A stretch of 64,000 nt of DNA from Streptomyces sp. NBRC 109706 (GTDB lineage: Bacteria > Actinomycetota > Actinomycetes > Streptomycetales > Streptomycetaceae): the NCBI RefSeq assembly GCF_000974485.1, contig NZ_BBOM01000006.1:496001-560000 (forward strand), in the 5' to 3' direction. The notes under the pieces were generated by a model that saw only the letters and a program-made list of their open reading frames with translations, searched no databases and was not told the origin of the DNA. Made by a program: the position numbers and the translations under genes. Below, in pieces: positions 1-64,000 of the stretch (positions are counted from its first letter, which is position 1; every line of letters starts with the position of its first letter).

Positions 1-2
1 CG

Positions 3-170
3 CCCGCCGAACGGCGCTCCCGGCTCCATGTCTACGGCCGCGCCGGCCGGCCCTGTCTGCGCTGCGGGACCCCGGTGCGGGTCACCGCCGACGCCCATGG
101 CGAACCCGGCCGGGAACGCCCCACCTACTGGTGCCCGCACTGCCAACCCGGCCCGCCGCCCCCGCGCTGA
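3..170 (+). CDS. Nei/Fpg-family DNA glycosylase, C-terminal fragment
   Basis: The window opens inside this gene; only the last 55 residues are visible. They contain the zinc-finger end of the Fpg/Nei base-excision repair family: [17 protein letters not shown], then [10 protein letters not shown], giving the expected C-x2-C ... C-x2-C zinc ligands. Family enzymes remove oxidised bases and cleave at the abasic site. The catalytic N-terminus lies outside the window, so the subfamily (Fpg, Nei1 or Nei2) cannot be decided. The protein ends in a short GPPPPR tail. The bases encoding that tail and the stop are repeated 40 bp downstream. Confidence 0.85.
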
Positions 171-210
171 GCGCGCGACCGCCGCCACCGGCCCGCCGCC
201 CCCGCGCTGA
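148..210. repeat. 23-bp direct repeat across the glycosylase stop codon
   Basis: The 23 bases at 148-170, which end with the TGA of the glycosylase gene, recur exactly at 188-210. It looks like a small duplication of the 3' end of the gene. No function is evident. Confidence 0.6.
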
Positions 211-260
211 CCGACGCTCCGGCGACCCCTCCGGTCAACCCTCTGACCAGGAGAAATGCC

Positions 261-317
261 ATGAATCACCGAGCGTACACATATGGTTCACCACCCGGTC
301 ATCCGGCCTTATCCTGA
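261..317 (+). CDS. possible 18-codon leader peptide with a TTA codon
   Basis: A short frame, MNHRAYTYGSPPGHPALS, begins 7 bases after a strong AGGAG ribosome-binding site at 249-253 and stops at 315-317. It sits 57 bases ahead of the GTG start of the glycosyltransferase gene. Its penultimate codon is TTA, the rare leucine codon that in Streptomyces depends on the bldA tRNA. It could be a translated leader (uORF) for the downstream pair or chance. The only support is the ribosome-binding site and the position. Confidence 0.3.
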   Translation: MNHRAYTYGSPPGHPALS

Positions 318-374
318 CCCGCTGATCAGGTGTTTACCGTCGCATAGATTCTGCCTACGGCTTCTGGAAACCTG

Positions 375-1349
375 GTGCCAAAACTCTCTGTGATCGTCAC
401 CTGCCACAATGTGCAGGAGTTCCTCCCCACCACCCTGCGCGGACTGGCCCGGAACGCCGGTCCGGAGACGGAGTTCATCCTGGTGGATGACCGTTCCGTC
501 GATGCGACGGGAGAGATCCTGGGCCGTGCCGAGGGGGAGCTGCCTCGGTCCAGAGTGATCAGGCACGCGACCAACCAGGGGATCTCCCAGGCCCGCAACA
601 CCGGGATCGAGGCGGCCGGCGGCGCCTATGTCACCTTCCTGGACGGGGACGACTGGTACGCCCCCGGCTATCTCGGGGAGCTGGTCGCCGCGATCGAGGA
701 ACTGGACTGCGATGTGGTGCGCACCGACCATGTGCAGTCGACCGAACGCAGGCGCACCGTGGTGCGCGCTCCCTCACCGCGCCGGGACGCGGCCTTCGAT
801 CCCAGGGAGGCGATCGGCCCGGCCGACCGGAAGACCATGGTGGACTACCCCTTCGTCTGGGCCGGCATCTACCGCCGCGCGCTGCTCGACGAGCAGGAAC
901 TGCGTTTCACCCCCGGCCTGCGGACCGCCGAGGACCGGTTGTTCACCTGGCAGTTGCATCTCCGCGCCCGCACGATGGCCACGGTGGGGCTGCTCGGCGT
1001 GTTCTACCGAAGGGGAGTGACCACGTCGTTGACGCAGATCAAGGACGAGCGGCAGTTGGACTTTCTGCCCGCCCACGACCAGATACTGGCCGAGGTGCAG
1101 GCCGACCACGAGAGCGAGCGTTTCCTGCCCAAGATCGTCCGCACCTACTGCGCGATGATCGCCTTCCATGCCGCCAACGCGGACGGCTATGAGCCGACCG
1201 CCGCTCGCCGGCTGCGTCGGGAGGCGGCGGCCGCCCTTCATCGCTTCCCGCCGGCACTGCTGGAACGCACGCTGACGGCGATGGGCGAGGAACGCGGGCG
1301 GGTGCTCCGCCGGTTGGCCGGCCGGAGCCGGAAGGCGGTCACCGCATGA
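375..1349 (+). CDS. family 2 glycosyltransferase
   Basis: A 324-residue GT-A fold glycosyltransferase, likely using a nucleotide sugar. It starts with the typical LSVIVTCHN strand, has the nucleotide-binding VDDRS stretch near residue 40, and TFLDGDDWY (the DxD metal-binding region) near residue 90. A Trp/Glu-rich acceptor region follows (TAEDRLFTWQL near residue 190). No membrane segment is visible, so it should be cytoplasmic. The start is GTG at 375 with only a weak GGAAA-like ribosome site; an in-frame TAG at 345 limits extension. It overlaps the next gene by ATGA, so the two are translationally coupled and probably act on the same surface glycan. Confidence 0.88.
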   Translation: MPKLSVIVTCHNVQEFLPTTLRGLARNAGPETEFILVDDRSVDATGEILGRAEGELPRSRVIRHATNQGISQARNTGIEAAGGAYVTFLDGDDWYAPGYLGELVAAIEELDCDVVRTDHVQSTERRRTVVRAPSPRRDAAFDPREAIGPADRKTMVDYPFVWAGIYRRALLDEQELRFTPGLRTAEDRLFTWQLHLRARTMATVGLLGVFYRRGVTTSLTQIKDERQLDFLPAHDQILAEVQADHESERFLPKIVRTYCAMIAFHAANADGYEPTAARRLRREAAAALHRFPPALLERTLTAMGEERGRVLRRLAGRSRKAVTA

Positions 1350-2704
1350 CCGGGCGGCGGCGTATCCAGATCTTCGAAGCGTCCACGCTCTATGGCGCGG
1401 CCACCCTGGCCGCCGCGTTGGACGCCGGACGGTTCGGCCCACGGGGCTCCGCGCGGCGGCTGTTGCTGCTCTCCAACAACGCGGCCGTCCCCGAAACGGC
1501 CGCCGGGCTCCCGGATATGACCGGCTGGCGGCAGGTCGCCTCCCGGTATGACGCGGTACTGGACTGGAACGAGGCGATCCGACCGTTCCATCCGGGGGAC
1601 TGGCGCCCCGTGGACCGCGACGCCCCGCTGTGGCAGCGCCTGCTGCGCCGCTACTGGGAGCTGGGCGACGGGCCGATCGAGCTGGTCGTCGAGTCGGTGC
1701 ATGCCGCTCCGGCCGCCGCCCTGGCGACGATCTTCTCGGACGCGGACCTCCATGTGTACGCGGACGGCCTGATGAGCTACGGGCCGACCCGGGAACGGCT
1801 GCCGGTGGGCACCGCCTGTCGGATCCGTCGGCTGCTCCACCTCGATCTGGTGCCTGGGCTGCGCCCGCTGCTGCTCTCCGAGTATGGCGTGCCGGCCGAG
1901 ACCGTGCCGAGCGACAGCTTCCGCGCGATCCTCGACGAGATCACCGAGGCCAGTCCGGGGCCGTCCGAGGAGATGGGGGTCGAACGTCCGGCGGTGCTGC
2001 TCGGTCAGTATCTGGCCGCGCTGAACATCCTTACCGAGGCGGAGGAGGAACAGCTGCACGAGCGGATGCTGCGGGGCGCGGCCCGGGCCGGCTTCCGTTC
2101 GGTGGTCTTCAAACCGCATCCCACCGCGCCCGTGCGCTACTCCCGTCTGCTGGAGAAGGCCGCGGCCGAGGCGGGGGTGCGGCTCACCGTGCTGGACACC
2201 CCGATGCTGGCGGAGACCGTCTTCGCGCGTTACCGCCCCGGTCTGGTGGTGGGCTGTTTCTCCACCGCGCTGCTGACGGCCTCGGTCTACTACGGAATCC
2301 CCGTCGCCCGGGTCGGCACCGGGCCGCTGCTGGAACGGATCACGCCGTACCAGAACAGCAACCGGGTGCCGCTGACCCTGGTGGACGCGCTGCTGCCCGA
2401 TCTGGAGGCGACGGCGAAGGGCGAAGTGGTCACGGACCGCCCGACCCTGGCCCAGGAGGTGCAGCCGCTGCTCCGCACCGTCGGCTACTGCATGCAGGCC
2501 AAGGCCAACCCCGGGCTGCGCGCGGAGGCCGAGCAGTGGCTGGACGCCGAGCTGGGACCCGCCACCCACCGCTATTTCAAGCGGGCCCGCCTCACCGCGT
2601 TGGCCCTGCCGGGCGGCTTCGGCTCCCAGCTGGCCCGCCAACTCCCCGGCAGCGGCGCGGCCCTTCGTGTGGCCCGCCGCGTCCGCAGGGCCACCCGTCG
2701 ATAG
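1346..2704 (+). CDS. polysialyltransferase-family (GT52-like) glycosyltransferase
   Basis: A 452-residue protein matching the bacterial alpha-2,8-polysialyltransferase/capsule transferase family. Visible marks are VYADGLMSYGPTRERL near residue 145, a FKPHP motif near residue 253, and CFSTALLTA near residue 305, the residues that bind the nucleotide-sugar donor in this family. It has a basic C-terminus (ARRVRRATRR) that could contact membrane. It overlaps the GT2 gene by four bases and the two form a pair. The true donor need not be CMP-sialic acid: no sialate synthesis genes are in the window. Family assignment is firm, substrate unknown. Confidence 0.78.
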   Translation: MTGRRRIQIFEASTLYGAATLAAALDAGRFGPRGSARRLLLLSNNAAVPETAAGLPDMTGWRQVASRYDAVLDWNEAIRPFHPGDWRPVDRDAPLWQRLLRRYWELGDGPIELVVESVHAAPAAALATIFSDADLHVYADGLMSYGPTRERLPVGTACRIRRLLHLDLVPGLRPLLLSEYGVPAETVPSDSFRAILDEITEASPGPSEEMGVERPAVLLGQYLAALNILTEAEEEQLHERMLRGAARAGFRSVVFKPHPTAPVRYSRLLEKAAAEAGVRLTVLDTPMLAETVFARYRPGLVVGCFSTALLTASVYYGIPVARVGTGPLLERITPYQNSNRVPLTLVDALLPDLEATAKGEVVTDRPTLAQEVQPLLRTVGYCMQAKANPGLRAEAEQWLDAELGPATHRYFKRARLTALALPGGFGSQLARQLPGSGAALRVARRVRRATRR

Positions 2705-2769
2705 CGCCCGGCGCCCGTAAGTCGGACGCGGCTCGCGGCCCGGGCGCGAACCCCCGCCGGGACGGCCAT

Positions 2770-2783
2770 GTTTCACGTGAAAC
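2770..2783. promoter_or_regulatory. parS: parS, ParB-binding centromere site
   Basis: GTTTCACGTGAAAC is a perfect 14-bp palindrome, identical to the Streptomyces parS consensus bound by ParB during chromosome segregation. It lies in the 111-bp gap between the convergent ends of the polysialyltransferase-like and acyltransferase genes. In Streptomyces these sites cluster around oriC. Confidence 0.9.
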
Positions 2784-2815
2784 GGCCCCCGCCGGACGGG
2801 GGTTGTGCGGGTGGG

Positions 2816-3916
2816 TCAGCCGAGGGCGCGGCGGAGGCCGAACCGGCCCCAGAGGAGGCTCGCGGTATAGGAGAGGGCGATGGTCGCCAGCAGCACCCCG
2901 GGGAAGAACACGGCCGTCTGGACTCCCGAGAGGTCGGGCTCCAGCAGGCGCACCACAAGCTCCTCGACAAACAGGACATGCACCAGATAGGCGCCGAGTG
3001 CCGCGTTGGCCAGCTTGTTGACCAGGGGGCGGCGGCGCTCCGGGACCCGGACACGGACCAGGAGCAGCACCACACAGACGCTCAACACCGCCACAAACGG
3101 GTGGGCGTTGGGGATCACATAGTGGATATCGGTGTTGTACCAGACGATGCCGGCGACGGCGGCGAGGCCGGTGAGGGCCAGCGGCCAGCGGTACCGCGTG
3201 GCCACCGCGCTCGCGCTGGCCAGCAGGAACGCGCCGCCGATCGCATAGATGACCGAGTAGGTGCCAAAGCCCCAACCCACCCGGGGCATGGTCCACCCCG
3301 TGATCTCGTGGAGTGTGGTCAGTGTCGGGCCCAGCCCCGCGATGCCCATCAGCAGCAGGCCGAGACCCCAGGGCCGGGCCCCCGCCCGGAGCAGCACCAC
3401 AAAGCCCAGCATCACCACGATGGGCAGGTAGGCGTACATGAACCACAGGTGGTAGGCCGGCTCGACCGAGTCGAAGAGGGAGTCGACGGCCAGGTCGGTC
3501 ATCGGCTTCTCGTTGCGGTCGCGCAGCCAGGCCCACAGGAGGTAGATGGCGGTCCAGACGAACATCGGCACCAGGTTGCGCCGCAGGCGTTGCCAGAGTC
3601 GTCCGCTGGTCCGGGGCGGCGCGCCGGAGATCACCGCCCAGCCGGCTATCGCGAAGAACACCGGTACCGCGAACGACGTGATGGAGTCGCCGACGAAGCC
3701 GGTCCAGTAGACCGCCGCGCCCTCCGACTCCCGCTGGTCGACGGCGTGGATCAACGAGGCGCTGACATGGGCCGTGATCACCGAGCAGGAGGCGACCAGC
3801 CGCAGGAGGTCGATGTCGTGGCGGTGCTCCCGGGCGGGGGGCGACGGTGCGGCGGCGGTGGCCGAGGTGTGGCCGTTTCTGGAAACGGCGGCCGTGGGTG
3901 CGGAGTTGCTGGGCAT
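2816..3916 (-). CDS. acyltransferase-3 family membrane protein
   Basis: A 366-residue integral membrane protein with about ten hydrophobic helices. The N-terminal HDIDLLRLVASCSVITAHV (residues 32-50) is the hallmark of acyltransferase family 3, which transfers acyl groups to extracytoplasmic sugars or lipids. The first 28 residues are a Ser/Ala/Pro-rich cytoplasmic tail. Helices such as FAVPVFFAIAGWAVI and LWFMYAYLPIVVMLGFVVLL follow. It converges with the glycosyltransferase pair across a parS site and may modify the same surface polymer, though the substrate is not shown by sequence. Confidence 0.85.
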   Translation of the reverse strand: MPSNSAPTAAVSRNGHTSATAAAPSPPAREHRHDIDLLRLVASCSVITAHVSASLIHAVDQRESEGAAVYWTGFVGDSITSFAVPVFFAIAGWAVISGAPPRTSGRLWQRLRRNLVPMFVWTAIYLLWAWLRDRNEKPMTDLAVDSLFDSVEPAYHLWFMYAYLPIVVMLGFVVLLRAGARPWGLGLLLMGIAGLGPTLTTLHEITGWTMPRVGWGFGTYSVIYAIGGAFLLASASAVATRYRWPLALTGLAAVAGIVWYNTDIHYVIPNAHPFVAVLSVCVVLLLVRVRVPERRRPLVNKLANAALGAYLVHVLFVEELVVRLLEPDLSGVQTAVFFPGVLLATIALSYTASLLWGRFGLRRALG

Positions 3917-4241
3917 GGTTCCGATCGTCAGTCGTCAGAGGTGCCCACGGATGCCGCGCCGTGCCGGTGCTGTCCACCGACCGCGGGGCAACCGGGCCCC
4001 GAGGCGCTCCGGCGGAAAGCCGGCACGGGATGGCGGAGCGGAGCGCGCGCGATGTCGACGGTGGGCTCAGGCGGAGTGAAGGTAGCCCGGGTGCGCCAAC
4101 TCCTCGCCGCGACCGAGTATCCGCTGGGTGAACGTCTGGCCAAGGCGCGGGAACCGGCATTCTGACCGGCCCTCTATCACGGTCGGGCCGGTGTCCCGGG
4201 CGCTGGGCACCCCCGACTGCCGCGGGGGCACCGGTGCGACG
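3917..4241. other. 325-bp divergent intergenic region, nothing recognised
   Basis: The gap separates the divergently transcribed acyltransferase and TauE-type genes and must carry both promoters. I see no RNA gene, convincing hairpin or conserved operator. Short open frames here have no ribosome site or recognisable protein content. Confidence 0.5.
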
Positions 4242-5000
4242 ATGGCCCACATGGTGATGGGTCTCGGCGGTGCGGAACTGGCGGTGCTGGCCGTCGCGGC
4301 CGTGCTGGTCGGGGTGGCGAAGACGGCGATCGGCGGGGTCGCCTCGATCACGGTGGCGCTCTTCGCCATGGTGCTGCCGGCGAAGGAGTCGAGCGGCGCG
4401 CTGCTGCCGCTGCTGATCGTCGGGGATCTGCTGGCGGTGGCGGCCTACCGTCGGCATGCCGACTGGAGCGCCCTGGTGCGGCTCTTCCCCTCGGTGGCGG
4501 CCGGGATCCTGGTGGGCACCTGGTTCATGTCCCGGGTCGACGACACGGTGATGCGGCGCACCATCGGCGGGGTGCTGCTGCTGGTGGTCGCGGCGCATCT
4601 GTGGCAGCGGCGGCGGAAGGGCGAGCGCAACGGCAAGGGCGCCGCGTCGGCCCTGTTCTACGGCCTGTTGGCCGGGTTCACCACCATGGTGGCCAACGCC
4701 GGCGGTGCGGTGATGGCCGTCTATCTGCTGGCCATGGGCTTCCCGATGCTGACCTTTCTGGGCACCGCGGCCTGGTTCTTTCTGATCGTGAACGTCTTCA
4801 AGGTCCCGTTCAGCGCCGGCCTCGGGCTGATCGGCACCGAGTCCCTGACACTCAACGCGATCCTGCTGCCCGGCGTCTTCCTCGGCGCCTTTCTGGGGCG
4901 CCGGCTGATCAAGGTGCTCCAGCGGGGAGACCGCCAGCAGCTCTTCCAACGCCTGATCCTCGGCTTCACCGCGGTCTCCGCGCTCAACCTGCTCCGCTGA
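4242..5000 (+). CDS. TauE/SafE-family sulfite/anion exporter-like membrane protein
   Basis: A 252-residue membrane protein with roughly eight helices in two similar halves. The half-repeats begin with LVGVAKTAIGGVASI near residue 20 and LLAGFTTMVANAGGAV near residue 140, the conserved glycine/asparagine loops of the TauE/SafE (DUF81) family. Family members move sulfite, sulfonates or other organic anions across the plasma membrane. The ATG at 4242 is preferred because the hydrophobic core begins at once. Its 3' end overlaps the convergent ABC permease gene by 17 bases. The substrate is not predictable. Confidence 0.85.
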   Translation: MAHMVMGLGGAELAVLAVAAVLVGVAKTAIGGVASITVALFAMVLPAKESSGALLPLLIVGDLLAVAAYRRHADWSALVRLFPSVAAGILVGTWFMSRVDDTVMRRTIGGVLLLVVAAHLWQRRRKGERNGKGAASALFYGLLAGFTTMVANAGGAVMAVYLLAMGFPMLTFLGTAAWFFLIVNVFKVPFSAGLGLIGTESLTLNAILLPGVFLGAFLGRRLIKVLQRGDRQQLFQRLILGFTAVSALNLLR

Positions 5001-6621
5001 CGGCCGGCCGCTGGCCCTTCGGGCGGCGCCGCGCCGTGTGGCGGGCCCAGGCGAGGGCGGCGGTGCCGACCGCGACGGCCCAGAGGGCCGGCGGCGCGGC
5101 CGGGCCGCTCGCGAGCTGGGTCGGCAGCAGCGCCGGCAGCGTCAGCAGCGGGCCCCTGCCCTGCCAGAGCAGCGCCTGCGCCGGGCCCGAGTTGCCGGCC
5201 GGGGTCTCCACGCCGAGCATCATCGAGGCCGGCATGATCCCGCGGTAGGCGCTGACCAGCGCGGCGCCCAGCAGCGCCGGCACACAGAACGGCAGCCAGC
5301 CGAGCGCCGGCTCCCCGAGGCCGTGCACGGCGTGGACGGCGGCCAGGCCCGGCAGCAGGGTGACCCAGAGCAGGGCGGCCGGCAGCACGGCATGCCACAG
5401 CGCCAGGGTCCCGTGCGGCCACGGCAGTTGGGCGGCCCGCCGGCGGTCGTCGTTCTCCAGACGGGCCGGCTCGACCAGTTGGGCGGCCGCCAGATAGCCG
5501 GTGACCAGCGCGAGCACCAGCGCGACCGGCTGTCCCGAAGCCGCGCACCCGATCGTCAGCGCCCAGAGGGCCAGGCCGGAGCCGAGCCGTCGAGGCGCGC
5601 GCAGCAGCCCGGTGGCGTCGCGCCAGGGCAGCAGCAGCCAACGGGCGCGCGGCACGGGCAGTCGCGGAAGGAACGTCGCCGGCGGCCCCGACGCGCGGCG
5701 GGAGCGACGGGTCGGCCGCAGCGCTGCCTGGGCCTGGCGTGCGTCGAAGCTGTAGAACGCGGCGAGGAACCCGTCGGCCACCGCCGCCTGTTGTCGCAGC
5801 ACCCGGGCCGGCACCGCGCGCGCCGCCCGGTGCGCGAGCAGCAGCGCGGCGCCCACCGTCAGCGCGGTGACCAGGGCGCCGACGACCCCCTCGACCGTGG
5901 TGACCCGCCCGCCGGCGGCCGCCAGCGGCAGCGCCGGCCAGCCCCAGGGGCCCGACCAGAGCGCGATCCGCCCGGGACCGGGCCGCCCGGTGGCCGCCAC
6001 CAACGTGGCATACGCCCCCAACACCAGGGCGACCAGCGCCAGCACGGGCCGCAACCGCTCGCGCCGGTGCCAGGGATGGTCGCGCTGGACCAGCACGGAG
6101 ACGGTGGTGACCAGCACCCCGACGGCGAGACCGCCGCCGGCGCCGGCGAGCAGCAGCGGCAGCGGCCGGCCGGCGCCGACCGCGTAGACCAGGAGCCCCG
6201 CCACCCCGCCGAGCGCGGTGGCGGCGACGGCGGTCACCAGCAGACCGACCCGCAGCCGGGGCAGCAGCAGCGCGGCACGGGAGACGGGATGCGGCAGCAG
6301 CCAGTGGATATCGGGCGCCGGCAGCCGCACCGGGCCGCGCCAGACGGCCAGTTGGGCCGCGCCCAGCAAAGCCAGGGCCACCAGCGCCGGCCCGGTGGCC
6401 GGCAGCGAGACCAGCACCCGTTCGGCGGCGGGCCCGCGCCACCGCTCCTCCACGGCGGCGTTCGCCAGCGCCGCCACATAGGGGACGGCGTAGACGGCGG
6501 TCAGCAGCAGGACGCAGTAGAGGGCGTAGCCGAACTGGCGGCGCCCGGCCCGGCGGGCCGGGGCGCGTAGCGCGGCCAGGGTGGCGAGCGCGCCGCCGTG
6601 CTCCTCCGGTTCAGTCGTCAT
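4984..6621 (-). CDS. ABC transporter permease-like membrane protein
   Basis: A 545-residue protein with about a dozen hydrophobic segments (for example FGYALYCVLLLTAVYAVPYV near residue 33 and LVTALTVGAALLLAHRAARA mid-protein). The start at 6621 was chosen because it overlaps the end of the ATPase gene by 11 bases, an operon arrangement; upstream in-frame starts would run through the ATPase gene. It resembles the uncharacterised DUF6297-type permeases of streptomycetes that pair with a single ATPase (from memory). Cargo and direction are unknown, although absence of a binding protein favours export. Confidence 0.7.
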   Translation of the reverse strand: MTTEPEEHGGALATLAALRAPARRAGRRQFGYALYCVLLLTAVYAVPYVAALANAAVEERWRGPAAERVLVSLPATGPALVALALLGAAQLAVWRGPVRLPAPDIHWLLPHPVSRAALLLPRLRVGLLVTAVAATALGGVAGLLVYAVGAGRPLPLLLAGAGGGLAVGVLVTTVSVLVQRDHPWHRRERLRPVLALVALVLGAYATLVAATGRPGPGRIALWSGPWGWPALPLAAAGGRVTTVEGVVGALVTALTVGAALLLAHRAARAVPARVLRQQAAVADGFLAAFYSFDARQAQAALRPTRRSRRASGPPATFLPRLPVPRARWLLLPWRDATGLLRAPRRLGSGLALWALTIGCAASGQPVALVLALVTGYLAAAQLVEPARLENDDRRRAAQLPWPHGTLALWHAVLPAALLWVTLLPGLAAVHAVHGLGEPALGWLPFCVPALLGAALVSAYRGIMPASMMLGVETPAGNSGPAQALLWQGRGPLLTLPALLPTQLASGPAAPPALWAVAVGTAALAWARHTARRRPKGQRPAVSGAG

Positions 6622-7276
6622 GGGACGCGGCCGGGGTGTCCGGCAGCAGCTGGCCGTCGAGCAGGGTGTACCGCCGGTCGGCGACCAGGGCGGCCAGCAC
6701 GGTGTCATGGGTGGCCAGCAGGATCGCGGTGCCCTCGGCGGCCGCCCGGTCGAGCCGTTCGGCGAGCTCGGCGCGGGCGCGCTCGTCGAGATGGGCCTCG
6801 GGCTCGTCCAGGATCAGCAGGGCGCGGGGACGCACCTGGGTGGCGGCCAGCGACAGCAGCTGGGTCAGTCCGGCGGAGAGGACGTCCGGCAACTCGTCGG
6901 CGTGGTCGGCCAGTCGGTGCTCGGCCAGGGCCTCGTCGACCAGCGCGTCGGCGTCGGGCACGGCGTGTGCCAGCGCGACCAGCAGCAGGTGTTCCCGCAC
7001 GGTGAGATCCGGATAGCAGGCGCCGGGCCCCAGGGCAGAGGCGACCTCGGCGCGGAACGCGGGGCGGTCCTCGCCGGTCTGCTCGCCCCGGAAGACTGCG
7101 GTGCCCCGGTCCTGGGTCTCCCGGCCGGCCGCGATCCGCAGCAGGGTGGACTTCCCCGCGCCGTTCCGCCCCAGCAGCGCGACCCGGTCCCCGGCGGCCA
7201 GCGTCAGGGACACCCCGTCGAGCACGGTGCGCCGCCCGTAGCCGTGGACCACATCGGCCATTCGGAGGACGTCCAT
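6611..7276 (-). CDS. ABC transporter ATP-binding protein
   Basis: A 221-residue nucleotide-binding subunit. Walker A is GRNGAGKST near residue 36, the signature region is degenerate (LSAGLTQLLSLA near residue 135 in place of LSGGQ), Walker B is LLILDEPEAHLD near residue 153, and the switch His is in LLATHD near residue 187. It is first in an operon with the permease, the stop overlapping the permease start. The weak signature motif is normal for some members, but ATPase rate may be reduced. It is divergent from the DNA ligase gene, 79 bases away. Confidence 0.88.
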   Translation of the reverse strand: MDVLRMADVVHGYGRRTVLDGVSLTLAAGDRVALLGRNGAGKSTLLRIAAGRETQDRGTAVFRGEQTGEDRPAFRAEVASALGPGACYPDLTVREHLLLVALAHAVPDADALVDEALAEHRLADHADELPDVLSAGLTQLLSLAATQVRPRALLILDEPEAHLDERARAELAERLDRAAAEGTAILLATHDTVLAALVADRRYTLLDGQLLPDTPAASHDD

Positions 7277-7355
7277 GGCGCCAGCACATCATGGCGCCGC
7301 CGCCCGGCGCCCGGCCGGGGTGCCGGTCCCGGCCGGCCGGGGCAGCATGGGAGGC

Positions 7356-8891
7356 ATGCTGCTGGCCGATGTCGCGGAGACCTGGCGGGAGGTGGCGGCC
7401 ACCCGCGCGCGGTCGGCGAAGGTGGCCGCGTTGGCCCGGCTGTTCGCCGGCACCGAGCCGGAACGGGCGCCGGTGGTGATCACCTGGCTGGCCGGGCGGC
7501 TGCCGCAACGCCGGCTCGGCGTGGGCTGGCGCGCGTTGGCCGACCATCCGCCGCCGGCGGGGACGGCGGAGCTGACGGTCGCCGAGACCGACGCGACGCT
7601 GGCCGAGATCGGCGGCACGGCCGGCGCCGGCGCCGAGGCGAGCCGACGGCGGCTGCTGCACGGGCTGTTGGCCAGGGCCACCGAGCCCGAGCAGTCGTTT
7701 CTCGTCGGCCTGATCAGCGGTGAGCTGCGGCAGGGCGCGTTGGACGCGCTGGCGGCCGAGGGTCTGGCCGCCGCCGTCGGCGCGACCCCGGCGGCGGTGC
7801 GGCGGGCGGTGATGTTGGGCGGCTCGCTGGGCGCGGTCGCCCAGGCCGTGCTGGCACGCGGACCGGCGGCGTTGGCGGAGTTCACACTGCGCGTGGGCCG
7901 CCCGGTGGCGCCGATGCTGGCCAGCGGCGCCGGCACGCTGGACGAGGCGATCGACCGGCTGGGCCCGTGCGCCATCGAGGAGAAGCTGGACGGCATCCGG
8001 GTGCAGGTGCACCGCGAGGGCGACACGGTGCGGATCTACACCAGAACGCTGGACGAGGTCACCGAGCGGCTGCCCGAGGTGCGCGCCGCCGCGCTGGAAC
8101 TCGCGGTGGAGAGCGCCGTGTTGGACGGCGAGGTGATCGCGTTGGACGCGGCGGGGCGGCCCCGCCCGTTCCAGGAGACGGCGGGTCGGGTCGGCTCCCG
8201 GCTCGATGTGGCGGCGGCGTCGGCCGCGTTGCCGCTCTCCCCGGTCTTCTTCGATCTGCTGGCCGTGGACGGCAGGGAGCTGCTGGATCTGCCCACCGAG
8301 GCCAGACACGCCGAACTGGTGCGGATCGCGCCCGACCCGCGCCGGGTGCGCCGGCTGCTGGTGACCGATCCCGACAGCGCCGAGCAGCGGGCGGCGGCCA
8401 GGGAGTTCAACGAGCGGACGCTGGCGCGCGGCCACGAGGGGGTGCTCCTCAAGGCGGCGGACGCGCCGTACAGCGCGGGCCGCAGGGGCGCCTCCTGGGT
8501 GAAGGTGAAGCCGGTCTACACCCTGGACCTGGTGGTGTTGGCCGCCGAATGGGGGCATGGCCGGCGGTCGGGATGGCTGTCCAACCTGCATCTGGGCGCC
8601 AGGGGCGAGGACGGTGCCCCGGTGATGCTGGGCAAGACGTTCAAGGGGCTCACCGACGCGCTGTTGACCTGGGGCACCGAGCGCCTTCAGGAGCTGGCGG
8701 TGGCGAGGGAGCCCTGGGGGGTGCGGGTGCGGCCCGAGTTGGTGGTCGAGGTGGCGGTGGACGGGGTGCAGCGCTCCAGCCGCTATCCCGCCGGAGTGAC
8801 ACTGCGCTTCGCCCGGGTGCTCCGCTACCGCGAGGACAAGTCCCCGCGCGAGGCCGATACGGTGGCGGCCGTACGGGCGCTTTTGCGGTAG
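7356..8891 (+). CDS. ATP-dependent DNA ligase
   Basis: A 511-residue ligase. An N-terminal helical DNA-binding domain (about 1-180) is followed by the adenylation domain with the AMP-accepting lysine in EEKLDGIRVQ near residue 210, DGEVIALD near 255 (motif III), the motif IV/V sequences GHEGVLLK and ASWVKVKP near 360-390, and an OB-fold to the end. It seals nicks using ATP. Actinomycetes carry such enzymes beside NAD-dependent LigA for repair. The ATG at 7356 is preferred over 7347 because GGGAGG sits five bases ahead of it. The gene stands alone and is divergent from the ABC operon. Confidence 0.92.
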   Translation: MLLADVAETWREVAATRARSAKVAALARLFAGTEPERAPVVITWLAGRLPQRRLGVGWRALADHPPPAGTAELTVAETDATLAEIGGTAGAGAEASRRRLLHGLLARATEPEQSFLVGLISGELRQGALDALAAEGLAAAVGATPAAVRRAVMLGGSLGAVAQAVLARGPAALAEFTLRVGRPVAPMLASGAGTLDEAIDRLGPCAIEEKLDGIRVQVHREGDTVRIYTRTLDEVTERLPEVRAAALELAVESAVLDGEVIALDAAGRPRPFQETAGRVGSRLDVAAASAALPLSPVFFDLLAVDGRELLDLPTEARHAELVRIAPDPRRVRRLLVTDPDSAEQRAAAREFNERTLARGHEGVLLKAADAPYSAGRRGASWVKVKPVYTLDLVVLAAEWGHGRRSGWLSNLHLGARGEDGAPVMLGKTFKGLTDALLTWGTERLQELAVAREPWGVRVRPELVVEVAVDGVQRSSRYPAGVTLRFARVLRYREDKSPREADTVAAVRALLR

Positions 8892-9035
8892 TTCCTCCCG
8901 GCGGTATCGGGTGCGGTGACAGAATCGCGACGTAAGTGGCCGCATTGTTATGGCCGTGGCCGCAACAAACCACCGGTTTCGCGCATCTTTACCTATGAGG
9001 TCCGGTGAGGTCCCGTTATCCCAGGGGGAATTCTG

Positions 9036-10139
9036 ATGCGCTCCGCGCCTGTTCGCATGTCCTCGCGGAGAAGTCCGCGCGGCAAGCTGCTGTCCGCCGT
9101 CGCCGCGTTGGCGGCCGGCGCGCTGTTGGTCACCGGCTGCACCGCGCAGGGGCAGGAGGCGCCGGCGGATCCGGTGGCCTCGGACGAGGCCACCCCGGAC
9201 GACAACGCGGACGACGCGGGCGGCGATACGGACGACGAGGAGCCGGCGGAGGTCGAGGAGATCCTGCTGGAGTTCGGCGACGAGTCCGAGCAGGTGCGGG
9301 AGTTGCAGGCCAGGCTCACCCAGCTGGGCCACTTCACGGCCCAACCGACCGGCTACTACGGCGATGTCACGGTCGGCGCCGTCTCCGAGTACCAGCGGGA
9401 GCGGGATCTTGAGGTCTCGGGCACGGTCTTCGAGTCCACCTGGGCCGCGCTCACGGGCGAGACCAGCGATCCGACGCAGGACGAACTGTTCCCGCGCCAG
9501 CAGGTGATGGGCTATGGCGACAACACCGACCAGGTGCGGGAGTTGCAGGCCAGGCTCGCGCAGCTGGGCCACTTCACGGAGAACCCCACCGGCTACTACG
9601 GCGATGTGACGGCCGCGGCGGTGCGCGCCTTCCAGACCGCCGCCGGCATCGAGGCGAGCGGCACCGTCTTCGACGACACCTGGGACGCGCTCACCGGCCA
9701 GACCGGTCAGCCCACCGAGGACGAGATGTATCCGCCGCTCGAAGTGCCGGAGGTCGAGCCGGAGAGCGATCTGGACGAGCGCTGCCTCACGGGCCGGGTG
9801 CTGTGTGTCTCCAAGACCTCCAACACCCTCTCCTGGGTGGTGGACGGCGACGTCCGGATGACGCTGGACGTGCGCTTCGGCGCCGAGGAAACGCCCACCC
9901 GCGAGGGCGAGTTCGAGCTGTACTGGAAGTCCAGGCACCACCACTCCACGCTCTACGACTCGCCGATGCCCTATGCGATGTTCTTCGACGGCGGCCAGGC
10001 CGTGCACTACTCCGAGGACTTCGCCGCCAACGGCTACAACGGCGCGTCCCACGGCTGTGTGAACGTCCGGGACGAGGCCGGCATCGCCACCCTCTTCGAC
10101 GAGGCGCGGGAGGGCGACAAGGTCGTCGTCTACTGGTGA
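9036..10139 (+). CDS. L,D-transpeptidase lipoprotein with two peptidoglycan-binding domains
   Basis: A 367-residue exported lipoprotein. A basic n-region and hydrophobic stretch end in the lipobox LVTGC with Cys35, followed by an acidic linker. Two PG_binding_1 repeats (about residues 80-145 and 160-225) share identical DNA: the 27 bases from 9291 recur at 9531, exactly 240 bp on. The C-terminal YkuD domain carries the catalytic region HYSEDF...GASHGCVNV with the nucleophile Cys near residue 345. It should form 3-3 (L,D) cross-links or attach protein in the wall. A good ribosome site (AGGGGGAA) precedes ATG 9036. Confidence 0.9.
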   Translation: MRSAPVRMSSRRSPRGKLLSAVAALAAGALLVTGCTAQGQEAPADPVASDEATPDDNADDAGGDTDDEEPAEVEEILLEFGDESEQVRELQARLTQLGHFTAQPTGYYGDVTVGAVSEYQRERDLEVSGTVFESTWAALTGETSDPTQDELFPRQQVMGYGDNTDQVRELQARLAQLGHFTENPTGYYGDVTAAAVRAFQTAAGIEASGTVFDDTWDALTGQTGQPTEDEMYPPLEVPEVEPESDLDERCLTGRVLCVSKTSNTLSWVVDGDVRMTLDVRFGAEETPTREGEFELYWKSRHHHSTLYDSPMPYAMFFDGGQAVHYSEDFAANGYNGASHGCVNVRDEAGIATLFDEAREGDKVVVYW

Positions 10140-10174
10140 GGCGAGGCCCCGGGGGTGGGCGCAGAATGGGAGCT

Positions 10175-11206
10175 ATGCGGTACATCATCATCGGTGCCGG
10201 CGCGGTCGGCGGAGCGATCGGCGGACGGTTGGCAGCGGGCGGCCACCAGGTTGTCCTGGTGGCCCGGGGGGCGCATGCGGCGGCGATGCGCGCCGACGGA
10301 CTGCGCCTGGACACCCCCGAGGAGTCGCTTCGGCTGGAGCTTCCGGTGGTCGAAGGGCCGGAAGAGGTCACGCTGGGCCCGGAGGATGTGCTGATCCTCG
10401 CCGTCAAGGTCCAGGACAGCGTGGCCGCGCTCAACGCCTGGGCCCACCGCCCGGTGGCCGGCGGCGGCACGGCCGGGGAGCGGCTGCCGCTGCTCTGCGC
10501 GCAGAACGGGGTCGCCGGCGAGCGGTTGGCGCTGCGCCGGTTCCGCCGGGTGGTCGCGGTGTGCCTCTGGCTCCCCGCCCAGTACCTCACCCCGGGCCGG
10601 GTGGTCGCCCCCTGCTCCCCGCTCACCGGCATCCTGCATCTCGGTCCCTACCCCGAACAGCCGTCGCCACAGGACGCGTTCCTGACCGAAACCCTCGCCC
10701 CGATCGCCGCCGACCTGGAACGTTCCCGCTTTCTGGCCCGGCTGGCGCCCGATGTCGCGCGCTGGAAGTACGCCAAGCTGCTGGGCAATCTGGCCAACAG
10801 CCTGGAGGCGGTCTGCGGCCCACTGGGCGAGGACGAGCGGCTGCCGGACATCTACGCCCGGGTGCGCGCAGAGGGCGAGGCGGTGCTGGCCGCCGCCGGC
10901 ATCGGCTATGTCAGCGAGCAGGAGGAACGCGAGCTGCGCGCCGGCCGGATGGACATGCTCCCGGTGCCCGACACGGACTTCAGGGCCGGCTCCTCCTGGC
11001 AGAGCCTGCGTCGCGGCGCCGGCTCCATCGAGGCCGACTACCTCAACGGCGAGATCGTGCTGCTCGGCCGCCTGCACGGCGTCGCCACCCCCTGGAACGA
11101 GACGCTGCAGCGGCTGGCCAACGTCTTCGCCGCGGCGGGCCGGCCCGCCGGTTCCCTCCCGGTGGACGAGCTGATCCGGGAGGCGCCCGCCACCCAGGCG
11201 GGCTGA
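10175..11206 (+). CDS. ketopantoate reductase family (ApbA/PanE-like) oxidoreductase
   Basis: A 343-residue NAD(P)-dependent enzyme. The Rossmann fingerprint IIGAGAVGGAIGGRL begins at residue 4, LCAQNGVAGE near residue 108 matches the family QNG motif, and WKYAKLLGNLANSLEA near residue 192 carries the catalytic lysine and asparagine. ApbA/PanE reduces 2-dehydropantoate to pantoate in coenzyme A synthesis. This protein is longer than typical PanE and may be a paralogue with another 2-keto acid substrate. ATG 10175 follows GGGAG; ATG 10166 is possible. It lies 35 bases after the transpeptidase gene without an obvious functional link. Confidence 0.8.
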   Translation: MRYIIIGAGAVGGAIGGRLAAGGHQVVLVARGAHAAAMRADGLRLDTPEESLRLELPVVEGPEEVTLGPEDVLILAVKVQDSVAALNAWAHRPVAGGGTAGERLPLLCAQNGVAGERLALRRFRRVVAVCLWLPAQYLTPGRVVAPCSPLTGILHLGPYPEQPSPQDAFLTETLAPIAADLERSRFLARLAPDVARWKYAKLLGNLANSLEAVCGPLGEDERLPDIYARVRAEGEAVLAAAGIGYVSEQEERELRAGRMDMLPVPDTDFRAGSSWQSLRRGAGSIEADYLNGEIVLLGRLHGVATPWNETLQRLANVFAAAGRPAGSLPVDELIREAPATQAG

Positions 11207-11263
11207 GGCGGACGGCCGGGGGCCGCGCCCGGCAGCGGGTCAGTGGGTCGGCGGGTCGGCGGG

Positions 11264-11701
11264 TCAACTGTCCTCGGTCGGTGGGCGTTCGGTGAGCCGG
11301 GCGTGGCGTTGGCGGGCGGCCTGGGGGGTGCCGAGGCCGAGGCCGAAGGCGATCTCCTGCCAGGTGAGGCCGCGCCCCCTGGCCATCTCCAGCAGGCCGC
11401 GCTCCAACTCGTCGAACTCCGCGCGAGCCCGGGGCACCAGGCTGAGCGCGGCGGTGATGTCCGCGCGATCGACCTCCGCCTCGCCCTCGGCGCGCTCGGC
11501 GGCGCCGCTCAACAGGAACGCCACCAGCCGCACCGCCTCATGAGGGGCGGGCACCAACGGGTGCGCACCCCGCGCGCGTTGCTCGGGGGTGGCGGCATGG
11601 CGCTCGGCGATCCGGAAGAGCGCGGCGTGCGCGCGGTGCGCGCGGGCGGCCTCGGGATCCGGGGGCGTGAACGGGTCGGCCGCGTCGGGGACTTCAGTCA
11701 T
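11264..11701 (-). CDS. small predicted helix-turn-helix protein
   Basis: A 145-residue, Ala/Arg/Glu-rich protein. The C-terminus LTWQEIAFGLGLGTPQAARQ (about residues 110-129) resembles a sigma-70 region 4 or MerR-like helix-turn-helix; the rest is mostly helical with no recognisable domain. The start at 11701 is preferred; an upstream in-frame codon at 11737 would add twelve residues. Such small HTH proteins are common in streptomycetes and their targets are unknown. It ends 57 bases from the convergent reductase gene. Confidence 0.6.
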   Translation of the reverse strand: MTEVPDAADPFTPPDPEAARAHRAHAALFRIAERHAATPEQRARGAHPLVPAPHEAVRLVAFLLSGAAERAEGEAEVDRADITAALSLVPRARAEFDELERGLLEMARGRGLTWQEIAFGLGLGTPQAARQRHARLTERPPTEDS

Positions 11702-11759
11702 CCGCCCATCCTCGGCCGGCGCACCCGAGGTTGTCAACGCATCAATGCAAACGAAACGT

Positions 11760-14700
11760 TCAACACCTGGGGTGCTGAACGCCGCCCTCCTCGGACCGTG
11801 CGTCCCGGTAGGCGTGCGGGGCCATGCCCGTCTGCTTGCGGAACACCCGGCTGAAATAGGCGCGGTCGTGGAAGCCCACCGCGCGGGCGATGGTCGCCAC
11901 GCTGTCGTCGCTGCGCCGCAGCCGCTCCTTGGCCCGCTGGATCCGCAGCCGGGTGAGGTACTCCCAGAGCGTCAGGCCCAGTTCGCGGTGGAAGAGCCGT
12001 CCCAGATGGTCCTCGCTGACGCCCGCCGCCTGGGCCACCTGCCAGCGTGAGAAGCGGTGCCGGTAGTGCTGCTCCAGATAGGCCAGGGCATATCGGACCG
12101 GCGCCGTGGCCCGCTGGGCCGCCGGATCGGTGCGCCGCGCCATGCCGTCCAACAGCGCGGCCACCTCCCGTTCGTCCAGAATATCCCGGCCCAACAGCAG
12201 TAACGCCGGCAGCGGTTCGGCGCGTCGGGCGTCGGCGACCGTGAAGCCCCGGTCGCTGAGGAGTAACGCCGGGACGCCCGGCAGCCGTTCGACCACCTCG
12301 AAGCCCGTCATATCGGGCAGCGCGCGGTCCACGATCAGCAGCCCCGGCGGCTCGTCGGCGAGCAGCGCCAGCGCCGCGGTGCCATCCGCCGCCGCCCGCA
12401 CCGGACGCCCGGGCAGCGCCTCGGTCAGCAGCGCCCGCACCCGTTCCCTGCGCGCGGCCGAACCGTCCACCACCAGCACCGGATCGGCCAACTCGCCGGG
12501 CCGCAGCGCGAGCAGCGCCTGCTGCAGATCGTCCCCGGCGACCGGACCGTAGAGCAGGAACGGGGTGTGCCGCAGCGCGGGATGGTCGTGCAGCCGGCGG
12601 ACCAGCGCCCAGTGCCGCGCGCCCCCGGGGCCCGCCGTGTCCCAGACCACGGCGGCGGGGCCCGGCGCGCCGACCAGCGAGACCAGGTCCTCGTCCGGCC
12701 CCGGCAGTCGGACCCGCAGCCGGTGGCGGCGCGCCAGTGCCGTGATCTCCGGGGCGAGTTCGGCCTCGTTCGGGGCCGCGACCAGCAGTTCCAGGCCCGG
12801 CGGCGGTGCCGCGTGTCCTGGGGCCTCGGCGGGGGTGGGCAGCGGCAGCGTCAACCGGAAGCCGGTATGCGGCTGGTGCCGGTGCACCGTCACCGAGCCG
12901 CCGTGCAGCACGGCCAGCCGGCGGGCGATGGCCAGGCCGAGCCGCGCGCCGCGCGCCCCGGCGGCGAACGGCTGGAACAACCGTTCCTCCTCGTCCTCCG
13001 GCATCACCAGATCCGGCCTGGTCACCTCGACGGTCAGCTGCGCCGGACCCACCTCGGCGGTCAGCCGCAGTCCCGGCCCCGCGGCGGCGATCAGCAGGTT
13101 GAGGACGATCTGCCGCAGCCGGCCCTCGTCCGCGTGGACGGCGGGCAGCCGGGCCGGCAGCCGCAGCGCGGCCGGGTCGCCACCGGCCGTCCGAAACGAT
13201 TCAGTCAACAGTGGGCGTGGATCGAGGAGTTGCCGCGAGAGGTCGAGGGCGTCGATCTCGGAGCGGGACAGGTCGAGCAGATCGTCGATCAGCCGCAGCA
13301 GTCGACCCGCGTGCTCGCGCGCCACCTCGCCGTCCCTGGTGTGCCGCAGGATCGCCTCGACCGGGCTGCGCAGCTCGTCCGTCGCGTTGTCCAGCAGCCG
13401 GGACTTGAAACGGTTCGCCCGTTCCGCCGTGTCCCGCGCGCCGCGCACCTCGGTGAAGAGCCGCACGCCCTTGAGCGCGGCGCTGATCTGGTCGCCCAAC
13501 GCCCGGTAGAGCGAGCCATGGGGCGCCGCCGCGCGCTGGCCGCCGCCTCCAGGAGGCCCGTCGCCTCCAGGCGGCCCGCCGCCTCCCGGTGCCCCGTCGC
13601 CTCCCGGCGCGCCGCCGTCGAACGTCGTTCCGCCGTCGAAGGCCGCATAGCCGAGCTGTTCCTCGCCGATGTGCAGCGGCTCCAACACCACGGTGAACCG
13701 GCCCTGTCGGGGCAGCAGCCGGGCCAGCGGCAGCGGTTCGGCCGAGCCCCGCAGCGCCAGCCGGTACTCCGGCACGCCCAGGCCCGGCAGATGCCGCCGC
13801 AGCGCCCGGTGCAGCCCGGCGCCGTCCGTGACCGTGGTCAGCGTGGTGGCCAACTCGCGCAGCCGCCTGGCCCGTTGCTCCTCCGCCCAGCGCTCGTACT
13901 CCAACAGCCGCCGGGACTTGTCCGCGACCAGCAGCCTGGCCTGGCCGATCACCCGCTCCAACCGCGCCGGATCGGCGCCGCCGCCGTCGTCGCGGCTGTG
14001 GCGCAGCCGCAGCAGCGCCCGGTCCCATGCCGTGGCATCGTCGTAGGACGTCAGCCCCGCACCGACCCGGCGTTCCAGCAGCCGCAGGAACTCGACCCCG
14101 CTGTCGCCCGGTTCGGTGGGCAGCCGGGCCAGCAGTTCGGCGTCCAACAGCACCGGGCCCGGCGGGACGGGCGCCGGCCCCGGGCCCGCCTCGCTGACCA
14201 GCGGCGAATGACAGCCGCAGGACCGCCGCACGGCCAGCGTCCCGGGCACCACCCGGCGCGCCGGCGGCACGGTCCCCCGCAGCCGCGCCAGCAGGGTGTC
14301 CACGGCCAGCTCGCCCAACTCGGCGAACGGCAACGCCACCGAGGTCAGCGGCGGATCGCTGACCCTGGCCTCCACCGAGTCGTTGAAGCTGATCAACGCC
14401 ACATCGTCGGGCACCCGCACGCCCCGTTCGGTGAGGAAGCGCAGCGCGTCGGCGGCCAGCGCGTCGCTGCACGCGACCACGGCGTCGAAGTCCCGTCCCG
14501 GGCGCAGCCCGCGCACCTCGATCAGCACCCGCATCGCGGAGGCGCCGGCGCCCGCCGCGTAGTCCGAGGAGGCGGCGATCAGCGAACGGTCCTCGGGGAT
14601 CCGGTGTCGGCGCAGCGCGTCCAGATAGGCGCGGGTGCGGTCCAGCGCCACCGGATTGGTCAACGGGCCCCGGATGCACGCCAGTCGACGCCGACCGTGG

Positions 14701-15119
14701 TCGGTCACCAGATGGCTGACGGCCTTGCGCATCCCGGCGTGGCTGTCCAGCAGCAGCGTCTCGTGGTGCTCAAGGGCGCGGTTCAGGCTGACCACGGGTA
14801 GCTCGTCGAGCCGGCGCACCAGCCGCGCCGCGCGCCCCCCGCGCGCCGGCAGGCCCAGGGTCGACGTCCAGCAGATGACGCCGTCCAACTCGCCCGCGTC
14901 CAGCAGCTCGTAGAGCGCGTTGCGCGGGGCGCCGCTCTCCCGGATCGCGTCGCCGGGGAAACAGACCAGATTGGCGCCGGTCCGCTCGGCCGCGGCCCGC
15001 ACCCCGGACCAGAGGGGCGCCCCGACGCCCAGATGGATATTGGCCGTGACCAGCCCCAACAGCGGTCGGTCGGGTCGGTCGCGGGGTGCCGGTGACACCC
15101 CTGGCCCGCGTTCCACCAT
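11760..15119 (-). CDS. giant regulator: LacI-type sensor, pseudo-histidine-kinase, receiver, AraC HTH
   Basis: A 1119-residue, apparently soluble protein. Residues 15-303 form a LacI/PurR-type periplasmic-binding-fold sensor ending in RRSCGCH. A helical, GAF-like part follows, then a Gly/Pro-rich linker (DNA 13530-13625). Near residue 573 a HisKA-like helix reads NATDELRSPVEAIL, where the usual SHELRTP histidine is Asp. The ATPase-like domain (640-760) has NLLIAAAG in place of the N box but keeps RLGLAIARRL. A receiver-like domain (881-960) has LLIVDRALPDM. Two AraC helix-turn-helices finish it (1005-1110; VAQAAGVSEDHLGRLFHREL). It probably senses a sugar and controls the pectate lyase gene just upstream. 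ATG 15119 follows GAGG by 8 bases; TTG 15143 is the alternative. Confidence 0.82.
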   Translation of the reverse strand: MVERGPGVSPAPRDRPDRPLLGLVTANIHLGVGAPLWSGVRAAAERTGANLVCFPGDAIRESGAPRNALYELLDAGELDGVICWTSTLGLPARGGRAARLVRRLDELPVVSLNRALEHHETLLLDSHAGMRKAVSHLVTDHGRRRLACIRGPLTNPVALDRTRAYLDALRRHRIPEDRSLIAASSDYAAGAGASAMRVLIEVRGLRPGRDFDAVVACSDALAADALRFLTERGVRVPDDVALISFNDSVEARVSDPPLTSVALPFAELGELAVDTLLARLRGTVPPARRVVPGTLAVRRSCGCHSPLVSEAGPGPAPVPPGPVLLDAELLARLPTEPGDSGVEFLRLLERRVGAGLTSYDDATAWDRALLRLRHSRDDGGGADPARLERVIGQARLLVADKSRRLLEYERWAEEQRARRLRELATTLTTVTDGAGLHRALRRHLPGLGVPEYRLALRGSAEPLPLARLLPRQGRFTVVLEPLHIGEEQLGYAAFDGGTTFDGGAPGGDGAPGGGGPPGGDGPPGGGGQRAAAPHGSLYRALGDQISAALKGVRLFTEVRGARDTAERANRFKSRLLDNATDELRSPVEAILRHTRDGEVAREHAGRLLRLIDDLLDLSRSEIDALDLSRQLLDPRPLLTESFRTAGGDPAALRLPARLPAVHADEGRLRQIVLNLLIAAAGPGLRLTAEVGPAQLTVEVTRPDLVMPEDEEERLFQPFAAGARGARLGLAIARRLAVLHGGSVTVHRHQPHTGFRLTLPLPTPAEAPGHAAPPPGLELLVAAPNEAELAPEITALARRHRLRVRLPGPDEDLVSLVGAPGPAAVVWDTAGPGGARHWALVRRLHDHPALRHTPFLLYGPVAGDDLQQALLALRPGELADPVLVVDGSAARRERVRALLTEALPGRPVRAAADGTAALALLADEPPGLLIVDRALPDMTGFEVVERLPGVPALLLSDRGFTVADARRAEPLPALLLLGRDILDEREVAALLDGMARRTDPAAQRATAPVRYALAYLEQHYRHRFSRWQVAQAAGVSEDHLGRLFHRELGLTLWEYLTRLRIQRAKERLRRSDDSVATIARAVGFHDRAYFSRVFRKQTGMAPHAYRDARSEEGGVQHPRC

Positions 15120-15241
15120 GGCGGCAGCCTCGCTTCTCGGCAACGCTCGACGGCAGCGCCTGCGGCGTGCCGCGCCACCCCGGCGGCGCCGCCGAGGTGG
15201 CGAGGACGATAGCGCCGCCTGGGCACGCCGACAAGGCCGGC

Positions 15242-15264
15242 GTCACGGCACCCTTCGCCGTGAC
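15242..15264 (-). terminator. hairpin between pectate lyase gene and regulator gene
   Basis: GTCACGGC and GCCGTGAC pair perfectly around a seven-base loop, 31 bases after the pectate lyase stop codon. There is no U-tract, which is common in Streptomyces terminators. It could attenuate read-through into the regulator gene, or act as an operator for it. Confidence 0.55.
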
Positions 15265-15295
15265 ACCGACCCGTCGGCGCGCTCGGGCAACCGCG

Positions 15296-16267
15296 TTACA
15301 GCCGTCCCACCCCGGCCCCGCCGGTGACGATGGACTTGACGTCAGCGGCCGGGTCGGGCGAGTAGCCGTAGGGGATGCCGGCCACCGAACCGCCCGCCTC
15401 CCCGCTGCCCGAGTTCACGAAGTGGTTGTCCCTGGCCACGATGGAGCCGGGACCCGACGCCGCCTCACCCAGGTGGAACGGGTCGTCGGTGTTCTCGAAG
15501 TAGTTCGCCTCCACCAGCACGCCGGCGTCCTCGGTCGAGGCGACGCCATAGGAGCCGATGTTGTTGTAGTAGTTGTTGTAGACGTGGACCGGGTCGCCGA
15601 ACCGCACCCGCGGATTGCGCTGGTTGACGCCGTCGAACCAGTTGTGGTGGTACGTGACGTTCAACTTCCCGATGTCCTCGGACCCGTTGTCGTCCGAGTG
15701 CCCCAACAGCATGTTCTTGTCGGAGTCGTAGGTGTGGTTCCACGACACCGTGATGCCGGTCGACGCCCGCTTGATGTCCAGGGCGCCGTCGTTGGGGTTG
15801 GTGAAGTCGTTGTGGTCGATCCACACGTTGGTGCTGTACTCGACGTTGATCCCGTCGTCGTTCGAGTTGGCGAACGTGATGTTCTGCACGATCACGTTGT
15901 CGGCCTGCCGGATGTTCAGACCGCTGCCCTGGATCGTGGCGCCCGACCCGGCGCCGACGATCGACTTGTCCGACGAGACCCGGACCATCGAGCTGACCGA
16001 GATCGTGCCGTTGACCTCGATCTGCAGCGGCCCGTCGCTGTTGGCGGCGTCGATCAGCTGGTCGGCGGTGGACACGGAGACCACCTGGCCGCCGGCTCCG
16101 CCGGTGGCGCCGGCGCCGAACCCCGTCGGCGACCCGACGACGAGGGGGGAGACGTCGGCCGGCTCGTTGGCGGTACCCGTCGCGGCGGTCAGCCCGCCGA
16201 TGGTCGCCACGGCAGCGGTGACCGCGACCGCGCTGGCCAGCTTGAATCGTGCGCTCGTCCTGCGCAT
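15296..16267 (-). CDS. secreted pectate lyase, polysaccharide lyase family 1
   Basis: A 323-residue secreted enzyme cleaving pectate by beta-elimination. A signal peptide (RRTSARFKLASAVAVTAAVA) occupies about residues 2-30. The parallel beta-helix follows with PL1 landmarks: NVWIDHNDF near 137, DGALDIKRAS near 150 (calcium-binding Asp), and YHHNWFDGVNQRNPRVRFG near 198-216, containing the catalytic arginine region. The ATG at 16267 follows GGAG. The large sensor-regulator gene is 176 bases downstream on the same strand, suggesting substrate-controlled expression for plant-polymer use. Confidence 0.92.
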   Translation of the reverse strand: MRRTSARFKLASAVAVTAAVATIGGLTAATGTANEPADVSPLVVGSPTGFGAGATGGAGGQVVSVSTADQLIDAANSDGPLQIEVNGTISVSSMVRVSSDKSIVGAGSGATIQGSGLNIRQADNVIVQNITFANSNDDGINVEYSTNVWIDHNDFTNPNDGALDIKRASTGITVSWNHTYDSDKNMLLGHSDDNGSEDIGKLNVTYHHNWFDGVNQRNPRVRFGDPVHVYNNYYNNIGSYGVASTEDAGVLVEANYFENTDDPFHLGEAASGPGSIVARDNHFVNSGSGEAGGSVAGIPYGYSPDPAADVKSIVTGGAGVGRL

Positions 16268-16351
16268 GAGATTCTCCGTCCGGTTTGTGGGGGGTGTAAC
16301 GGGGGGACCTTGCCGCGCGGCCTGGCAACGCCTCGATGCTATGCGGAGAGT

Positions 16352-16379
16352 TGTGGACGATGACGGTCCGCATGTGGAC
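16352..16379 (-). promoter_or_regulatory. paired GTCCACA repeats upstream of the pectate lyase gene
   Basis: On the minus strand GTCCACA occurs twice, starts 21 bp apart (16379-16373 and 16358-16352), about 90 bp upstream of the pectate lyase start. Direct repeats two helical turns apart are the usual form of AraC-family binding sites, and the neighbouring regulator has an AraC domain. The core TCCACA also resembles Streptomyces DnaA boxes, so that alternative stands. Confidence 0.4.
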
Positions 16380-16501
16380 TATCACGATGCCGGCCACCGG
16401 CCGTGTGGGTGACGAGGGCCTGGCCGTCCGGGCTTGGGGCTGTCGGTGGGCGGGGTGCGGTCGCGGCGGCGGGTGTCAGTGGGGTGGGTGACACTGGGGA
16501 G

Positions 16502-16732
16502 ATGTGTCGGAGTATCAAGACCCTTCGGGCCCCGGTCACGCCTGATGTGCGGGACGAGGACATCCGTGCGGCGGCCCTTCAGTACGTTCGCAAGGTGAGC
16601 GGCTTCCGTGCGCCGGCGGCGCACAACCAGGCCGTTTTCGATCAGGCAGTCGAGGAGATCACCGCCGCCACGCGGCATCTGCTGGCGCATCTGGAGGTGC
16701 GCGGCTCGGGGGGCGGTGAGCGGCGGGGATGA
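16502..16732 (+). CDS. DUF2277 family protein
   Basis: A 76-residue protein starting MCRSIKTLRAP, the defining N-terminus of DUF2277, a small actinobacterial/proteobacterial family of unknown function. The rest is helical with the conserved region EDIRAAALQYVRKVSGF and an EVRGSGGG tail. ATG 16502 follows GGGGAG. The stop overlaps the hydrolase start by ATGA, so the pair is coupled. Family members often sit next to other genes in short operons; nothing more specific can be said. Confidence 0.85.
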   Translation: MCRSIKTLRAPVTPDVRDEDIRAAALQYVRKVSGFRAPAAHNQAVFDQAVEEITAATRHLLAHLEVRGSGGGERRG

Positions 16733-17550
16733 CGGTCGTCCGGCCGTATGTGGGGCGAATAGCCGGCCCGGCCGAGCGCACTCTGCTGGTGGTCCACGGC
16801 GGCCCCGACTGGGACCACAGCTATCTGCTCGACCCGCTGCGGGAGTGGACGGGCGAGCGCCAGGTGCTCCTCCCCGACCTGCGCGGATGCGGCCGCTCGC
16901 CCGGCGGGCTGCCGCCGGATCAGTACACCCCCGACGCCGTCGTCGGGGATCTGTTGGCGCTGCTGGACGACCTTCCGGTGGGGCGGGTCGATCTGCTCGG
17001 CTTCTCCTACGGCGGGCTGCTCGCGCAGCGGCTCGCGCTCGCCGCTCCCGAGCGTTTCCGCTGCCTTGTCGTGGCCTCGTCCAGCGTGTTGCCCGTGCCG
17101 GCGGACGCGTGGGACGACTGGCCGGAGCGGGCCGAGCGCCGGGCGGCCGAGGCGCGGGTGTGGGCGGAAGGACGCTTGGACGGGCCGGAGTTGACCAGGG
17201 CCGCCGCGTTGGCCGGGGCGCCGGCCAACATCTGGCGGGAGGCGGCGCTGCCGCGCTACCTGGAGGTGCTGGCGCGGGTGCGGTTCACGGCCGAGTGGCT
17301 CGGCCCGTTCCGGGCCGGCCTGCTGCCGCCGGCCCGCCCCGACGACGCGGCCCGCCGGCTGGCCGCGACCGGCCTGCCGGTGCGGCTGCTGCACGGCCGC
17401 CAGGACATGGTGTTCCCCGCCGCGCTCGCCGAGGAGGCCGCCCGGCTGATCCCGGGGGCCCGGGCGGCGATCCTCGACGACGCCGGCCATATGGCCCACA
17501 TCGACCAGCCGGCGGCCTGGCTCGCCGCCCTCGCCCGGCAGCTCGCCTGA
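16729..17550 (+). CDS. alpha/beta hydrolase (proline iminopeptidase-like)
   Basis: A 273-residue alpha/beta-hydrolase. HGGPDWDH near residue 24 supplies the oxyanion hole as in proline iminopeptidases, GFSYGG near residue 91 is the nucleophile elbow with the catalytic serine, LLHGRQDMVFP near residue 220 holds the acid, and DDAGHMAHID near residue 250 the histidine. No signal peptide is visible, so it is cytoplasmic. It is coupled to the DUF2277 gene by a four-base overlap. It could be an aminopeptidase or an esterase; the sequence alone does not decide. Confidence 0.85.
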   Translation: MTVVRPYVGRIAGPAERTLLVVHGGPDWDHSYLLDPLREWTGERQVLLPDLRGCGRSPGGLPPDQYTPDAVVGDLLALLDDLPVGRVDLLGFSYGGLLAQRLALAAPERFRCLVVASSSVLPVPADAWDDWPERAERRAAEARVWAEGRLDGPELTRAAALAGAPANIWREAALPRYLEVLARVRFTAEWLGPFRAGLLPPARPDDAARRLAATGLPVRLLHGRQDMVFPAALAEEAARLIPGARAAILDDAGHMAHIDQPAAWLAALARQLA

Positions 17551-17577
17551 GCCGGAGCACGCGGCCGGGTCCCCTGG

Positions 17578-17605
17578 CCGGCGTGGCCCGGTGGGGCCAC
17601 GCCGG
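17578..17605. terminator. bidirectional hairpin between convergent genes
   Basis: A perfect 12-bp stem (17578-17589 with 17594-17605) closes a GGTG loop between the hydrolase stop and the convergent secreted-protein stop. It is well placed to terminate both. Confidence 0.7.
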
Positions 17606-17625
17606 GTGCGGCGTCGGCCGGCAGG

Positions 17626-18633
17626 CTACTTCTTGCCGTGGGGCTTGCCGGCCGTGATGGTGGCGAGGGGGCGGAGGTCGGTCCAACAGGGGCTGTCCAG
17701 GCGGAGGAAGCCGGTGCCGGCGGCGCCGCCGTCGCAGTAGGAGGAGCCGTTGGCCGAGTCCAGGAAGACACCGTCCGGGTCGATGTCCACGCCGACGTAG
17801 GGGGAGCCGGGGAAGCCCTGGACGCCGACGTTCAGCGCGTCGTAGGGGCAGCCCTGGACGGTGGAGTAGCAGGGCGCCCCGGTGCCGATCGGGCTGTCGC
17901 CGTAGCCGGTGGTGTTGAACGAGACGGTCCAGATCACCTCGTCCGGCAGCGTGGTGCTCCCGTCGAAGGTGAAGGTCACCGGGTGGGCGATGCCGTTGTA
18001 ACAGCCGCCGGTGGTGGCGTCGTACCAGCGGCCGGCGTTGGGGCCCGTGCAGTTCACCGGATCGGCCGACGGCCGGTAGGGGATCTCGGTGAGCTGGGTC
18101 TGGCTGGCCAGCAGCGCGCCGGGCACCGGGGTCGGGCCCGAGTTGTCCACGGCGAAGACGGTGACCGTGACCGGGTGGGAGAAGGTGGCTCCCGCCGTGG
18201 TCCGGCAGTCGTTGGTGTTCCAGCGTCCGCTCTCGCAGGCCCAGCTGGAGAGCACCACCTCGACGGACCGCAGTTTCCGCTTGTGGGCGCCGGTGAGCCC
18301 CACCTCGTCGCCGAACTCGCTGGTGCCGGTCGCCTGGTAGCCGAGGGAGGTCACGTTCGGGGGCAGGTCGGCCGGGATCGAGTCGTAGACGACCTCCGCC
18401 CTGGGCGGCGAGGAGGGCGGGGTCGGGTCGGAGACGGGCGGGGCCGAGGCGCCGGCCACCGTCCCCTCCGCCTCGACCGGCGCGGCCTGTGCGCTCCCCT
18501 GGGCGAACAGCGCTGCGGCCGGGAGCATGGCCAGGGCCAGGGTGACGGCGAGCCGCCGCATCCGGTGGTGCGTCCGGTGGTCGGCTCGGTGGCCCGGCCG
18601 GCGGTGGTGACGGTTGATCAGCATTGCGTGCAT
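17626..18633 (-). CDS. secreted protein of unknown function
   Basis: A 335-residue exported protein. Its long basic n-region and hydrophobic core (MRRLAVTLALAMLPAAALF from residue 25) end with AQAAP, a signal-peptidase site. A Pro/Thr-rich stretch follows, then an extracellular domain of about 250 residues rich in beta-branched residues. Paired cysteines (SWACES, NDCRTT, PVNCTG, GGCYNG, APCYST, QGCPYD, SYCDGG, SPCWTD) suggest several disulfides. I do not recognise the family; the fold looks like a beta-sandwich surface protein. The start at 18633 has AAGGAG only two bases away; ATG 18624 or 18561 are alternatives. Confidence 0.75.
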   Translation of the reverse strand: MHAMLINRHHRRPGHRADHRTHHRMRRLAVTLALAMLPAAALFAQGSAQAAPVEAEGTVAGASAPPVSDPTPPSSPPRAEVVYDSIPADLPPNVTSLGYQATGTSEFGDEVGLTGAHKRKLRSVEVVLSSWACESGRWNTNDCRTTAGATFSHPVTVTVFAVDNSGPTPVPGALLASQTQLTEIPYRPSADPVNCTGPNAGRWYDATTGGCYNGIAHPVTFTFDGSTTLPDEVIWTVSFNTTGYGDSPIGTGAPCYSTVQGCPYDALNVGVQGFPGSPYVGVDIDPDGVFLDSANGSSYCDGGAAGTGFLRLDSPCWTDLRPLATITAGKPHGKK

Positions 18634-18784
18634 GGCTCCTTCTGAGAGGCACTTCGGGGCGCCGGCTCATGGAGAATAAGCGCGCGAAACATGACAAAAG
18701 GGGTGTGACGCGCCCATGGCTGTCATCCACCGGACGACGCGGCCTCCCCCGGCCCCGCCGCCCGGCGGTCGCCCCCCGGGACGG

Positions 18785-20458
18785 CTAGAGGGCGGCGAGT
18801 TCGGGGGTCAGGTCGTCGAGGCCAAGGGAGCCGAGGGAGAGGGCGGACATGTGCCAGGACTTGGCGTCGAACGCCGCGCCGGCGCGCCGGCGGGCGGTCT
18901 CGCGGCCGGCGAGCCACGCCCGTTCGCCCAGCTTGTAGCTGATGGCCTGGCCGGGCAGGCCCAGATAGCGGACGATCTCCGAGTCGACGAACTCCGCCGC
19001 GTGCCCGGTGTGCCGCGCGAAGAACTCGGTGGCCAGTTCGGGGGTCCAGCGCTCGCCCGGATGGAAGCTCTCCCCCGCCGGCACGCGCAGCCCCAGGTGC
19101 ATCCCGATGTCCACGATCACCCGCACCGACCGCATCATCTGGGCGGAGAGATAGCCGAGCCGGTGGGCCGGATCGGTGAGGAAGCCCAGCTCGTCCATGA
19201 GGCGTTCCGCGTAGAGCGCCCAGCCCTCGGTGGTGGCGCTCACCGAGCCGACGGTGGCCTGGAACCTGGAGAGCCGATCGGCCACATACACCCACTGGGC
19301 GAGCTGGAGATGGTGGCCGGGGACCCCCTCGTGGTACCAGATGGACACCAACTGCCAGGTGGGGAAGCGGGTTTCGCCCCTGGTGGGCAGCCAGGTGCGG
19401 CCCGGCCTGGTGAAGTCGAGGGAGGGGCGGGTGTAGTAGGGCGCCGCCGCGCTGCCCGGGGGCGCGATCATGGACTTGACGCGCCGCACCGGTTCCGCCA
19501 GGTCGAAATGGGTGCCGTCGAGTGCGCCGATGGCGCGGTCCATCAGCGTCTGCAGCCAGTCGCGGACCGCGTCCACGCCCTCGATCGCCTCGCCGTCCCG
19601 GTCCAGATGGCGCATCACGGCCGGCGTCGACTCGCCGGGCAGGATCTCCCCGGCGACCTCGCGCATCTCCTCCCGCAGCCGGTGGAACTCGGACCAGCCG
19701 TAGGCGTAGGCGTCGTCCGGATCCAGTCGGGCGCCCGTCCAGGCTCGGGCGCCCCGCAGGTAGGCTTCGCGCCCCACGCCGTCCGGGGTGCCGTCGGCGG
19801 CCGGGACATAGGTGTCCAGGAGGAAGCGACGGACGTCGTCGAGGGCCGCTTCGACCTCGGTGGCGGCGCGGTCGAGTTCGGGGCGGAGCGGTTCGGGCCC
19901 GCCGGCGGCGAACGTCCGGTACCAGTCGGAGTCCAGCCATGCGCCGAGTTGTTCGGCGAGGACCAGTGCCTGGCGCGGGGCGACGGTGCGGCCCCGGCCG
20001 ATGCCGACGGTCAGCCCCTCGGTGTAACGGCGCAGCGCGGCCGGGGTGTTGCGCAGGCGGCGGGCGATCACGGCCCAGTCGTCGGCGGTCTCGGTCGGCA
20101 TCTCCAGCAGGACCGAGCGCAGTTGGGCGGCGGGGGAGAAGAGGTTGCGCACCTGGCGCAGGTCGTCGCCCGCGTCGTGCTGGTCCAGCGCGGCGGTGAG
20201 CCGTTCACGCAGCAGCCGGGCCGACCGGCGTTCGTCCTCGGGCAGTTGGCCGGAGCCACCCATGGCGGCCTCGGCGGCGTCCAACTCCTTGAGCGTGGCG
20301 CGCTGCGCGTCGGCCACCGCCTCGAACCCCTCGGGGGAGTAGTCGGGCAGCGTGTCCTGGCCGGGACGGATGCCGAGGCCGGAGCCGATGGTGGGGTCGA
20401 GATCGGCCATCGTCTCGACATATGCGTCTGCGATGGACCGGGGGGTGGATTGCGGCAT
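18785..20458 (-). CDS. DUF885 family zinc metallopeptidase-like protein
   Basis: A 557-residue protein of the DUF885 family (predicted zinc carboxypeptidase-like). The zinc-binding helix is YHEGVPGHHLQLAQW near residue 370, followed by TTEGWALYAERLMDELG near 400 with the glutamate ligand, both diagnostic. There is no signal peptide, so it is cytoplasmic. ATG 20458 was chosen because GAGG lies about 8 bases upstream; ATG-like starts further up lack one. It is divergent from the large ATPase gene, only 42 bases apart, so their promoters must overlap. Confidence 0.88.
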   Translation of the reverse strand: MPQSTPRSIADAYVETMADLDPTIGSGLGIRPGQDTLPDYSPEGFEAVADAQRATLKELDAAEAAMGGSGQLPEDERRSARLLRERLTAALDQHDAGDDLRQVRNLFSPAAQLRSVLLEMPTETADDWAVIARRLRNTPAALRRYTEGLTVGIGRGRTVAPRQALVLAEQLGAWLDSDWYRTFAAGGPEPLRPELDRAATEVEAALDDVRRFLLDTYVPAADGTPDGVGREAYLRGARAWTGARLDPDDAYAYGWSEFHRLREEMREVAGEILPGESTPAVMRHLDRDGEAIEGVDAVRDWLQTLMDRAIGALDGTHFDLAEPVRRVKSMIAPPGSAAAPYYTRPSLDFTRPGRTWLPTRGETRFPTWQLVSIWYHEGVPGHHLQLAQWVYVADRLSRFQATVGSVSATTEGWALYAERLMDELGFLTDPAHRLGYLSAQMMRSVRVIVDIGMHLGLRVPAGESFHPGERWTPELATEFFARHTGHAAEFVDSEIVRYLGLPGQAISYKLGERAWLAGRETARRRAGAAFDAKSWHMSALSLGSLGLDDLTPELAAL

Positions 20459-20500
20459 TGTGCCATCCTCGTACACCATAGGGTGGAACGGAAGGAACAA

Positions 20501-23500
20501 GTGTTCGATCAGTTGATCGGCCGGGAGCACGCGGCTGCCGTGTTGCGGGCCGAGATCGCCAGGGCCGGAAGCAGTCACGGCGGACTGGTCCTGGTCGCCG
20601 GCGAGGCGGGGATCGGCAAGACGACGCTGGTCACCGGGGCGGCCAGGGAGGCGGACCAGGAGGGCTTCCTGGTGTTGGGCGGCGCCTGTTGGGACGCGGA
20701 CAACGCGCCGGGCTACTGGCCCTGGACGCAGGTGGTGCGGGCGCTGCGGCGGACCGCGAGCGCCGCGGAGTGGGCGGCGGTCGAGGAGGCTGCGGGGCCC
20801 GAGTTGGACGCGCTGCTCACGGAACCGCGAGCGCCGGCCGAGCTGGACGGCGCCGGCGACGACGGCGCGGGAGACGACGACCCGGACGGCTTCGCGCTGT
20901 CGGACGCGGTGACCACGGCGCTGGTCACGGTCTCCCAGCGGCGGCCCGTGCTGGTGGTGCTCGACGATCTGCACTGGGCGGACGCCGCCTCGCTGCGACT
21001 GCTCCGGTTCGCGGCCCAACACACCTGGTTCGAGCGGGTGTTGCTGGTGGCGACCTATCGGGACGCGGAGGTGGACCCGAGCGGCGACGAGCTGGGCGGG
21101 CATCCGCTGTGGGGGACGATGACCCCGCTGCTGAGCAAGGCGACCACGTTGGTGCTGACCGGTCTCGAAGCGGACGAGGTGGCCGTCCTGATCAGTCGCA
21201 CGGTGGGCCGGGAAGCGGCGCCCGAGCTGGTCGCCGAGGTGCACCGACGCACCGGCGGCAACCCGTTCTTCGTCGAGCAGACCGCTCGGCTCTGGCACAG
21301 CGGGGGCGCGGTCACCGGCATTCCGCCCGGCGTGCGCGACGCCGTGCGCCGGCGCGTGGGGCTGCTGCCGCCCGCCGTGGTGACGATGTTGGCGCAGGCG
21401 GCCGTGTTGGGCCGGGAGTTCCACCGGCAGGTGTTGGCGGCCGGCCTGGCCACCCCGACGGCCCGTGCCGACCGGCTGCTGGAGGCGGCCGTCACCGCCC
21501 GTCTCGTGGTGCAGCGCGGCGCCGGCCGGTTCGCGTTCGCGCACGATCTGGTGCGGGAGACGCTTTACGAGGCGCTGGACGCGGCCGAGGCGCGCCGGCG
21601 GCACGCGGCGGTGGTCCGCGCGCTGGACCAACAGCCGGCGCTCGCCGAGCGGGTGGTGCCGGCGGATCTCGCCCGGCACGCCCATCTGGCCGGCGACGAG
21701 GTGGATCCGGCGCATGCCGTGGCGCTGCTGAGCGCGGCGGCGAAGGAGGCCGCCGCGCGGCTGGCGTTCGACGAGGCCAACGGCCACCGGCGGCGCGCCT
21801 ACGAGTTGGCGGGCGCCGTCGATCCGCGCCGTCGGGTGATGCTCGGTCTGGAGCTGGCGGAGGGGCTGCTCCAGGTGGACCGCTGGGACGAGGCCCGTCC
21901 GTACTTCCAGCAGGTGCTCGACGAGGCCAGGGCGGTGGACGATCCCATGCTGCTGGCGCGGCTGGCGCTCACGCTGCACCAGTCGCGGGCGGCCAGGCGC
22001 GATCCGGTGGCCGAGCTGCTGCCCTCGCTGCTGGTGGAGAGCCACCGCAGGCTGCTGCCGGGGGATCCGCCGGCGCCCGAGGACCCCGGCGATCCGGCGA
22101 CCCAGGACCGGCTGGTCCGCGCCCTGGCGGTGCGGGTCGCCGTGCTGGCCCGGCGGGGACAGGACGACGACACGTTGGCATTCGGCCTGAGCGCCCGGCA
22201 CGGGGCGATCTGGGGCCCGGGCTCGGCGGCCGAACGCGCCGCGCTCACCCAGGAGATGATCACCGTGGGGCGCCGCTCGGGCGATGCCGAGCTGGAGCAC
22301 TTCGCGCGGTCCCTGCGCTGGGTGGCGCTGTTGGAGCTGGGCGATCCCGAGTACCTGACGGAGCTGGGGATCTTCCAGGAGATCGCGCGGCGCGAGGCCC
22401 AGCCGCAGTACCAGCTGTCGGGCCGGATCGATCTGGCCATCGTGCGGAGCATGCAGGGCGAGTTCGCCGAGTCCGAGGAGCTGGAGGCGGCGGCCGGCGC
22501 GCTGGTGCAGTCGATGCCGAGAAACCGCTGGTACGAGCGGTTCGTTCAGCATCTGCGCTGGTCACGGCTGCTGCTTCGGGGCAGGTTCCGGGAGTTGGAC
22601 GCGCTGCTCGGGGAGCTGGCGTCGACGGGCCATCCGCATGTCGATCTGCTGGAGGGCGTCACGGCCGCGCAGCGCGGGGACGCCGAGACGGTCTGCCGGG
22701 TGCTGACGGCGGCTGACGGCGGCGAGCGCTATCCGCGCCATATGCGGTGGCTCTGGCTGCGGTTCCTCGCCCAGGGCACGGCCCTGCTCGGTGAACGGGA
22801 GCGGTGCGAGCAGGCGCGGCTGGCGGTGGCACCGTTCGCGGACCAGTGGTCGGTCTCCGTCTACGGCTTCGACGTCGGCGGCCCGATGGCGCTGTGGATC
22901 GCCGAGTTGGACGCCGCGCTGGGGGACTGGGGGCCGGCCGTCGACGGCTTCGCCAGGGCCGCGCTCTCTGCCGACTGGCTGCGGTCCAGGCCCTGGGCGG
23001 CCGAGGCCAGGGCGCGGCAGGCGGAGGCGCTGCTGGCCAGGAACGAGCCGGGGGACCGGGCGGAGGCGAACGAGCTGCTGCAGACGGTGTCTTCCGAAGC
23101 CGAGGCGCTGGGCCTCGAACAGGTCGCCGAGCGGGTGTCGGCGGCCAGGGAGGGCCGCGCCGGGGTGGAGCGCCGGGCGGCGGCCGAGGCCGAGTTCCGC
23201 TTCGAGGGAACGGTCTGGACGCTGCGCTACGCCGGCCGCACGGTGCGGCTGCCCGACGCCAAGGGGCTGCGCGATCTGCGGGAGTTGCTGGCCAGGCCGG
23301 GTTCGGACATCCCCGCTGTCCGGCTGCTCAACCCGGCGGGCGGCGAGACGCTGGCCGCCGCGCGTTCGCTGGGCGGCGATCCGGTGCTGGACGACCGGGC
23401 GAAGGCCGCCTACCGGCGTCGGCTCACCCAGCTCGACGCGGAGATCGACCGGGCCGCCGAACGCGGCGACGAGGCGGCCGCCACCGCCCTCGGCGCCGAA

Positions 23501-23731
23501 CGGGCGGCGCTGCTTGAGGAGTTGCGGGTGGCGGCCGGTCTCGGCGGGCGCACCAGGCGGCTGGGCGACGAGGCGGAGCGGGCCAGGAAGACCGTGACCG
23601 CGCGGATCAGGGACACCCTGCGCCGGCTGGACGACAAGCACCCCGAGCTGGCCGCGCATCTGCGGGCCGCCGTCGCCACCGGCGCCACCTGCGGCTACCA
23701 CCCTAGGGACGGCGTCGCCTGGCGGCTGTGA
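20501..23731 (+). CDS. large AAA/STAND-type ATPase, regulator-like
   Basis: A 1076-residue protein starting GTG 20501 after GAAGGA. It begins with the AAA_16/LuxR-LAL-type region LIGREHAAAVL, Walker A GEAGIGKTT near residue 34, and Walker B VLVVLDDLHWAD near residue 155. A long helical-repeat region (about 420-880) follows, then a C-terminal module with RYAGRTVRLPDAKGLRDLRE near residue 915 and a coiled, basic end. There is no LuxR HTH; the C-terminal module is the one seen at the end of many actinomycete predicted ATPases and may be a winged-helix domain. A signal-sensing ATPase or transcription regulator is likely. Confidence 0.75.
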   Translation: MFDQLIGREHAAAVLRAEIARAGSSHGGLVLVAGEAGIGKTTLVTGAAREADQEGFLVLGGACWDADNAPGYWPWTQVVRALRRTASAAEWAAVEEAAGPELDALLTEPRAPAELDGAGDDGAGDDDPDGFALSDAVTTALVTVSQRRPVLVVLDDLHWADAASLRLLRFAAQHTWFERVLLVATYRDAEVDPSGDELGGHPLWGTMTPLLSKATTLVLTGLEADEVAVLISRTVGREAAPELVAEVHRRTGGNPFFVEQTARLWHSGGAVTGIPPGVRDAVRRRVGLLPPAVVTMLAQAAVLGREFHRQVLAAGLATPTARADRLLEAAVTARLVVQRGAGRFAFAHDLVRETLYEALDAAEARRRHAAVVRALDQQPALAERVVPADLARHAHLAGDEVDPAHAVALLSAAAKEAAARLAFDEANGHRRRAYELAGAVDPRRRVMLGLELAEGLLQVDRWDEARPYFQQVLDEARAVDDPMLLARLALTLHQSRAARRDPVAELLPSLLVESHRRLLPGDPPAPEDPGDPATQDRLVRALAVRVAVLARRGQDDDTLAFGLSARHGAIWGPGSAAERAALTQEMITVGRRSGDAELEHFARSLRWVALLELGDPEYLTELGIFQEIARREAQPQYQLSGRIDLAIVRSMQGEFAESEELEAAAGALVQSMPRNRWYERFVQHLRWSRLLLRGRFRELDALLGELASTGHPHVDLLEGVTAAQRGDAETVCRVLTAADGGERYPRHMRWLWLRFLAQGTALLGERERCEQARLAVAPFADQWSVSVYGFDVGGPMALWIAELDAALGDWGPAVDGFARAALSADWLRSRPWAAEARARQAEALLARNEPGDRAEANELLQTVSSEAEALGLEQVAERVSAAREGRAGVERRAAAEAEFRFEGTVWTLRYAGRTVRLPDAKGLRDLRELLARPGSDIPAVRLLNPAGGETLAAARSLGGDPVLDDRAKAAYRRRLTQLDAEIDRAAERGDEAAATALGAERAALLEELRVAAGLGGRTRRLGDEAERARKTVTARIRDTLRRLDDKHPELAAHLRAAVATGATCGYHPRDGVAWRL

Positions 23732-23778
23732 TCCGGTGGCGGCCGACGGCCCCCCTTTTTCGCTGCCCGCGGTTTTCG

Positions 23779-24657
23779 CTACTTGCGGTTGTAGAGCCGC
23801 ATGGTCAGGGTGCCGAAGACCCCGATCAGCAGCGCGGCGGCGATTGCCACCCAACCCAGCTGGGCCGCCTCGACGTTGCCGTCCATCAGCCCGCGCACCG
23901 CGGCCACCACCCGGGTGATCGGGTTGACGTCGACAAAGGCCTGGAGCCAGCCCGGCATGGTGTCGGGCGAGACCATGATGTTGCTGAGGAAGCTGGCCGG
24001 GAACAGCACCATCATGCTGACGCCCATCACCGACTTCTCCGAGCGGAGCAGCAGACCGAACATGGTCCACACCCAGGAGAAGGCGAACGAGAAGCCGACC
24101 AGCAGCGCGATGCCGAGCACCACGCCGACCGGGCCGCCGTCCGGGCGGTAGCCCAGGGCGAGACCCAGCAGCAGGATGACCGTCGACGCCATGGTGTAGC
24201 GCAGCACATCGCCCAGCAGATAGCCGACCATCGCCGAGGGGCGCCACACCGGCAGGGTGCGGAAGCGGTCGAACACCCCCTTGGCGATATCGGTGTTGAC
24301 CGCGATGCCGGTGTACATGGTGGTCATCACCACGCTCATCACCATGATCCCGGGCAGCAGGAACTGCAGGTACTCGGTGGTCGAGCCGGCCAGCGCGCCG
24401 CCGAACAGATAGGTGAACATCAGCGTCATCATGACCGGGAAGATGGTCACGTCGATCAGCTGTTCGGGGACATGCTTGATCTTGAGCATGGCCCGCCAGC
24501 CGAAGGTGACCGAGGCGGAGAGCGGGCTGGGGCGCGGCGGCCGCTCCGTCTTGGCCAGCACCGCGGCCAACGAGGCGCGGTCCGCCTCGAAGTCGTCCGC
24601 CGTGTCCGCCGGGGCGGCCACGCCGCTCTCGTTGCCGATGTCCGTCGCGGTGCTCAT
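23779..24657 (-). CDS. ABC-2 type multidrug exporter permease (DrrB-like)
   Basis: A 292-residue permease with six helices after a 50-residue cytoplasmic segment. [20 protein letters not shown] near residue 63 and the [18 protein letters not shown] loop near residue 115 are typical of DrrB-type permeases. It overlaps the ATPase gene by ATGA, so both are made together. Such pairs export antibiotics or lipids; the substrate here is unknown, since no biosynthetic cluster adjoins. Confidence 0.88.
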
Positions 24658-25709
24658 GCCACGGTCTCCTTCTTCTGGTCCTCCTGGTCGGACCGCTGCG
24701 TGTCGATGGTCGGGGCGCCCCCGACGGACGGGGTGGGGCGGGTGGGCTTGCCGGTCAGGGACAGGAACACCTCGTCGAGGCTGGGCTGGCCCAACGCGAA
24801 GTCGTCCACCGTGATCCCGCCGGCGGCCAACTCGCCCAGGGCCGCCGCCGCGCGCTCGGCCGGGCCGAGCGTCCCCTCCTCGGGCAGCAGCCTGGCGGTC
24901 AGCGAGACCGGATCGGAATCCAGCGCGACCTCCGTGCCGAGGCGCCTGGCCAGCACCTCGCGGGCCGCCTCGCGCTGGTCCCGGTCGCGCAGCCGGACCC
25001 GCACCGAGCCGGCGCCGACCGAGGACTTCAGCTCCCCCGGGGTGCCCTCGGCGATCACCCGGCCCGTGTCGATCACCGCGATCCGGTCCGCCAACTGGTC
25101 GGCCTCGTCCAGATACTGGGTGGTGAGCAGCACGGTGGTGCCCTGGGCGACCACGGCGCGCACGATGTCCCACACCTGGTTGCGGCTGCGCGGGTCGAGC
25201 CCGGTGGTGGGCTCGTCGAGGAACAGCAGATCGGGGGTGTTGAGGATGCTGGCGGCGATGTCGACGCGCCGCCGCATGCCGCCCGAGTAGTTCTTCACCT
25301 GCTTGTCGGCCGCCTCGGTCAGCCCGAACGCCTCCAGCAGCTGGGCGGCGCGGGCCCGGGCCGCCGGCTTGCGGTGGCCGAGCAGCCGCGCCAGCAGGAT
25401 CAGGTTCTCCGCGCCGGTGAGGTCCTCGTCGACGGAGGCGTACTGCCCCGTCAGACTGACCCGAGAGCGCACCGCGTCCGCCTCCCGCAGCACGTCGTGC
25501 CCGAACACCCTGGCCTCGCCGCCGTCCGGGCGGAGCAGCGTGGCCAACATCCGCACGGTGGTGGTCTTGCCGGCGCCGTTCGGCCCGAGCACCCCGTAGA
25601 CGCTGCCGGCCGGTACGGCCAGATCGACGCCGTCCACGGCGCGCAGGGCGCCGAAGGTCTTGACGAGACCGGACGACTCGATCGCCAACCCGTCGTTGCG
25701 CTCACTCAT
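24654..25709 (-). CDS. ABC exporter ATP-binding protein (DrrA-like)
   Basis: A 351-residue ATPase. Walker [10 protein letters not shown] near residue 43, signature [12 protein letters not shown] near 142, Walker [13 protein letters not shown] near 163, and switch [11 protein letters not shown] near 198 are intact. The C-terminal 100 residues form the DrrA accessory domain, including [18 protein letters not shown] disordered tail (residues about 325-351) ends in [13 protein letters not shown] 25709 has AAAGGA five bases upstream; GTG 25712 is possible. It is first gene of the exporter operon. Confidence 0.9.
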
Positions 25710-25799
25710 CACATTCCTTTCACCTGGGAGAACGCTGAGGTAGACCGTTCGGGGGAGAAGAACTCATCGCCCGTACGGTCGAATTTTCGTTCGGATTTT

Positions 25800-25822
25800 G
25801 GGGTGGTCAGGGTAACCGCCCC
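25800..25822 (-). terminator. weak hairpin after the FMN reductase gene
   Basis: GGGGTGGT and ACCGCCCC (one G-U pair) close a seven-base loop, 31 bases beyond the reductase stop on the minus strand. It precedes the exporter promoter and would separate the two units. Confidence 0.4.
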
Positions 25823-25853
25823 GAGCCGGTGATCGCTTACACCGCTCGGCCGC

Positions 25854-26417
25854 TCAGACCACAAAAGAACGGCGTTGTTTGGCCTCGCGTAGTGCCAGGC
25901 CCCACCACACCAGCTCGTCCAACATCGCCGACGCCGCGCCGACCTGGGCCGGAGTCCCGCAGGGGCCGGACATGTCGATGCCCACCTCGTCCCGCATGGT
26001 GACCGTCCGCAGCTCGACAAAGACACAGCGCAACGCCGCCACCGCCAACCGGCCCCTGGTGCGGAGCCCGTAGGAGACAAAGCCGACCGGCTTAGCGTGC
26101 CACTCGTCGTAGGCGTAGTCGATGGCCTGCTTGAGGGCCGCCGGATAGCCCGCGTTGTACTCCGGGGTCACCACCACAAAGCCCTCGGCCCGCTCGATCG
26201 CGCCAGCGAACCGGCACATCTCCTCCGTCGGCTCCGCCGGGAACCGCGCGGGGAACGAGAAGTCCAGCAGGTCGAGCACCTCGACCTCGATATCGTCCCG
26301 CTCCCCCAGCACCTCGACGCACCAGTCGCCCACCGTCGGGCCCGCCCGTCCCTCCCTGGTGCTGCCGATCAGCAGCGCCAACCGCAACGGAGCCATGGCC
26401 ACGGCCATCCCGGTCAC
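25854..26417 (-). CDS. NADPH-dependent FMN reductase family protein
   Basis: A 187-residue flavodoxin-fold protein. LALLIGSTREGRAGP near residue 13 is the FMN phosphate-binding loop and VVVTPEYNAGYPAALKQAIDY near residue 81 (here 21 residues spanning the family PEYN motif) marks the flavin-binding site. Enzymes of this family reduce FMN, quinones or azo dyes with NADPH. Two further in-frame ATGs (26408 and 26396) could be the start. It is a lone gene between two hairpin-bounded neighbours. Confidence 0.88.
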   Translation of the reverse strand: MTGMAVAMAPLRLALLIGSTREGRAGPTVGDWCVEVLGERDDIEVEVLDLLDFSFPARFPAEPTEEMCRFAGAIERAEGFVVVTPEYNAGYPAALKQAIDYAYDEWHAKPVGFVSYGLRTRGRLAVAALRCVFVELRTVTMRDEVGIDMSGPCGTPAQVGAASAMLDELVWWGLALREAKQRRSFVV

Positions 26418-26478
26418 CCCCGAGGAACGCGCCCGGCGCGGCCCATCCGCACCCGGTCCTCACCCCTCAGGCGCGAGA

Positions 26479-26549
26479 CGCCCCGCCAGATCGGATCTAG
26501 CGGGGCGGGCACCACATCGGGCCGTTCCGCTGTGCGCGGAACGGCCCGA
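26479..26549 (-). terminator. tandem hairpin terminators after the Clp ATPase gene
   Basis: Reading with the Clp gene, a perfect 14-bp stem (26549-26536 with 26530-26517, loop five bases) comes first. A second hairpin (26507-26500 with 26486-26479, plus four inner pairs and a CGG loop) follows ten bases on. Two strong hairpins in a row suggest tight isolation from the reductase promoter. Confidence 0.8.
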
Positions 26550-26605
26550 CGGCTCCTCCTCCCGGTCTGCTCCCCCCGGTCACCAGGCGATGTTCACTAG
26601 GGCGA

Positions 26606-29164
26606 CTACGGCTCGCCGTCCCGCTGTCGGAACTCAAGACGGTCGTCCACCGCGTCCACCGTCAGCGCGGAGTGCGGGGTCAGCTCCCCGCGCAACAGCC
26701 GGCGGGACAGCTCGTTGGTCACCTCGCGCTGGATCGTCCGGCGCAGCGGCCTGGCCCCGTACTCCGGCTGGTAGCCGCGCTCGGCCAGCCAGTCGATGGC
26801 CGCCGGCGTGAAGGTCACGGCCACATCCTGGGCGTGCAGCTGATGCCTGGTCTCGTTCAACATCAGATCCGTCACCGCCCGCAGCTGCTCCCCGGTGAGC
26901 TGCCGGAAGATCACGATCTCGTCGATGCGGTTCAGGAACTCGGGACGGAAGTGCTCCCGCAGCGGACGCAGCACCCGCTCCCTGCGTTGCTCCTCCTCGT
27001 CGCCGTCAGGACCGCCGCCGAAACCGGCCCGGGAGCTCCGGGCGCTGATCATCTCCGAGCCCAGATTGCTGGTCATCACGATCACCGTGTTGCTGAAGTT
27101 GACCCGCCGCCCCTGCGCGTCGGTCAGCCGGCCGTCGTCCAACACCTGCAGCAGGATGTTGAACACATCGGGATGCGCCTTCTCCACTTCGTCCAGCAGC
27201 AGCAGCGAGTACGGGTTGCGGCGCACCGGCTCCGTCAGCTGGCCCGCCTCCTCGTGCCCCACATAGCCGGGCGGCGCCCCCACCAGGCGCGACACCGTGT
27301 GCCGCTCCTGGTACTCGCTCATGTCCAGGCGGACCATCCGCTCGTCGCTGCCGAACAACGCCTCCGCCAACGCCCGCGCCAGCTCCGTCTTCCCGACCCC
27401 GGTCGGCCCCAGGAACAGAAAGCTGCCGATCGGCCGGTCGCCGCCGGTCAGCCCCGCCCGCGAACGCAGCACCGCGTCTGCCACCGCCGTGACCGCCTCG
27501 TCCTGCCCGATCACCCGCTCCCGCAGCCGGTTCGCCAGCCCCAGCAGCCGCTCCCGCTCCTCCTGGGTGAGGCTGCTCACCGGAATCCCCGTCTGCCGCG
27601 ACACCACATCGGCGATATCGTCCACGGTGACCTCGGCGATCCGCTCCCGATCCGGACGACGCTCCCCGTCCTCCTCGATCCGCAGCTCCAACTCGGCCAG
27701 CCGGTCCCGCAGTTCACTCGCCCGCTCATAGTCCTCGGCGGCCACCGCCTGGTCCTTGTCCCGGCCGACCTGCTCCATCTCCCGCTGCAGCGCCCGGACA
27801 TCCGTGCTGGTGGTGGACGCCCGCATCCGCACCCTGGCGCCGGCCTGGTCGATCAGGTCGATCGCCTTGTCGGGCAGAAACCGGTCCGTGAGATAGCGAT
27901 CCGACAGCTGGACGGCCGCGATCAACGCCTCGTCCGTGTAACGCGCCTGGTGGTGCGCCTCATAGCGGTCCCGGAGCCCGCGCAGGATCGCCACCGCGTC
28001 CTCCGGCGTCGGCTCCGGCACCAGAATCGGCTGGAAACGCCTGGCCAGCGCCGCGTCCTTCTCGATATAACGTCGGTGCTCCTCCAGCGTGGTGGCGCCG
28101 ATCACATGCAACTCGCCCCTGGCCAGCGCCGGTTTGAGGATATTGCCGGCATCCATCGCACCGCCCTCACCGCCGCCGCCCCCGGCGCCCACCACCGTGT
28201 GCAGCTCGTCGACAAAAACGATCACCTGGTCGGACTGGGCGCGGATCTCGTCGATCAGCCCGGTCAGCCGCTCCTCGAAATCACCCCGATAGCGGGTGCC
28301 CGCCACCAGCGCCGAGAAGTTGAGCTGCACCACCCGTCGGCCCAGCAGGCTGTCCGGCACATCGCCGTCGACCATCCGCTGTGCCAGCCCCTCGACCACC
28401 GCTGTCTTGCCCACGCCGGCCTCGCCGATCAGCACCGGGTTGTTCTTGCCCCGGCGGGCCAACACCTCCACCGTCTGCTCGATCTCCCGCTCCCTGCCGA
28501 TCACCGGATCGATCTCGCCGGCCTTGGCCATCTCGCTCAGATCCCGGCCGTAGCGGTCGAGGTTCGGCGTCCGACTCCGGTCCGAAGGGCGCGGCGTGCC
28601 CGCCCGCTCGGGAACCTGCCCGCCGCCCTGACCAGCCGGCGGGCCCGAGAAGGACGGATCGAACCTGACGGCGTCCAGGGTCCGGCCGGCCGCCGAGTCC
28701 TTGTTGGCGGCCAGCGCCAGCAGCAGATGCTCGGGGCCGATATAGCTCGCGCCCGAGGCCAACGCCACCCGGTGCGCGTCCAACAGCGCTCGCTTCGCCG
28801 CCGGACTCACCGACAGCGAACTGCGCGCCCCACCCTCCCCCCGGCCCCCCGCGTGCTGGTCGATCTCCTCGGCCAACGCGTCGGGATCGGCGCCCGACCT
28901 GGCGACCATGCCCCGGGTCGGCTCGGTGACCAACGCGACCCGCAGCAGATGCTCGGTGTCCAGATCGTCACTGCCGTGCCGCGCCGCATAGGAGGCCGCG
29001 CCCGAGACCAACTGCCAGGCCGGCTCGCTCATCAGCCGCAGGAAGTCGTGCGTGCCACGGTCAGGACGCGCCCCGCCCAGGGGCGCGCCGCCGCCGAAGA
29101 GCCGCGCCAGGTACTCCCCCAGCGGATCGCGGCCGAAGTCGTCAGGATCCAATGGATTCGTCAT
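26606..29164 (-). CDS. ClpC-family AAA+ unfoldase
   Basis: An 852-residue Hsp100 ATPase. After a 35-residue lead, a Clp N-domain spans about 40-180. Domain 1 has Walker [10 protein letters not shown] near residue 245 and Walker B VIFVDELH. The middle region carries a UVR-like segment ([19 protein letters not shown]), typical of ClpC rather than ClpB. Domain 2 has [20 protein letters not shown] near residue 580. It should unfold proteins for ClpP or act as a chaperone. The divergence from housekeeping ClpC (an inserted acidic N-linker, Gly-rich [11 protein letters not shown]) suggests a second paralogue. The start 29164 begins MTNPLDPDD. Confidence 0.9.
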
Positions 29165-29307
29165 CGCTGCCACCCGTCGACCGGCGCCTGGCCGGAATCG
29201 CTTGTGCTGGACGTGTGCCAGCGCCGAGTTCCCCGCCGGCGCCGATCCACACTGATCCATACCGATCAGCGCCGATCGCCGGCGGGTGTCCTCGTGGCGG
29301 GGGCGGG

Positions 29308-29517
29308 TCAGCCGTGCGGGGGCGAGCAGGTGACCGAGGACTGACAGGTGTAGCCCCTGCCCTTGCAGTGCCAACAGCGATGCGGCGCGACCACGCCCTC
29401 GGCCTCGCCGGTATCGGAGAGATAGAGCGTCTCGCGCACATCCATACGTTCACCGCCACAGCCTCGGCACCGTGGGTGCGGGCCCGGGCAGCATCTTGTT
29501 CGCCATCTTCGGTTCAT
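29308..29517 (-). CDS. small double-CxxC (DnaJ zinc-finger-like) protein
   Basis: A 69-residue protein with GGAAGG five bases before its ATG, so likely translated. CRGCGGERMD and CWHCKGRGYTC are two CxxCxG motifs, as in the cysteine-rich zinc domain of DnaJ, separated by about 24 residues. It is followed, 143 bases on, by the ClpC-like gene on the same strand. The two may share transcription. A zinc-binding accessory for protein quality control is an inference from motif and position; the family is not one I can name. Confidence 0.55.
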   Translation of the reverse strand: MNRRWRTRCCPGPHPRCRGCGGERMDVRETLYLSDTGEAEGVVAPHRCWHCKGRGYTCQSSVTCSPPHG

Positions 29518-29575
29518 GGTGGCCTTCCGCATCGGTGGGGTCGATCGGGGGGCGTTGATCGGTGAGGGTGTTTTT

Positions 29576-29662
29576 CGGGTGTTCGGTGGGGTGTTCGGCG
29601 GGACGTTCGGTGGGGGGTGCTCGGTGAGGGTGTTCGGTGACGGGTTGCTCGGTGGCTCGGTC
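29576..29662. repeat. imperfect tandem GTTCGGTG repeats
   Basis: About six imperfect copies of a 12-14 bp unit built on GTGTTCGGTGG or GTGCTCGGTGA follow one another in the gap upstream of the small CxxC gene and ahead of the desulfhydrase gene. It reads as low-complexity G/T-rich sequence produced by slippage; no function is apparent. Confidence 0.55.
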
Positions 29663-29779
29663 GCTCCGTGGGGAGTAGGGGGGCTCCCGACGGGGTACTC
29701 GGCCGGGTTGCCGTCCGGGGACGGTGATCCCGGTCGCCTCCTACCCGGTCAGCGGCGTCGGACCCCCATCCGACCTTCG

Positions 29780-29791
29780 TACACTTGTGTA
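29780..29791 (+). promoter_or_regulatory. TACACTTGTGTA element touching the desulfhydrase start
   Basis: TACAC and GTGTA flank a TT centre, ending two bases before ATG 29793. TACACT also fits a -10 hexamer, which would start transcription at or next to the ATG, giving a leaderless message; no ribosome-binding site is present, in line with this. A repressor could bind the palindrome. Confidence 0.45.
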
Positions 29792-29792
29792 G

Positions 29793-30725
29793 ATGTTGTC
29801 GATGTCGGCCACACTCCCCTCCCCCTCGCAGGAGATCGACGATCCCCTGCTGAGCCGGGCCGGCGTCAGCCTGTGGCTCAAAAGGGACGACCTCATCCAT
29901 CCGCTGGTCCCGGGCAACAAATGGCGCAAACTGCTCCCCAATCTGCGCGCCGCCCGGGCCGCCGGCCATCGCCGGCTGCTCACCTTCGGCGGTGCCTACT
30001 CGCACCACCTCACCGCCGTGGCCGCCGCGGCCGCCGCCACCGGCTTCGACTCCGTCGGCCTGGTCCGCGGCGACGAACTCGCCACCGCGCCCCGCAACCC
30101 GGCGCTGGCCAGGGCCGAACGGGACGGCATGCGGCTGGAGTTCCTGAGCCGCGCCGCCTACCGGGAGACGCTGCGCGCCCTGGACGAGCCGGCCACCCGA
30201 GGCCGGTTGGCCGAGCGGTTCGGCGCCGCCCATGTGCTGCCCGAGGGCGGCTCCAACGCGCTGGCCGCGCGCGGCGCGGCAGAGATCGTCGACGAGCTGG
30301 CCGCCCAACACCCCGGCGGCCTCGGCCCACGCGATCTCGTCTGCTGCCCCGTGGGCAGCGGCGGCACGCTGGCCGGCATCGCGGCGGCCCTGCCGCCGGG
30401 CGCGCACGCGCTGGGGGTCGCGGTGCTGCGCGGCGCGGCGGGGTATCTGGAATCCGAGGTCGCCGCGCTGCACCGCGCCGGATGGGGGCGGGAGTTCCCC
30501 CGCTGGACGATCGACCACGACCACCACGGCGGCGGCTATGGCCGCATACCCCCCGAACTGGCCGACTTCACGGACGACTTCGAGCGGACGCACGGCATCC
30601 GCCTCGAACGCCGCTATGTGGCGAAGACGCTGCGCTGCCTGTACGAACGCACCGCCAGGGGCCGTTTCCCCCGGGGCACCCGGCTCACCGCCGTCGTCAC
30701 CGGGCCCCCGACGGACGTCGACTGA
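29793..30725 (+). CDS. 1-aminocyclopropane-1-carboxylate deaminase / D-cysteine desulfhydrase family enzyme
   Basis: A 310-residue PLP enzyme of fold type II. LWLKRDDLIHP near residue 27 and VPGNKWRKLLPNL near 38 (PLP lysine in GNK) with LTFGGAYSHH near 63 match the ACC deaminase/D-cysteine desulfhydrase group; CPVGSGGTLAGIA near 188 is the phosphate-binding loop. Such enzymes release ammonia and 2-oxoacids (or sulfide and pyruvate from D-cysteine). Active-site residues separating the two activities are not clear by eye. ATG 29802 is an alternative start. Confidence 0.82.
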   Translation: MLSMSATLPSPSQEIDDPLLSRAGVSLWLKRDDLIHPLVPGNKWRKLLPNLRAARAAGHRRLLTFGGAYSHHLTAVAAAAAATGFDSVGLVRGDELATAPRNPALARAERDGMRLEFLSRAAYRETLRALDEPATRGRLAERFGAAHVLPEGGSNALAARGAAEIVDELAAQHPGGLGPRDLVCCPVGSGGTLAGIAAALPPGAHALGVAVLRGAAGYLESEVAALHRAGWGREFPRWTIDHDHHGGGYGRIPPELADFTDDFERTHGIRLERRYVAKTLRCLYERTARGRFPRGTRLTAVVTGPPTDVD

Positions 30726-30776
30726 CCGGCCCCTGGGCACCGACCGGCCCCCGGGGACCGGCCGCCTGGGCTTCCG

Positions 30777-31559
30777 CTACGGCGCGGTGATCCGGATCTT
30801 GGACTGGCCGTGCGGGAGTTGTTCCCAGTCGTCCATGAACTGGGCCTTGAGGCCATGGCGTTCGGCGAGCGCCACCAGCGTCTCGGTGCGGTAGTAGAAG
30901 TCCTCGCGCAGCACCTGGTGTTCGCGGCCCTCGGTGCGGTCGTAGGTGAAGTCGAAGATGCCGTCCGGGGCCAGCAGTCTGCCGACATGGCTCAGGCACT
31001 CGTCGATCACCTCGATCGGGGAGTGCGAGAAGACGCTGTGCGCGTGCACCACGTCGAAGTGCCCGCTGGGCAGAAAGTCGAAGGTCAGGTCGCCGCTGAT
31101 GGTCAGATAGGGCAGCTTGGCCTGCAACTCGTAGCTGACCAGCGTCTTCTTGGCGCTGATCAGGATGTCGGGCGAGATGTCGATGCCGTAGTAGTGGCCT
31201 GGCTCCAGATAGTCGATGAAGCGCCAGCCGGCGCGCAGGTTGCCGCAGCCGATGTCGAGCATGCGCTGGTCGGGCCTGAGCCCGTGCCGCCTGAGGTAGT
31301 CGAACTGCATCAGCCCCAGCGCCAGCCAGCGGTCGTGGTTGCGACTGCCCACCGCCGCCTCCGGGTCGCGGCCCGCGTCCGAGGCCATCACCGCGCGGTA
31401 GTAGGAGACATGGTCGCGGTGCTTGGCGCGGAGCCACAGATCCCGGGCGGTCCGGCGCAGATAGGGCACCACCCGCTCGGGGTGGCGGGTCGCGTAACGC
31501 ACCTTGTGCACGACGCTGGACCGGTTCACGTTCAGTTTCTTGTACCGATGGCCCTGCAT
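30777..31559 (-). CDS. SAM-dependent methyltransferase
   Basis: A 260-residue class I methyltransferase. After a basic N-terminus (HRYKKLNVNRSSVVHKVRY), motif I appears as MLDIGCGNLRAGWRF near residue 103, motif II GIDISPDIL near 124, and motif IV FDVVHAHSVFSHSP near 162. The substrate is unknown; the FSHSP segment resembles methyltransferases near glycan clusters. The start 31559 has GGAG 12 bases upstream, unusually far. Three 11-bp repeats lie directly upstream of that ribosome site, a regulatory layout worth note. Confidence 0.85.
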   Translation of the reverse strand: MQGHRYKKLNVNRSSVVHKVRYATRHPERVVPYLRRTARDLWLRAKHRDHVSYYRAVMASDAGRDPEAAVGSRNHDRWLALGLMQFDYLRRHGLRPDQRMLDIGCGNLRAGWRFIDYLEPGHYYGIDISPDILISAKKTLVSYELQAKLPYLTISGDLTFDFLPSGHFDVVHAHSVFSHSPIEVIDECLSHVGRLLAPDGIFDFTYDRTEGREHQVLREDFYYRTETLVALAERHGLKAQFMDDWEQLPHGQSKIRITAP

Positions 31560-31579
31560 GTGGTGCTCGCTCTCCTTGG

Positions 31580-31608
31580 CGTTCCGTTTACGTTCCGTTG
31601 GCGTTCCG
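31580..31608 (-). repeat. three CGGAACG repeats at exact 11-bp spacing
   Basis: On the minus strand CGGAACG starts at 31608, 31597 and 31586, with spacer TAAA or CCAA, so the unit is an 11-bp tandem repeat. The last copy abuts AAGGAG, the ribosome site of the methyltransferase gene. Heptamers at 11-bp spacing are how SARP activators and some other Streptomyces regulators are recognised. Confidence 0.6.
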
Positions 31609-31938
31609 ACGGTTGCGGATGCCTGGCAGCTTGGTTCACGGTGACCCTCGCGCCCGGAAGGCGCGCAGCGAACCGCCCGGTTCGCCACCTCGGCGGTGAC
31701 GGTCGCGTCGGCGTTGACGGGGAGGGGGCATACCCCCGGCGGGTACATTGGGGAGGGTTCGCGGGGGAGCGCGAATCAGCCACGCGAGAGGGCCAGTTGC
31801 GGAACCGGAACGAGGTCACCGGCTCGGCTGACGAAATAATCGGGTGGCCGGCGGAGTCGATACCGGAGTCGATATCCGGAGTCGGAGCGAGGGGGACCGG
31901 GCCGAGTGGTCGGCCCGGCGGAGGCGAGGGGGAAGACG
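31609..31938. other. 330-bp gene-free region
   Basis: The gap separates the divergent methyltransferase and TerB-family genes. It holds the 5' promoter of both. A GTACATTGG sequence near 31743 is a possible -10 region for the TerB gene. No RNA gene or second protein frame with a ribosome site was seen. Confidence 0.45.
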
Positions 31939-32367
31939 GTGAGCAAGGAACTGCACGAGTGGCTGGTGTCCAAGAAGGCGGCTTTTCGCGGCGCGCCCTA
32001 CCGGGACGCCAGCATGGCGATGTGTGCCCTGGTGGCCAGCGCGGACGGCAGTGTGCACGCCGCGGAGCGCAAGCGCGTGGAGTCGTTGATCGCCGGACAC
32101 GAGCGGCTGAAACACTTTCCGCCCGATCAACTGCTGAGGCTCTTCAACCGGCATATCGACCGCCTCGCGCGCGACTTCCGCTGCGCCCGGGGCGGGGTGC
32201 TCAGGGAGATCGCCAAGGTGCGCGACCAGCCGGAACTGGCCCGGGCGGTGATCCGCACCGGGGTGGTGATCGCCGGAGCCGACGGACACTACGCCCACGC
32301 GGAGCGGCAGGTGATCCTGGAAGTCTGCGACCTGCTGAACGTCTCGCCCACCGAGTTCGGCCCGTGA
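31939..32367 (+). CDS. TerB-family (tellurite resistance) protein
   Basis: A 142-residue helical protein. MAMCALVASADGSVHAAERKRVESLI near residue 27 and a second copy VVIAGADGHYAHAERQVILEVCDLL near residue 113 are the duplicated TerB motif with acidic, EF-hand-like residues that bind divalent metal. TerB proteins are linked to tellurite resistance and stress sensing at the membrane. GTG 31939 is preceded by GGGGGAAGA. The gene stands alone, convergent with aspS. Confidence 0.85.
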   Translation: MSKELHEWLVSKKAAFRGAPYRDASMAMCALVASADGSVHAAERKRVESLIAGHERLKHFPPDQLLRLFNRHIDRLARDFRCARGGVLREIAKVRDQPELARAVIRTGVVIAGADGHYAHAERQVILEVCDLLNVSPTEFGP

Positions 32368-32371
32368 ACGC

Positions 32372-32421
32372 CGGCTGACGCGCCGCCGCCCCCCTCGCCG
32401 GGGGCGGCGACGCGTCAGCCG
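32372..32421. terminator. strong bidirectional terminator between terB-like gene and aspS
   Basis: A 22-bp stem with one mismatch (32372-32393 with 32400-32421) closes a six-base loop, between the two convergent stop codons. It is very GC-rich and lacks a U-tract. Confidence 0.85.
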
Positions 32422-32426
32422 TCAGC

Positions 32427-34199
32427 TCACTTCGACGGCTTGCGGAGGCTGAGGTGCAGCTCCCGGAGCCGGGCCTCGGAGACCTCGTTGGGCGCGCCCA
32501 TCAGCAGGTCCTGGGCGTTGCCGTTGAGCGGGAAGGCGATGGTCTCGCGGATGTTGGGCTCGTCGGCCAGCAGCATCACGATCCGGTCCACACCCGGGGC
32601 GATCCCGCCGTGCGGCGGCGCGCCGTAGTGGAAGGCGCGCAGCATGCCGCCGAACTCGCGCTCGACCTCCTCCTTGCTGTAGCCGGCGATCTCGAACGCG
32701 CGGTACATGATCTCCGGCTCGTGGTTCCTGATCGCGCCCGAGGACAGCTCGATGCCGTTGCAGACGATGTCGTACTGCCAGGCCAGCACGTCCAGCGGAT
32801 CCTTCTCCGCCAGCGCTTCGAGGCCGCCCTGCGGCATGGAGAACGGGTTGTGCGAGAACTCGACGGCGCCGGTGTCCTCGTTCCGCTCGTACATCGGGAA
32901 GTCCACGATCCAGCAGAAGCGGAAGACGTTCTCCTCGAAGTGCCCGGCGCGCTTGGCGGCTTCGACCCGGACCGCGCCCATGATCTTGGAGACCTCGTCG
33001 AACGCGCCGGCGCCGAAGAAGATCGCCGTGCCCGGCCCGGCCTTCAGCCGACCGGTGAGCGCCGCCACGTTCTCCTCGGTGAGGAACTTGGCGATCGGCC
33101 CGCTGAGCGCGCCGTCCTCGCCGACCCGGACCCAGGCCAGGCCCTTGGCGCCCTGGGCGATGGCGAACTCGCCGAGCTGGTCGAAGAACTTCCGCGGCTG
33201 GGCCGCCGTGTCGGGCACCGCCAGGGCCCGCACATGCTTGTCGGCGAACGCCTTGAACCCGGAGCCGGCGAAGACGTCCGAGACATCCACCAGCTCCAGC
33301 TTGGCCCGCAGATCCGGCTTGTCGGAGCCGTACCTGAGCATCGCCTCACGGAACGGGATGCGCGGGAACGGGGAGGTGACATGCCGGCCGCCGCCGAACT
33401 CCTCGAACAGCTCCGTCATCAGCTTCTCGACGACGGTGAAGACATCCTCCTGCTCGACAAAGCTCATCTCGACGTCGAGCTGGTAGAACTCGCCGGGCGA
33501 GCGGTCGGCGCGGGCGTCCTCGTCGCGGAAGCAGGGCGCGATCTGGAAGTACCGGTCGAAGCCGGCGACCATCAGCAGCTGCTTGAACATCTGCGGCGCC
33601 TGCGGCAGCGCGTAGAACGTGCCGGGGTGCAGCCGGGAGGGCACCAGGAAGTCGCGCGCCCCCTCGGGGGAGGTAGCCGAGAGGATCGGCGTTGACAGCT
33701 CGGTGAAGCCGAGGTCCGTCATCTTGCCGCGAATGGCCGAGATCACCCGCGAGCGCAGCATGATGTTGCGGTGCATCCGCTCCCGACGCAGATCGAGGAA
33801 GCGGTACTCAAGCCGACGCTCCTCGTTCACCCCGTCGTCGGCGTTGATGGTGAACGGGATCTGGTCGGCCGCGCCCAGCACCTCGACCGCGGCGACCTCC
33901 ACCTCGATCTCCCCGGTGGCCAGCTCCGGGTTGACGTTCTCCGCGCCGCGCTCCACCACCCGGCCGTCGATCCGCAGCACCGACTCCTTGCTCAGCGAGC
34001 TCAGCCGCTCCAGGACCGCGTCGGCGCCGGGGGCGTCCGGGTGGACCACCAGCTGCGTGATCCCGTAGTGGTCCCGCAGGTCGATGAAGAGGATGCCGCC
34101 CAGGTTCCGGCGATTGTGCAGCCAACCGGCGAGCCGGACATCGGAGCCGATGTCAGCCGAACGCAGTGCGCCGCAGGTGTGGGACCGGTACCGATGCAT
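32427..34199 (-). CDS. aspS: aspartyl-tRNA synthetase
   Basis: A 590-residue class IIb synthetase charging tRNA-Asp. An N-terminal OB-fold anticodon-binding domain (about 1-110; [21 protein letters not shown]) is followed by the class II core with motif 2 around [19 protein letters not shown] near residue 220, the bacterial GAD insertion (about 300-420), and motif 3 [14 protein letters not shown] near 550. Length and domain order fit the bacterial type. In actinobacteria, which have GatCAB, such enzymes may also mischarge tRNA-Asn. It is divergent from the PP2C gene, 122 bases away. Confidence 0.97.
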
Positions 34200-34321
34200 C
34201 GTGAGTCCAAGTCGTCAACGAGATTCCGGGGAACGGGCCTCAGACTACCGTTGCCCGCTGACACACCGCCCCGGCGTATCCAGCCCGGCGAAGCCCGACG
34301 AAACAGCATAGATTCGCAGAT

Positions 34322-36481
34322 ATGCGCACCGAGGACGTGCTGGCCGCCGCCGGGGTCGGGGTGTGGACCTGGGACGACGCCAGGGGCGTCGTCACCATGG
34401 ACGCCGTCGCCGCCGAGTTGTTCGGGCTGGCCAGGGAGCCCGTGGTGCTGACCGAGGCCACCGTCCGGGCCCGGATCCATGTCGAGGACTTCACCGTGAT
34501 CGAACGGGTGGTCGCCCTCGCGGCCAGCGACGAGGAGGAGGCGGGCAAGGCCAGAGAGGTCGAGTTCCGGCTGGTCGGCACCGACAACGAGGTGCTCGCC
34601 CGGCTCCGCAGCCGGGTGCGCACCATCGACCCCAGCGGCGGCACTCCGACGCCAGGGGCGGGCTCGTTGTCCCTGGTCGGCATCATGGTCGAGGCCACCC
34701 CCTCCGATCAGCGGGAGCTGGGCGGCGACTGGGAGACCACCCGCGCCAGGGAGACCTTCGTCCTGCGCACCGGACAGGCGCTGTCCGAGGCCAACAGCGT
34801 GCACGAGGTGCTGCGGGTGGTCGCCACGCTCACCATGCCGGGCTTCACCCCGGACGGCGTCGCCGTCTACGATCGGCAGGGCGACCATCTGCGGATGCTG
34901 GAGTACCAGGGCCGCGAGCTGGACTTCACCGCCCTGGGCTTCCCGATGCCGATGGACAGCGACTATCCGGCGGTCGAGGTGATCCGCACCGGGCGCGCCG
35001 TCTATGTGTCCTCGCCCGAGGAGTACGCCGAGCGCTATCCGCATATCTGGCCGGTGATCGCCCCGCTGCAGCGCAGCTCCTGGGCCTATCTGCCGCTGGT
35101 GGTGGCCGGCCGCACCATCGGCGTCTGGCTGGCGGCCTTCGACTACCAGCTGGAGTTCAGCTGGCAGGAACGCGCCACGTTCAGCAGCATCGCGCGGATG
35201 GCCGCCCAGGCGCTCTCCCGGGCCACCCTCAACGACACCGAACGCGAACTGTCGGCCGACCTCCAGCACGCCATGGGCCCCAGCCCCATGCCCAGGGTGC
35301 CGGGCCTCGCGATCGCCGCCCGCTATGTCCCCACCGGCGCCGGACTGCAGGTGGGCGGCGACTGGTACGACGTGATCCCGCTGCCGTCGGGACGGGTGGC
35401 CCTGGTCATCGGGGACGTCCAGGGCCACGATGTGCGGGCCGCCGCGCTGATGGCGCAGCTGCGGATCGCGCTGCGCGCCTACGCCTCCGAGGGACACCAC
35501 CCGGACGCGGTGCTCACCCGCGCCTCGCGCTTTCTCGCCGCGCTCACCCCCCAACCGCCCGAGGGCCTGGGCCCGGACGAGCGGGACGTTCCCGAGCAGC
35601 CCTCGGCGCCCAGCGACAGCAGGTTCGCGACCTGCCTCTATGTCGAGGCCGACCCCCGCTCCGGCACCTTCGACATGGCCCGCGCCGGCCACCCCGAGCC
35701 CGCGTTGCTCCTCGACGACGGCGCGATGCAGCCACGCCCGACGGACGGCGGGCCGCCGCTCGGCGTCGACCTGAGCATGGACTACCCGGTCACCCGGGTG
35801 AACCTGCAGCCGGGACAGACGCTGCTGCTCTGCACGGACGGGCTGTTGGAGACGGGCAGACGGGATCTCGACGCCGGCTGGGAGCGGATCCGCCGCGTCG
35901 TCGCCGGACTCCCGGGATCGGGCCTCGAACAGCTGGCGGACAGCCTGATCGAGTCCGTGCACATCGCGGAGGACGAGGGCCAGGACGACGGCCACCACGG
36001 GAACGAGGACGATATCGCGCTGTTGCTGCTGCGCCGCGAGGAGACCGGCCGCGAGGTGCCGCGCGGCGGCACCCCGGTGCGTCGTTTCGTGCTGAACGTG
36101 GGCCAGTCGGAGCCGGCCAGGATCGCCCAGGCCCGCAGCCAGCTGACCGGTCTGCTGCACGACTGGAAGGACCACGACGTGGTGCACGGCGCGGCGCTGA
36201 TGCTCTCCGAGATCCTCACCAACGTGCTGACCCACACCGACGGGGACGCGCTGATGGTCGCCGAGGTCAGCGGGGTGGTCGGGGACCGTCGGCTGCGCGT
36301 CGAGGTGACCGACGCCAGCGACAAGCTGCCACACCGCAGGGAGCCGGGCGAGCTGGCGTCGTCCGGCCGTGGCCTGCTGCTGATGGAGGCCCTGGCCGAC
36401 TCCTGGGGCGCCCATCCACGCGGCGACGGCAAGACCACCTGGTTCGAGCTGGGCGAACACTCGACGGCGGGCCGGGACTGA
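34322..36481 (+). CDS. PP2C-type SpoIIE phosphatase with PAS, GAF and HATPase domains
   Basis: A 719-residue protein. A PAS-like N-terminus (AGVGVWTWDDARGVVTMDAV at about 10-29) is followed by a GAF domain (about 140-300), a SpoIIE/PP2C phosphatase (about 320-510) with VGGDWYDVIPLPSGRVALVIGDVQGHD including the metal-binding Asp residues, and an anti-sigma-type ATPase (about 590-710; LSEILTNVLTHTDGDA). This matches RsbU/RsbW-like regulators that control sigma-factor partner switching in response to signals. It is cytoplasmic. It is divergent from aspS and convergent with the lasso cluster. Confidence 0.9.
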   Translation: MRTEDVLAAAGVGVWTWDDARGVVTMDAVAAELFGLAREPVVLTEATVRARIHVEDFTVIERVVALAASDEEEAGKAREVEFRLVGTDNEVLARLRSRVRTIDPSGGTPTPGAGSLSLVGIMVEATPSDQRELGGDWETTRARETFVLRTGQALSEANSVHEVLRVVATLTMPGFTPDGVAVYDRQGDHLRMLEYQGRELDFTALGFPMPMDSDYPAVEVIRTGRAVYVSSPEEYAERYPHIWPVIAPLQRSSWAYLPLVVAGRTIGVWLAAFDYQLEFSWQERATFSSIARMAAQALSRATLNDTERELSADLQHAMGPSPMPRVPGLAIAARYVPTGAGLQVGGDWYDVIPLPSGRVALVIGDVQGHDVRAAALMAQLRIALRAYASEGHHPDAVLTRASRFLAALTPQPPEGLGPDERDVPEQPSAPSDSRFATCLYVEADPRSGTFDMARAGHPEPALLLDDGAMQPRPTDGGPPLGVDLSMDYPVTRVNLQPGQTLLLCTDGLLETGRRDLDAGWERIRRVVAGLPGSGLEQLADSLIESVHIAEDEGQDDGHHGNEDDIALLLLRREETGREVPRGGTPVRRFVLNVGQSEPARIAQARSQLTGLLHDWKDHDVVHGAALMLSEILTNVLTHTDGDALMVAEVSGVVGDRRLRVEVTDASDKLPHRREPGELASSGRGLLLMEALADSWGAHPRGDGKTTWFELGEHSTAGRD

Positions 36482-36683
36482 CCCGGCCCGCCGTCGCCCC
36501 CAGTCCTCGCCCGGCACCCGGCCGAGCCGCCCGGCCCCGGCGCCGCCCCGTCCGGCGAGCACACGGGCCGGCGCGTCGAAGTCCTGCCGCCAGGGCGACG
36601 ACAGCCCGGCGTCGACCCCGACCCGGACGGCTCCCGCGCGGCGCTCCTCGCCGATCTGCTCGGCTCCCGCCCGCCCCTGACCG

Positions 36684-37115
36684 TCAGGGCGTCCGCTCCG
36701 GCTCGCCGAGTGGGGGGACGCTCAGCAGGACGCGGTAGGAGTGCACCTCGTCGGGCTCGCCGACGCGGCGGCGTTCGGCTTCGACCCAGGCGTGGGCGGC
36801 GAAGGGCGGGGTGCGGACTCCGCTGCACCACGTCGGCCACACGCCGCGCATCCGGCACAGCAGCACCGTGGCCAGGGAGCGCTGGAGGCAGTACGTGCCG
36901 GCGCAGCGGGTGGAGGTCGTCGTCACATGGCTCCGGGCACGCAGTGTCTCCTCGTGGGTCGCGGGGGTCGCGCGGTTCCGTAGAACGCGCAGGACGGCGA
37001 CGATCCGCCTGGGGGGCTGGCGTGCCAGCAGCCGTGCCGCGAGCACCACCAGGTGGACGGGGACGCGGCGGAGCAGGGACGGGCGTTCGCCGGAGATGTC
37101 CAGGATCTGGCTCAC
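36684..37115 (-). CDS. lasso peptide B2 protease
   Basis: A 143-residue transglutaminase-like cysteine protease. The segment GTYCLQRSLATVLLCRMRG near residue 72 holds the nucleophile Cys, AHAWVEAE near residue 108 the His, and EPDEVHSYRVLL near residue 120 a likely acidic partner, as in LarD/McjB-type leader proteases. It removes the leader from the precursor while the cyclase works. It starts at GTG 37115, overlapping the B1 stop as GTGA. It is the last gene of the four-gene operon; no transporter follows within the 202 bases before the convergent phosphatase gene. Confidence 0.88.
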   Translation of the reverse strand: MSQILDISGERPSLLRRVPVHLVVLAARLLARQPPRRIVAVLRVLRNRATPATHEETLRARSHVTTTSTRCAGTYCLQRSLATVLLCRMRGVWPTWCSGVRTPPFAAHAWVEAERRRVGEPDEVHSYRVLLSVPPLGEPERTP

Positions 37116-37387
37116 GACGCGTTCCCCGCCTCGATCAGCCGGGCGCGGGTGAGCTGGTCCACGAGCGTGCGGATGTCCTCGGCCGCCCGGTCCGCGGTGA
37201 CGGGCTGTTTCCGGGAGAGTTCCGCGGCGATCCGTTCCACCGCGGCGCCGCCGAGCAGGCCGCGGACGATGGCGGCGCCGGTGGCGTTGAGCTGCCAGTA
37301 ACGGCCGCGGCGGCTGTCCAGGAGGACCAGGCCGTCCTCGGTGTCGCAGCTGACGACATCAGGACTCAGTCGCGGGCTCGGGCTCAT
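37112..37387 (-). CDS. lasso peptide B1 (RRE, PqqD-like) leader-binding protein
   Basis: A 91-residue PqqD-like RiPP recognition element. DGLVLLDSRRGRYWQLN (residues 18-34) and GAAIVRGLLGG form the winged-helix core that grips the leader peptide, and the helical AAVERIAAELS end completes it. It presents the precursor to the B2 protease. It overlaps the cyclase gene by 29 bases and the B2 gene by four, so all are coupled. ATG 37387 was chosen as the only start giving a complete fold. Confidence 0.88.
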   Translation of the reverse strand: MSPSPRLSPDVVSCDTEDGLVLLDSRRGRYWQLNATGAAIVRGLLGGAAVERIAAELSRKQPVTADRAAEDIRTLVDQLTRARLIEAGNAS

Positions 37388-39218
37388 GGGTGTGCTCCTC
37401 CAGGTAGCGCGGGGCGGGGTGCCGTTCGAGGGCGCGCAGCCAGGATTCGAGGGTTACCGAGGCCTCGGCGGGGGGACCCTCGTGGGCGGGCAGCGTGCCG
37501 GGGCTGAGCCAGGCGCGGGCCAGGGCGCGTGGCTCGGCCAGCCCGGCGGCGACCAGACGCGAGTCCTCCAGCCAGCCGGCGAGGGTGCGCCGGTGAACCC
37601 GCATGCCCCGATGCCACTCCGGGGTGGCGTTTCCCTTCGTGGTGCGGTCCAGCAGTGGCTGCGGGACGATCCCGCGCATGGCGGTGGCCAGCAGCGGCTT
37701 GTACGCCCAGGGGGTCGTGGCCTCGTGCGGTCGCACCCGCAGGCAGGCTTCGAGGATGGCGTCGTCGCAGAAGGGCATGTCCAGCGCGATGCCCAGGCGG
37801 TCGTAGAGCAAGGCGACCCGTCCGGACTGCTGGGCCATGTACAGCCACAGGTGCCTCCCGCGGGTGTCCGCCAGCGGCTGGGTGCGGGTGGCCGCCTCGC
37901 GCAGCAGCCCGGCGGTCGACTCCCGTGCCTGGTCCGTGGCCCAGTGCGGGAGGGACATCGCCAGGCCCCAGCCGAGCCTGACATCGCCGGCCGGTCCGCG
38001 GTCCCCCGTGACGCGTCCGGCCTCGGCGGTGAGCCAGGCCCCGAACGGGCGCCGGTCGGCCAGTGCCCGGACCGTGGCCGTGCGGGGCCAACGCTCCTTG
38101 GCGGCGTAGGCGGCCAACTGGCGTGTCGCGCGCCGCGGTTCGCGCCGCAGCAGATCGTGCAGGTACGAGGGCGGCGGGATCACCAGCTGGTCCCCGCCCT
38201 GTCCGCACAGCCGCCGCGTCACCCCGTACGCGTGCGCCACACCGGCCAGATGCTCCTGCTGGGCCCGGTCGCGGATGCCCAGCGTCGGCTCGTCCTCCGG
38301 CTCGCCTTCGTCGAGGCCGGTGTAGTACGAGGGCAGCTCGGTGGCATCGAAGACCAGGTGTGGGGTGTCGGACGGGAGCCCGGCGGCGGCGCGGCGCGCG
38401 TAGGCGACGTCCTCGTCACCCGGCGCACCCGGGTCCAGTGTCAGGGTCACCAGCTCCGCGCCCGCCTCCGCGGCCAGGAAGCACAGCGAGGTCGAGTCCA
38501 TACCGCCGGAGAGGTCGGCAGCCCACCGCCGGCCGGGCGCCACCCGTGCGCGCACCGCCGCGCGCAGGGCCTCTCGAAGGCCCTCCGCGCCCTCGGCGAG
38601 GGGGAGTTCGGACTCCGGGGGCTGCCACCAGCGGCGTTCGGCGGCTTCGCCCGCGCGTTCCAGCAGGACGGCCTGCCCCGGGGGTACGGCCCGGACGCCC
38701 TCGAAGAACGACGCCTGATCGAGAGGGAACGGAGGCGTTGCCACCGAGACGAGCCGCGAGGCCACCTGGCGGAGGTCCACCGCGGCCCCGGTGAACCGGG
38801 CGAGGGTACGGGCGCGGTCCGCGACGACGGTGACGCCGTCCACCTCGGCGCGGTGGAGCCGCCGGCTGCCGGACGCCGTACCCCGGGCGTACACCCGGCC
38901 CGCCACCGAGGCGAGCAGGAAGTGGTCGCCCGCGCTCCCCCGGACGGCCGTCTCCACATCGGAGACGGCGCGTACGGCCCGTGCGCGCCCGCGCAGTCGC
39001 TCGGTGTCCAGCGTGCTGACCCCCAGGACGGCGAGCCGCACGTCACCCGCCTCGGCGAGGCGTGCCGCGGATGCGTCCCAGCAACCGGCCAGCCAGGGAC
39101 GTCCGGAGGCGTGCCGGACCACCTGGCAGCCGGTGTTCCGGACGCGCTCGAAGACGGCGGACGCCGCCTCGTGGTCCGGAAGGACCACGAACCAGCGTCC
39201 GCCCACGGAATGACCCAT
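37359..39218 (-). CDS. lasso peptide cyclase (asparagine synthetase-like, C protein)
   Basis: A 619-residue cyclase. The N-terminal part (about 1-190) resembles the glutaminase domain but lacks Cys2 (the protein begins MGHSVGGRW), as expected of lasso cyclases. The synthetase domain has the ATP-binding loop ADLSGGMDSTSL near residue 243 and CGQGGDQLVIPP near residue 335. It adenylates the core Asp side chain and joins it to the N-terminal Gly. Its ATG lies four bases after the precursor stop, giving coupled translation. Its 3' end overlaps the B1 gene. Confidence 0.92.
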   Translation of the reverse strand: MGHSVGGRWFVVLPDHEAASAVFERVRNTGCQVVRHASGRPWLAGCWDASAARLAEAGDVRLAVLGVSTLDTERLRGRARAVRAVSDVETAVRGSAGDHFLLASVAGRVYARGTASGSRRLHRAEVDGVTVVADRARTLARFTGAAVDLRQVASRLVSVATPPFPLDQASFFEGVRAVPPGQAVLLERAGEAAERRWWQPPESELPLAEGAEGLREALRAAVRARVAPGRRWAADLSGGMDSTSLCFLAAEAGAELVTLTLDPGAPGDEDVAYARRAAAGLPSDTPHLVFDATELPSYYTGLDEGEPEDEPTLGIRDRAQQEHLAGVAHAYGVTRRLCGQGGDQLVIPPPSYLHDLLRREPRRATRQLAAYAAKERWPRTATVRALADRRPFGAWLTAEAGRVTGDRGPAGDVRLGWGLAMSLPHWATDQARESTAGLLREAATRTQPLADTRGRHLWLYMAQQSGRVALLYDRLGIALDMPFCDDAILEACLRVRPHEATTPWAYKPLLATAMRGIVPQPLLDRTTKGNATPEWHRGMRVHRRTLAGWLEDSRLVAAGLAEPRALARAWLSPGTLPAHEGPPAEASVTLESWLRALERHPAPRYLEEHTHEPEPATES

Positions 39219-39222
39219 CAGG

Positions 39223-39360
39223 TCAGACGAGGGGGCGGAACCCGGAGAAGTCCCACCAGTGGCCGATCCCGCCCTGAGTCATCTCGGTGTAGCCGCCGGC
39301 CTCGGCCAGCACCGGGGCCTCGTAGACCTCGGTCTCCTCGATCTCCAGCTCTCGTTCCAT
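39223..39360 (-). CDS. lasso peptide precursor (A), 45 residues
   Basis: The gene codes 45 residues and is preceded by AAGGAAGG. Its leader has the conserved actinobacterial pattern Y13-x2-P16-x-L18-x3-G22-x-Y24 and a Thr at the penultimate leader position (T28-Q29). Cleavage after Q29 gives the core GGIGHWWDFSGFRPLV (16 residues). Gly1 and Asp8 define an eight-residue ring; the tail is FSGFRPLV. No Cys is present, so it would be a class II lasso peptide held by bulky residues, for example F12 or R13. The cyclase gene starts four bases after the stop. I do not recall a characterised lasso peptide with this core. Confidence 0.88.
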   Translation of the reverse strand: MERELEIEETEVYEAPVLAEAGGYTEMTQGGIGHWWDFSGFRPLV

Positions 39361-39455
39361 GGCATACCTTCCTTCCACGCGACGGGCATGCGCCGGGCGG
39401 TGAGCGGCAGCCGTCCCGCACCGCGCCTGCTGACGACTCAGTGTGAGGGGCGCCG

Positions 39456-39496
39456 CTTTCGTCGAGCTTTCACTATCCGCAGGAACGCACTTTCAC
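39456..39496 (-). promoter_or_regulatory. CTTTC repeats upstream of the lasso operon
   Basis: CTTTCG at 39456, CTTTCAC at 39467 and CTTTCAC at 39490 (plus strand), with start distances 11 and 23 bp, lie about 100-135 bp before the precursor start. Same-face direct repeats fit an activator-binding site, for example SARP-type, for the lasso operon. No clear -10 or -35 element can be assigned. Confidence 0.35.
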
Positions 39497-39533
39497 CAGG
39501 ACAGCCTTGGAGGTCGCGCAGCTGGGCGGGCGC

Positions 39534-39742
39534 TCATGGGCGTCGCTCGGGGCGCTCGTCCCAGCGGCGGGTGGTCCAGGCTTGGCGGATCAGGCTACGG
39601 ATGGTGATGATCGTGTCCGCGAGGTCGAAGAAGGCGTTCCGCCAGGCGTGCATGCGTGCGTGCGCTCGCCACGCCACCGCTGGCTCGGCGCCTTCTCTCC
39701 CTTGTGCGCGATGCGGCCGTGCACATCGCGGGCGGCGAGTCG
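39534..39742 (-). pseudogene. decayed IS5-type transposase, C-terminal remnant
   Basis: Two frames together read as the end of an IS5-family transposase. The first (39742 downwards) has RDVHGRIAHKGEKAP and QRWRGERTHA. The second has HAWRNAFFDLADTIITIRSL and AWTTRRWDERPERRP before TGA at 39534. A frameshift sits in ACGCACGCATGCACGC (about 39646-39661), apparently an 8-bp duplication. From memory of the family, a stretch between AWRNA and FFDLA is also missing, implying a deletion. No N-terminal part or inverted repeats were seen, so this is a fossil. It lies between the lasso operon and the pirin gene. Confidence 0.75.
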
Positions 39743-39777
39743 TGGCGGTTCGCCCCGCCTATCACTGAGCGGTGGTC

Positions 39778-40758
39778 TCAGCCCTGCGCCGGCCCCTCCG
39801 CGTTCATGCCGTGGACGGTGGGAACGGTGCCGAGGCGGCCCTTTTGGAAGTCCTCGAAGGCTTGTTGGAGTTCGTCGCGGGTGTTCATGACGAAGGGGCC
39901 GTAGTGGGCCATGGGTTCGCGGATGGGTTGGCCGCCGAGGAGGATGACGTCGAGGTCGGGGGTGTGGGCGTCCTGTTGGTCGTCGGCGCGGATGGTGATC
40001 GAGTTGCCCTTGCCGTAGACGGCGGTCTGGCCGGTGTGGATGGGGCGACGGTCGGGGCCTGCGGTGCCGCGGCCGGCGAGGGTGTAGGCGAGGGCGTTGA
40101 AGTCCTCGCGCCAGGGGAGGGTGAGTTCGGCGCCGGGGGCGAGGGTGGCGTGGATGAGGGTGATGGGGGTGTGGGTGGCGCCGGGGCCGGCGTGGCCGTC
40201 GAGTTCGCCGGCGATGACGCGGAGCAGCGCGCCGCCGTCGGGGCTCGTGAGCAGGCCGACGCTGGTGCTGCGGAGGTCCTGGTACTTGGGGGCCATCATC
40301 TTGTCCCTGGCCGGCAGGTTGACCCACAGCTGGATGCCGTGGAAGAGGCCGCCGGACATGACCAGGGACTCGGGCGGCGCCTCGATGTGCAGCAGTCCGG
40401 AGCCGGCGGTCATCCACTGGGTGTCGCCGTTGGTGATGGTCCCGCCGCCGCCGTGGCTGTCCTGGTGGTCGAATATCCCGTCGATGATGTAGGTGACGGT
40501 CTCGAAGCCGCGGTGCGGATGCCAAGGGGTCCCCTTGGGCTCACCCGGGGCGTATTCCACCTCGCCCATCTGGTCCATCATGATGAACGGGTCGAGGTGG
40601 CGGTAGTTGATGCCGGCGAAGGCGCGGCGGACGGGGAAGCCCTCGCCCTCGTAGCCGGTGGGGGCGGTCGTCACGGCGAGCACGGGGCGCGCCACGGCGC
40701 CGGCGGGGGCGGCCACGCGAGGCAGGGCCAGGGTGTTCTCGACGGTGATGGCAGGCAT
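39778..40758 (-). CDS. pirin family protein
   Basis: A 326-residue double cupin. The metal site is PWHPHRGFETVTYIIDG near residue 78-94 (His and Glu ligands), with HLDPFIMMDQMGEVEY before it and AGSGLLHIEAPPE at 120-132 in the N-cupin. The C-cupin (about 180-300) is degenerate. Pirins are iron proteins, some with quercetinase activity or roles in central metabolism. ATG 40758 has GGAGG nine bases upstream. An AT-rich palindrome about 52 bp upstream is a likely operator. Confidence 0.9.
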   Translation of the reverse strand: MPAITVENTLALPRVAAPAGAVARPVLAVTTAPTGYEGEGFPVRRAFAGINYRHLDPFIMMDQMGEVEYAPGEPKGTPWHPHRGFETVTYIIDGIFDHQDSHGGGGTITNGDTQWMTAGSGLLHIEAPPESLVMSGGLFHGIQLWVNLPARDKMMAPKYQDLRSTSVGLLTSPDGGALLRVIAGELDGHAGPGATHTPITLIHATLAPGAELTLPWREDFNALAYTLAGRGTAGPDRRPIHTGQTAVYGKGNSITIRADDQQDAHTPDLDVILLGGQPIREPMAHYGPFVMNTRDELQQAFEDFQKGRLGTVPTVHGMNAEGPAQG

Positions 40759-40809
40759 GGCAAACAACCTCCTCGAACGGCGTTCCGGTGGGAACGTGTG
40801 TCCGAGGTT

Positions 40810-40825
40810 AGTTGAATAATCAACT
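40810..40825 (-). promoter_or_regulatory. AGTTGA-ATAA-TCAACT palindrome upstream of pirin gene
   Basis: A perfect six-base inverted repeat with a four-base AT centre, in an otherwise very GC-rich region, lies 52-67 bp ahead of the pirin start codon. Its form (TTGA-N4-TCAA) fits MarR-family repressor sites. No MarR gene is adjacent. Confidence 0.55.
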
Positions 40826-40849
40826 TTAGTCGAGGGGGTGGGCCTCGGC

Positions 40850-41356
40850 TCAGCCGTAGAGTCTGCGCATCGTGTACTCGACCATCTCCTCGACCGACTT
40901 GGCGTCGAGCACCAGCCGGTGCTCGCCCTCCATGTCCAGCGCGAAGCCGTAGCCGCTCGGCAGCAGGTCGAGCACCTCGCCGCCGGTCACCGTGAAGTGG
41001 CGCGACTCCTTGCCCGCGTAGCGGCGCAGCTCCTTGAGCGAGGTGAACAGCGGGATCACCGGCTGCTGGGTGTTGTGGAGCGCCAGGAACCCCGGGTTCT
41101 CGCCGCGCGGGCAGTAGATCTTGGCGGCGAGGAAGGTGTCGTGGAACTCCTCGCTCGACATCGCGCCCGAGGTGTAGGCGCGCAGCGCGTCCGCCAGCGT
41201 CGGGGGCGCCGGCGGCCCGGCCTGGGCCGGGGGCGGTGGCTGCTGTTGCTGCTGCTCGGGGTAGTAGCTCTGGCCGCCGTAGCCAGCGACCGGCTGCTGA
41301 GGCGCACCATAGGGTTGCTGTCCCGGATAGCCGGGCTGCTGGTCGTAGCCATACAT
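40850..41356 (-). CDS. SseB family protein with Gln/Pro-rich N-terminus
   Basis: A 168-residue protein. The first 50 residues are Tyr/Gln/Pro/Gly-rich (GYDQQPGYPGQQPYG, then a run of five glutamines) and probably disordered. The rest matches the SseB N-terminal domain: LADALRAYTSGAMSSEEFHD and VIPLFTSLKELRRYAGKESR, then a DLLPSGYGFALDMEGE strand. Family members are of unknown function (serine-sensitivity enhancer, type III-related homologue). It is divergent from the acyl-CoA dehydrogenase gene. Confidence 0.82.
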   Translation of the reverse strand: MYGYDQQPGYPGQQPYGAPQQPVAGYGGQSYYPEQQQQQPPPPAQAGPPAPPTLADALRAYTSGAMSSEEFHDTFLAAKIYCPRGENPGFLALHNTQQPVIPLFTSLKELRRYAGKESRHFTVTGGEVLDLLPSGYGFALDMEGEHRLVLDAKSVEEMVEYTMRRLYG

Positions 41357-41406
41357 GTCGGAAAGACTACTGACTCACACTTGACCGGTTTCCGCTTGCT
41401 TCTTAT

Positions 41407-41442
41407 TACCAGTGGGTAGCATCATGGCGTTACTTACCGGTA
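41407..41442. promoter_or_regulatory. two TACC...GGTA palindromes ahead of the acyl-CoA dehydrogenase gene
   Basis: TACC-AGTG-GGTA (41407-41418) and TACCGGTA (41435-41442) lie 27-62 bp upstream of the dehydrogenase ATG. Their symmetry and placement between divergent genes suggest operator sites, for example for a TetR-type fatty-acid regulator. The regulator is not in the window. Confidence 0.4.
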
Positions 41443-41468
41443 CCACCGCCAGCTACGGAGTCGTCGTC

Positions 41469-43295
41469 ATGGGGCACTACAAGTCCAATCTCCGCGACAT
41501 CGAGTTCAACCTGTTCGAGGTCCTGGGAAGGGACGCCGTCTATGGCAGCGGCCCGTTCTCGGAGACGGACACCGACACCGCGAGGAGCGTGCTCGCCGAG
41601 ATCACTCGCCTCGCGGAGAACGAGCTTGCCGAGTCCTTCGCCGACGCGGACCGCAATCCGCCGGTGTTCGACCCCACGACCAACACGGCGCCCGTCCCCG
41701 AGACGTTCCGTCGCTCCTACCGCGCCTATATGGACGCCGAGTGGTGGCGGATGGGCATCGGCGAGGAGCTGGGCGGGATGAACGCGCCGCGCTCCCTGGT
41801 GTGGGCCGCCGGCGAGAACGTCCTCGGCTCCAACCCGGCCATCTGGATGTACGCCTCCGGCCCCAGCTTCGGCCGCGTCGTCTACGACGAGGGCACCGAG
41901 GAGCAGCGCAAGATCGCCCGGCTGATGGTGGACCGCGAGTGGTCCTCCACCATGGTCCTCACCGAGCCGGACGCCGGCTCCGATGTGGGCGCCGGGCGCA
42001 CCAAGGCGATCCGCCAGGACGACGGCACCTGGCATATCGAGGGCGTCAAGCGCTTCATCACCTCGGGCGAGCACGACCTCACCGAGAACATCATCCATCT
42101 GGTGCTGGCCCGCCCCGAGGGCCACGGCCCCGGCACCAAGGGCCTCTCCCTCTTCGTGGTGCCCAAGTACGACTTCGACTGGGACACCGGCGAGTTGGGC
42201 GAGCGCAACGGCGTCTACGCCACCAATGTCGAGCACAAGATGGGCCTGAAGGTCTCCAACACCTGCGAGGTCACCTTCGGCGCCAACCATCCGGCCAAGG
42301 GCTGGCTGCTCGGCGAGAAGCACGACGGCATCCGTCAGATGTTCAAGGTCATCGAGCTGGCCCGGATGATGGTGGGCACCAAGGCCATCGCCACCCTCTC
42401 CACCGGCTACCTCAACGCCCTTGAGTACGCCAAGGAGCGGGTGCAGGGCGCGGATCTCACGCAGTTCACCGACAAGACCGCCCCGCGCGTCACGATCACC
42501 CACCACCCGGATGTGCGCCGCTCGTTGATGACGCAGAAGGCGTACGCCGAGGGCATGCGTTCGCTGGTCCTCTACACCGCCAGCGTGCAGGACGAGATCG
42601 TCGTCAAGGAGGCCGCCGGCGAGGACACCAGCGCGGAGAACGCGCTGAACGACCTGCTGCTGCCGATCGTCAAGGGCTATGGCTCGGAGCGCTCGTACCA
42701 GCAGCTGGCCGAGGCCCTGCAGACCCTCGGCGGCTCCGGGTACCTCCAGGAGTACCCGATCGAGCAGTACATCAGGGACGCCAAGATCGACACCCTCTAC
42801 GAGGGCACCACGGCGATCCAGGGCCAGGACTTCTTCTTCCGCAAGATCGTCCGCAACCAGGGCGTGGCGCTCAGCGGGGTCGCCGAGGAGATCAAGAAGT
42901 TCCTCGCCGAGGCCCCGGGCGGCGAGGAGCTGGCCGCCGCCAGGGAGCAGCTGGGGCGCGCGGCGTCCGAGCTTGAGGCCCTGGTCGGCGTTCTCCTCAC
43001 GGAGTTGGCGGCCACCGAGAAGGATGTCCGCTCGCTCTACAAGGTCGGCCTCAACACCACCTCGCTGCTGCTGGTCTCCGGCGATGTGATCGTCGGTTAC
43101 CTGCTGCTGCGCGGTGCCGCGGTCGCGGCGGCCAAGCTGCCCTCGGCCTCGGCCAAGGACATCCCGTTCTACCAGGGCAAGATCGCGGCGGCCCGGCACT
43201 TCGCCGCCACGGTGCTGCCGTCGGTCGCGGTCGCCCGGGGCATCGCCGAGGGCACCGACCTCTCCCTGATGGATCTGGACGAGGCCGCCTTCTGA
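41469..43295 (+). CDS. acyl-CoA dehydrogenase (long, DmdC-like)
   Basis: A 608-residue flavoenzyme of the long acyl-CoA dehydrogenase class. An N-terminal extension ([20 protein letters not shown]) matches the ACDH_N region. [17 protein letters not shown] near residue 163 is the flavin-binding signature, and [18 protein letters not shown] near residue 443 carries the catalytic Glu region. It oxidises acyl-CoA to enoyl-CoA; 3-methylmercaptopropionyl-CoA dehydrogenases belong here but the substrate is not certain. The start has GGAG eight bases upstream. It precedes an M18 peptidase gene but is separated by a strong hairpin. Confidence 0.92.
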
Positions 43296-43318
43296 GCCGT
43301 CCCGTCCCCCTCCTGGCC

Positions 43319-43354
43319 CGTCGCCCCGCTCCTCCCCCGTGGAGCGGGGCGACG
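43319..43354 (+). terminator. strong hairpin after the acyl-CoA dehydrogenase gene
   Basis: A perfect 14-bp stem (43319-43332 with 43341-43354) around an eight-base loop, 24 bases beyond the stop. It separates this gene from the M18 peptidase gene. Confidence 0.85.
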
Positions 43355-43419
43355 CCCGTCGGGGCCCGTGCGGGGGCGGGGCCGGTGGGCCGGCGCGGGG
43401 CATTCGTATGCTGAGGGAT

Positions 43420-44715
43420 ATGAACGCTCCTTTCGACCGGGCTCACACAGATGAGCTGATGGGCTTCCTGGCGGGTTCCCCCTCCCCGTACCACGCGGTG
43501 GCGAGCGCCGCCCAGCGCCTGGAGAAGGCCGGCTTCCGGCAGGTCGAGGAGGCGGCGCCGTTCGACGGCACGGCCGGGGGCCGCTATCTGGTGCGGGGCG
43601 GCGCGCTGATCGCCTGGTACGTGCCCGAAGGCGCCGCGCCGAGCACGCCGTTCCGCGTGGTGGGAGCGCATACCGACTCCCCCAACCTGCGGATCAAACC
43701 GCATCCGGACGCGGGCACGCTGGGCTGGAAGCAGCTGGCCGTGGAGATCTACGGCGGCACCCTGCTCAACACCTGGCTCGACCGGGACCTCGGCGTCTCA
43801 GGGCGGCTGGTGCTGCGCGACGGCCGGCATGTCCTGGTGCGCGTCGACCGCCCGCTGCTCCGGGTGCCCCAGCTCGCCGTCCATCTGGACCGGCAGGTCA
43901 ACGAGGGCCTGAAGCTGGACCGGCAGCGGCACATGATGCCGATCTGGGGCCTGGGCGGGCCCAGGGAAGGCGAGTTGATCGAGTTCCTGTCCGCCGAGGT
44001 CGGGGTCGCGCCCGGCGAGGTGCTGGGATTCGACCTGATGGCGCACAGCGTGGAGCCGCCGGCCTATCTCGGCCGGGACCGCGAGCTTCTGGCGGCACCC
44101 CGGTTGGACAACCTGCTCTCCGTGCACGCGGCGGTCGCCGCGCTCGGCTCGGTCGCGGGGAGTTCCCCGCGCCATATCCCGGTGGTGGCGGCGTTCGACC
44201 ACGAGGAGACGGGCAGCCAGTCCGACACCGGTGCGGAAAGCCCCCTGCTGGGCTCCGTGTTGGCCCGTTCGGTGCGATCCAGGGGCGGCGGCCTGGAGGA
44301 GGAGGCGCGGGCGCTGGCGGCCTCGTTCTGCCTCTCCTCGGACACCGGCCACGCGGTGCACCCCAACTACCCCGAGCGGCACGATCCCGGGCACCACCCG
44401 ATCGCCGGCGGTGGCCCGATCCTCAAGGTCAACGTCAACCAGCGCTATGCCACGGACGGTGCCGGACGGGCCGTCTTCGCCGCCGCCTGTGAGCGTGCCG
44501 GGGTGCCCTGGCAGTCCTTTGTCTCCAATAACGCGATGCCCTGCGGCACCACCATCGGCCCGATCACCGCGGCCCGCCACGGCATCGCCACGGTGGACAT
44601 CGGCGCGGCCATCCTCTCGATGCACTCGGCGCGTGAACTCTGCGCGGCCAACGACCCGTTCCTGCTGGCCAACGCCATGGCGGCGTTTCTGGGCGAGGGC
44701 GCCGAGGAGAGCTGA
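43420..44715 (+). CDS. M18 family aminopeptidase (aspartyl aminopeptidase type)
   Basis: A 431-residue di-zinc peptidase. GAHTDSPNLRIKP near residue 87 has the first metal His/Asp, ELLAAPRLDNLLSVHAAVAAL near 222 (core residues APRLDN) the bridging Asp, and FDHEETGSQSDTGAESPLL near 262 the catalytic Glu and a metal ligand. M18 enzymes remove acidic N-terminal residues and form large dodecamers in the cytoplasm. ATG 43420 lies four bases after GAGGG; ATG 43408 is possible. It ends in a strong hairpin. Confidence 0.93.
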   Translation: MNAPFDRAHTDELMGFLAGSPSPYHAVASAAQRLEKAGFRQVEEAAPFDGTAGGRYLVRGGALIAWYVPEGAAPSTPFRVVGAHTDSPNLRIKPHPDAGTLGWKQLAVEIYGGTLLNTWLDRDLGVSGRLVLRDGRHVLVRVDRPLLRVPQLAVHLDRQVNEGLKLDRQRHMMPIWGLGGPREGELIEFLSAEVGVAPGEVLGFDLMAHSVEPPAYLGRDRELLAAPRLDNLLSVHAAVAALGSVAGSSPRHIPVVAAFDHEETGSQSDTGAESPLLGSVLARSVRSRGGGLEEEARALAASFCLSSDTGHAVHPNYPERHDPGHHPIAGGGPILKVNVNQRYATDGAGRAVFAAACERAGVPWQSFVSNNAMPCGTTIGPITAARHGIATVDIGAAILSMHSARELCAANDPFLLANAMAAFLGEGAEES

Positions 44716-44724
44716 GCCGCCGCC

Positions 44725-44766
44725 GGCGACGGGGCCCTGTGGCCGTGCTGACGAGGCCCCGTCGCC
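44725..44766 (+). terminator. hairpin after the M18 peptidase gene
   Basis: A perfect 12-bp stem (44725-44736 with 44755-44766) with an 18-base loop, followed by ATTT. It starts nine bases after the stop codon. Confidence 0.8.
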
Positions 44767-44977
44767 ATTTGGTGAAACTCGTGCGCAACGGTGAGGTTAC
44801 GGGGCCGGGGGGTGGCGCACTGCACGGCGTCGCCGCCCGGCCTCCGGCGCACCCCTTCAGTGGCTATGGGCGGCTTGGGCACCCTAGGATTCGTCTCCAG
44901 AAACCATTCACCGGCTACGCCCGCGCGGCGTACCGTGTGAACACCCAGCCAGCGACGAAACCGCCACGAGGGGTCCC

Positions 44978-45802
44978 GTGACCGTGCATTCGAGCCTGCA
45001 ACCGTCTGTCGATGCCTGGACCCAGTCCATCGAGTCGATATCCGAGCTGGCGGCTTCGCTCGTTGACGGGGAGTGGAACCGCCCCACCGAACGCGTCGGT
45101 TGGTCGGTGCGCGACCTGGTGTCGCATGTGATCGGCGGCGAGTGCGAGGCGTTGGGCGACCCCCGGCCGATCCACACCCTGCCCCGGGACCTCTACCACG
45201 TCACCGACGAGACCAGCAGGTACAACGAGGTGCAGGTCGATGTGCGGCGGCACCACACCGGTCCCGAGATGACCAGCGAGCTGGAGTACACCATCATCCG
45301 CCGCTCCCGGCAGCTGCGGAACGAGCGCCGTGGCGCCTCGGATCTGATCTCCCATCCGCTGTACGGGAAGATCCCGCTGGCGGACTATCTGGAGCTGCGG
45401 GTCTGTGATGTCTGGGTCCACGAACAGGACTTGCGGCGCGCGTTGGGCCAACCCACCACGCTGGACACGCCGGCCGCGCTGATCGCCCGCGATGTGCTGC
45501 TGCAGCGGCTGCCCAAGGTGGTCGCCGAGGACGCGGGGGCGCCCGTCAAGTCGGCCGTGGTCTTCGATGTGAGCGGCCCCGTCGAGTTCCTGCGCACGGT
45601 GCGGGTCGACGAGAACGGCAATGGCGCGGTCGACAGCAGCCCCTCGCTGGGCCCGTTGGTCACCTTCACGCTGGACTGGGAGACCTTCACCCGGGTGGTC
45701 ACCGGACGGCTGCGCGGCAGACGCGCCGCCGAGAAGGTGCGGGTCGAGGGGGAACGACCGTTGGCCGACCGCATTCTGGCCAGCCTCGCCACCCCGTGGT
45801 GA
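44978..45802 (+). CDS. maleylpyruvate isomerase family, mycothiol-dependent-type protein
   Basis: A 274-residue protein of the DinB-like MDMPI group. VGWSVRDLVSHVIGGECEAL near residue 40 and LRVCDVWVHEQDLRRALG near residue 145 are the conserved helices, with His residues that bind metal (the H of SHVIG and the HEQD triad). The C-terminal part is a small SCP2-like domain (about 180-274). Members act on mycothiol adducts or isomerise maleylpyruvate; the substrate is not defined. It starts with GTG 44978 after ACGAGGGG. A parS site lies 31 bases past its stop. Confidence 0.85.
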   Translation: MTVHSSLQPSVDAWTQSIESISELAASLVDGEWNRPTERVGWSVRDLVSHVIGGECEALGDPRPIHTLPRDLYHVTDETSRYNEVQVDVRRHHTGPEMTSELEYTIIRRSRQLRNERRGASDLISHPLYGKIPLADYLELRVCDVWVHEQDLRRALGQPTTLDTPAALIARDVLLQRLPKVVAEDAGAPVKSAVVFDVSGPVEFLRTVRVDENGNGAVDSSPSLGPLVTFTLDWETFTRVVTGRLRGRRAAEKVRVEGERPLADRILASLATPW

Positions 45803-45825
45803 GCGGGAACGACACTCTTCGCCGG

Positions 45826-45853
45826 GCGGGGCGTTTCACGTGAAACGCCCCGC
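45826..45853. promoter_or_regulatory. parS: parS within a 28-bp perfect palindrome
   Basis: The core GTTTCACGTGAAAC occupies 45833-45846 and is flanked by GCGGGGC and GCCCCGC, making a perfect 28-bp palindrome. It lies between the convergent MDMPI-family and Ser/Thr kinase genes. The extended arms could also serve as a terminator. Confidence 0.9.
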
Positions 45854-45902
45854 TTGCCGCGCCGGTTGAACGCGCGGGTCGACGTCCCGACCGGGCGTGC
45901 GG

Positions 45903-47594
45903 TCAGTTGATCGGCTCAAGGCCGGTGGAGACGACCAACTGGATGTAGAAGCCGTCCTCTTCGGGGTCGTAGGGCTCGTTCGCCTCGGGCTCCTGGGCGA
46001 CGACCATGCCATCGCCCTTCAGCGTCTCGTCCTTGTAGACGAGATCCTCGTCATAGGCCCAACCCGCGGCGCGCAGACAGTCCTTGACCGAGTTGATGTG
46101 GATGCCGTAGAAGTCCGGCATCATCACCGCGCCCTCGTGCTCGTCCTGGTTCCAGTGGTCGTTGGCGCCGGTGCACTTGCTGGTCTCGATCGTCTTCTCC
46201 GGGTCGCCCTCGACATAACGCCGCTGCGCGGGCTCGGTCTCCTCGCCCTGGCCGCCGTCGCCCCCCGGCTCCGGCTCTATCTCGGTGCCCTGACTGCCGC
46301 CGGAGCCGCCCGCCTGGGGGTCGTCGTCCTTGTCGTCCCCGCCGTTGACGATCACCACGATGGCTATCGTCGCGATCAGCGCGATGGCCGCCACCGCCGC
46401 CACCACCACCATCCAGGTGTTGCTGCCCTTGCCCGAGCCACCATCGCCCGAACCGCCCGCGCCCTGCCCCGTGTTCATCGTGTACGCGGGGGTGGCGCCC
46501 GGGCCGGGGGGCGGGGTCGCCGGGGCGCCCGCGTTGGGATAGCCGTAGCCGCCGCCGGGCGGCGCGTGCGGGGTCGGCGCATAGGGCGAGGGAGGCGTGC
46601 TTCCGGCGGCCGGCGTCGGGGCGCCGAACTGAGGGAAGACCGCCTGCGAAACGGCCGAACCGCTGTTGGTCGGGGTGTGCGCGTTGGGGTTGATCATCGG
46701 CGCCGCGCCGCTCAGCGTGCCGGCCACCTGGAGACAGGCGGTGCGGAACGCCTCGGCCGAGGGGAACCGCTCGTTGGGGTTCTTCCGCAGGGCCTGGGCC
46801 ACGATCGCGTCCAGCGCCGGCGGCACCGAGGCGTTGATCGAGGAGGGCGCCGGGGGCTCCTCCTGGACATGCGCGTAGGCGATTGCCAGCGGCGAGTCCG
46901 CGTCGAACGGCAGCCGCCCGGTGAGGAGTTCGAAGAGCATCACCCCCACCGAGTAGAGGTCGGACCTGGCATCGACGCCCCGGCCCAGCGCCTGCTCGGG
47001 CGAGAGGTACTGCGGGGTGCCCACCACCATGCCGGTCTGGGTCATCGCCGTGACCCCGGACTGCATGGCCCTGGCGATGCCGAAGTCCATGACCTTCACC
47101 ACGCCACGGCGGGTGAGCATCACATTGCCCGGCTTGATGTCGCGGTGCACCAGGCCCATCTCATGGCTGATGTCCAGCGCCGCCAGCACATCGGCGGTGA
47201 TCCGCAGCGCCTTGTCGGCCGGCATCGCGCCATGGGCGGCGATATCCGCCTCCAACTCGTCGCGGAGCGGCCCGCCCTCGACGTACTCCATCACGATGTA
47301 CGGCACCTGCGCGCCGTCCAGATGGTCCTCGCCGGTGTCGAAGACGGAGACGATGTTGGTGTGCGCCAGCTTGGCCACCGACTGGGCCTCGCGCTTGAAG
47401 CGCTCCCGGAAGGCGTCCTCCCGGCCCAGCTCGCTGTGCATGGTCTTGATCGCGACCTGCCGGTCGAGCATGGTGTCGTAGGCGAGGTGGACCGAGGCCA
47501 TGCCGCCCGTGCCGAGCACGCTCCGCAGCTGGTACCGGCCGCCTCCCACCGCGCGCCCGGGAAAGTCGGCAGGCGGCTGCGCGTGGTCACTCAT
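45903..47594 (-). CDS. membrane Ser/Thr protein kinase with PASTA-like end
   Basis: A 563-residue receptor kinase. The kinase domain (about 20-285) has GTGGMASV, VAIKTMH (ATP Lys), HRDIKPGN, DFGIA and GTPQYLSPEQ, all intact. A Pro/Ala/Gly-rich juxtamembrane region (about 300-390) leads to one transmembrane helix (WMVVVAAVAAIALIATIAIV, about 395-414). The outside part is acidic, then one PASTA-like module: MPDFYGIHINSVKDCLRAAG to the end. PASTA modules sense muropeptides or lipid II. It is divergent from a second kinase gene, 233 bases away. Confidence 0.92.
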   Translation of the reverse strand: MSDHAQPPADFPGRAVGGGRYQLRSVLGTGGMASVHLAYDTMLDRQVAIKTMHSELGREDAFRERFKREAQSVAKLAHTNIVSVFDTGEDHLDGAQVPYIVMEYVEGGPLRDELEADIAAHGAMPADKALRITADVLAALDISHEMGLVHRDIKPGNVMLTRRGVVKVMDFGIARAMQSGVTAMTQTGMVVGTPQYLSPEQALGRGVDARSDLYSVGVMLFELLTGRLPFDADSPLAIAYAHVQEEPPAPSSINASVPPALDAIVAQALRKNPNERFPSAEAFRTACLQVAGTLSGAAPMINPNAHTPTNSGSAVSQAVFPQFGAPTPAAGSTPPSPYAPTPHAPPGGGYGYPNAGAPATPPPGPGATPAYTMNTGQGAGGSGDGGSGKGSNTWMVVVAAVAAIALIATIAIVVIVNGGDDKDDDPQAGGSGGSQGTEIEPEPGGDGGQGEETEPAQRRYVEGDPEKTIETSKCTGANDHWNQDEHEGAVMMPDFYGIHINSVKDCLRAAGWAYDEDLVYKDETLKGDGMVVAQEPEANEPYDPEEDGFYIQLVVSTGLEPIN

Positions 47595-47827
47595 CCGACT
47601 GATCCCCCTAGGGCGGCGTCACTGTTGCTCCCGCACCGCCCCATTCGGACGGGGGTGCGCACCGCGCATCATACGAACTCGTTGTTTTCCGACCCCAGTC
47701 TGCCCCAGCACCCCGGGACGTCAAGCACGTTGTCCGTTCCGTGACCGGCGGCGATGGGCTCAATTTGTCAGCGCTACCCCGGAACGGGTTTGATGGCTGA
47801 GCGATCCAGCGACTACGGCGAGGACTG

Positions 47828-49471
<1,644 letters not shown>

Positions 49472-49476
49472 CCGGT

Positions 49477-50520
49477 ATGCCGCTTCTCACCACCCGGCCC
49501 ACCCTCCCCAAGCACACCCTCACCGAGCTGCTGGGCCACTACCGCGCCGGCGAGCCGCTGAGCTGCGAGCCGATCACCGAGGGTCTGCTCAACCACGGCT
49601 ACCGGCTGGCCACCACCAGGGGCCGGTACTTCCTCAAGCACCATCTGGACGGTGATCCCGAGGCGATAGCCCCGCTGGTCCGGCAGCACCGGGCGACCGC
49701 GGCGCTGGCCGATCTCGGCCTGCCCGTCGCCCCGCCGCTGGCGGACCGGGAGGGACGCACCGTGGCGGTGCACCGGGGGCGCTGCTACGCGCTGCACCCC
49801 TGGGTGGAGGGCAGGCACCGGGACGGTGCCCAGCTCAGCCCGGCCGAGAGCCGCCGGCTCGGCGCCCTGCTCGGGCGGGTGCACGGCGCCCTTGAGCAGG
49901 TGATAAGGCGTTCCCCCAGGCCGGGACCGGCGGAGCGGGCCGCCGTGGCGCCGCTGGAGACCCATGCGGTGATCGACCAGCTGCTGGCCCATATCAGGGC
50001 GCGCGCCCGCCGCACCGGCTTCGACGAGCTAGCCGAGCACCGGCTGTTGGAGCGCCGGGCGCTGCTGCGCACCCACGCCCATCTGCGCCCTGGCCCGGCC
50101 GAGGTGCCGGCCGAGGGCTGGGTGCACGGCGACTTCCACCCGCTGAACCTGCTCTACCGGGCGGAGGGCCCGGTGGAGCCCGTCGCCATCGTGGACTGGG
50201 ACCGGCTCGGCGTGCAGCCCCGCGCCGAGGAGGCCGTCCGCGCCGCCTGCATCTTCTATCTCCGCCCGGACGGCGGACTCGCCCTGGGCAAGATCCGCGC
50301 CTATGCGCGGGCCTACCGGGAGGCGTCCGGCGCCTCCCCCGACGAGCTGGCCGCGGCCGTGCACCGGGTGTGGTGGGAGCGGCTGAACGACTTCTGGATG
50401 CTGCGCTGGCACTACGAGCGCGCGGACGGCCGCGCCGACCCCCAGTTCCCGGCCGCGTCCGCGCTGGTGGTCTGGTGGACCCGGCACGCCCGGGCGGTCA
50501 GGGACGCGTTCTGCGCCTGA
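49477..50520 (+). CDS. aminoglycoside phosphotransferase/choline-kinase family protein
   Basis: A 347-residue APH-fold kinase. The N-lobe begins with ITEGLLNHGYRLATTRGRYFLK near residue 29 (nucleotide loop and ATP lysine); the catalytic loop is WVHGDFHPLNLLY near residue 216 and the metal site IVDWDRLGVQP near residue 240. The family phosphorylates small-molecule hydroxyls such as choline, homoserine or antibiotics. It lies six bases after the kinase gene and may be co-transcribed, but its substrate is unknown. Confidence 0.85.
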   Translation: MPLLTTRPTLPKHTLTELLGHYRAGEPLSCEPITEGLLNHGYRLATTRGRYFLKHHLDGDPEAIAPLVRQHRATAALADLGLPVAPPLADREGRTVAVHRGRCYALHPWVEGRHRDGAQLSPAESRRLGALLGRVHGALEQVIRRSPRPGPAERAAVAPLETHAVIDQLLAHIRARARRTGFDELAEHRLLERRALLRTHAHLRPGPAEVPAEGWVHGDFHPLNLLYRAEGPVEPVAIVDWDRLGVQPRAEEAVRAACIFYLRPDGGLALGKIRAYARAYREASGASPDELAAAVHRVWWERLNDFWMLRWHYERADGRADPQFPAASALVVWWTRHARAVRDAFCA

Positions 50521-50644
50521 CGCCCGCCCGGCGGCAACGGGACCAGGGTCCCGGGGGAGACCGGGGGAAGACCGGGAGAAGACCCGGAAAGAGGGGACCT
50601 TCTGCCCGGTGTGGCGGGCGGCGGGGCGCGGCAGGCTGAAAGGT

Positions 50645-51022
50645 ATGTCCCATGAGCTGGCCCATGCCCTCAGACTGCTGCCCCGGGTCCCGCACGGGCG
50701 CGCCGCCGCCACCGTGCGGGCGCTGCCCTGGGTGCTGCCCGCCAGCCATCTGGTGACCGGCGACCAGCTGCTGCTCCGGGTGCCGACGGCGCGGGGCGCC
50801 GCGCTGCCGCTGGACGGCACGGTGGTGGCGTACGAGGCCCATCACGAGGGGGACGCCGCCGGCTCCGCGCCCTGGCAGGCCCAGCTGGTCGGGATCGTCT
50901 CGGTCACCGACCCCGAGCGGGGCGCGCGTTCCGCGTTCCCGCCCGCGCCGCGCTACGCGCGCCATCCGGAGGCCACCTATCTCCGCCTCGCACCCCGATA
51001 CGCCGCCGTGCACACGCCCTGA
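50645..51022 (+). CDS. PPOX-like (pyridoxamine 5'-phosphate oxidase-type) small protein
   Basis: A 125-residue protein with the split beta-barrel look of the PNPOx-like family: LLPRVPHGRAAATVRALPWV, ASHLVTGDQLLLRV and DGTVVAYEAHHEG strands resemble the flavin-binding barrel of streptomycete family members (recognised from memory). It is short for a full enzyme. AAAGGT-like sequence precedes ATG 50645. It converges with the response regulator gene; the two stops are two bases apart, within a TGACGTCA palindrome. Confidence 0.65.
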   Translation: MSHELAHALRLLPRVPHGRAAATVRALPWVLPASHLVTGDQLLLRVPTARGAALPLDGTVVAYEAHHEGDAAGSAPWQAQLVGIVSVTDPERGARSAFPPAPRYARHPEATYLRLAPRYAAVHTP

Positions 51023-51024
51023 CG

Positions 51025-51705
51025 TCAGCGTCGCTTCTGCTCCTGGAGCCGGGCGACATAGGCGGCGGCCTGGGACCTGCGTTCCATGCCCAGCTTGGAG
51101 AGCAGGCTGGAGACATAGTTCTTGATGGTCTTCTCCGCGAGATGCAGCTCCTGGCCGATGGCGCGGTTGGTGAGGCCGTCGCCGATCAGCGTGAGAATGC
51201 GGCGTTCCTGGTCGGTCAGCCGCTCCAGCTGTTCCTCGCGCTCGTCGCGTTCGCCCGACTCGCCGCCGCGCAGCTTCTCCAGCACCCGCCGAGTGGCGTC
51301 CGGGTCCAGCAGGGATTTCCCGGCCGCCACATCGCGCACGGCGGAGAGCAGTTCGTTGCCCCGAATGGCCTTGAGGACATAGCCGGAGGCGCCGGCCATG
51401 ATGGCGTCGAACAGCGCCTCGTCGTCCGCGTAGGAGGTGAGCATCAGACATCTCACCCGGTCGTCGAGGGAGCGGATCTCCCGGCAGACCTCGACTCCGC
51501 TGCCGTCGGGCAGCCGCACGTCCAGCACCGCGACCTGGGGGTGGGCGGCCGGAATGCGGGCCAGCGCCTCGGCCGCCGTGCCGGCCTCGCCGACCACCTC
51601 GATATCGGGCTCCATCGCCAACAGCTCGTGCACACCGCGTCGGACGACCTCGTGGTCGTCCAGGAGAAACACGGTAATCACACCGTCTTCTGCGTTTTCG
51701 GGCAC
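51025..51705 (-). CDS. NarL/LuxR-type response regulator
   Basis: A 226-residue regulator. The receiver (about 10-125) has the acidic pair FLLDDHEVVRRG, phospho-acceptor AVLDVRLPDG near residue 61, and the conserved LTSYADDE and GYVLKA (Thr/Lys) sites. The DNA-binding helix-turn-helix (about 165-220) reads RLTDQERRILTLIGDGLTNR and KTIKNYVSSLLSKLG, as in DevR/NarL. No partner kinase is adjacent, so it is an orphan in the window. GTG further in (VITVFLL) is an alternative start. It is divergent from the bkd-type operon. Confidence 0.92.
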   Translation of the reverse strand: MPENAEDGVITVFLLDDHEVVRRGVHELLAMEPDIEVVGEAGTAAEALARIPAAHPQVAVLDVRLPDGSGVEVCREIRSLDDRVRCLMLTSYADDEALFDAIMAGASGYVLKAIRGNELLSAVRDVAAGKSLLDPDATRRVLEKLRGGESGERDEREEQLERLTDQERRILTLIGDGLTNRAIGQELHLAEKTIKNYVSSLLSKLGMERRSQAAAYVARLQEQKRR

Positions 51706-52051
51706 CTTGTCAGTTTTCCACAGGAGCGGCGCCCACGCCTTCCCGTGAACCCGTCGAGCGGGTTAACGTGCGAGGGACTCGATGCCCTGTGAGGCTTGGA
51801 CCGGCGCATTTCCACGGCTGCCAACCGTTACTTGGATTTCCAGGTATTTGCGCAGGTCAGGGCCGCTTTCGCAGCTTGTGGACCCACTGGATACCGTGCT
51901 CTCATAGGCGGACGAGCGGGACAGGGAACGGGAAAGGTAACCGCTCGGTTCCCGTCCGCCGCACCCAACCCCGTGCGCCGTACGGACCGGGCGAGCCGCA
52001 CTGGTCGCCCGGCGGACCCCGGGGGCCGGACGGACCGACGGAGGAACACGA
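51706..52051. other. 346-bp divergent promoter region, response regulator and bkd-type operon
   Basis: The gap lies between divergent starts and must hold both promoters. The E1-alpha gene has GGAGGAACACGA before its GTG. TTGTGG at 51877 and the A/T-richer stretch near 51831-51850 are possible promoter parts. No conserved operator could be assigned with confidence. Confidence 0.45.
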
Positions 52052-53392
52052 GTGACCGTGGCCAGCACTTCGCGCGACGCGTCGCGCAGCACCACCACGC
52101 AGCAGTCCACCGCGCGCGAGCCGGACGCCGCGCCGGGTACGTCCCAACCGGCCGGGACGAAACAGGCCGGGACGCGGCAGACCCGGGCCAAGGCCCCGGC
52201 GAAGAAGACCCCCGCCAAGAAGACAGCGGCGAAGAAGGCTCCCGCGAAGAAGTCCCCCGCCAAGAAAGCCCCCGCCAAGAAGGCAACGGCCAAGCGGGGC
52301 ACGGCGAAGGGGGCCGCGGGCGACCCCGGGATGGTGCAGCTGCTCACCCCCGAGGGCGAACGGGTGACGCACCCCGACTACCCGCTGACCATCAGCCATG
52401 ACGAACTCCGCGCGCTCTACCGCGACATGGTGCTCAGCCGGCGGTTCGACGCGGAGGCGACCGCGCTCCAGCGCCAGGGCGAACTCGGCCTCTGGCCCTC
52501 GATGTTGGGCCAGGAGGCGGCGCAGATCGGCTCGGGCCGCGCGCTGCGCGAGACGGACTACGTCTTCCCCACCTACCGCGAGCACGGCGTCGCCTGGTGC
52601 CGGGGCGTCGACCCCACCCAGCTGCTGGGCATGTTCCGGGGCGTCAACCACGGCGGCTGGGACCCCAACAGCAACAACTTCCACCTCTACACCATCGTCA
52701 TCGGCTCCCAGACGCTGCACGCCGCCGGCTACGCCATGGGCGTGGCCAAGGACGGCGGCGATGCCGCCGTGGTCGCCTACTTCGGCGACGGCGCCTCCAG
52801 CCAGGGCGATGTCGCCGAGGCGTTCACCTTCGCCGCGGTCTACAACGCGCCGGTGGTCTTCTTCTGTCAGAACAACCAATGGGCCATCTCGGAACCCACC
52901 GAACGTCAGACCAGGGTGCCGCTCTACCAGCGCGCCCGGGGCTATGGTTTCCCCGGCCTGCGGGTCGACGGCAACGACGTGCTGGCCGTGCTCGCGGCCA
53001 CCAGGGCCGCCGCCGAGCAGGCGCGCAGCGGCCAGGGCCCGGTGCTGATCGAGGCGTTCACCTACCGCATGGGCGCGCACACCACCTCGGACGACCCGAC
53101 CCGCTACCGCCGCCAGGAGGAGCTGGAGTCCTGGGAGGCCAAGGACCCGATCCTGCGGCTGCGCCGCCACCTGGACCGCGAGGGCGCCGCCGACGGGGCG
53201 TTCCACGCCGAGTTGGAAGCGGAGAGCGACGCGCTCGCCAAACGGGTCAGGGAGTCCATCAGGACCATGCCCGACCCGGAGCCGATGGCCATGTTCGAGC
53301 ATGTCTACGCCGACGGCCACACCCTGGTGGACGAGGAACGCGCCGCCTACACCGGCTACCTCGCCTCCTTCGCCGATCTGGAGGGGAACTGA
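52052..53392 (+). CDS. bkdA: 2-oxoacid (branched-chain) dehydrogenase E1 component, alpha subunit
   Basis: A 446-residue E1-alpha. The thiamine diphosphate site is GDGASSQGDVAEAFTFAAVY near residue 247 ending in the NN of CQNNQWAIS. The first 95 residues are not part of the family: a Ser/Thr-rich start is followed by repeated AKKxPAKK units (about residues 52-85), like histone H1 tails. The rest matches branched-chain or pyruvate E1-alpha. Start GTG 52052 has GGAGGAA in place. The beta gene follows after a single base. Confidence 0.88.
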   Translation: MTVASTSRDASRSTTTQQSTAREPDAAPGTSQPAGTKQAGTRQTRAKAPAKKTPAKKTAAKKAPAKKSPAKKAPAKKATAKRGTAKGAAGDPGMVQLLTPEGERVTHPDYPLTISHDELRALYRDMVLSRRFDAEATALQRQGELGLWPSMLGQEAAQIGSGRALRETDYVFPTYREHGVAWCRGVDPTQLLGMFRGVNHGGWDPNSNNFHLYTIVIGSQTLHAAGYAMGVAKDGGDAAVVAYFGDGASSQGDVAEAFTFAAVYNAPVVFFCQNNQWAISEPTERQTRVPLYQRARGYGFPGLRVDGNDVLAVLAATRAAAEQARSGQGPVLIEAFTYRMGAHTTSDDPTRYRRQEELESWEAKDPILRLRRHLDREGAADGAFHAELEAESDALAKRVRESIRTMPDPEPMAMFEHVYADGHTLVDEERAAYTGYLASFADLEGN

Positions 53393-53393
53393 C

Positions 53394-54374
53394 ATGACGG
53401 TGGAGAAGATGGCCCTCTCCAAGGCGCTCAACGCCGCGTTGCGCGCCTCGTTGGAGTCCGACCCCAAGACGCTGGTGATGGGCGAGGACGTCGGGAAGCT
53501 CGGCGGGGTCTTCCGGATCACCGACGGGCTGCAGAAGGACTTCGGCGAGGAGCGGGTGGTGGACACCCCGCTGGCCGAGTCCGGCATCGTCGGCACCGCC
53601 ATCGGCCTGGCCCTGCGCGGCTACCGTCCGGTGGTGGAGATCCAGTTCGACGGTTTCGTGTTCCCGGCCTACGACCAGATCGTCACCCAGCTGGCCAAGA
53701 TGCACGCCAGGGCGCTGGGCAAGATCAAGCTGCCGGTGGTGATCCGCATCCCGTTCGGCGGCGGTATCGGCGCGGTGGAGCACCACAGCGAGTCGCCCGA
53801 GGCGCTGTTCACCCATGTCGCGGGCCTCAAGTGCGTGACGCCGGCGAACCCTTCGGACGCCTACTGGATGCTGCGGCAGGCCATCGAGTGCGACGATCCG
53901 GTGATCTTCTTCGAGCCCAAGGCCCGCTACTGGGACAAGGGCGAGGTCGACCGGGAGGGCATCCCGGACGGCCTGCACAGCGCCAAGGTGGTGCGGCAGG
54001 GCGACGATCTGACGTTGCTCGCCTACGGTCCGACGGTGCGCACCGCGCTGCTGGCCGCCACCGCCGCGGCGGAGGAGGGGAGGTCGATCGAGGTGGTGGA
54101 TCTCAGGTCGCTCTCCCCGATCGACTTCGACACGGTGCAGCGGTCCGTCGAGAAGACCAGGCGGCTGGTGGTCGTGCACGAGGCGCCGGTCTTCCAGGGC
54201 GTGGGCGCCGAGGTGGCGGCCCGCATCACGGAGCGCTGCTTCTACCATCTGGAGGCCCCCGTGCTGAGGGTGGGCGGGTTCCACACGCCGTATCCGCCGG
54301 CCCGTCTGGAGGACGAGTACCTTCCGGGGCTCGACCGGGTGCTGGACGGTGTCGATCGTGCCTTGGCGTACTGA
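53394..54374 (+). CDS. bkdB: 2-oxoacid (branched-chain) dehydrogenase E1 component, beta subunit
   Basis: A 326-residue E1-beta. MGEDVGKLGGVFRIT near residue 29, TPLAESGIVGTAIGLALRGY near 59, EIQFDGFVFPAYDQI near 84 and HHSESPEALFTHVAGLK near 129 are the conserved active-site and interface motifs. It forms an alpha2-beta2 heterotetramer with the upstream subunit, decarboxylating 2-oxoacids such as those from valine, leucine and isoleucine. The start is one base after the alpha stop, in an operon. Confidence 0.93.
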   Translation: MTVEKMALSKALNAALRASLESDPKTLVMGEDVGKLGGVFRITDGLQKDFGEERVVDTPLAESGIVGTAIGLALRGYRPVVEIQFDGFVFPAYDQIVTQLAKMHARALGKIKLPVVIRIPFGGGIGAVEHHSESPEALFTHVAGLKCVTPANPSDAYWMLRQAIECDDPVIFFEPKARYWDKGEVDREGIPDGLHSAKVVRQGDDLTLLAYGPTVRTALLAATAAAEEGRSIEVVDLRSLSPIDFDTVQRSVEKTRRLVVVHEAPVFQGVGAEVAARITERCFYHLEAPVLRVGGFHTPYPPARLEDEYLPGLDRVLDGVDRALAY

Positions 54375-54400
54375 GGGAGAGGCTGAGGAGAGTCGTGACG

Positions 54401-55849
54401 ATGGCTGCGGCAACACAGCGCTACCGCGAGTTCAGAATGCCGGACGTGGGCGAGGGGCTCACCGAGGCGGAGATCCTGAAATGGCACGTCCAGCCGGGGG
54501 ACACGGTGACGGACGGGCAGGTCGTGGTGGAGGTGGAGACCGCCAAGGCGGCGGTCGAGCTCCCCATCCCCTATGACGGGGAGGTGCGCGAGATCCTTTT
54601 CCCCGAGGGCACCACGGTCGACGTCGGCACGCCGATCATCACCGTGGACACCGGCGGTCCCGACGAGCCGGCGGTCGTCGAGGCGCCGGCGGCCCCGGCC
54701 GAGGACGCCGCCGGGGCACGGGAGCCGGTGCTGGTGGGCTATGGCGTCTCGGCGCCGAGCAGCCGCCGCCGGCCGCGCCGGGCCGCCGTGCCGGCGCCGG
54801 TCGCCGAGCCGCCCACGCCGGTCGCCGATGAACCGGTCGCCGGGGAGCCCGTTCCGGCCGAGCCGGCCGAGCCGGCCGAGGAGTTGGCGCCCCGCGGCGG
54901 CGGCGCCGGGCAGGGCGCCGGTCGCGCGTTGGCCAAGCCCCCGGTGCGGAAGCTGGCCAAGGATCTCGGCGTCGATCTCGCCGCCGTGGTGCCCACCGGG
55001 CCCGGCGGGGTGATCACCAGGGACGACGTCCACGCCGCCGCCCCGGCGCCCACCGCTCCCGCCGCGCCGGCCGCACGGCCGGTCGCCGTCGAGCCCGCGC
55101 CCGAGGCGCCGTCGTCCCCCGAGGTCGAGCCGCAGTCGTTGGCGGCGATCAGGGAACGCCGGGTGCCCATCAGGGGCGTCCGGAAGGCCACCGCGCAGGC
55201 CATGGTGGACAGCGCCTTCACCGCCCCGCATGTGACGGAGTTCGTCACGGTCGACGTCACCAGGACCGTGCGGCTGGTGGAACGGCTCAAGTCGGATCCT
55301 GAGCTGGCCGGGCTGCGCGTCAACCCCCTGCTCTTGGTCGCCAAGGCCCTGCTGGTGGCGCTGCGCCGCAACCCGGAGGCCAACGCCGCCTGGGACGAGC
55401 AGCGGCAGGAGATCGTCTACAAGGAGTATGTGAACCTCGGCATCGCCGCGGCCACGCCCAGGGGTCTGCTGGTGCCCAACATCAAGGACGCCGGCGCCAA
55501 GACCCTGCCGGAACTCTCCCGCGCCCTGGGCGAGTTGATCTCCACCGCACGGGAGGGCAGGACCAGCCCCGCCGATATGCGCGGCGGCACGGTGACCATC
55601 ACCAACATCGGGGTCTTCGGCATCGACACCGGCACGCCGATCCTCAACCCGGGGGAGTCGGCCATCCTGGCGTTCGGTGCCATCAGGGACCAGCCCTGGG
55701 TGCACAAGGGGAAGGTCAAGCCCCGCAAGGTCACCACCCTGGCGCTCTCCTTCGACCACCGGCTGATCGACGGCGAGTTGGGCTCCCGGCTGCTCGCCGA
55801 CGTGGCGGCCGTCCTGGAACACCCCAAGAAGCTGATCACCTGGAGCTGA
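54401..55849 (+). CDS. bkdC: 2-oxoacid (branched-chain) dehydrogenase E2 component
   Basis: A 482-residue acyltransferase. One lipoyl domain (residues 8-85; lipoyl Lys in EVETAKAAVE) is followed by a Pro/Ala/Glu linker, an E3/E1-binding domain (RKLAKDLGVDLAAVVPTGPG near residue 186), a second Ala/Pro linker, and the catalytic domain with ITNIGVFGID and SFDHRLIDG (His and Asp) at the end. It accepts the acyl group from E1 and passes it to CoA, feeding primers to branched fatty acids. GTG 54395, six bases upstream, is an equal alternative. A strong hairpin follows. Confidence 0.93.
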   Translation: MAAATQRYREFRMPDVGEGLTEAEILKWHVQPGDTVTDGQVVVEVETAKAAVELPIPYDGEVREILFPEGTTVDVGTPIITVDTGGPDEPAVVEAPAAPAEDAAGAREPVLVGYGVSAPSSRRRPRRAAVPAPVAEPPTPVADEPVAGEPVPAEPAEPAEELAPRGGGAGQGAGRALAKPPVRKLAKDLGVDLAAVVPTGPGGVITRDDVHAAAPAPTAPAAPAARPVAVEPAPEAPSSPEVEPQSLAAIRERRVPIRGVRKATAQAMVDSAFTAPHVTEFVTVDVTRTVRLVERLKSDPELAGLRVNPLLLVAKALLVALRRNPEANAAWDEQRQEIVYKEYVNLGIAAATPRGLLVPNIKDAGAKTLPELSRALGELISTAREGRTSPADMRGGTVTITNIGVFGIDTGTPILNPGESAILAFGAIRDQPWVHKGKVKPRKVTTLALSFDHRLIDGELGSRLLADVAAVLEHPKKLITWS

Positions 55850-55889
55850 CCGGTCGGCCACCGAGCCACCGAGCCACCGAGCACGGAGA

Positions 55890-55935
55890 CGGCCCCCGGG
55901 CCCGGGCGACATCGCGTCGCCGGGCCCGGGGGCCG
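55890..55935 (+). terminator. terminator hairpin of the bkd-type operon
   Basis: A 20-bp GC stem with a single bulged base (55890-55910 with 55916-55935) around a five-base loop, 40 bases after the E2 stop. It also lies beyond the convergent Bpa gene. Confidence 0.85.
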
Positions 55936-55958
55936 CTCGCTGTCCGTGGCAGAGGCAC

Positions 55959-55994
55959 CGGAAATATCAGAGATCTCGGAAATATCAGAGATCT
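55959..55994. repeat. 18-bp perfect tandem repeat at the end of the Bpa gene
   Basis: CGGAAATATCAGAGATCT occurs twice in a row, at 55959-55976 and 55977-55994, with a partial third copy running into the Bpa stop. The unit is AT-rich against its surroundings. It probably varies in copy number by slippage. It separates the Bpa stop from the bkd hairpin. Confidence 0.8.
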
Positions 55995-56557
55995 CAGAGA
56001 TAGGGGCCGGAACGGGCGCCGCCCTGCTGCTCGTCGAGGCCCAGATCGTCGGGGCCGAGCGCGCCGGGCGGCAGGGCCCGCCGCATCTGCTCCAGCTGGG
56101 CCCTGGCCGCCATCTGTTGGGCGAAGAGCGCGGTCTGGATGCCATGGAAAAGCCCCTCCAGCCAGCCGACCAGCTGCGCCTGCGCGATGCGCAGCTCGGC
56201 TTCCGTCGGCACCCCCTCGTCGGTGAAGGGCAGGGAGAGCCGCTCCAGCTCGGCCACCAGCTCGGGGGCCAGGCCCTCCTCCAACTCCTTGACCGAGCTG
56301 GCGTGGATCTCCTTCAACCGGACCCGACTGGCCTCGTCCAGTGGGGCCGCCTTGACCTCCTCCAGAAGCTGCTTGATCATGCTGCCGATGCGCATGACCT
56401 TCGCCGGCTGCTCCACCATCTCCGTGAGCGGTGTCTCGGAGGGCCCCTCGTCGCTCCCGCCGCCGTTCCCGGCGGGCCCGCTGAGGGCCATTCCGTCCGG
56501 GCCGACAACCAGGACCTGGGCATTCTCCTGCGGTGGTTCATTCCTCGGCTGAGTCAT
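55994..56557 (-). CDS. bpa: bacterial proteasome activator (Bpa/PafE)
   Basis: A 187-residue protein of the DUF2587/Bpa family. It starts with an acidic, disordered part (PQENAQVLVVGPDGMALSGP), then a four-helix bundle (about 50-165; KVMRIGSMIKQLLEEVKAAP, LVGWLEGLFHGIQTALFAQQ). It ends GPYL; the family C-terminal GQYL-like motif docks on the 20S proteasome alpha ring. Bpa forms dodecameric rings that open the proteasome without ATP. The start at 56557 has GGAGG only one base away, so its position is somewhat uncertain. Confidence 0.88.
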   Translation of the reverse strand: MTQPRNEPPQENAQVLVVGPDGMALSGPAGNGGGSDEGPSETPLTEMVEQPAKVMRIGSMIKQLLEEVKAAPLDEASRVRLKEIHASSVKELEEGLAPELVAELERLSLPFTDEGVPTEAELRIAQAQLVGWLEGLFHGIQTALFAQQMAARAQLEQMRRALPPGALGPDDLGLDEQQGGARSGPYL

Positions 56558-56578
56558 ACCTCCATCATGCAACGAGCG

Positions 56579-59425
56579 TCACCCCGCGCGCCGCGCCAGG
56601 GGCACCCGCGACCGGGTCAGCAGCGCCGCCAGCAGCCAGGCGATCAGCGGGACGACCACCAGCAGCTGGAGGAACGTCATCCAGGGCAGCTCGATCAGCA
56701 GCTCGGGACGCGGGCCCAGCTCGCTGCCCATGCCCCACCAGCGCTCCCAGTTCCGCACATTGGCCCGGTACTCGGTGAGCCGCAGCCCGATCGCCGGGAG
56801 CAGCCCGGAGAGCGCGCCGAGGAACACCCCCATGGCCGCGATCAGTCCGCACTGCAGCCCGGCGAGGCTGCGGCGCATCCTGGGCGTGGCGCCGACGGCG
56901 GAGAGGGTGGCCAGATCCGGCTCGGCGTCGGCCTGGGCCAGCCCGGTGGCGATCCCGGCGGCGCCGATGGTGATCACGGTGGCGACCAGCGCCAGGACCA
57001 GCAGCGCCAGCGAGTTGTCCGCGTCGTAGCCCTTCTCCACATAGAACCAGAGGTAGCTGCCGAGACGCTCGAACTCGGCGTCCACCGCCTGCTGTTCGGC
57101 GCCGCTCGGGGCGCGGCTCAGCTGGTAGAAGGTGCCCAGGTCGAACTCGGCCAGGCCGAGCGCGGCGGCCGTCTCGTGCGTCATCACCACGGTCGGCGCG
57201 GACACGTCCCCCGGCAGCGCGTGCGCCGGCAGCGAGATCTCCTCCTCCGGCGGGTCGGCGCGCTGGCCCGAGTCGTTCCACTCGATGTCGTCGGCGACCT
57301 GGGTCCGGTAGAGGCCGAGCGTCACCGTCCCGTCGTCGGTCAGATAGTCGGGGTGGGCGACGACCGCCTCGCCGGCCTCAAGCGCTGCGGTCGCGGCCGC
57401 GTCGCCGATGCCCAGCTCGGTCAGCGTCTCGGCGGGGCCGATCAGCACCATGCTCTGGCCGTGCAGCCACTGGGTGGCCCCGCAGACCGGCCGCTGGGCC
57501 AGATCGCGGAGTTCGGCGGCGGGCAGCTCCGACTGTCCCTCCCGGTACAGCGGGCACTCCGTCTCGCCCGGCAGCAGCGGGATCACCTCGCCGCAGTACA
57601 ACTCCTCGTCGCCGTACTCGGAGTCGGCGCCGGTCGACGCGCACTCGCCGGGCGCCGGCAGCGCCCGCGCCAGGTCGATCTCGCTCTCCACCGGCAGTTC
57701 CTTGGCCACGGCGGCGCGGGCGCCGCCCAGATCCCGGCCGGCGTCCGGCATCATCGCGAAGACGCCGGCCGTGTTCATCGGCAGCGTCTCCTCGTACTGG
57801 GCGCGGTTCTCCGCGTCGTCGCTGACCATCACGGTGGCGACGGACACCGTGCCGGCGACGGCGGCCAGCACGGCGGCGACCGCCGGCGCGGTGCGGCCCC
57901 GGTTGCGGGCCGCGTCGCGCAGCGCCAGCCGCCCGGTCAGCGGCAGGAACCGCGCCAGCCGGCCGAAGCCGCCGACCAGCATCGGGGTGAGCGCGACCAG
58001 GCCCAGCTCGGCGATCACCGCGCCGGCGGCCACCGCCAGCGTCTCCCCCCAGAACCCGCCCAGCAGGGCCAGCGCGGCGCCGAGCACCAGGGCGATCCCG
58101 CCGACCAGCGGCAACGCCCGCCCGCCGGCGCGCACTCCGCGCCGACCGGTCAGCGAGGCGAGCACGCTGCTCCGCGCCGCGTTGTACGCCGGGATGACGG
58201 CGGCCAGCAGGCCGATCAGCACCGCGAAGACCGCGATGCCGGCCAGCTCCAGCGGCCGGAAGTCCCAGGAGCCGAACCGGCTGCCCAACTGCTCCTCGAT
58301 CAGCGGCCTCGCCAGCACCGTCAGCAGCACGCCGACGACCAGCCCGACGACGGCCGCCGCCGCGCCCAGCACCACGCCGCTCGCCAGCATCACCGCGCGC
58401 AGCTGCGGCCGATGGCCACCGTTGGCGCCGATCAGGCCCAGCATCCGGCGGGATCTGCGGGCGCTCACCGCGAAGGCGGGCCCGGCCAGCAGACAGATCT
58501 CCAGGATCACCAGGGAGACGGCCACCACGGCGACCGCGACGACCTCCCCCTGGACGGTCGACCCCGCCGTCAGCTCCCCCGTCCCGGGCGGCAGCTGGTC
58601 GGCGGGCGGCGGGTTCAGCACGACCTCGCGTGAGGTGACGAAGAAGCCGTGCTCGTTGGCCGCCAGCACCGTCGCCCAGTCGACGCCCGCCTCGCCCGGC
58701 ACCTGGACCAGCAGTCCCGGGCGGTCCCAGGGCTCCTGCCGGAGCGCGCTGCCCGGCAGCGCCGTCAGATGGTTCTGGTCGATCTCGTCGGGCAGCTCAT
58801 AGCTGCCGGTGACGGTGAACTCGGTGCCCTCGTCCAGGGGTTGGCCCCAGTGGCCGAGGGTCAGCGTGTCCCCGACGGAGAGCCCGCCCTCGTCGAGCAG
58901 CGCCTCGCTGGCCGCGATCTCGTCGGGCGATTCGGCGAACCGGCCCTCCTTCAGATCGTGGATCCCGGCCACCGTCGGATCCGTCGCGTCCATCTCCTGG
59001 ATCTCGGACTCGGTCACCCCGTGCTCGGTGCCGACCCGCATCCAGTTGCTGTTCTCGTAGACCATCGTGGCGCCGTCGGGGAGCAGCGGCCCCAGCAGGG
59101 CCTTCAGCTCCTCCTCGGAGCGCCAGGTGGGCTCCTCCCAGTCCTCGGACCACTCCTCGACGGATGACCACTCGACGGCGTCGGGGGCCTGCACGATCGG
59201 GTTGCCGTCGTTGGACCACACGAAGTGCGCGTCGGCCGCGCCGAGATCCCGGTCCAGCTGTTCCTCGGTGGAGAGTTGGCCGCTGCGCAGCGCCAGATCG
59301 ACGGCCGTCGCGCCCAGGATGGGCAGCGCGATCATGGCCACCACCAGGGCGCTGCGGCCCTTGGCGCGCAGCGCGTCGCGGCGGGCGATGCGCAGCGCCA
59401 GCCGCCAGTTGTGTCGTCCGCTCAC
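56579..59425 (-). CDS. ABC transporter permease, MacB/FtsX-type, fused double unit
   Basis: A 948-residue permease with two FtsX-type blocks. An N-terminal helix (LVVAMIALPILGATAVDLAL) leads to a large extracellular domain (about 60-290), three helices (about 300-420), a further set near 440-545, a second extracellular part (about 560-800) with eight cysteines, and the last three helices (LALLVLALVATVITIGAAGI near 825). Such FtsX-like proteins act as mechanotransmitters in peptide-antibiotic resistance or signalling. It overlaps the ATPase gene by four bases. Confidence 0.9.
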   Translation of the reverse strand: MSGRHNWRLALRIARRDALRAKGRSALVVAMIALPILGATAVDLALRSGQLSTEEQLDRDLGAADAHFVWSNDGNPIVQAPDAVEWSSVEEWSEDWEEPTWRSEEELKALLGPLLPDGATMVYENSNWMRVGTEHGVTESEIQEMDATDPTVAGIHDLKEGRFAESPDEIAASEALLDEGGLSVGDTLTLGHWGQPLDEGTEFTVTGSYELPDEIDQNHLTALPGSALRQEPWDRPGLLVQVPGEAGVDWATVLAANEHGFFVTSREVVLNPPPADQLPPGTGELTAGSTVQGEVVAVAVVAVSLVILEICLLAGPAFAVSARRSRRMLGLIGANGGHRPQLRAVMLASGVVLGAAAAVVGLVVGVLLTVLARPLIEEQLGSRFGSWDFRPLELAGIAVFAVLIGLLAAVIPAYNAARSSVLASLTGRRGVRAGGRALPLVGGIALVLGAALALLGGFWGETLAVAAGAVIAELGLVALTPMLVGGFGRLARFLPLTGRLALRDAARNRGRTAPAVAAVLAAVAGTVSVATVMVSDDAENRAQYEETLPMNTAGVFAMMPDAGRDLGGARAAVAKELPVESEIDLARALPAPGECASTGADSEYGDEELYCGEVIPLLPGETECPLYREGQSELPAAELRDLAQRPVCGATQWLHGQSMVLIGPAETLTELGIGDAAATAALEAGEAVVAHPDYLTDDGTVTLGLYRTQVADDIEWNDSGQRADPPEEEISLPAHALPGDVSAPTVVMTHETAAALGLAEFDLGTFYQLSRAPSGAEQQAVDAEFERLGSYLWFYVEKGYDADNSLALLVLALVATVITIGAAGIATGLAQADAEPDLATLSAVGATPRMRRSLAGLQCGLIAAMGVFLGALSGLLPAIGLRLTEYRANVRNWERWWGMGSELGPRPELLIELPWMTFLQLLVVVPLIAWLLAALLTRSRVPLARRAG

Positions 59426-60204
59426 CGCGCGCTCCCGCCGGCCAGCAGCGATTCGGCCGAGCTGGCCGACGACTCGTCCACCACGGTGCCGTCCCGCAGG
59501 AAGACCACCCGGTCCGCCCAGGCCGCGAAGCGCGTCTCATGGGTCACCAGCACCACGGCCGCGCCCTGGTCGCCCCGGTGGCGCAGCAGCGCGAGGACCG
59601 CGTCGCTGGTCTCGGTGTCCAACGCGCCGGTCGGCTCGTCGGCGAGCAGCAGCCTGCGGTCGCCGACCAGCGCCCGGGCGATGGCCACCCGCTGCTGCTG
59701 GCCGCCGGACATCTCGTCCGGGAACCGGTCGGCGACCTCGGTCAGGCCCATCTCCGCCAGCGCGGCCAGCGCCTCCCCGCGCGCCGCGCGGTGCGAGACG
59801 CCGTCCAGCTCGCGGGGGAGCGCGATGTTCTCGGCCGCGGTGAGCGCGGGTATGAGGTTGTAGTCCTGGAACACATAGCCGACCGAGGTGCGGCGGATCC
59901 GCGCCAGCCGGGCCCGGCTGAGCCGGCCCAGATCCCGGCCCTCGACCAGCACCTGCCCGCCGGAAGCGGTGTCCAGGCCGCCGGCCAGCGTCAACAGCGT
60001 CGACTTCCCGGACCCGGAGGGGCCCATCACGGCCACGAACTCCCCGGCCCGCACGGTCAGATCGACGCCGCGCAGCGCGTGCACGGCCGCCTCCCCGTTG
60101 CCGTGGACCCGGGTCAGCCCGCGCAGCTCCAGCACGGCCGCGCGGTCCGGCCCGGCGCCGGCCCGTTCGGTTGGGTGATCGTTCGTCTCGTTCGCCTCGC
60201 TCAT
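59422..60204 (-). CDS. ABC transporter ATPase, MacB/LolD-type
   Basis: A 260-residue ATPase. Walker A GPSGSGKST near residue 64, Q-loop FQDYNLIPALT near 113, signature MSGGQQQRVAIARAL near 167, Walker B LLLADEPTGALD near 188 and switch VTHE are intact. It pairs with the downstream FtsX-type permease (four-base overlap) and follows padR (four-base overlap), so the operon is padR-ATPase-permease. Confidence 0.95.
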   Translation of the reverse strand: MSEANETNDHPTERAGAGPDRAAVLELRGLTRVHGNGEAAVHALRGVDLTVRAGEFVAVMGPSGSGKSTLLTLAGGLDTASGGQVLVEGRDLGRLSRARLARIRRTSVGYVFQDYNLIPALTAAENIALPRELDGVSHRAARGEALAALAEMGLTEVADRFPDEMSGGQQQRVAIARALVGDRRLLLADEPTGALDTETSDAVLALLRHRGDQGAAVVLVTHETRFAAWADRVVFLRDGTVVDESSASSAESLLAGGSAR

Positions 60205-60842
60205 GACGAAGCCCCCCGTCGGTTGGTGGAACGGTGCGCGGGCGCGGTCGGGGGCGCGGTCGGGGGCGGCGGCAACGGTTGCCGCTGTCCCCGGACGGCG
60301 GCCAGCCGCACCAGACGTGACTCGCAGTGGTCGAGCCAGCGGATCTCGGCCTCGGCGTAGAAGATCAGCTGCTCGAGCACCAGCAGCCAGGCGATGTCGT
60401 CGGCCGAGGCCGGCTCGGTCGCGGTCGACTCGGCCCTGAGCGCGTCGGCCTTGAGCCGGGTGTAGTCCCGCATCGCGCCCAGCGTGTGCCGCCGCTGCGT
60501 CTGGATGACGGCCGGCAGGTCGACGCCAGGGGTGCCCACGGCCATCGCCAGTTTGATCGCCAGCTCGTCCCTGGACGGCTGGGTCCGGTCCACCGGCTCG
60601 GTGAACCAGCTGTCCAGCGCCGTCCGCCCCGCGTCGGTGATGGCGTACAGCTGCTGCTTGGCGTCGCCGCCGCCCTCGGGCCTGATCAGCCCGTCGCGTT
60701 CAAGACGGCCGAGCGTCGTATAGACCTGGCCGATGTTCAACGGCCAGGTGGTACCGGTGCGGGACTCGAACTCCGCACGTAGTTGGGAGCCGTAGCGCGG
60801 CCCCTGGTCGAGCAGGGCCAACAGCCCGAAACGGATCGACAT
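60201..60842 (-). CDS. PadR family transcriptional regulator
   Basis: A 213-residue PadR regulator. A winged helix (LLALLDQGPRYGSQLRAEFE from residue 7 and GQVYTTLGRLERDGLI near residue 38) is followed by the helical vinyl-type dimerisation domain (about 90-190) and a Pro-rich end. It heads the ABC operon and overlaps the ATPase start. Operator-like repeats overlap its own start codon and lie about 90 bp upstream, pointing to autorepression released by the exported compound. Confidence 0.92.
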   Translation of the reverse strand: MSIRFGLLALLDQGPRYGSQLRAEFESRTGTTWPLNIGQVYTTLGRLERDGLIRPEGGGDAKQQLYAITDAGRTALDSWFTEPVDRTQPSRDELAIKLAMAVGTPGVDLPAVIQTQRRHTLGAMRDYTRLKADALRAESTATEPASADDIAWLLVLEQLIFYAEAEIRWLDHCESRLVRLAAVRGQRQPLPPPPTAPPTAPAHRSTNRRGASS

Positions 60843-60866
60843 ACCGAGTATGTATACCCGGTATGT
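60839..60866 (-). promoter_or_regulatory. PadR-type operator overlapping the padR start codon
   Basis: ACATAC-CGA-GTATGT (60839-60853) overlaps GTATAC-CCG-GTATGT (60852-60866), giving two nested inverted repeats that include the ATG. Binding here would block transcription or translation initiation. Confidence 0.7.
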
Positions 60867-60929
60867 TCGTCATCGGGCAAGGCCGCCGGTGGCGGCCGCC
60901 GCTCGGCCGGCGCTCGGCCGACCCGAAGA

Positions 60930-60944
60930 ACATACTCGGTATGT
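60930..60944 (-). promoter_or_regulatory. second PadR-type operator, upstream of the padR operon
   Basis: ACATAC-TCG-GTATGT is a perfect 6-3-6 inverted repeat, 91 bp before the first element and 88 bp upstream of the padR start. Together the two could support looping. Confidence 0.7.
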
Positions 60945-60961
60945 GACGGCCTCCGCCGGCC

Positions 60962-61336
60962 TCAGCCCTGGCGCAGCCGCAGTCCCAGCAGGCCGATGCC
61001 CGTCCCCAGGCAGGTGAGTCCGGCGCCCAGTGGCAGCACGGGGACCACCTCGCCGCCGGCGGCCGTTCCGCCGGTCGCCGCCAGCCGCTGCCCGACCGTG
61101 CCGTCGCCGACGCCGCGCCCCTCCCAGCGGGTCGCCGGCTGATCGACGATCCGCCAGTCGGCCACCCGTTCCTCGGTGCGCTCGGTGCGCTCTGTGTGTT
61201 CGGGGTTTCGGGGGGCGCGGCGGCCGTCCGTCCCGTCGGCGGGATCCCGTTCGCCCGCCGCCGCCATCGCGGAGAATGGAGCGGCGACGGCGAACAGCAG
61301 CGTTCCGGCCAGCACGATTCCCACCCACAGCCTCAC
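60962..61336 (-). CDS. small secreted protein with LAxTG sortase motif
   Basis: A 124-residue cell-wall-anchored protein. The start GTG 61336 gives a signal peptide (RLWVGIVLAGTLLFAVAAPF, cut near SAMAAAG). A hydrophilic middle (TERTERTEER, charged) is followed by RLAATGGTAAGG (LAATG, the class E sortase motif) near residue 84, a hydrophobic stretch (VVPVLPLGAGLTCLGTGIGLLG), and a basic end (LRLRQG). The arrangement is that of LAxTG substrates. A PadR-like motif lies upstream. Confidence 0.65.
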   Translation of the reverse strand: MRLWVGIVLAGTLLFAVAAPFSAMAAAGERDPADGTDGRRAPRNPEHTERTERTEERVADWRIVDQPATRWEGRGVGDGTVGQRLAATGGTAAGGEVVPVLPLGAGLTCLGTGIGLLGLRLRQG

Positions 61337-61382
61337 GAGTCCCGACCCTTCGCGGTGAAATCCGGTTTGCCCGGATAGTCCT

Positions 61383-61408
61383 CGGTATGTCATCAGCTTG
61401 GCATACCG
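61383..61408 (-). promoter_or_regulatory. CGGTATG-N12-CATACCG inverted repeat upstream of the LAxTG protein gene
   Basis: Seven-base arms, spacer 12, centred about 60 bp before the small LAxTG gene start. The arms share CGGTATG with the padR operators (CTCGGTATGT at 60935-60944 recurs at 61381-61390), suggesting the same regulator controls both. Confidence 0.5.
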
Positions 61409-61479
61409 GACCTGTCCGGGCATCTCGGGCGCCACGCGTGGTCGTCCCGGTCTTCCCGGTGAACTCCCGGGCGGGAAGG

Positions 61480-62460
61480 TCAGCTTCTGGTGAGGACCAC
61501 CTTGCCGATGTGCTCGCTCGACTCCAGGACGCGATGCGCCTCCGCCGCGTCCGAAAGCGGCAGCAACCGGTCGACGACCGGCCGGATCCGGCCATCGGCG
61601 ATCAGCGGCCAGACATGCTCCCCGACCGACTCCACGATCGCCGCCTTCTCCGCCGCCGGCCGGGCACGCAGCGAGGTCGCATGGATCGAACCCCGCTTGG
61701 CCAGCAGCTTCCGCAGATCCAGCTCGGCCTTGGCACCACCCTGGAAACCGATGATCGCCAGCCGCCCGCCGGTCGCCAACGCCGCGATATTGGACGCCAG
61801 ATAGCGCGCCCCCACGATGTCCAGGATCACATCGGCACCGGCCCCGTCCGTCGCCGCCGCCAACTCCTCGACAAAGTCGCTCTCCCGGTAGTTGATCAGG
61901 ATCTCCGCGCCCAGCGCCCGACAGCGCTCCAGCTTCGCCGCGCTGCCGGCCGTCACCGCGACCCGCGCGCCCACCGCCCTGGCCAGCTGGATCGCCATCG
62001 TGCCGATACCGCTGGACCCGCCGTGCACCAGCAGCGTCTCCCCGGCGCGCAGGCCGGCCAGCTCGAACACGTTGGACCACACCGTGCAGGCCACCTCGGG
62101 CAGCCCGGCGGCGGCCACCACCCCCACATCCCCCGGCACCGGCAGCAGTTGGCCGGCCGGCACACTCACCAACTCGGCATAGCCGCCGCCGGCCAACAAC
62201 GCGCACACCTCGTCGCCGACCCGCCAACCACTCACCCCGGGCCCGACCGCCGCCACCCGCCCGGCGCACTCAAGCCCCGGATAGGGCGAGGCGCCCGGCG
62301 GCGGATCGTAGAACCCCTGCCGTTGCAGCACATCGGCCCGGTTGACGCCGCTCGCCACGACGTCGACCAAGACCTCACCCGGCCCCACGGCGGGATCGGG
62401 CACCTCACTCCACACCAACCGCTCGGGCCCACCCGGCGCCGGAATCATGATCGCTCGCAT
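61480..62460 (-). CDS. quinone oxidoreductase / zinc-type alcohol dehydrogenase-like protein
   Basis: A 326-residue MDR-family enzyme (QOR, zinc-independent). The N-terminal GroES-like domain carries VASGVNRADVLQRQGFYDPP near residue 38 and GLECAGRVAAVGPGV. The NAD(P) domain has VHGGSSGIGTMAIQLARAVG near residue 147, VAYGxG-type replaced by GGSSGIG, and LAIIGFQGG near 238. Such enzymes reduce quinones or enones with NADPH. ATG 62460 starts MRAIMIPAPG, typical of the family. Confidence 0.9.
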   Translation of the reverse strand: MRAIMIPAPGGPERLVWSEVPDPAVGPGEVLVDVVASGVNRADVLQRQGFYDPPPGASPYPGLECAGRVAAVGPGVSGWRVGDEVCALLAGGGYAELVSVPAGQLLPVPGDVGVVAAAGLPEVACTVWSNVFELAGLRAGETLLVHGGSSGIGTMAIQLARAVGARVAVTAGSAAKLERCRALGAEILINYRESDFVEELAAATDGAGADVILDIVGARYLASNIAALATGGRLAIIGFQGGAKAELDLRKLLAKRGSIHATSLRARPAAEKAAIVESVGEHVWPLIADGRIRPVVDRLLPLSDAAEAHRVLESSEHIGKVVLTRS

Positions 62461-62539
62461 ACCACCGACGCTACCCCCCACCACCGCCCCACCCCCGAAG
62501 CCGCCGTCCCCCGACCGCCGGGCGCCGGCCGGCCGGCCG

Positions 62540-63208
62540 TTACTCGGGGCGTTGGGCCATCAGTACCAGGCCGGGGCCGCTGTAGTCGGTCGGGGGGAGG
62601 CGGAGGTCGGCGATGGTGGTCAGGCCGGCCGTGTCGATCAGTTTCGTCAGCTGTTCCGGGTGCCACTTGTGGGTGGTCCAGCGGACGGGGACCCCGCCGT
62701 ATGCCTCGGTGCGGACCGTGTCCTCGTCGCCGGCGTGGGTCGCGGTGATGAGGTATCCGCCCGGTTTCAGGGCCCGTGCGAAGGCGGCGAGCACCTGCGG
62801 CAGTATCGCTCGCGGCAGGTTGAACAGTGACCACCACCCCAACACGCCGCCCAGCGACGCCGGTTCGAGGTCGAGGTCGGTGGCAGAGGCGACGTCGAAG
62901 CGGCACTCGGGGTGCAGCCGGCGCGCGTTCTCGATCATGCGGGGCGAGAGGTCAACGCCCGACACGTCGAGCCCCCGCTCCGCGAGATAGGCGGTCACCT
63001 GCCCCGGCCCGCAGCCGACGTCGAGGACCGGCCCCAGCCCGCGCACCGAGTCCGCGAAGGCGTCGATCGACGCCTTGAGCCAGGGGTGGGTCCTGATGTC
63101 GCCGATCCCCGTAGTCACCACCATATGGGCGTAGTTGTCCGCCACCCGGTCATACGACTCCCGAACGACGTCCAGATCCGCCGGCCGGTCAATTCTGTCT
63201 CCACGCAT
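62540..63208 (-). CDS. SAM-dependent methyltransferase (class I)
   Basis: A 222-residue methyltransferase. VRESYDRVADNYAHMVV near residue 15 is the usual N-terminal helix. Motif I is PVLDVGCGPGQVTAYLAERG near residue 61, GVDLSPRMIENARRLHP near 84 binds the ribose, and GGVLGWWSLFNLPRAILP near 119 is motif IV. The substrate is unknown; the fold is that of small-molecule methylases of the UbiE/Methyltransf_25 group. It converges on no gene and is followed by the oxidoreductase. Confidence 0.9.
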   Translation of the reverse strand: MRGDRIDRPADLDVVRESYDRVADNYAHMVVTTGIGDIRTHPWLKASIDAFADSVRGLGPVLDVGCGPGQVTAYLAERGLDVSGVDLSPRMIENARRLHPECRFDVASATDLDLEPASLGGVLGWWSLFNLPRAILPQVLAAFARALKPGGYLITATHAGDEDTVRTEAYGGVPVRWTTHKWHPEQLTKLIDTAGLTTIADLRLPPTDYSGPGLVLMAQRPE

Positions 63209-63238
63209 ACCGGAGAACGATAGGCCCGTGGCCCCGGG

Positions 63239-64000
63239 TCAGCCGGCCAGGTCCCTGGTGCCGCGGATCTGGCTGAAGTAGAGGCTCAGCGGCGCGAGGA
63301 AGGCGAGGGCGCAGGCGGTGAAGAGGGCGTTCCGTGTTCCGAAGGCGTCGGCGATGACGCCGCCCAGCAGCGCGCCGATCGGAATCGCTCCCCAGGTGAA
63401 GAAGCGGACCGAGGCCACGACGCGCGGTAGCAGCTCCGGTGGGGTGATGCTCTGGCGGTGGGTGCGGGTGATGATGCTGAGGACGGTGATGCCGGCCGCG
63501 AAACCGGCCTGGCCCAGGCTGAAGAGGAGGATCGTCCAGCTTGAGTAGGCGAGCGGCATGCACAGCGCGATGGCGCCTCCGGCGGCGCTCGCCGCCACCA
63601 CGGTGCGTGCCGTTCCGATCCTGGCCGCGAGGCGCGTGGTGATCGCGGCGCCCGCCAGGGCTCCCAGGCCGTCGGTGGCGAGCACGAGTCCGACGGTCCC
63701 CGCCGGTAGATCGGCCGTGCGGACGAGGAAGACGGGCGCGACGGCCAGCACCACGCCGGAGGAGAGGTTGAACGCCGTGGAAGCCATCACGCAGGGGCGT
63801 ATCACCGAGTGCCGCAGGACAAACCCCAGGCCCTCCCTGACCTGCTTGGTGAAGGGCTCGTGATTGCGCGCGGGGGGACGGGACGCCCCGCCGGGAATGC
63901 GCCAGAGGAGAACAGCGGACAGCAGGTAACTGACCGCGTCGGTAAGGAGGGTGATGGCAGCGCCGAACGCCTGTACCAGAAGACCGCCAAGTGACGGGCC
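63239..64000 (-). CDS. MFS transporter (EntS/MFS_3-like), N-terminus cut by window edge
   Basis: The C-terminal 253 residues are seen, and the gene runs off at 64000. Visible are helices such as GPSLGGLLVQAFGAAITLLT at the edge, the cytoplasmic loop HEPFTKQVREGLGFVLRHSV, LVLATDGLGALAGAAITTRL, and AIPIGALLGGVIADAFGTRN, typical of the MFS_3 group (enterobactin-exporter EntS-like multidrug/siderophore efflux). The end is LYFSQIRGTRDLAG. Start and upstream regulation lie outside the window. Confidence 0.88.
   Translation of the reverse strand, partial: GPSLGGLLVQAFGAAITLLTDAVSYLLSAVLLWRIPGGASRPPARNHEPFTKQVREGLGFVLRHSVIRPCVMASTAFNLSSGVVLAVAPVFLVRTADLPAGTVGLVLATDGLGALAGAAITTRLAARIGTARTVVAASAAGGAIALCMPLAYSSWTILLFSLGQAGFAAGITVLSIITRTHRQSITPPELLPRVVASVRFFTWGAIPIGALLGGVIADAFGTRNALFTACALAFLAPLSLYFSQIRGTRDLAG

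Follow-up and report, generated by a model that had tools for sequence, protein, structure and literature searches.

A predicted class II lasso-peptide gene cluster at a variable genomic site in Streptomyces

Gene content of the locus and enzyme families

The window, that is, the whole 64-kb stretch of DNA analysed here, comes from Streptomyces sp. NBRC 109706. Reading of its ORFs reveals four genes in the order A, C, B1, B2 on the minus strand, from 39360 down to 36684 (Table 1). A four-ORF operon at this position had been proposed in the first-pass annotation and is confirmed, with all frames open and the coordinates exact. A gap of 4 bases separates A from C, C and B1 overlap by 29 bases, and B1 and B2 overlap by 4 bases. 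The G+C content by codon position is coding-like for A, C, B1 and B2 alike. The sequence GGAAGG sits six bases 5' of the start codon of A, and a second in-frame start for this gene, a GTG, is located 18 bases upstream of the ATG. No promoter- or terminator-like site appeared in a scan, which carries little information because shuffles give merely 0.1 and 0.3. Rfam (gathering threshold) and tRNA scans across the whole window returned no match.

Table 1. Features of the lasso-peptide locus and its flanks, in window positions
Feature	Position	Strand	Remarks
aspS, next beyond the phosphatase	32427-34199	(-)	
SpoIIE-type phosphatase with GAF and HATPase domains, left flank	34322-36481	(+)	PF07228, PF13185, PF13581
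B2, transglutaminase-like leader peptidase	36684-37115	(-)	143 aa, GTG start; NF033537 and PF13471
B1, PqqD-like leader-binding protein (RRE)	37112-37387	(-)	91 aa; NF033530 and PF05402
C, asparagine-synthetase-like lasso macrolactam cyclase	37359-39218	(-)	619 aa; SGGMDS = residues 237-242; PF00733
Precursor A	39223-39360	(-)	45 aa from ATG; leader MERELEIEETEVYEAPVLAEAGGYTEMTQ, predicted core GGIGHWWDFSGFRPLV
Remnant of an IS5-family transposase gene (3' end, decayed), lying between precursor and pirin	39534-39720	(-)	ORF match and DNA alignment
Pirin, right flank	39778-40767	(-)	PF02678/PF05726

Three of the four proteins (A, B1 and B2) exceed lasso-specific curated cut-offs in NCBIfam, and C exceeds that of Asn_synthase in Pfam. 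B2 reaches 114.4 bits with NF033537 (cut-off 33) and is also above the cut-off of PF13471 (Transglut_core3). B1 reaches 98 bits with NF033530 (cut-off 70) and is above the cut-off of PF05402 (PqqD), whereas the lasso leader model NF033521 recognises A barely above its cut-off, at 20.5 versus 19 bits. C scores 121.2 bits with PF00733 (cut-off 21). Its best curated name would be NF033561, the albusnodin/ikarugamycin family of macrolactam cyclases, but the score of 249.4 bits is below the curated cut-off of 300, and C was therefore left outside this family.

Among solved structures, B1 matches TfuB1 (6jx3, E 2.7e-11) and TbiB1 (5v1u, E 8.1e-4). The sole match of C at E ≤ 0.001 is beta-lactam synthetase (1jgt, E 5.7e-7), and B2 has no match at E ≤ 0.01. 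In an alignment of 29 hand-picked cyclase rows, which also underlies the tree discussed below, S237, G238 and G239 of C are invariant, and conservation is 97% at D241 and S242. C76 and H108 of B2 are invariant wherever a row of the corresponding 24-row alignment has a letter. Profiles, solved-structure matches and conserved residues together predict B1 to be the RRE protein and B2 the cysteine peptidase of a class II lasso cluster, and PF00733 with its conserved motif points to C as the ATP-dependent cyclase.

The precursor and its predicted product

According to PMC10368454, YxxPxL occupies positions -17 to -12 of lasso leaders, and Thr is residue -2. The leader of A, counted back from Gln(-1), agrees with this rule, having Thr at -2, Leu at -12, Pro at -14 and Tyr at -17. 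Together with the NF033521 score, these positions describe A as a lasso precursor. The strict pattern Y..P.[LIV]...G.[FY]...T, which was composed after this leader had been seen, has a single match across all six frames of the window, the one in A, and none in 200 residue-shuffled copies; a looser leader pattern has two matches in the window, A and one elsewhere.

Taken on its own, C also resembles a general asparagine synthetase, as would be expected if these were chance ORFs or a gene of that kind with an unrelated role. The probability of this is negligible: the adjoining A, B1 and B2 exceed lasso-specific cut-offs, the shuffled copies lack the leader pattern, and C falls within a clade of cyclases that have precursors alongside.

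PMC7549694 describes the lasso ring as 7-9 residues closed by Asp or Glu, and class II as lacking cysteine. The predicted core begins with Gly1, is free of Cys and has Asp8 as its only acid, and thus provides an acid suited to a ring of that size in a cysteine-free core. Since Asp8 is the sole acid, a Gly1-Asp8 cysteine-free class II lasso peptide is predicted, with the ring GGIGHWWD and the tail FSGFRPLV. Allowing for the loss of one water, its monoisotopic mass is calculated as 1811.890 Da.

By analogy with the known pathway, the four-gene operon would supply the 45-aa precursor, whose leader B1 would bind via YxxPxL. B2 would cleave after Gln(-1), adjoining Thr(-2), and C would spend ATP, activate Asp8 and couple its side chain to the amine of Gly1. 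With the tail FSGFRPLV held through the ring during closure, a disulfide-free class II lasso peptide would result, and an unlinked transporter would export it. The cleavage point, ring, threading, expression and export, like any activity, are extrapolated here from the known pathway. No transporter is present among the neighbours examined by Pfam (aspS, the phosphatase, pirin, an SseB-like protein and an acyl-CoA dehydrogenase). Two ORFs distant from the cluster, at 24654-25712 and 59422-60204, resemble ABC ATPases by eye.

Topology cannot be told from sequence, and the same enzymes might instead yield a different product, an unthreaded branched macrolactam. This is very unlikely, as both the leader rule, in the form given in PMC10368454, and the families of the genes are those of lasso clusters.

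Known lasso peptides and related cyclases

Class II actinobacterial clusters with split B1 and B2 genes, such as that of TfuB1 (6jx3), have an A, C, B1, B2 set like that of the window. They also have in common with it the leader YxxPxL and Thr(-2), and the B1 protein of the window matches the solved TfuB1. We take TfuB1 (PDB 6jx3) to belong to the fuscanodin cluster. The fuscanodin core as listed in PMC12427821, WYTAEWGLELIFVFPRFI, differs from the window core.

Comparison of the window core with 57 of the 62 cores in Table 1 of PMC12427821 gave no likeness beyond chance to any of these 57. The best whole-core match, 5/16 positions with anantin and ulleungdin, is equalled or surpassed by 75% of shuffled cores. 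The best inner-ring match, 3/6 positions with microcin J25, caulonodin VII and arcumycin, is reached by 35% of shuffles against the same 57 cores. Anantin and ulleungdin also have an acid at position 8 and have G1, I3, G4, D8 and G11 in common with the window core. Different cyclases are accompanied by different cores, and two of these (loci L113 and L018) have exactly the sequences listed for anantin and ulleungdin. The cyclases of these two loci are 41% and 40% identical to that of the window and belong to a different clade. Membership of the anantin/ulleungdin group was rejected on account of this separation and of a core likeness within chance. The ring of the microcin J25-like RNA polymerase inhibitors (GGAGHVPE) was likewise rejected, as 3/6 inner positions are within reach of shuffles. 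Achromosin, compared by its core alone as listed in PMC12427821 and with its ring deduced here, has G1, W7 and D8 in common with the window core but differs in the rest of the ring and in the tail.

The core string of the window and two sister-core strings (those of G265 and G181, see below) are absent from the literature text searched, which comprised neither figures and supplements nor most subscription papers. The core sequence is new among the peptides compared; the type of gene cluster is common and well understood.

A match to the cyclase at E ≤ 1e-30 is found in 145 of 392 genomes of the genus. In a family-level draw, which shares genomes with the genus-level one, 26 of 394 genomes from 4 of 17 genera have a match at E ≤ 1e-110; both counts include the genome of the window. 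The closest cyclases, with 59-60% identity, are those of G265 and G181 (genus draw) and G636 (family draw). Searching with the leader pattern located their precursors, whose C-terminal sequences are GFRGHRWDGWSGFHRWG, GFRGFSWDGWGGFHRWG and GFRGHHWDGWAGFGHKWW; all three clusters are ordered A-C-B1-B2. All four cores share G1, G4, W7 and D8, that is, GxxGxxWD, while the sister cores have tails such as GWSGFHRWG in place of FSGFRPLV. The cyclase tree unites the window with these three in one clade (support 100/99). None of the flanking ORFs is common to the window and the three sister clusters; G265 and G636 share one flank with each other. The view that A, C, B1 and B2 form a minimal lasso set, already taken in the first-pass annotation, is thus supported by the profile matches, the solved-RRE matches, the layout in relatives and the cyclase tree.

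The four-member GxxGxxWD clade could represent an uncharacterised subfamily that spread horizontally among Streptomyces and in which the common ring and the differing tails act on a target new for lasso peptides, a proposal that we consider doubtful. Among plasmids, the cyclase matches 18 records at E ≤ 1e-30, none with at least 60% identity; the best among the matches listed has 37%.

One of the sister clusters, that of G265, has damaged B1 and B2 genes. There, the beginning of B1 is fused to the final part of B2 with a shift of frame (L076 5091-5382), which makes the cluster look broken. At a cyclase locus of the same family in S. hoynatensis (L078/L084; L084 10001-11830), A, B1 and B2 were not recognised beside the cyclase. 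Judging from the sequences of these two loci, decay of such clusters happens.

The probable insertion site

The cluster had been described as lying beside aspS and the phosphatase gene. The phosphatase gene does abut B2, in convergent orientation; aspS is one gene further. On the other side, pirin has a match at E ≤ 1e-60 in 385 of 392 genomes of the genus, its own included. Thirteen pirin neighbourhoods were retrieved from among the best pirin matches. In 11 of them, phosphatase and pirin matches lie on one piece, 137 to ~3130 bases apart, and lasso genes were matched in none of the 13. The gap between the two genes (36482-39777 in the window) varies in its contents: it consists of 137 bases in G211, contains an AI-2E transporter gene in L067 and a GmrSD-type gene in L065 (8177-10300), and extends over ~22 kb in G156. 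Among eight loci whose gap was inspected at ORF level, four (L067, L068, L072 and L073) have a similar membrane-protein ORF in it, the one in L067 being the AI-2E transporter identified by Pfam. The GmrSD-type protein of L065 has a C-terminal 6-O-methylguanine methyltransferase-like DNA-binding domain (PF01035).

Close relatives provide a more direct comparison. In G271 (pirin 90%), the gap has 58.7% G+C and contains a GmrSD-type gene, and blastn homology between this genome and the window ends at the end of pirin. The gap of G156 (pirin 90%) holds other genes, including one for an RHS/nuclease protein, and in G037 (pirin 92%) the contig ends 98 bases beyond the pirin match. A cyclase match at E ≤ 1e-30 is absent from all three genomes. 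Because the gap contents vary among relatives and homology with G271 stops at pirin, the lasso genes resemble an insert that is particular to this lineage and occupies a variable site.

Upstream of the precursor gene, on the side of pirin, the ORF at 39534-39677 corresponds to the C-terminal 44 residues of a transposase annotated as IS5 (NZ_CP108048.1), 32/44 being identical. The DNA alignment, made with the stretch 39500-39720, continues with internal gaps to 39720, the limit of the stretch used. This decayed element is absent from the first-pass annotation. Pfam assigns no family to the fragment by itself, and 35 of 150 genomes of the genus, its own included, have a match to it. The IS5-family element may have taken part in the insertion of the lasso genes. 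The remnant and the differing contents of the site in relatives both speak for an insertion between conserved genes, as originally suggested.

Pirin is not regarded as linked to lasso biosynthesis. In G403, a pirin gene (L116 2259-3284) is situated ~3 kb from a lasso cluster, but it is a second copy, with 68% identity versus 75% for the other copy. In G265, G181 and G636, pirin and the lasso cluster are on different contigs. The proximity is therefore taken as coincidence.

The decayed IS end directly upstream of the precursor, the broken sister cluster in G265 and, weakly, the lack of a promoter-like match in the scan would fit genes that are intact yet silent, or that have begun to decay since their insertion, so that this strain makes no product. 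This possibility, which overlaps with a functional cluster as to what the genes encode, deserves some weight, although it is the less probable one. Against it, none of the four frames is interrupted and their codon use is coding-like, the conserved positions are retained, and GGAAGG precedes the start codon of A. With its genes intact and its conserved positions kept, the cluster is inferred to be functional. The locus is thus very probably an ordinary, likely functional actinobacterial lasso-peptide cluster that was acquired into a variable site.

Lasso clusters are common in the genus, and this one is a further member, not a new type. Neither the predicted peptide nor the variable site changes the understanding of lasso peptides. 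The cluster adds to genome-mining lists one predicted lasso peptide of specified mass and ring, together with a small sister group with a common ring motif, and the phosphatase-pirin site accepts differing inserts among the relatives examined.
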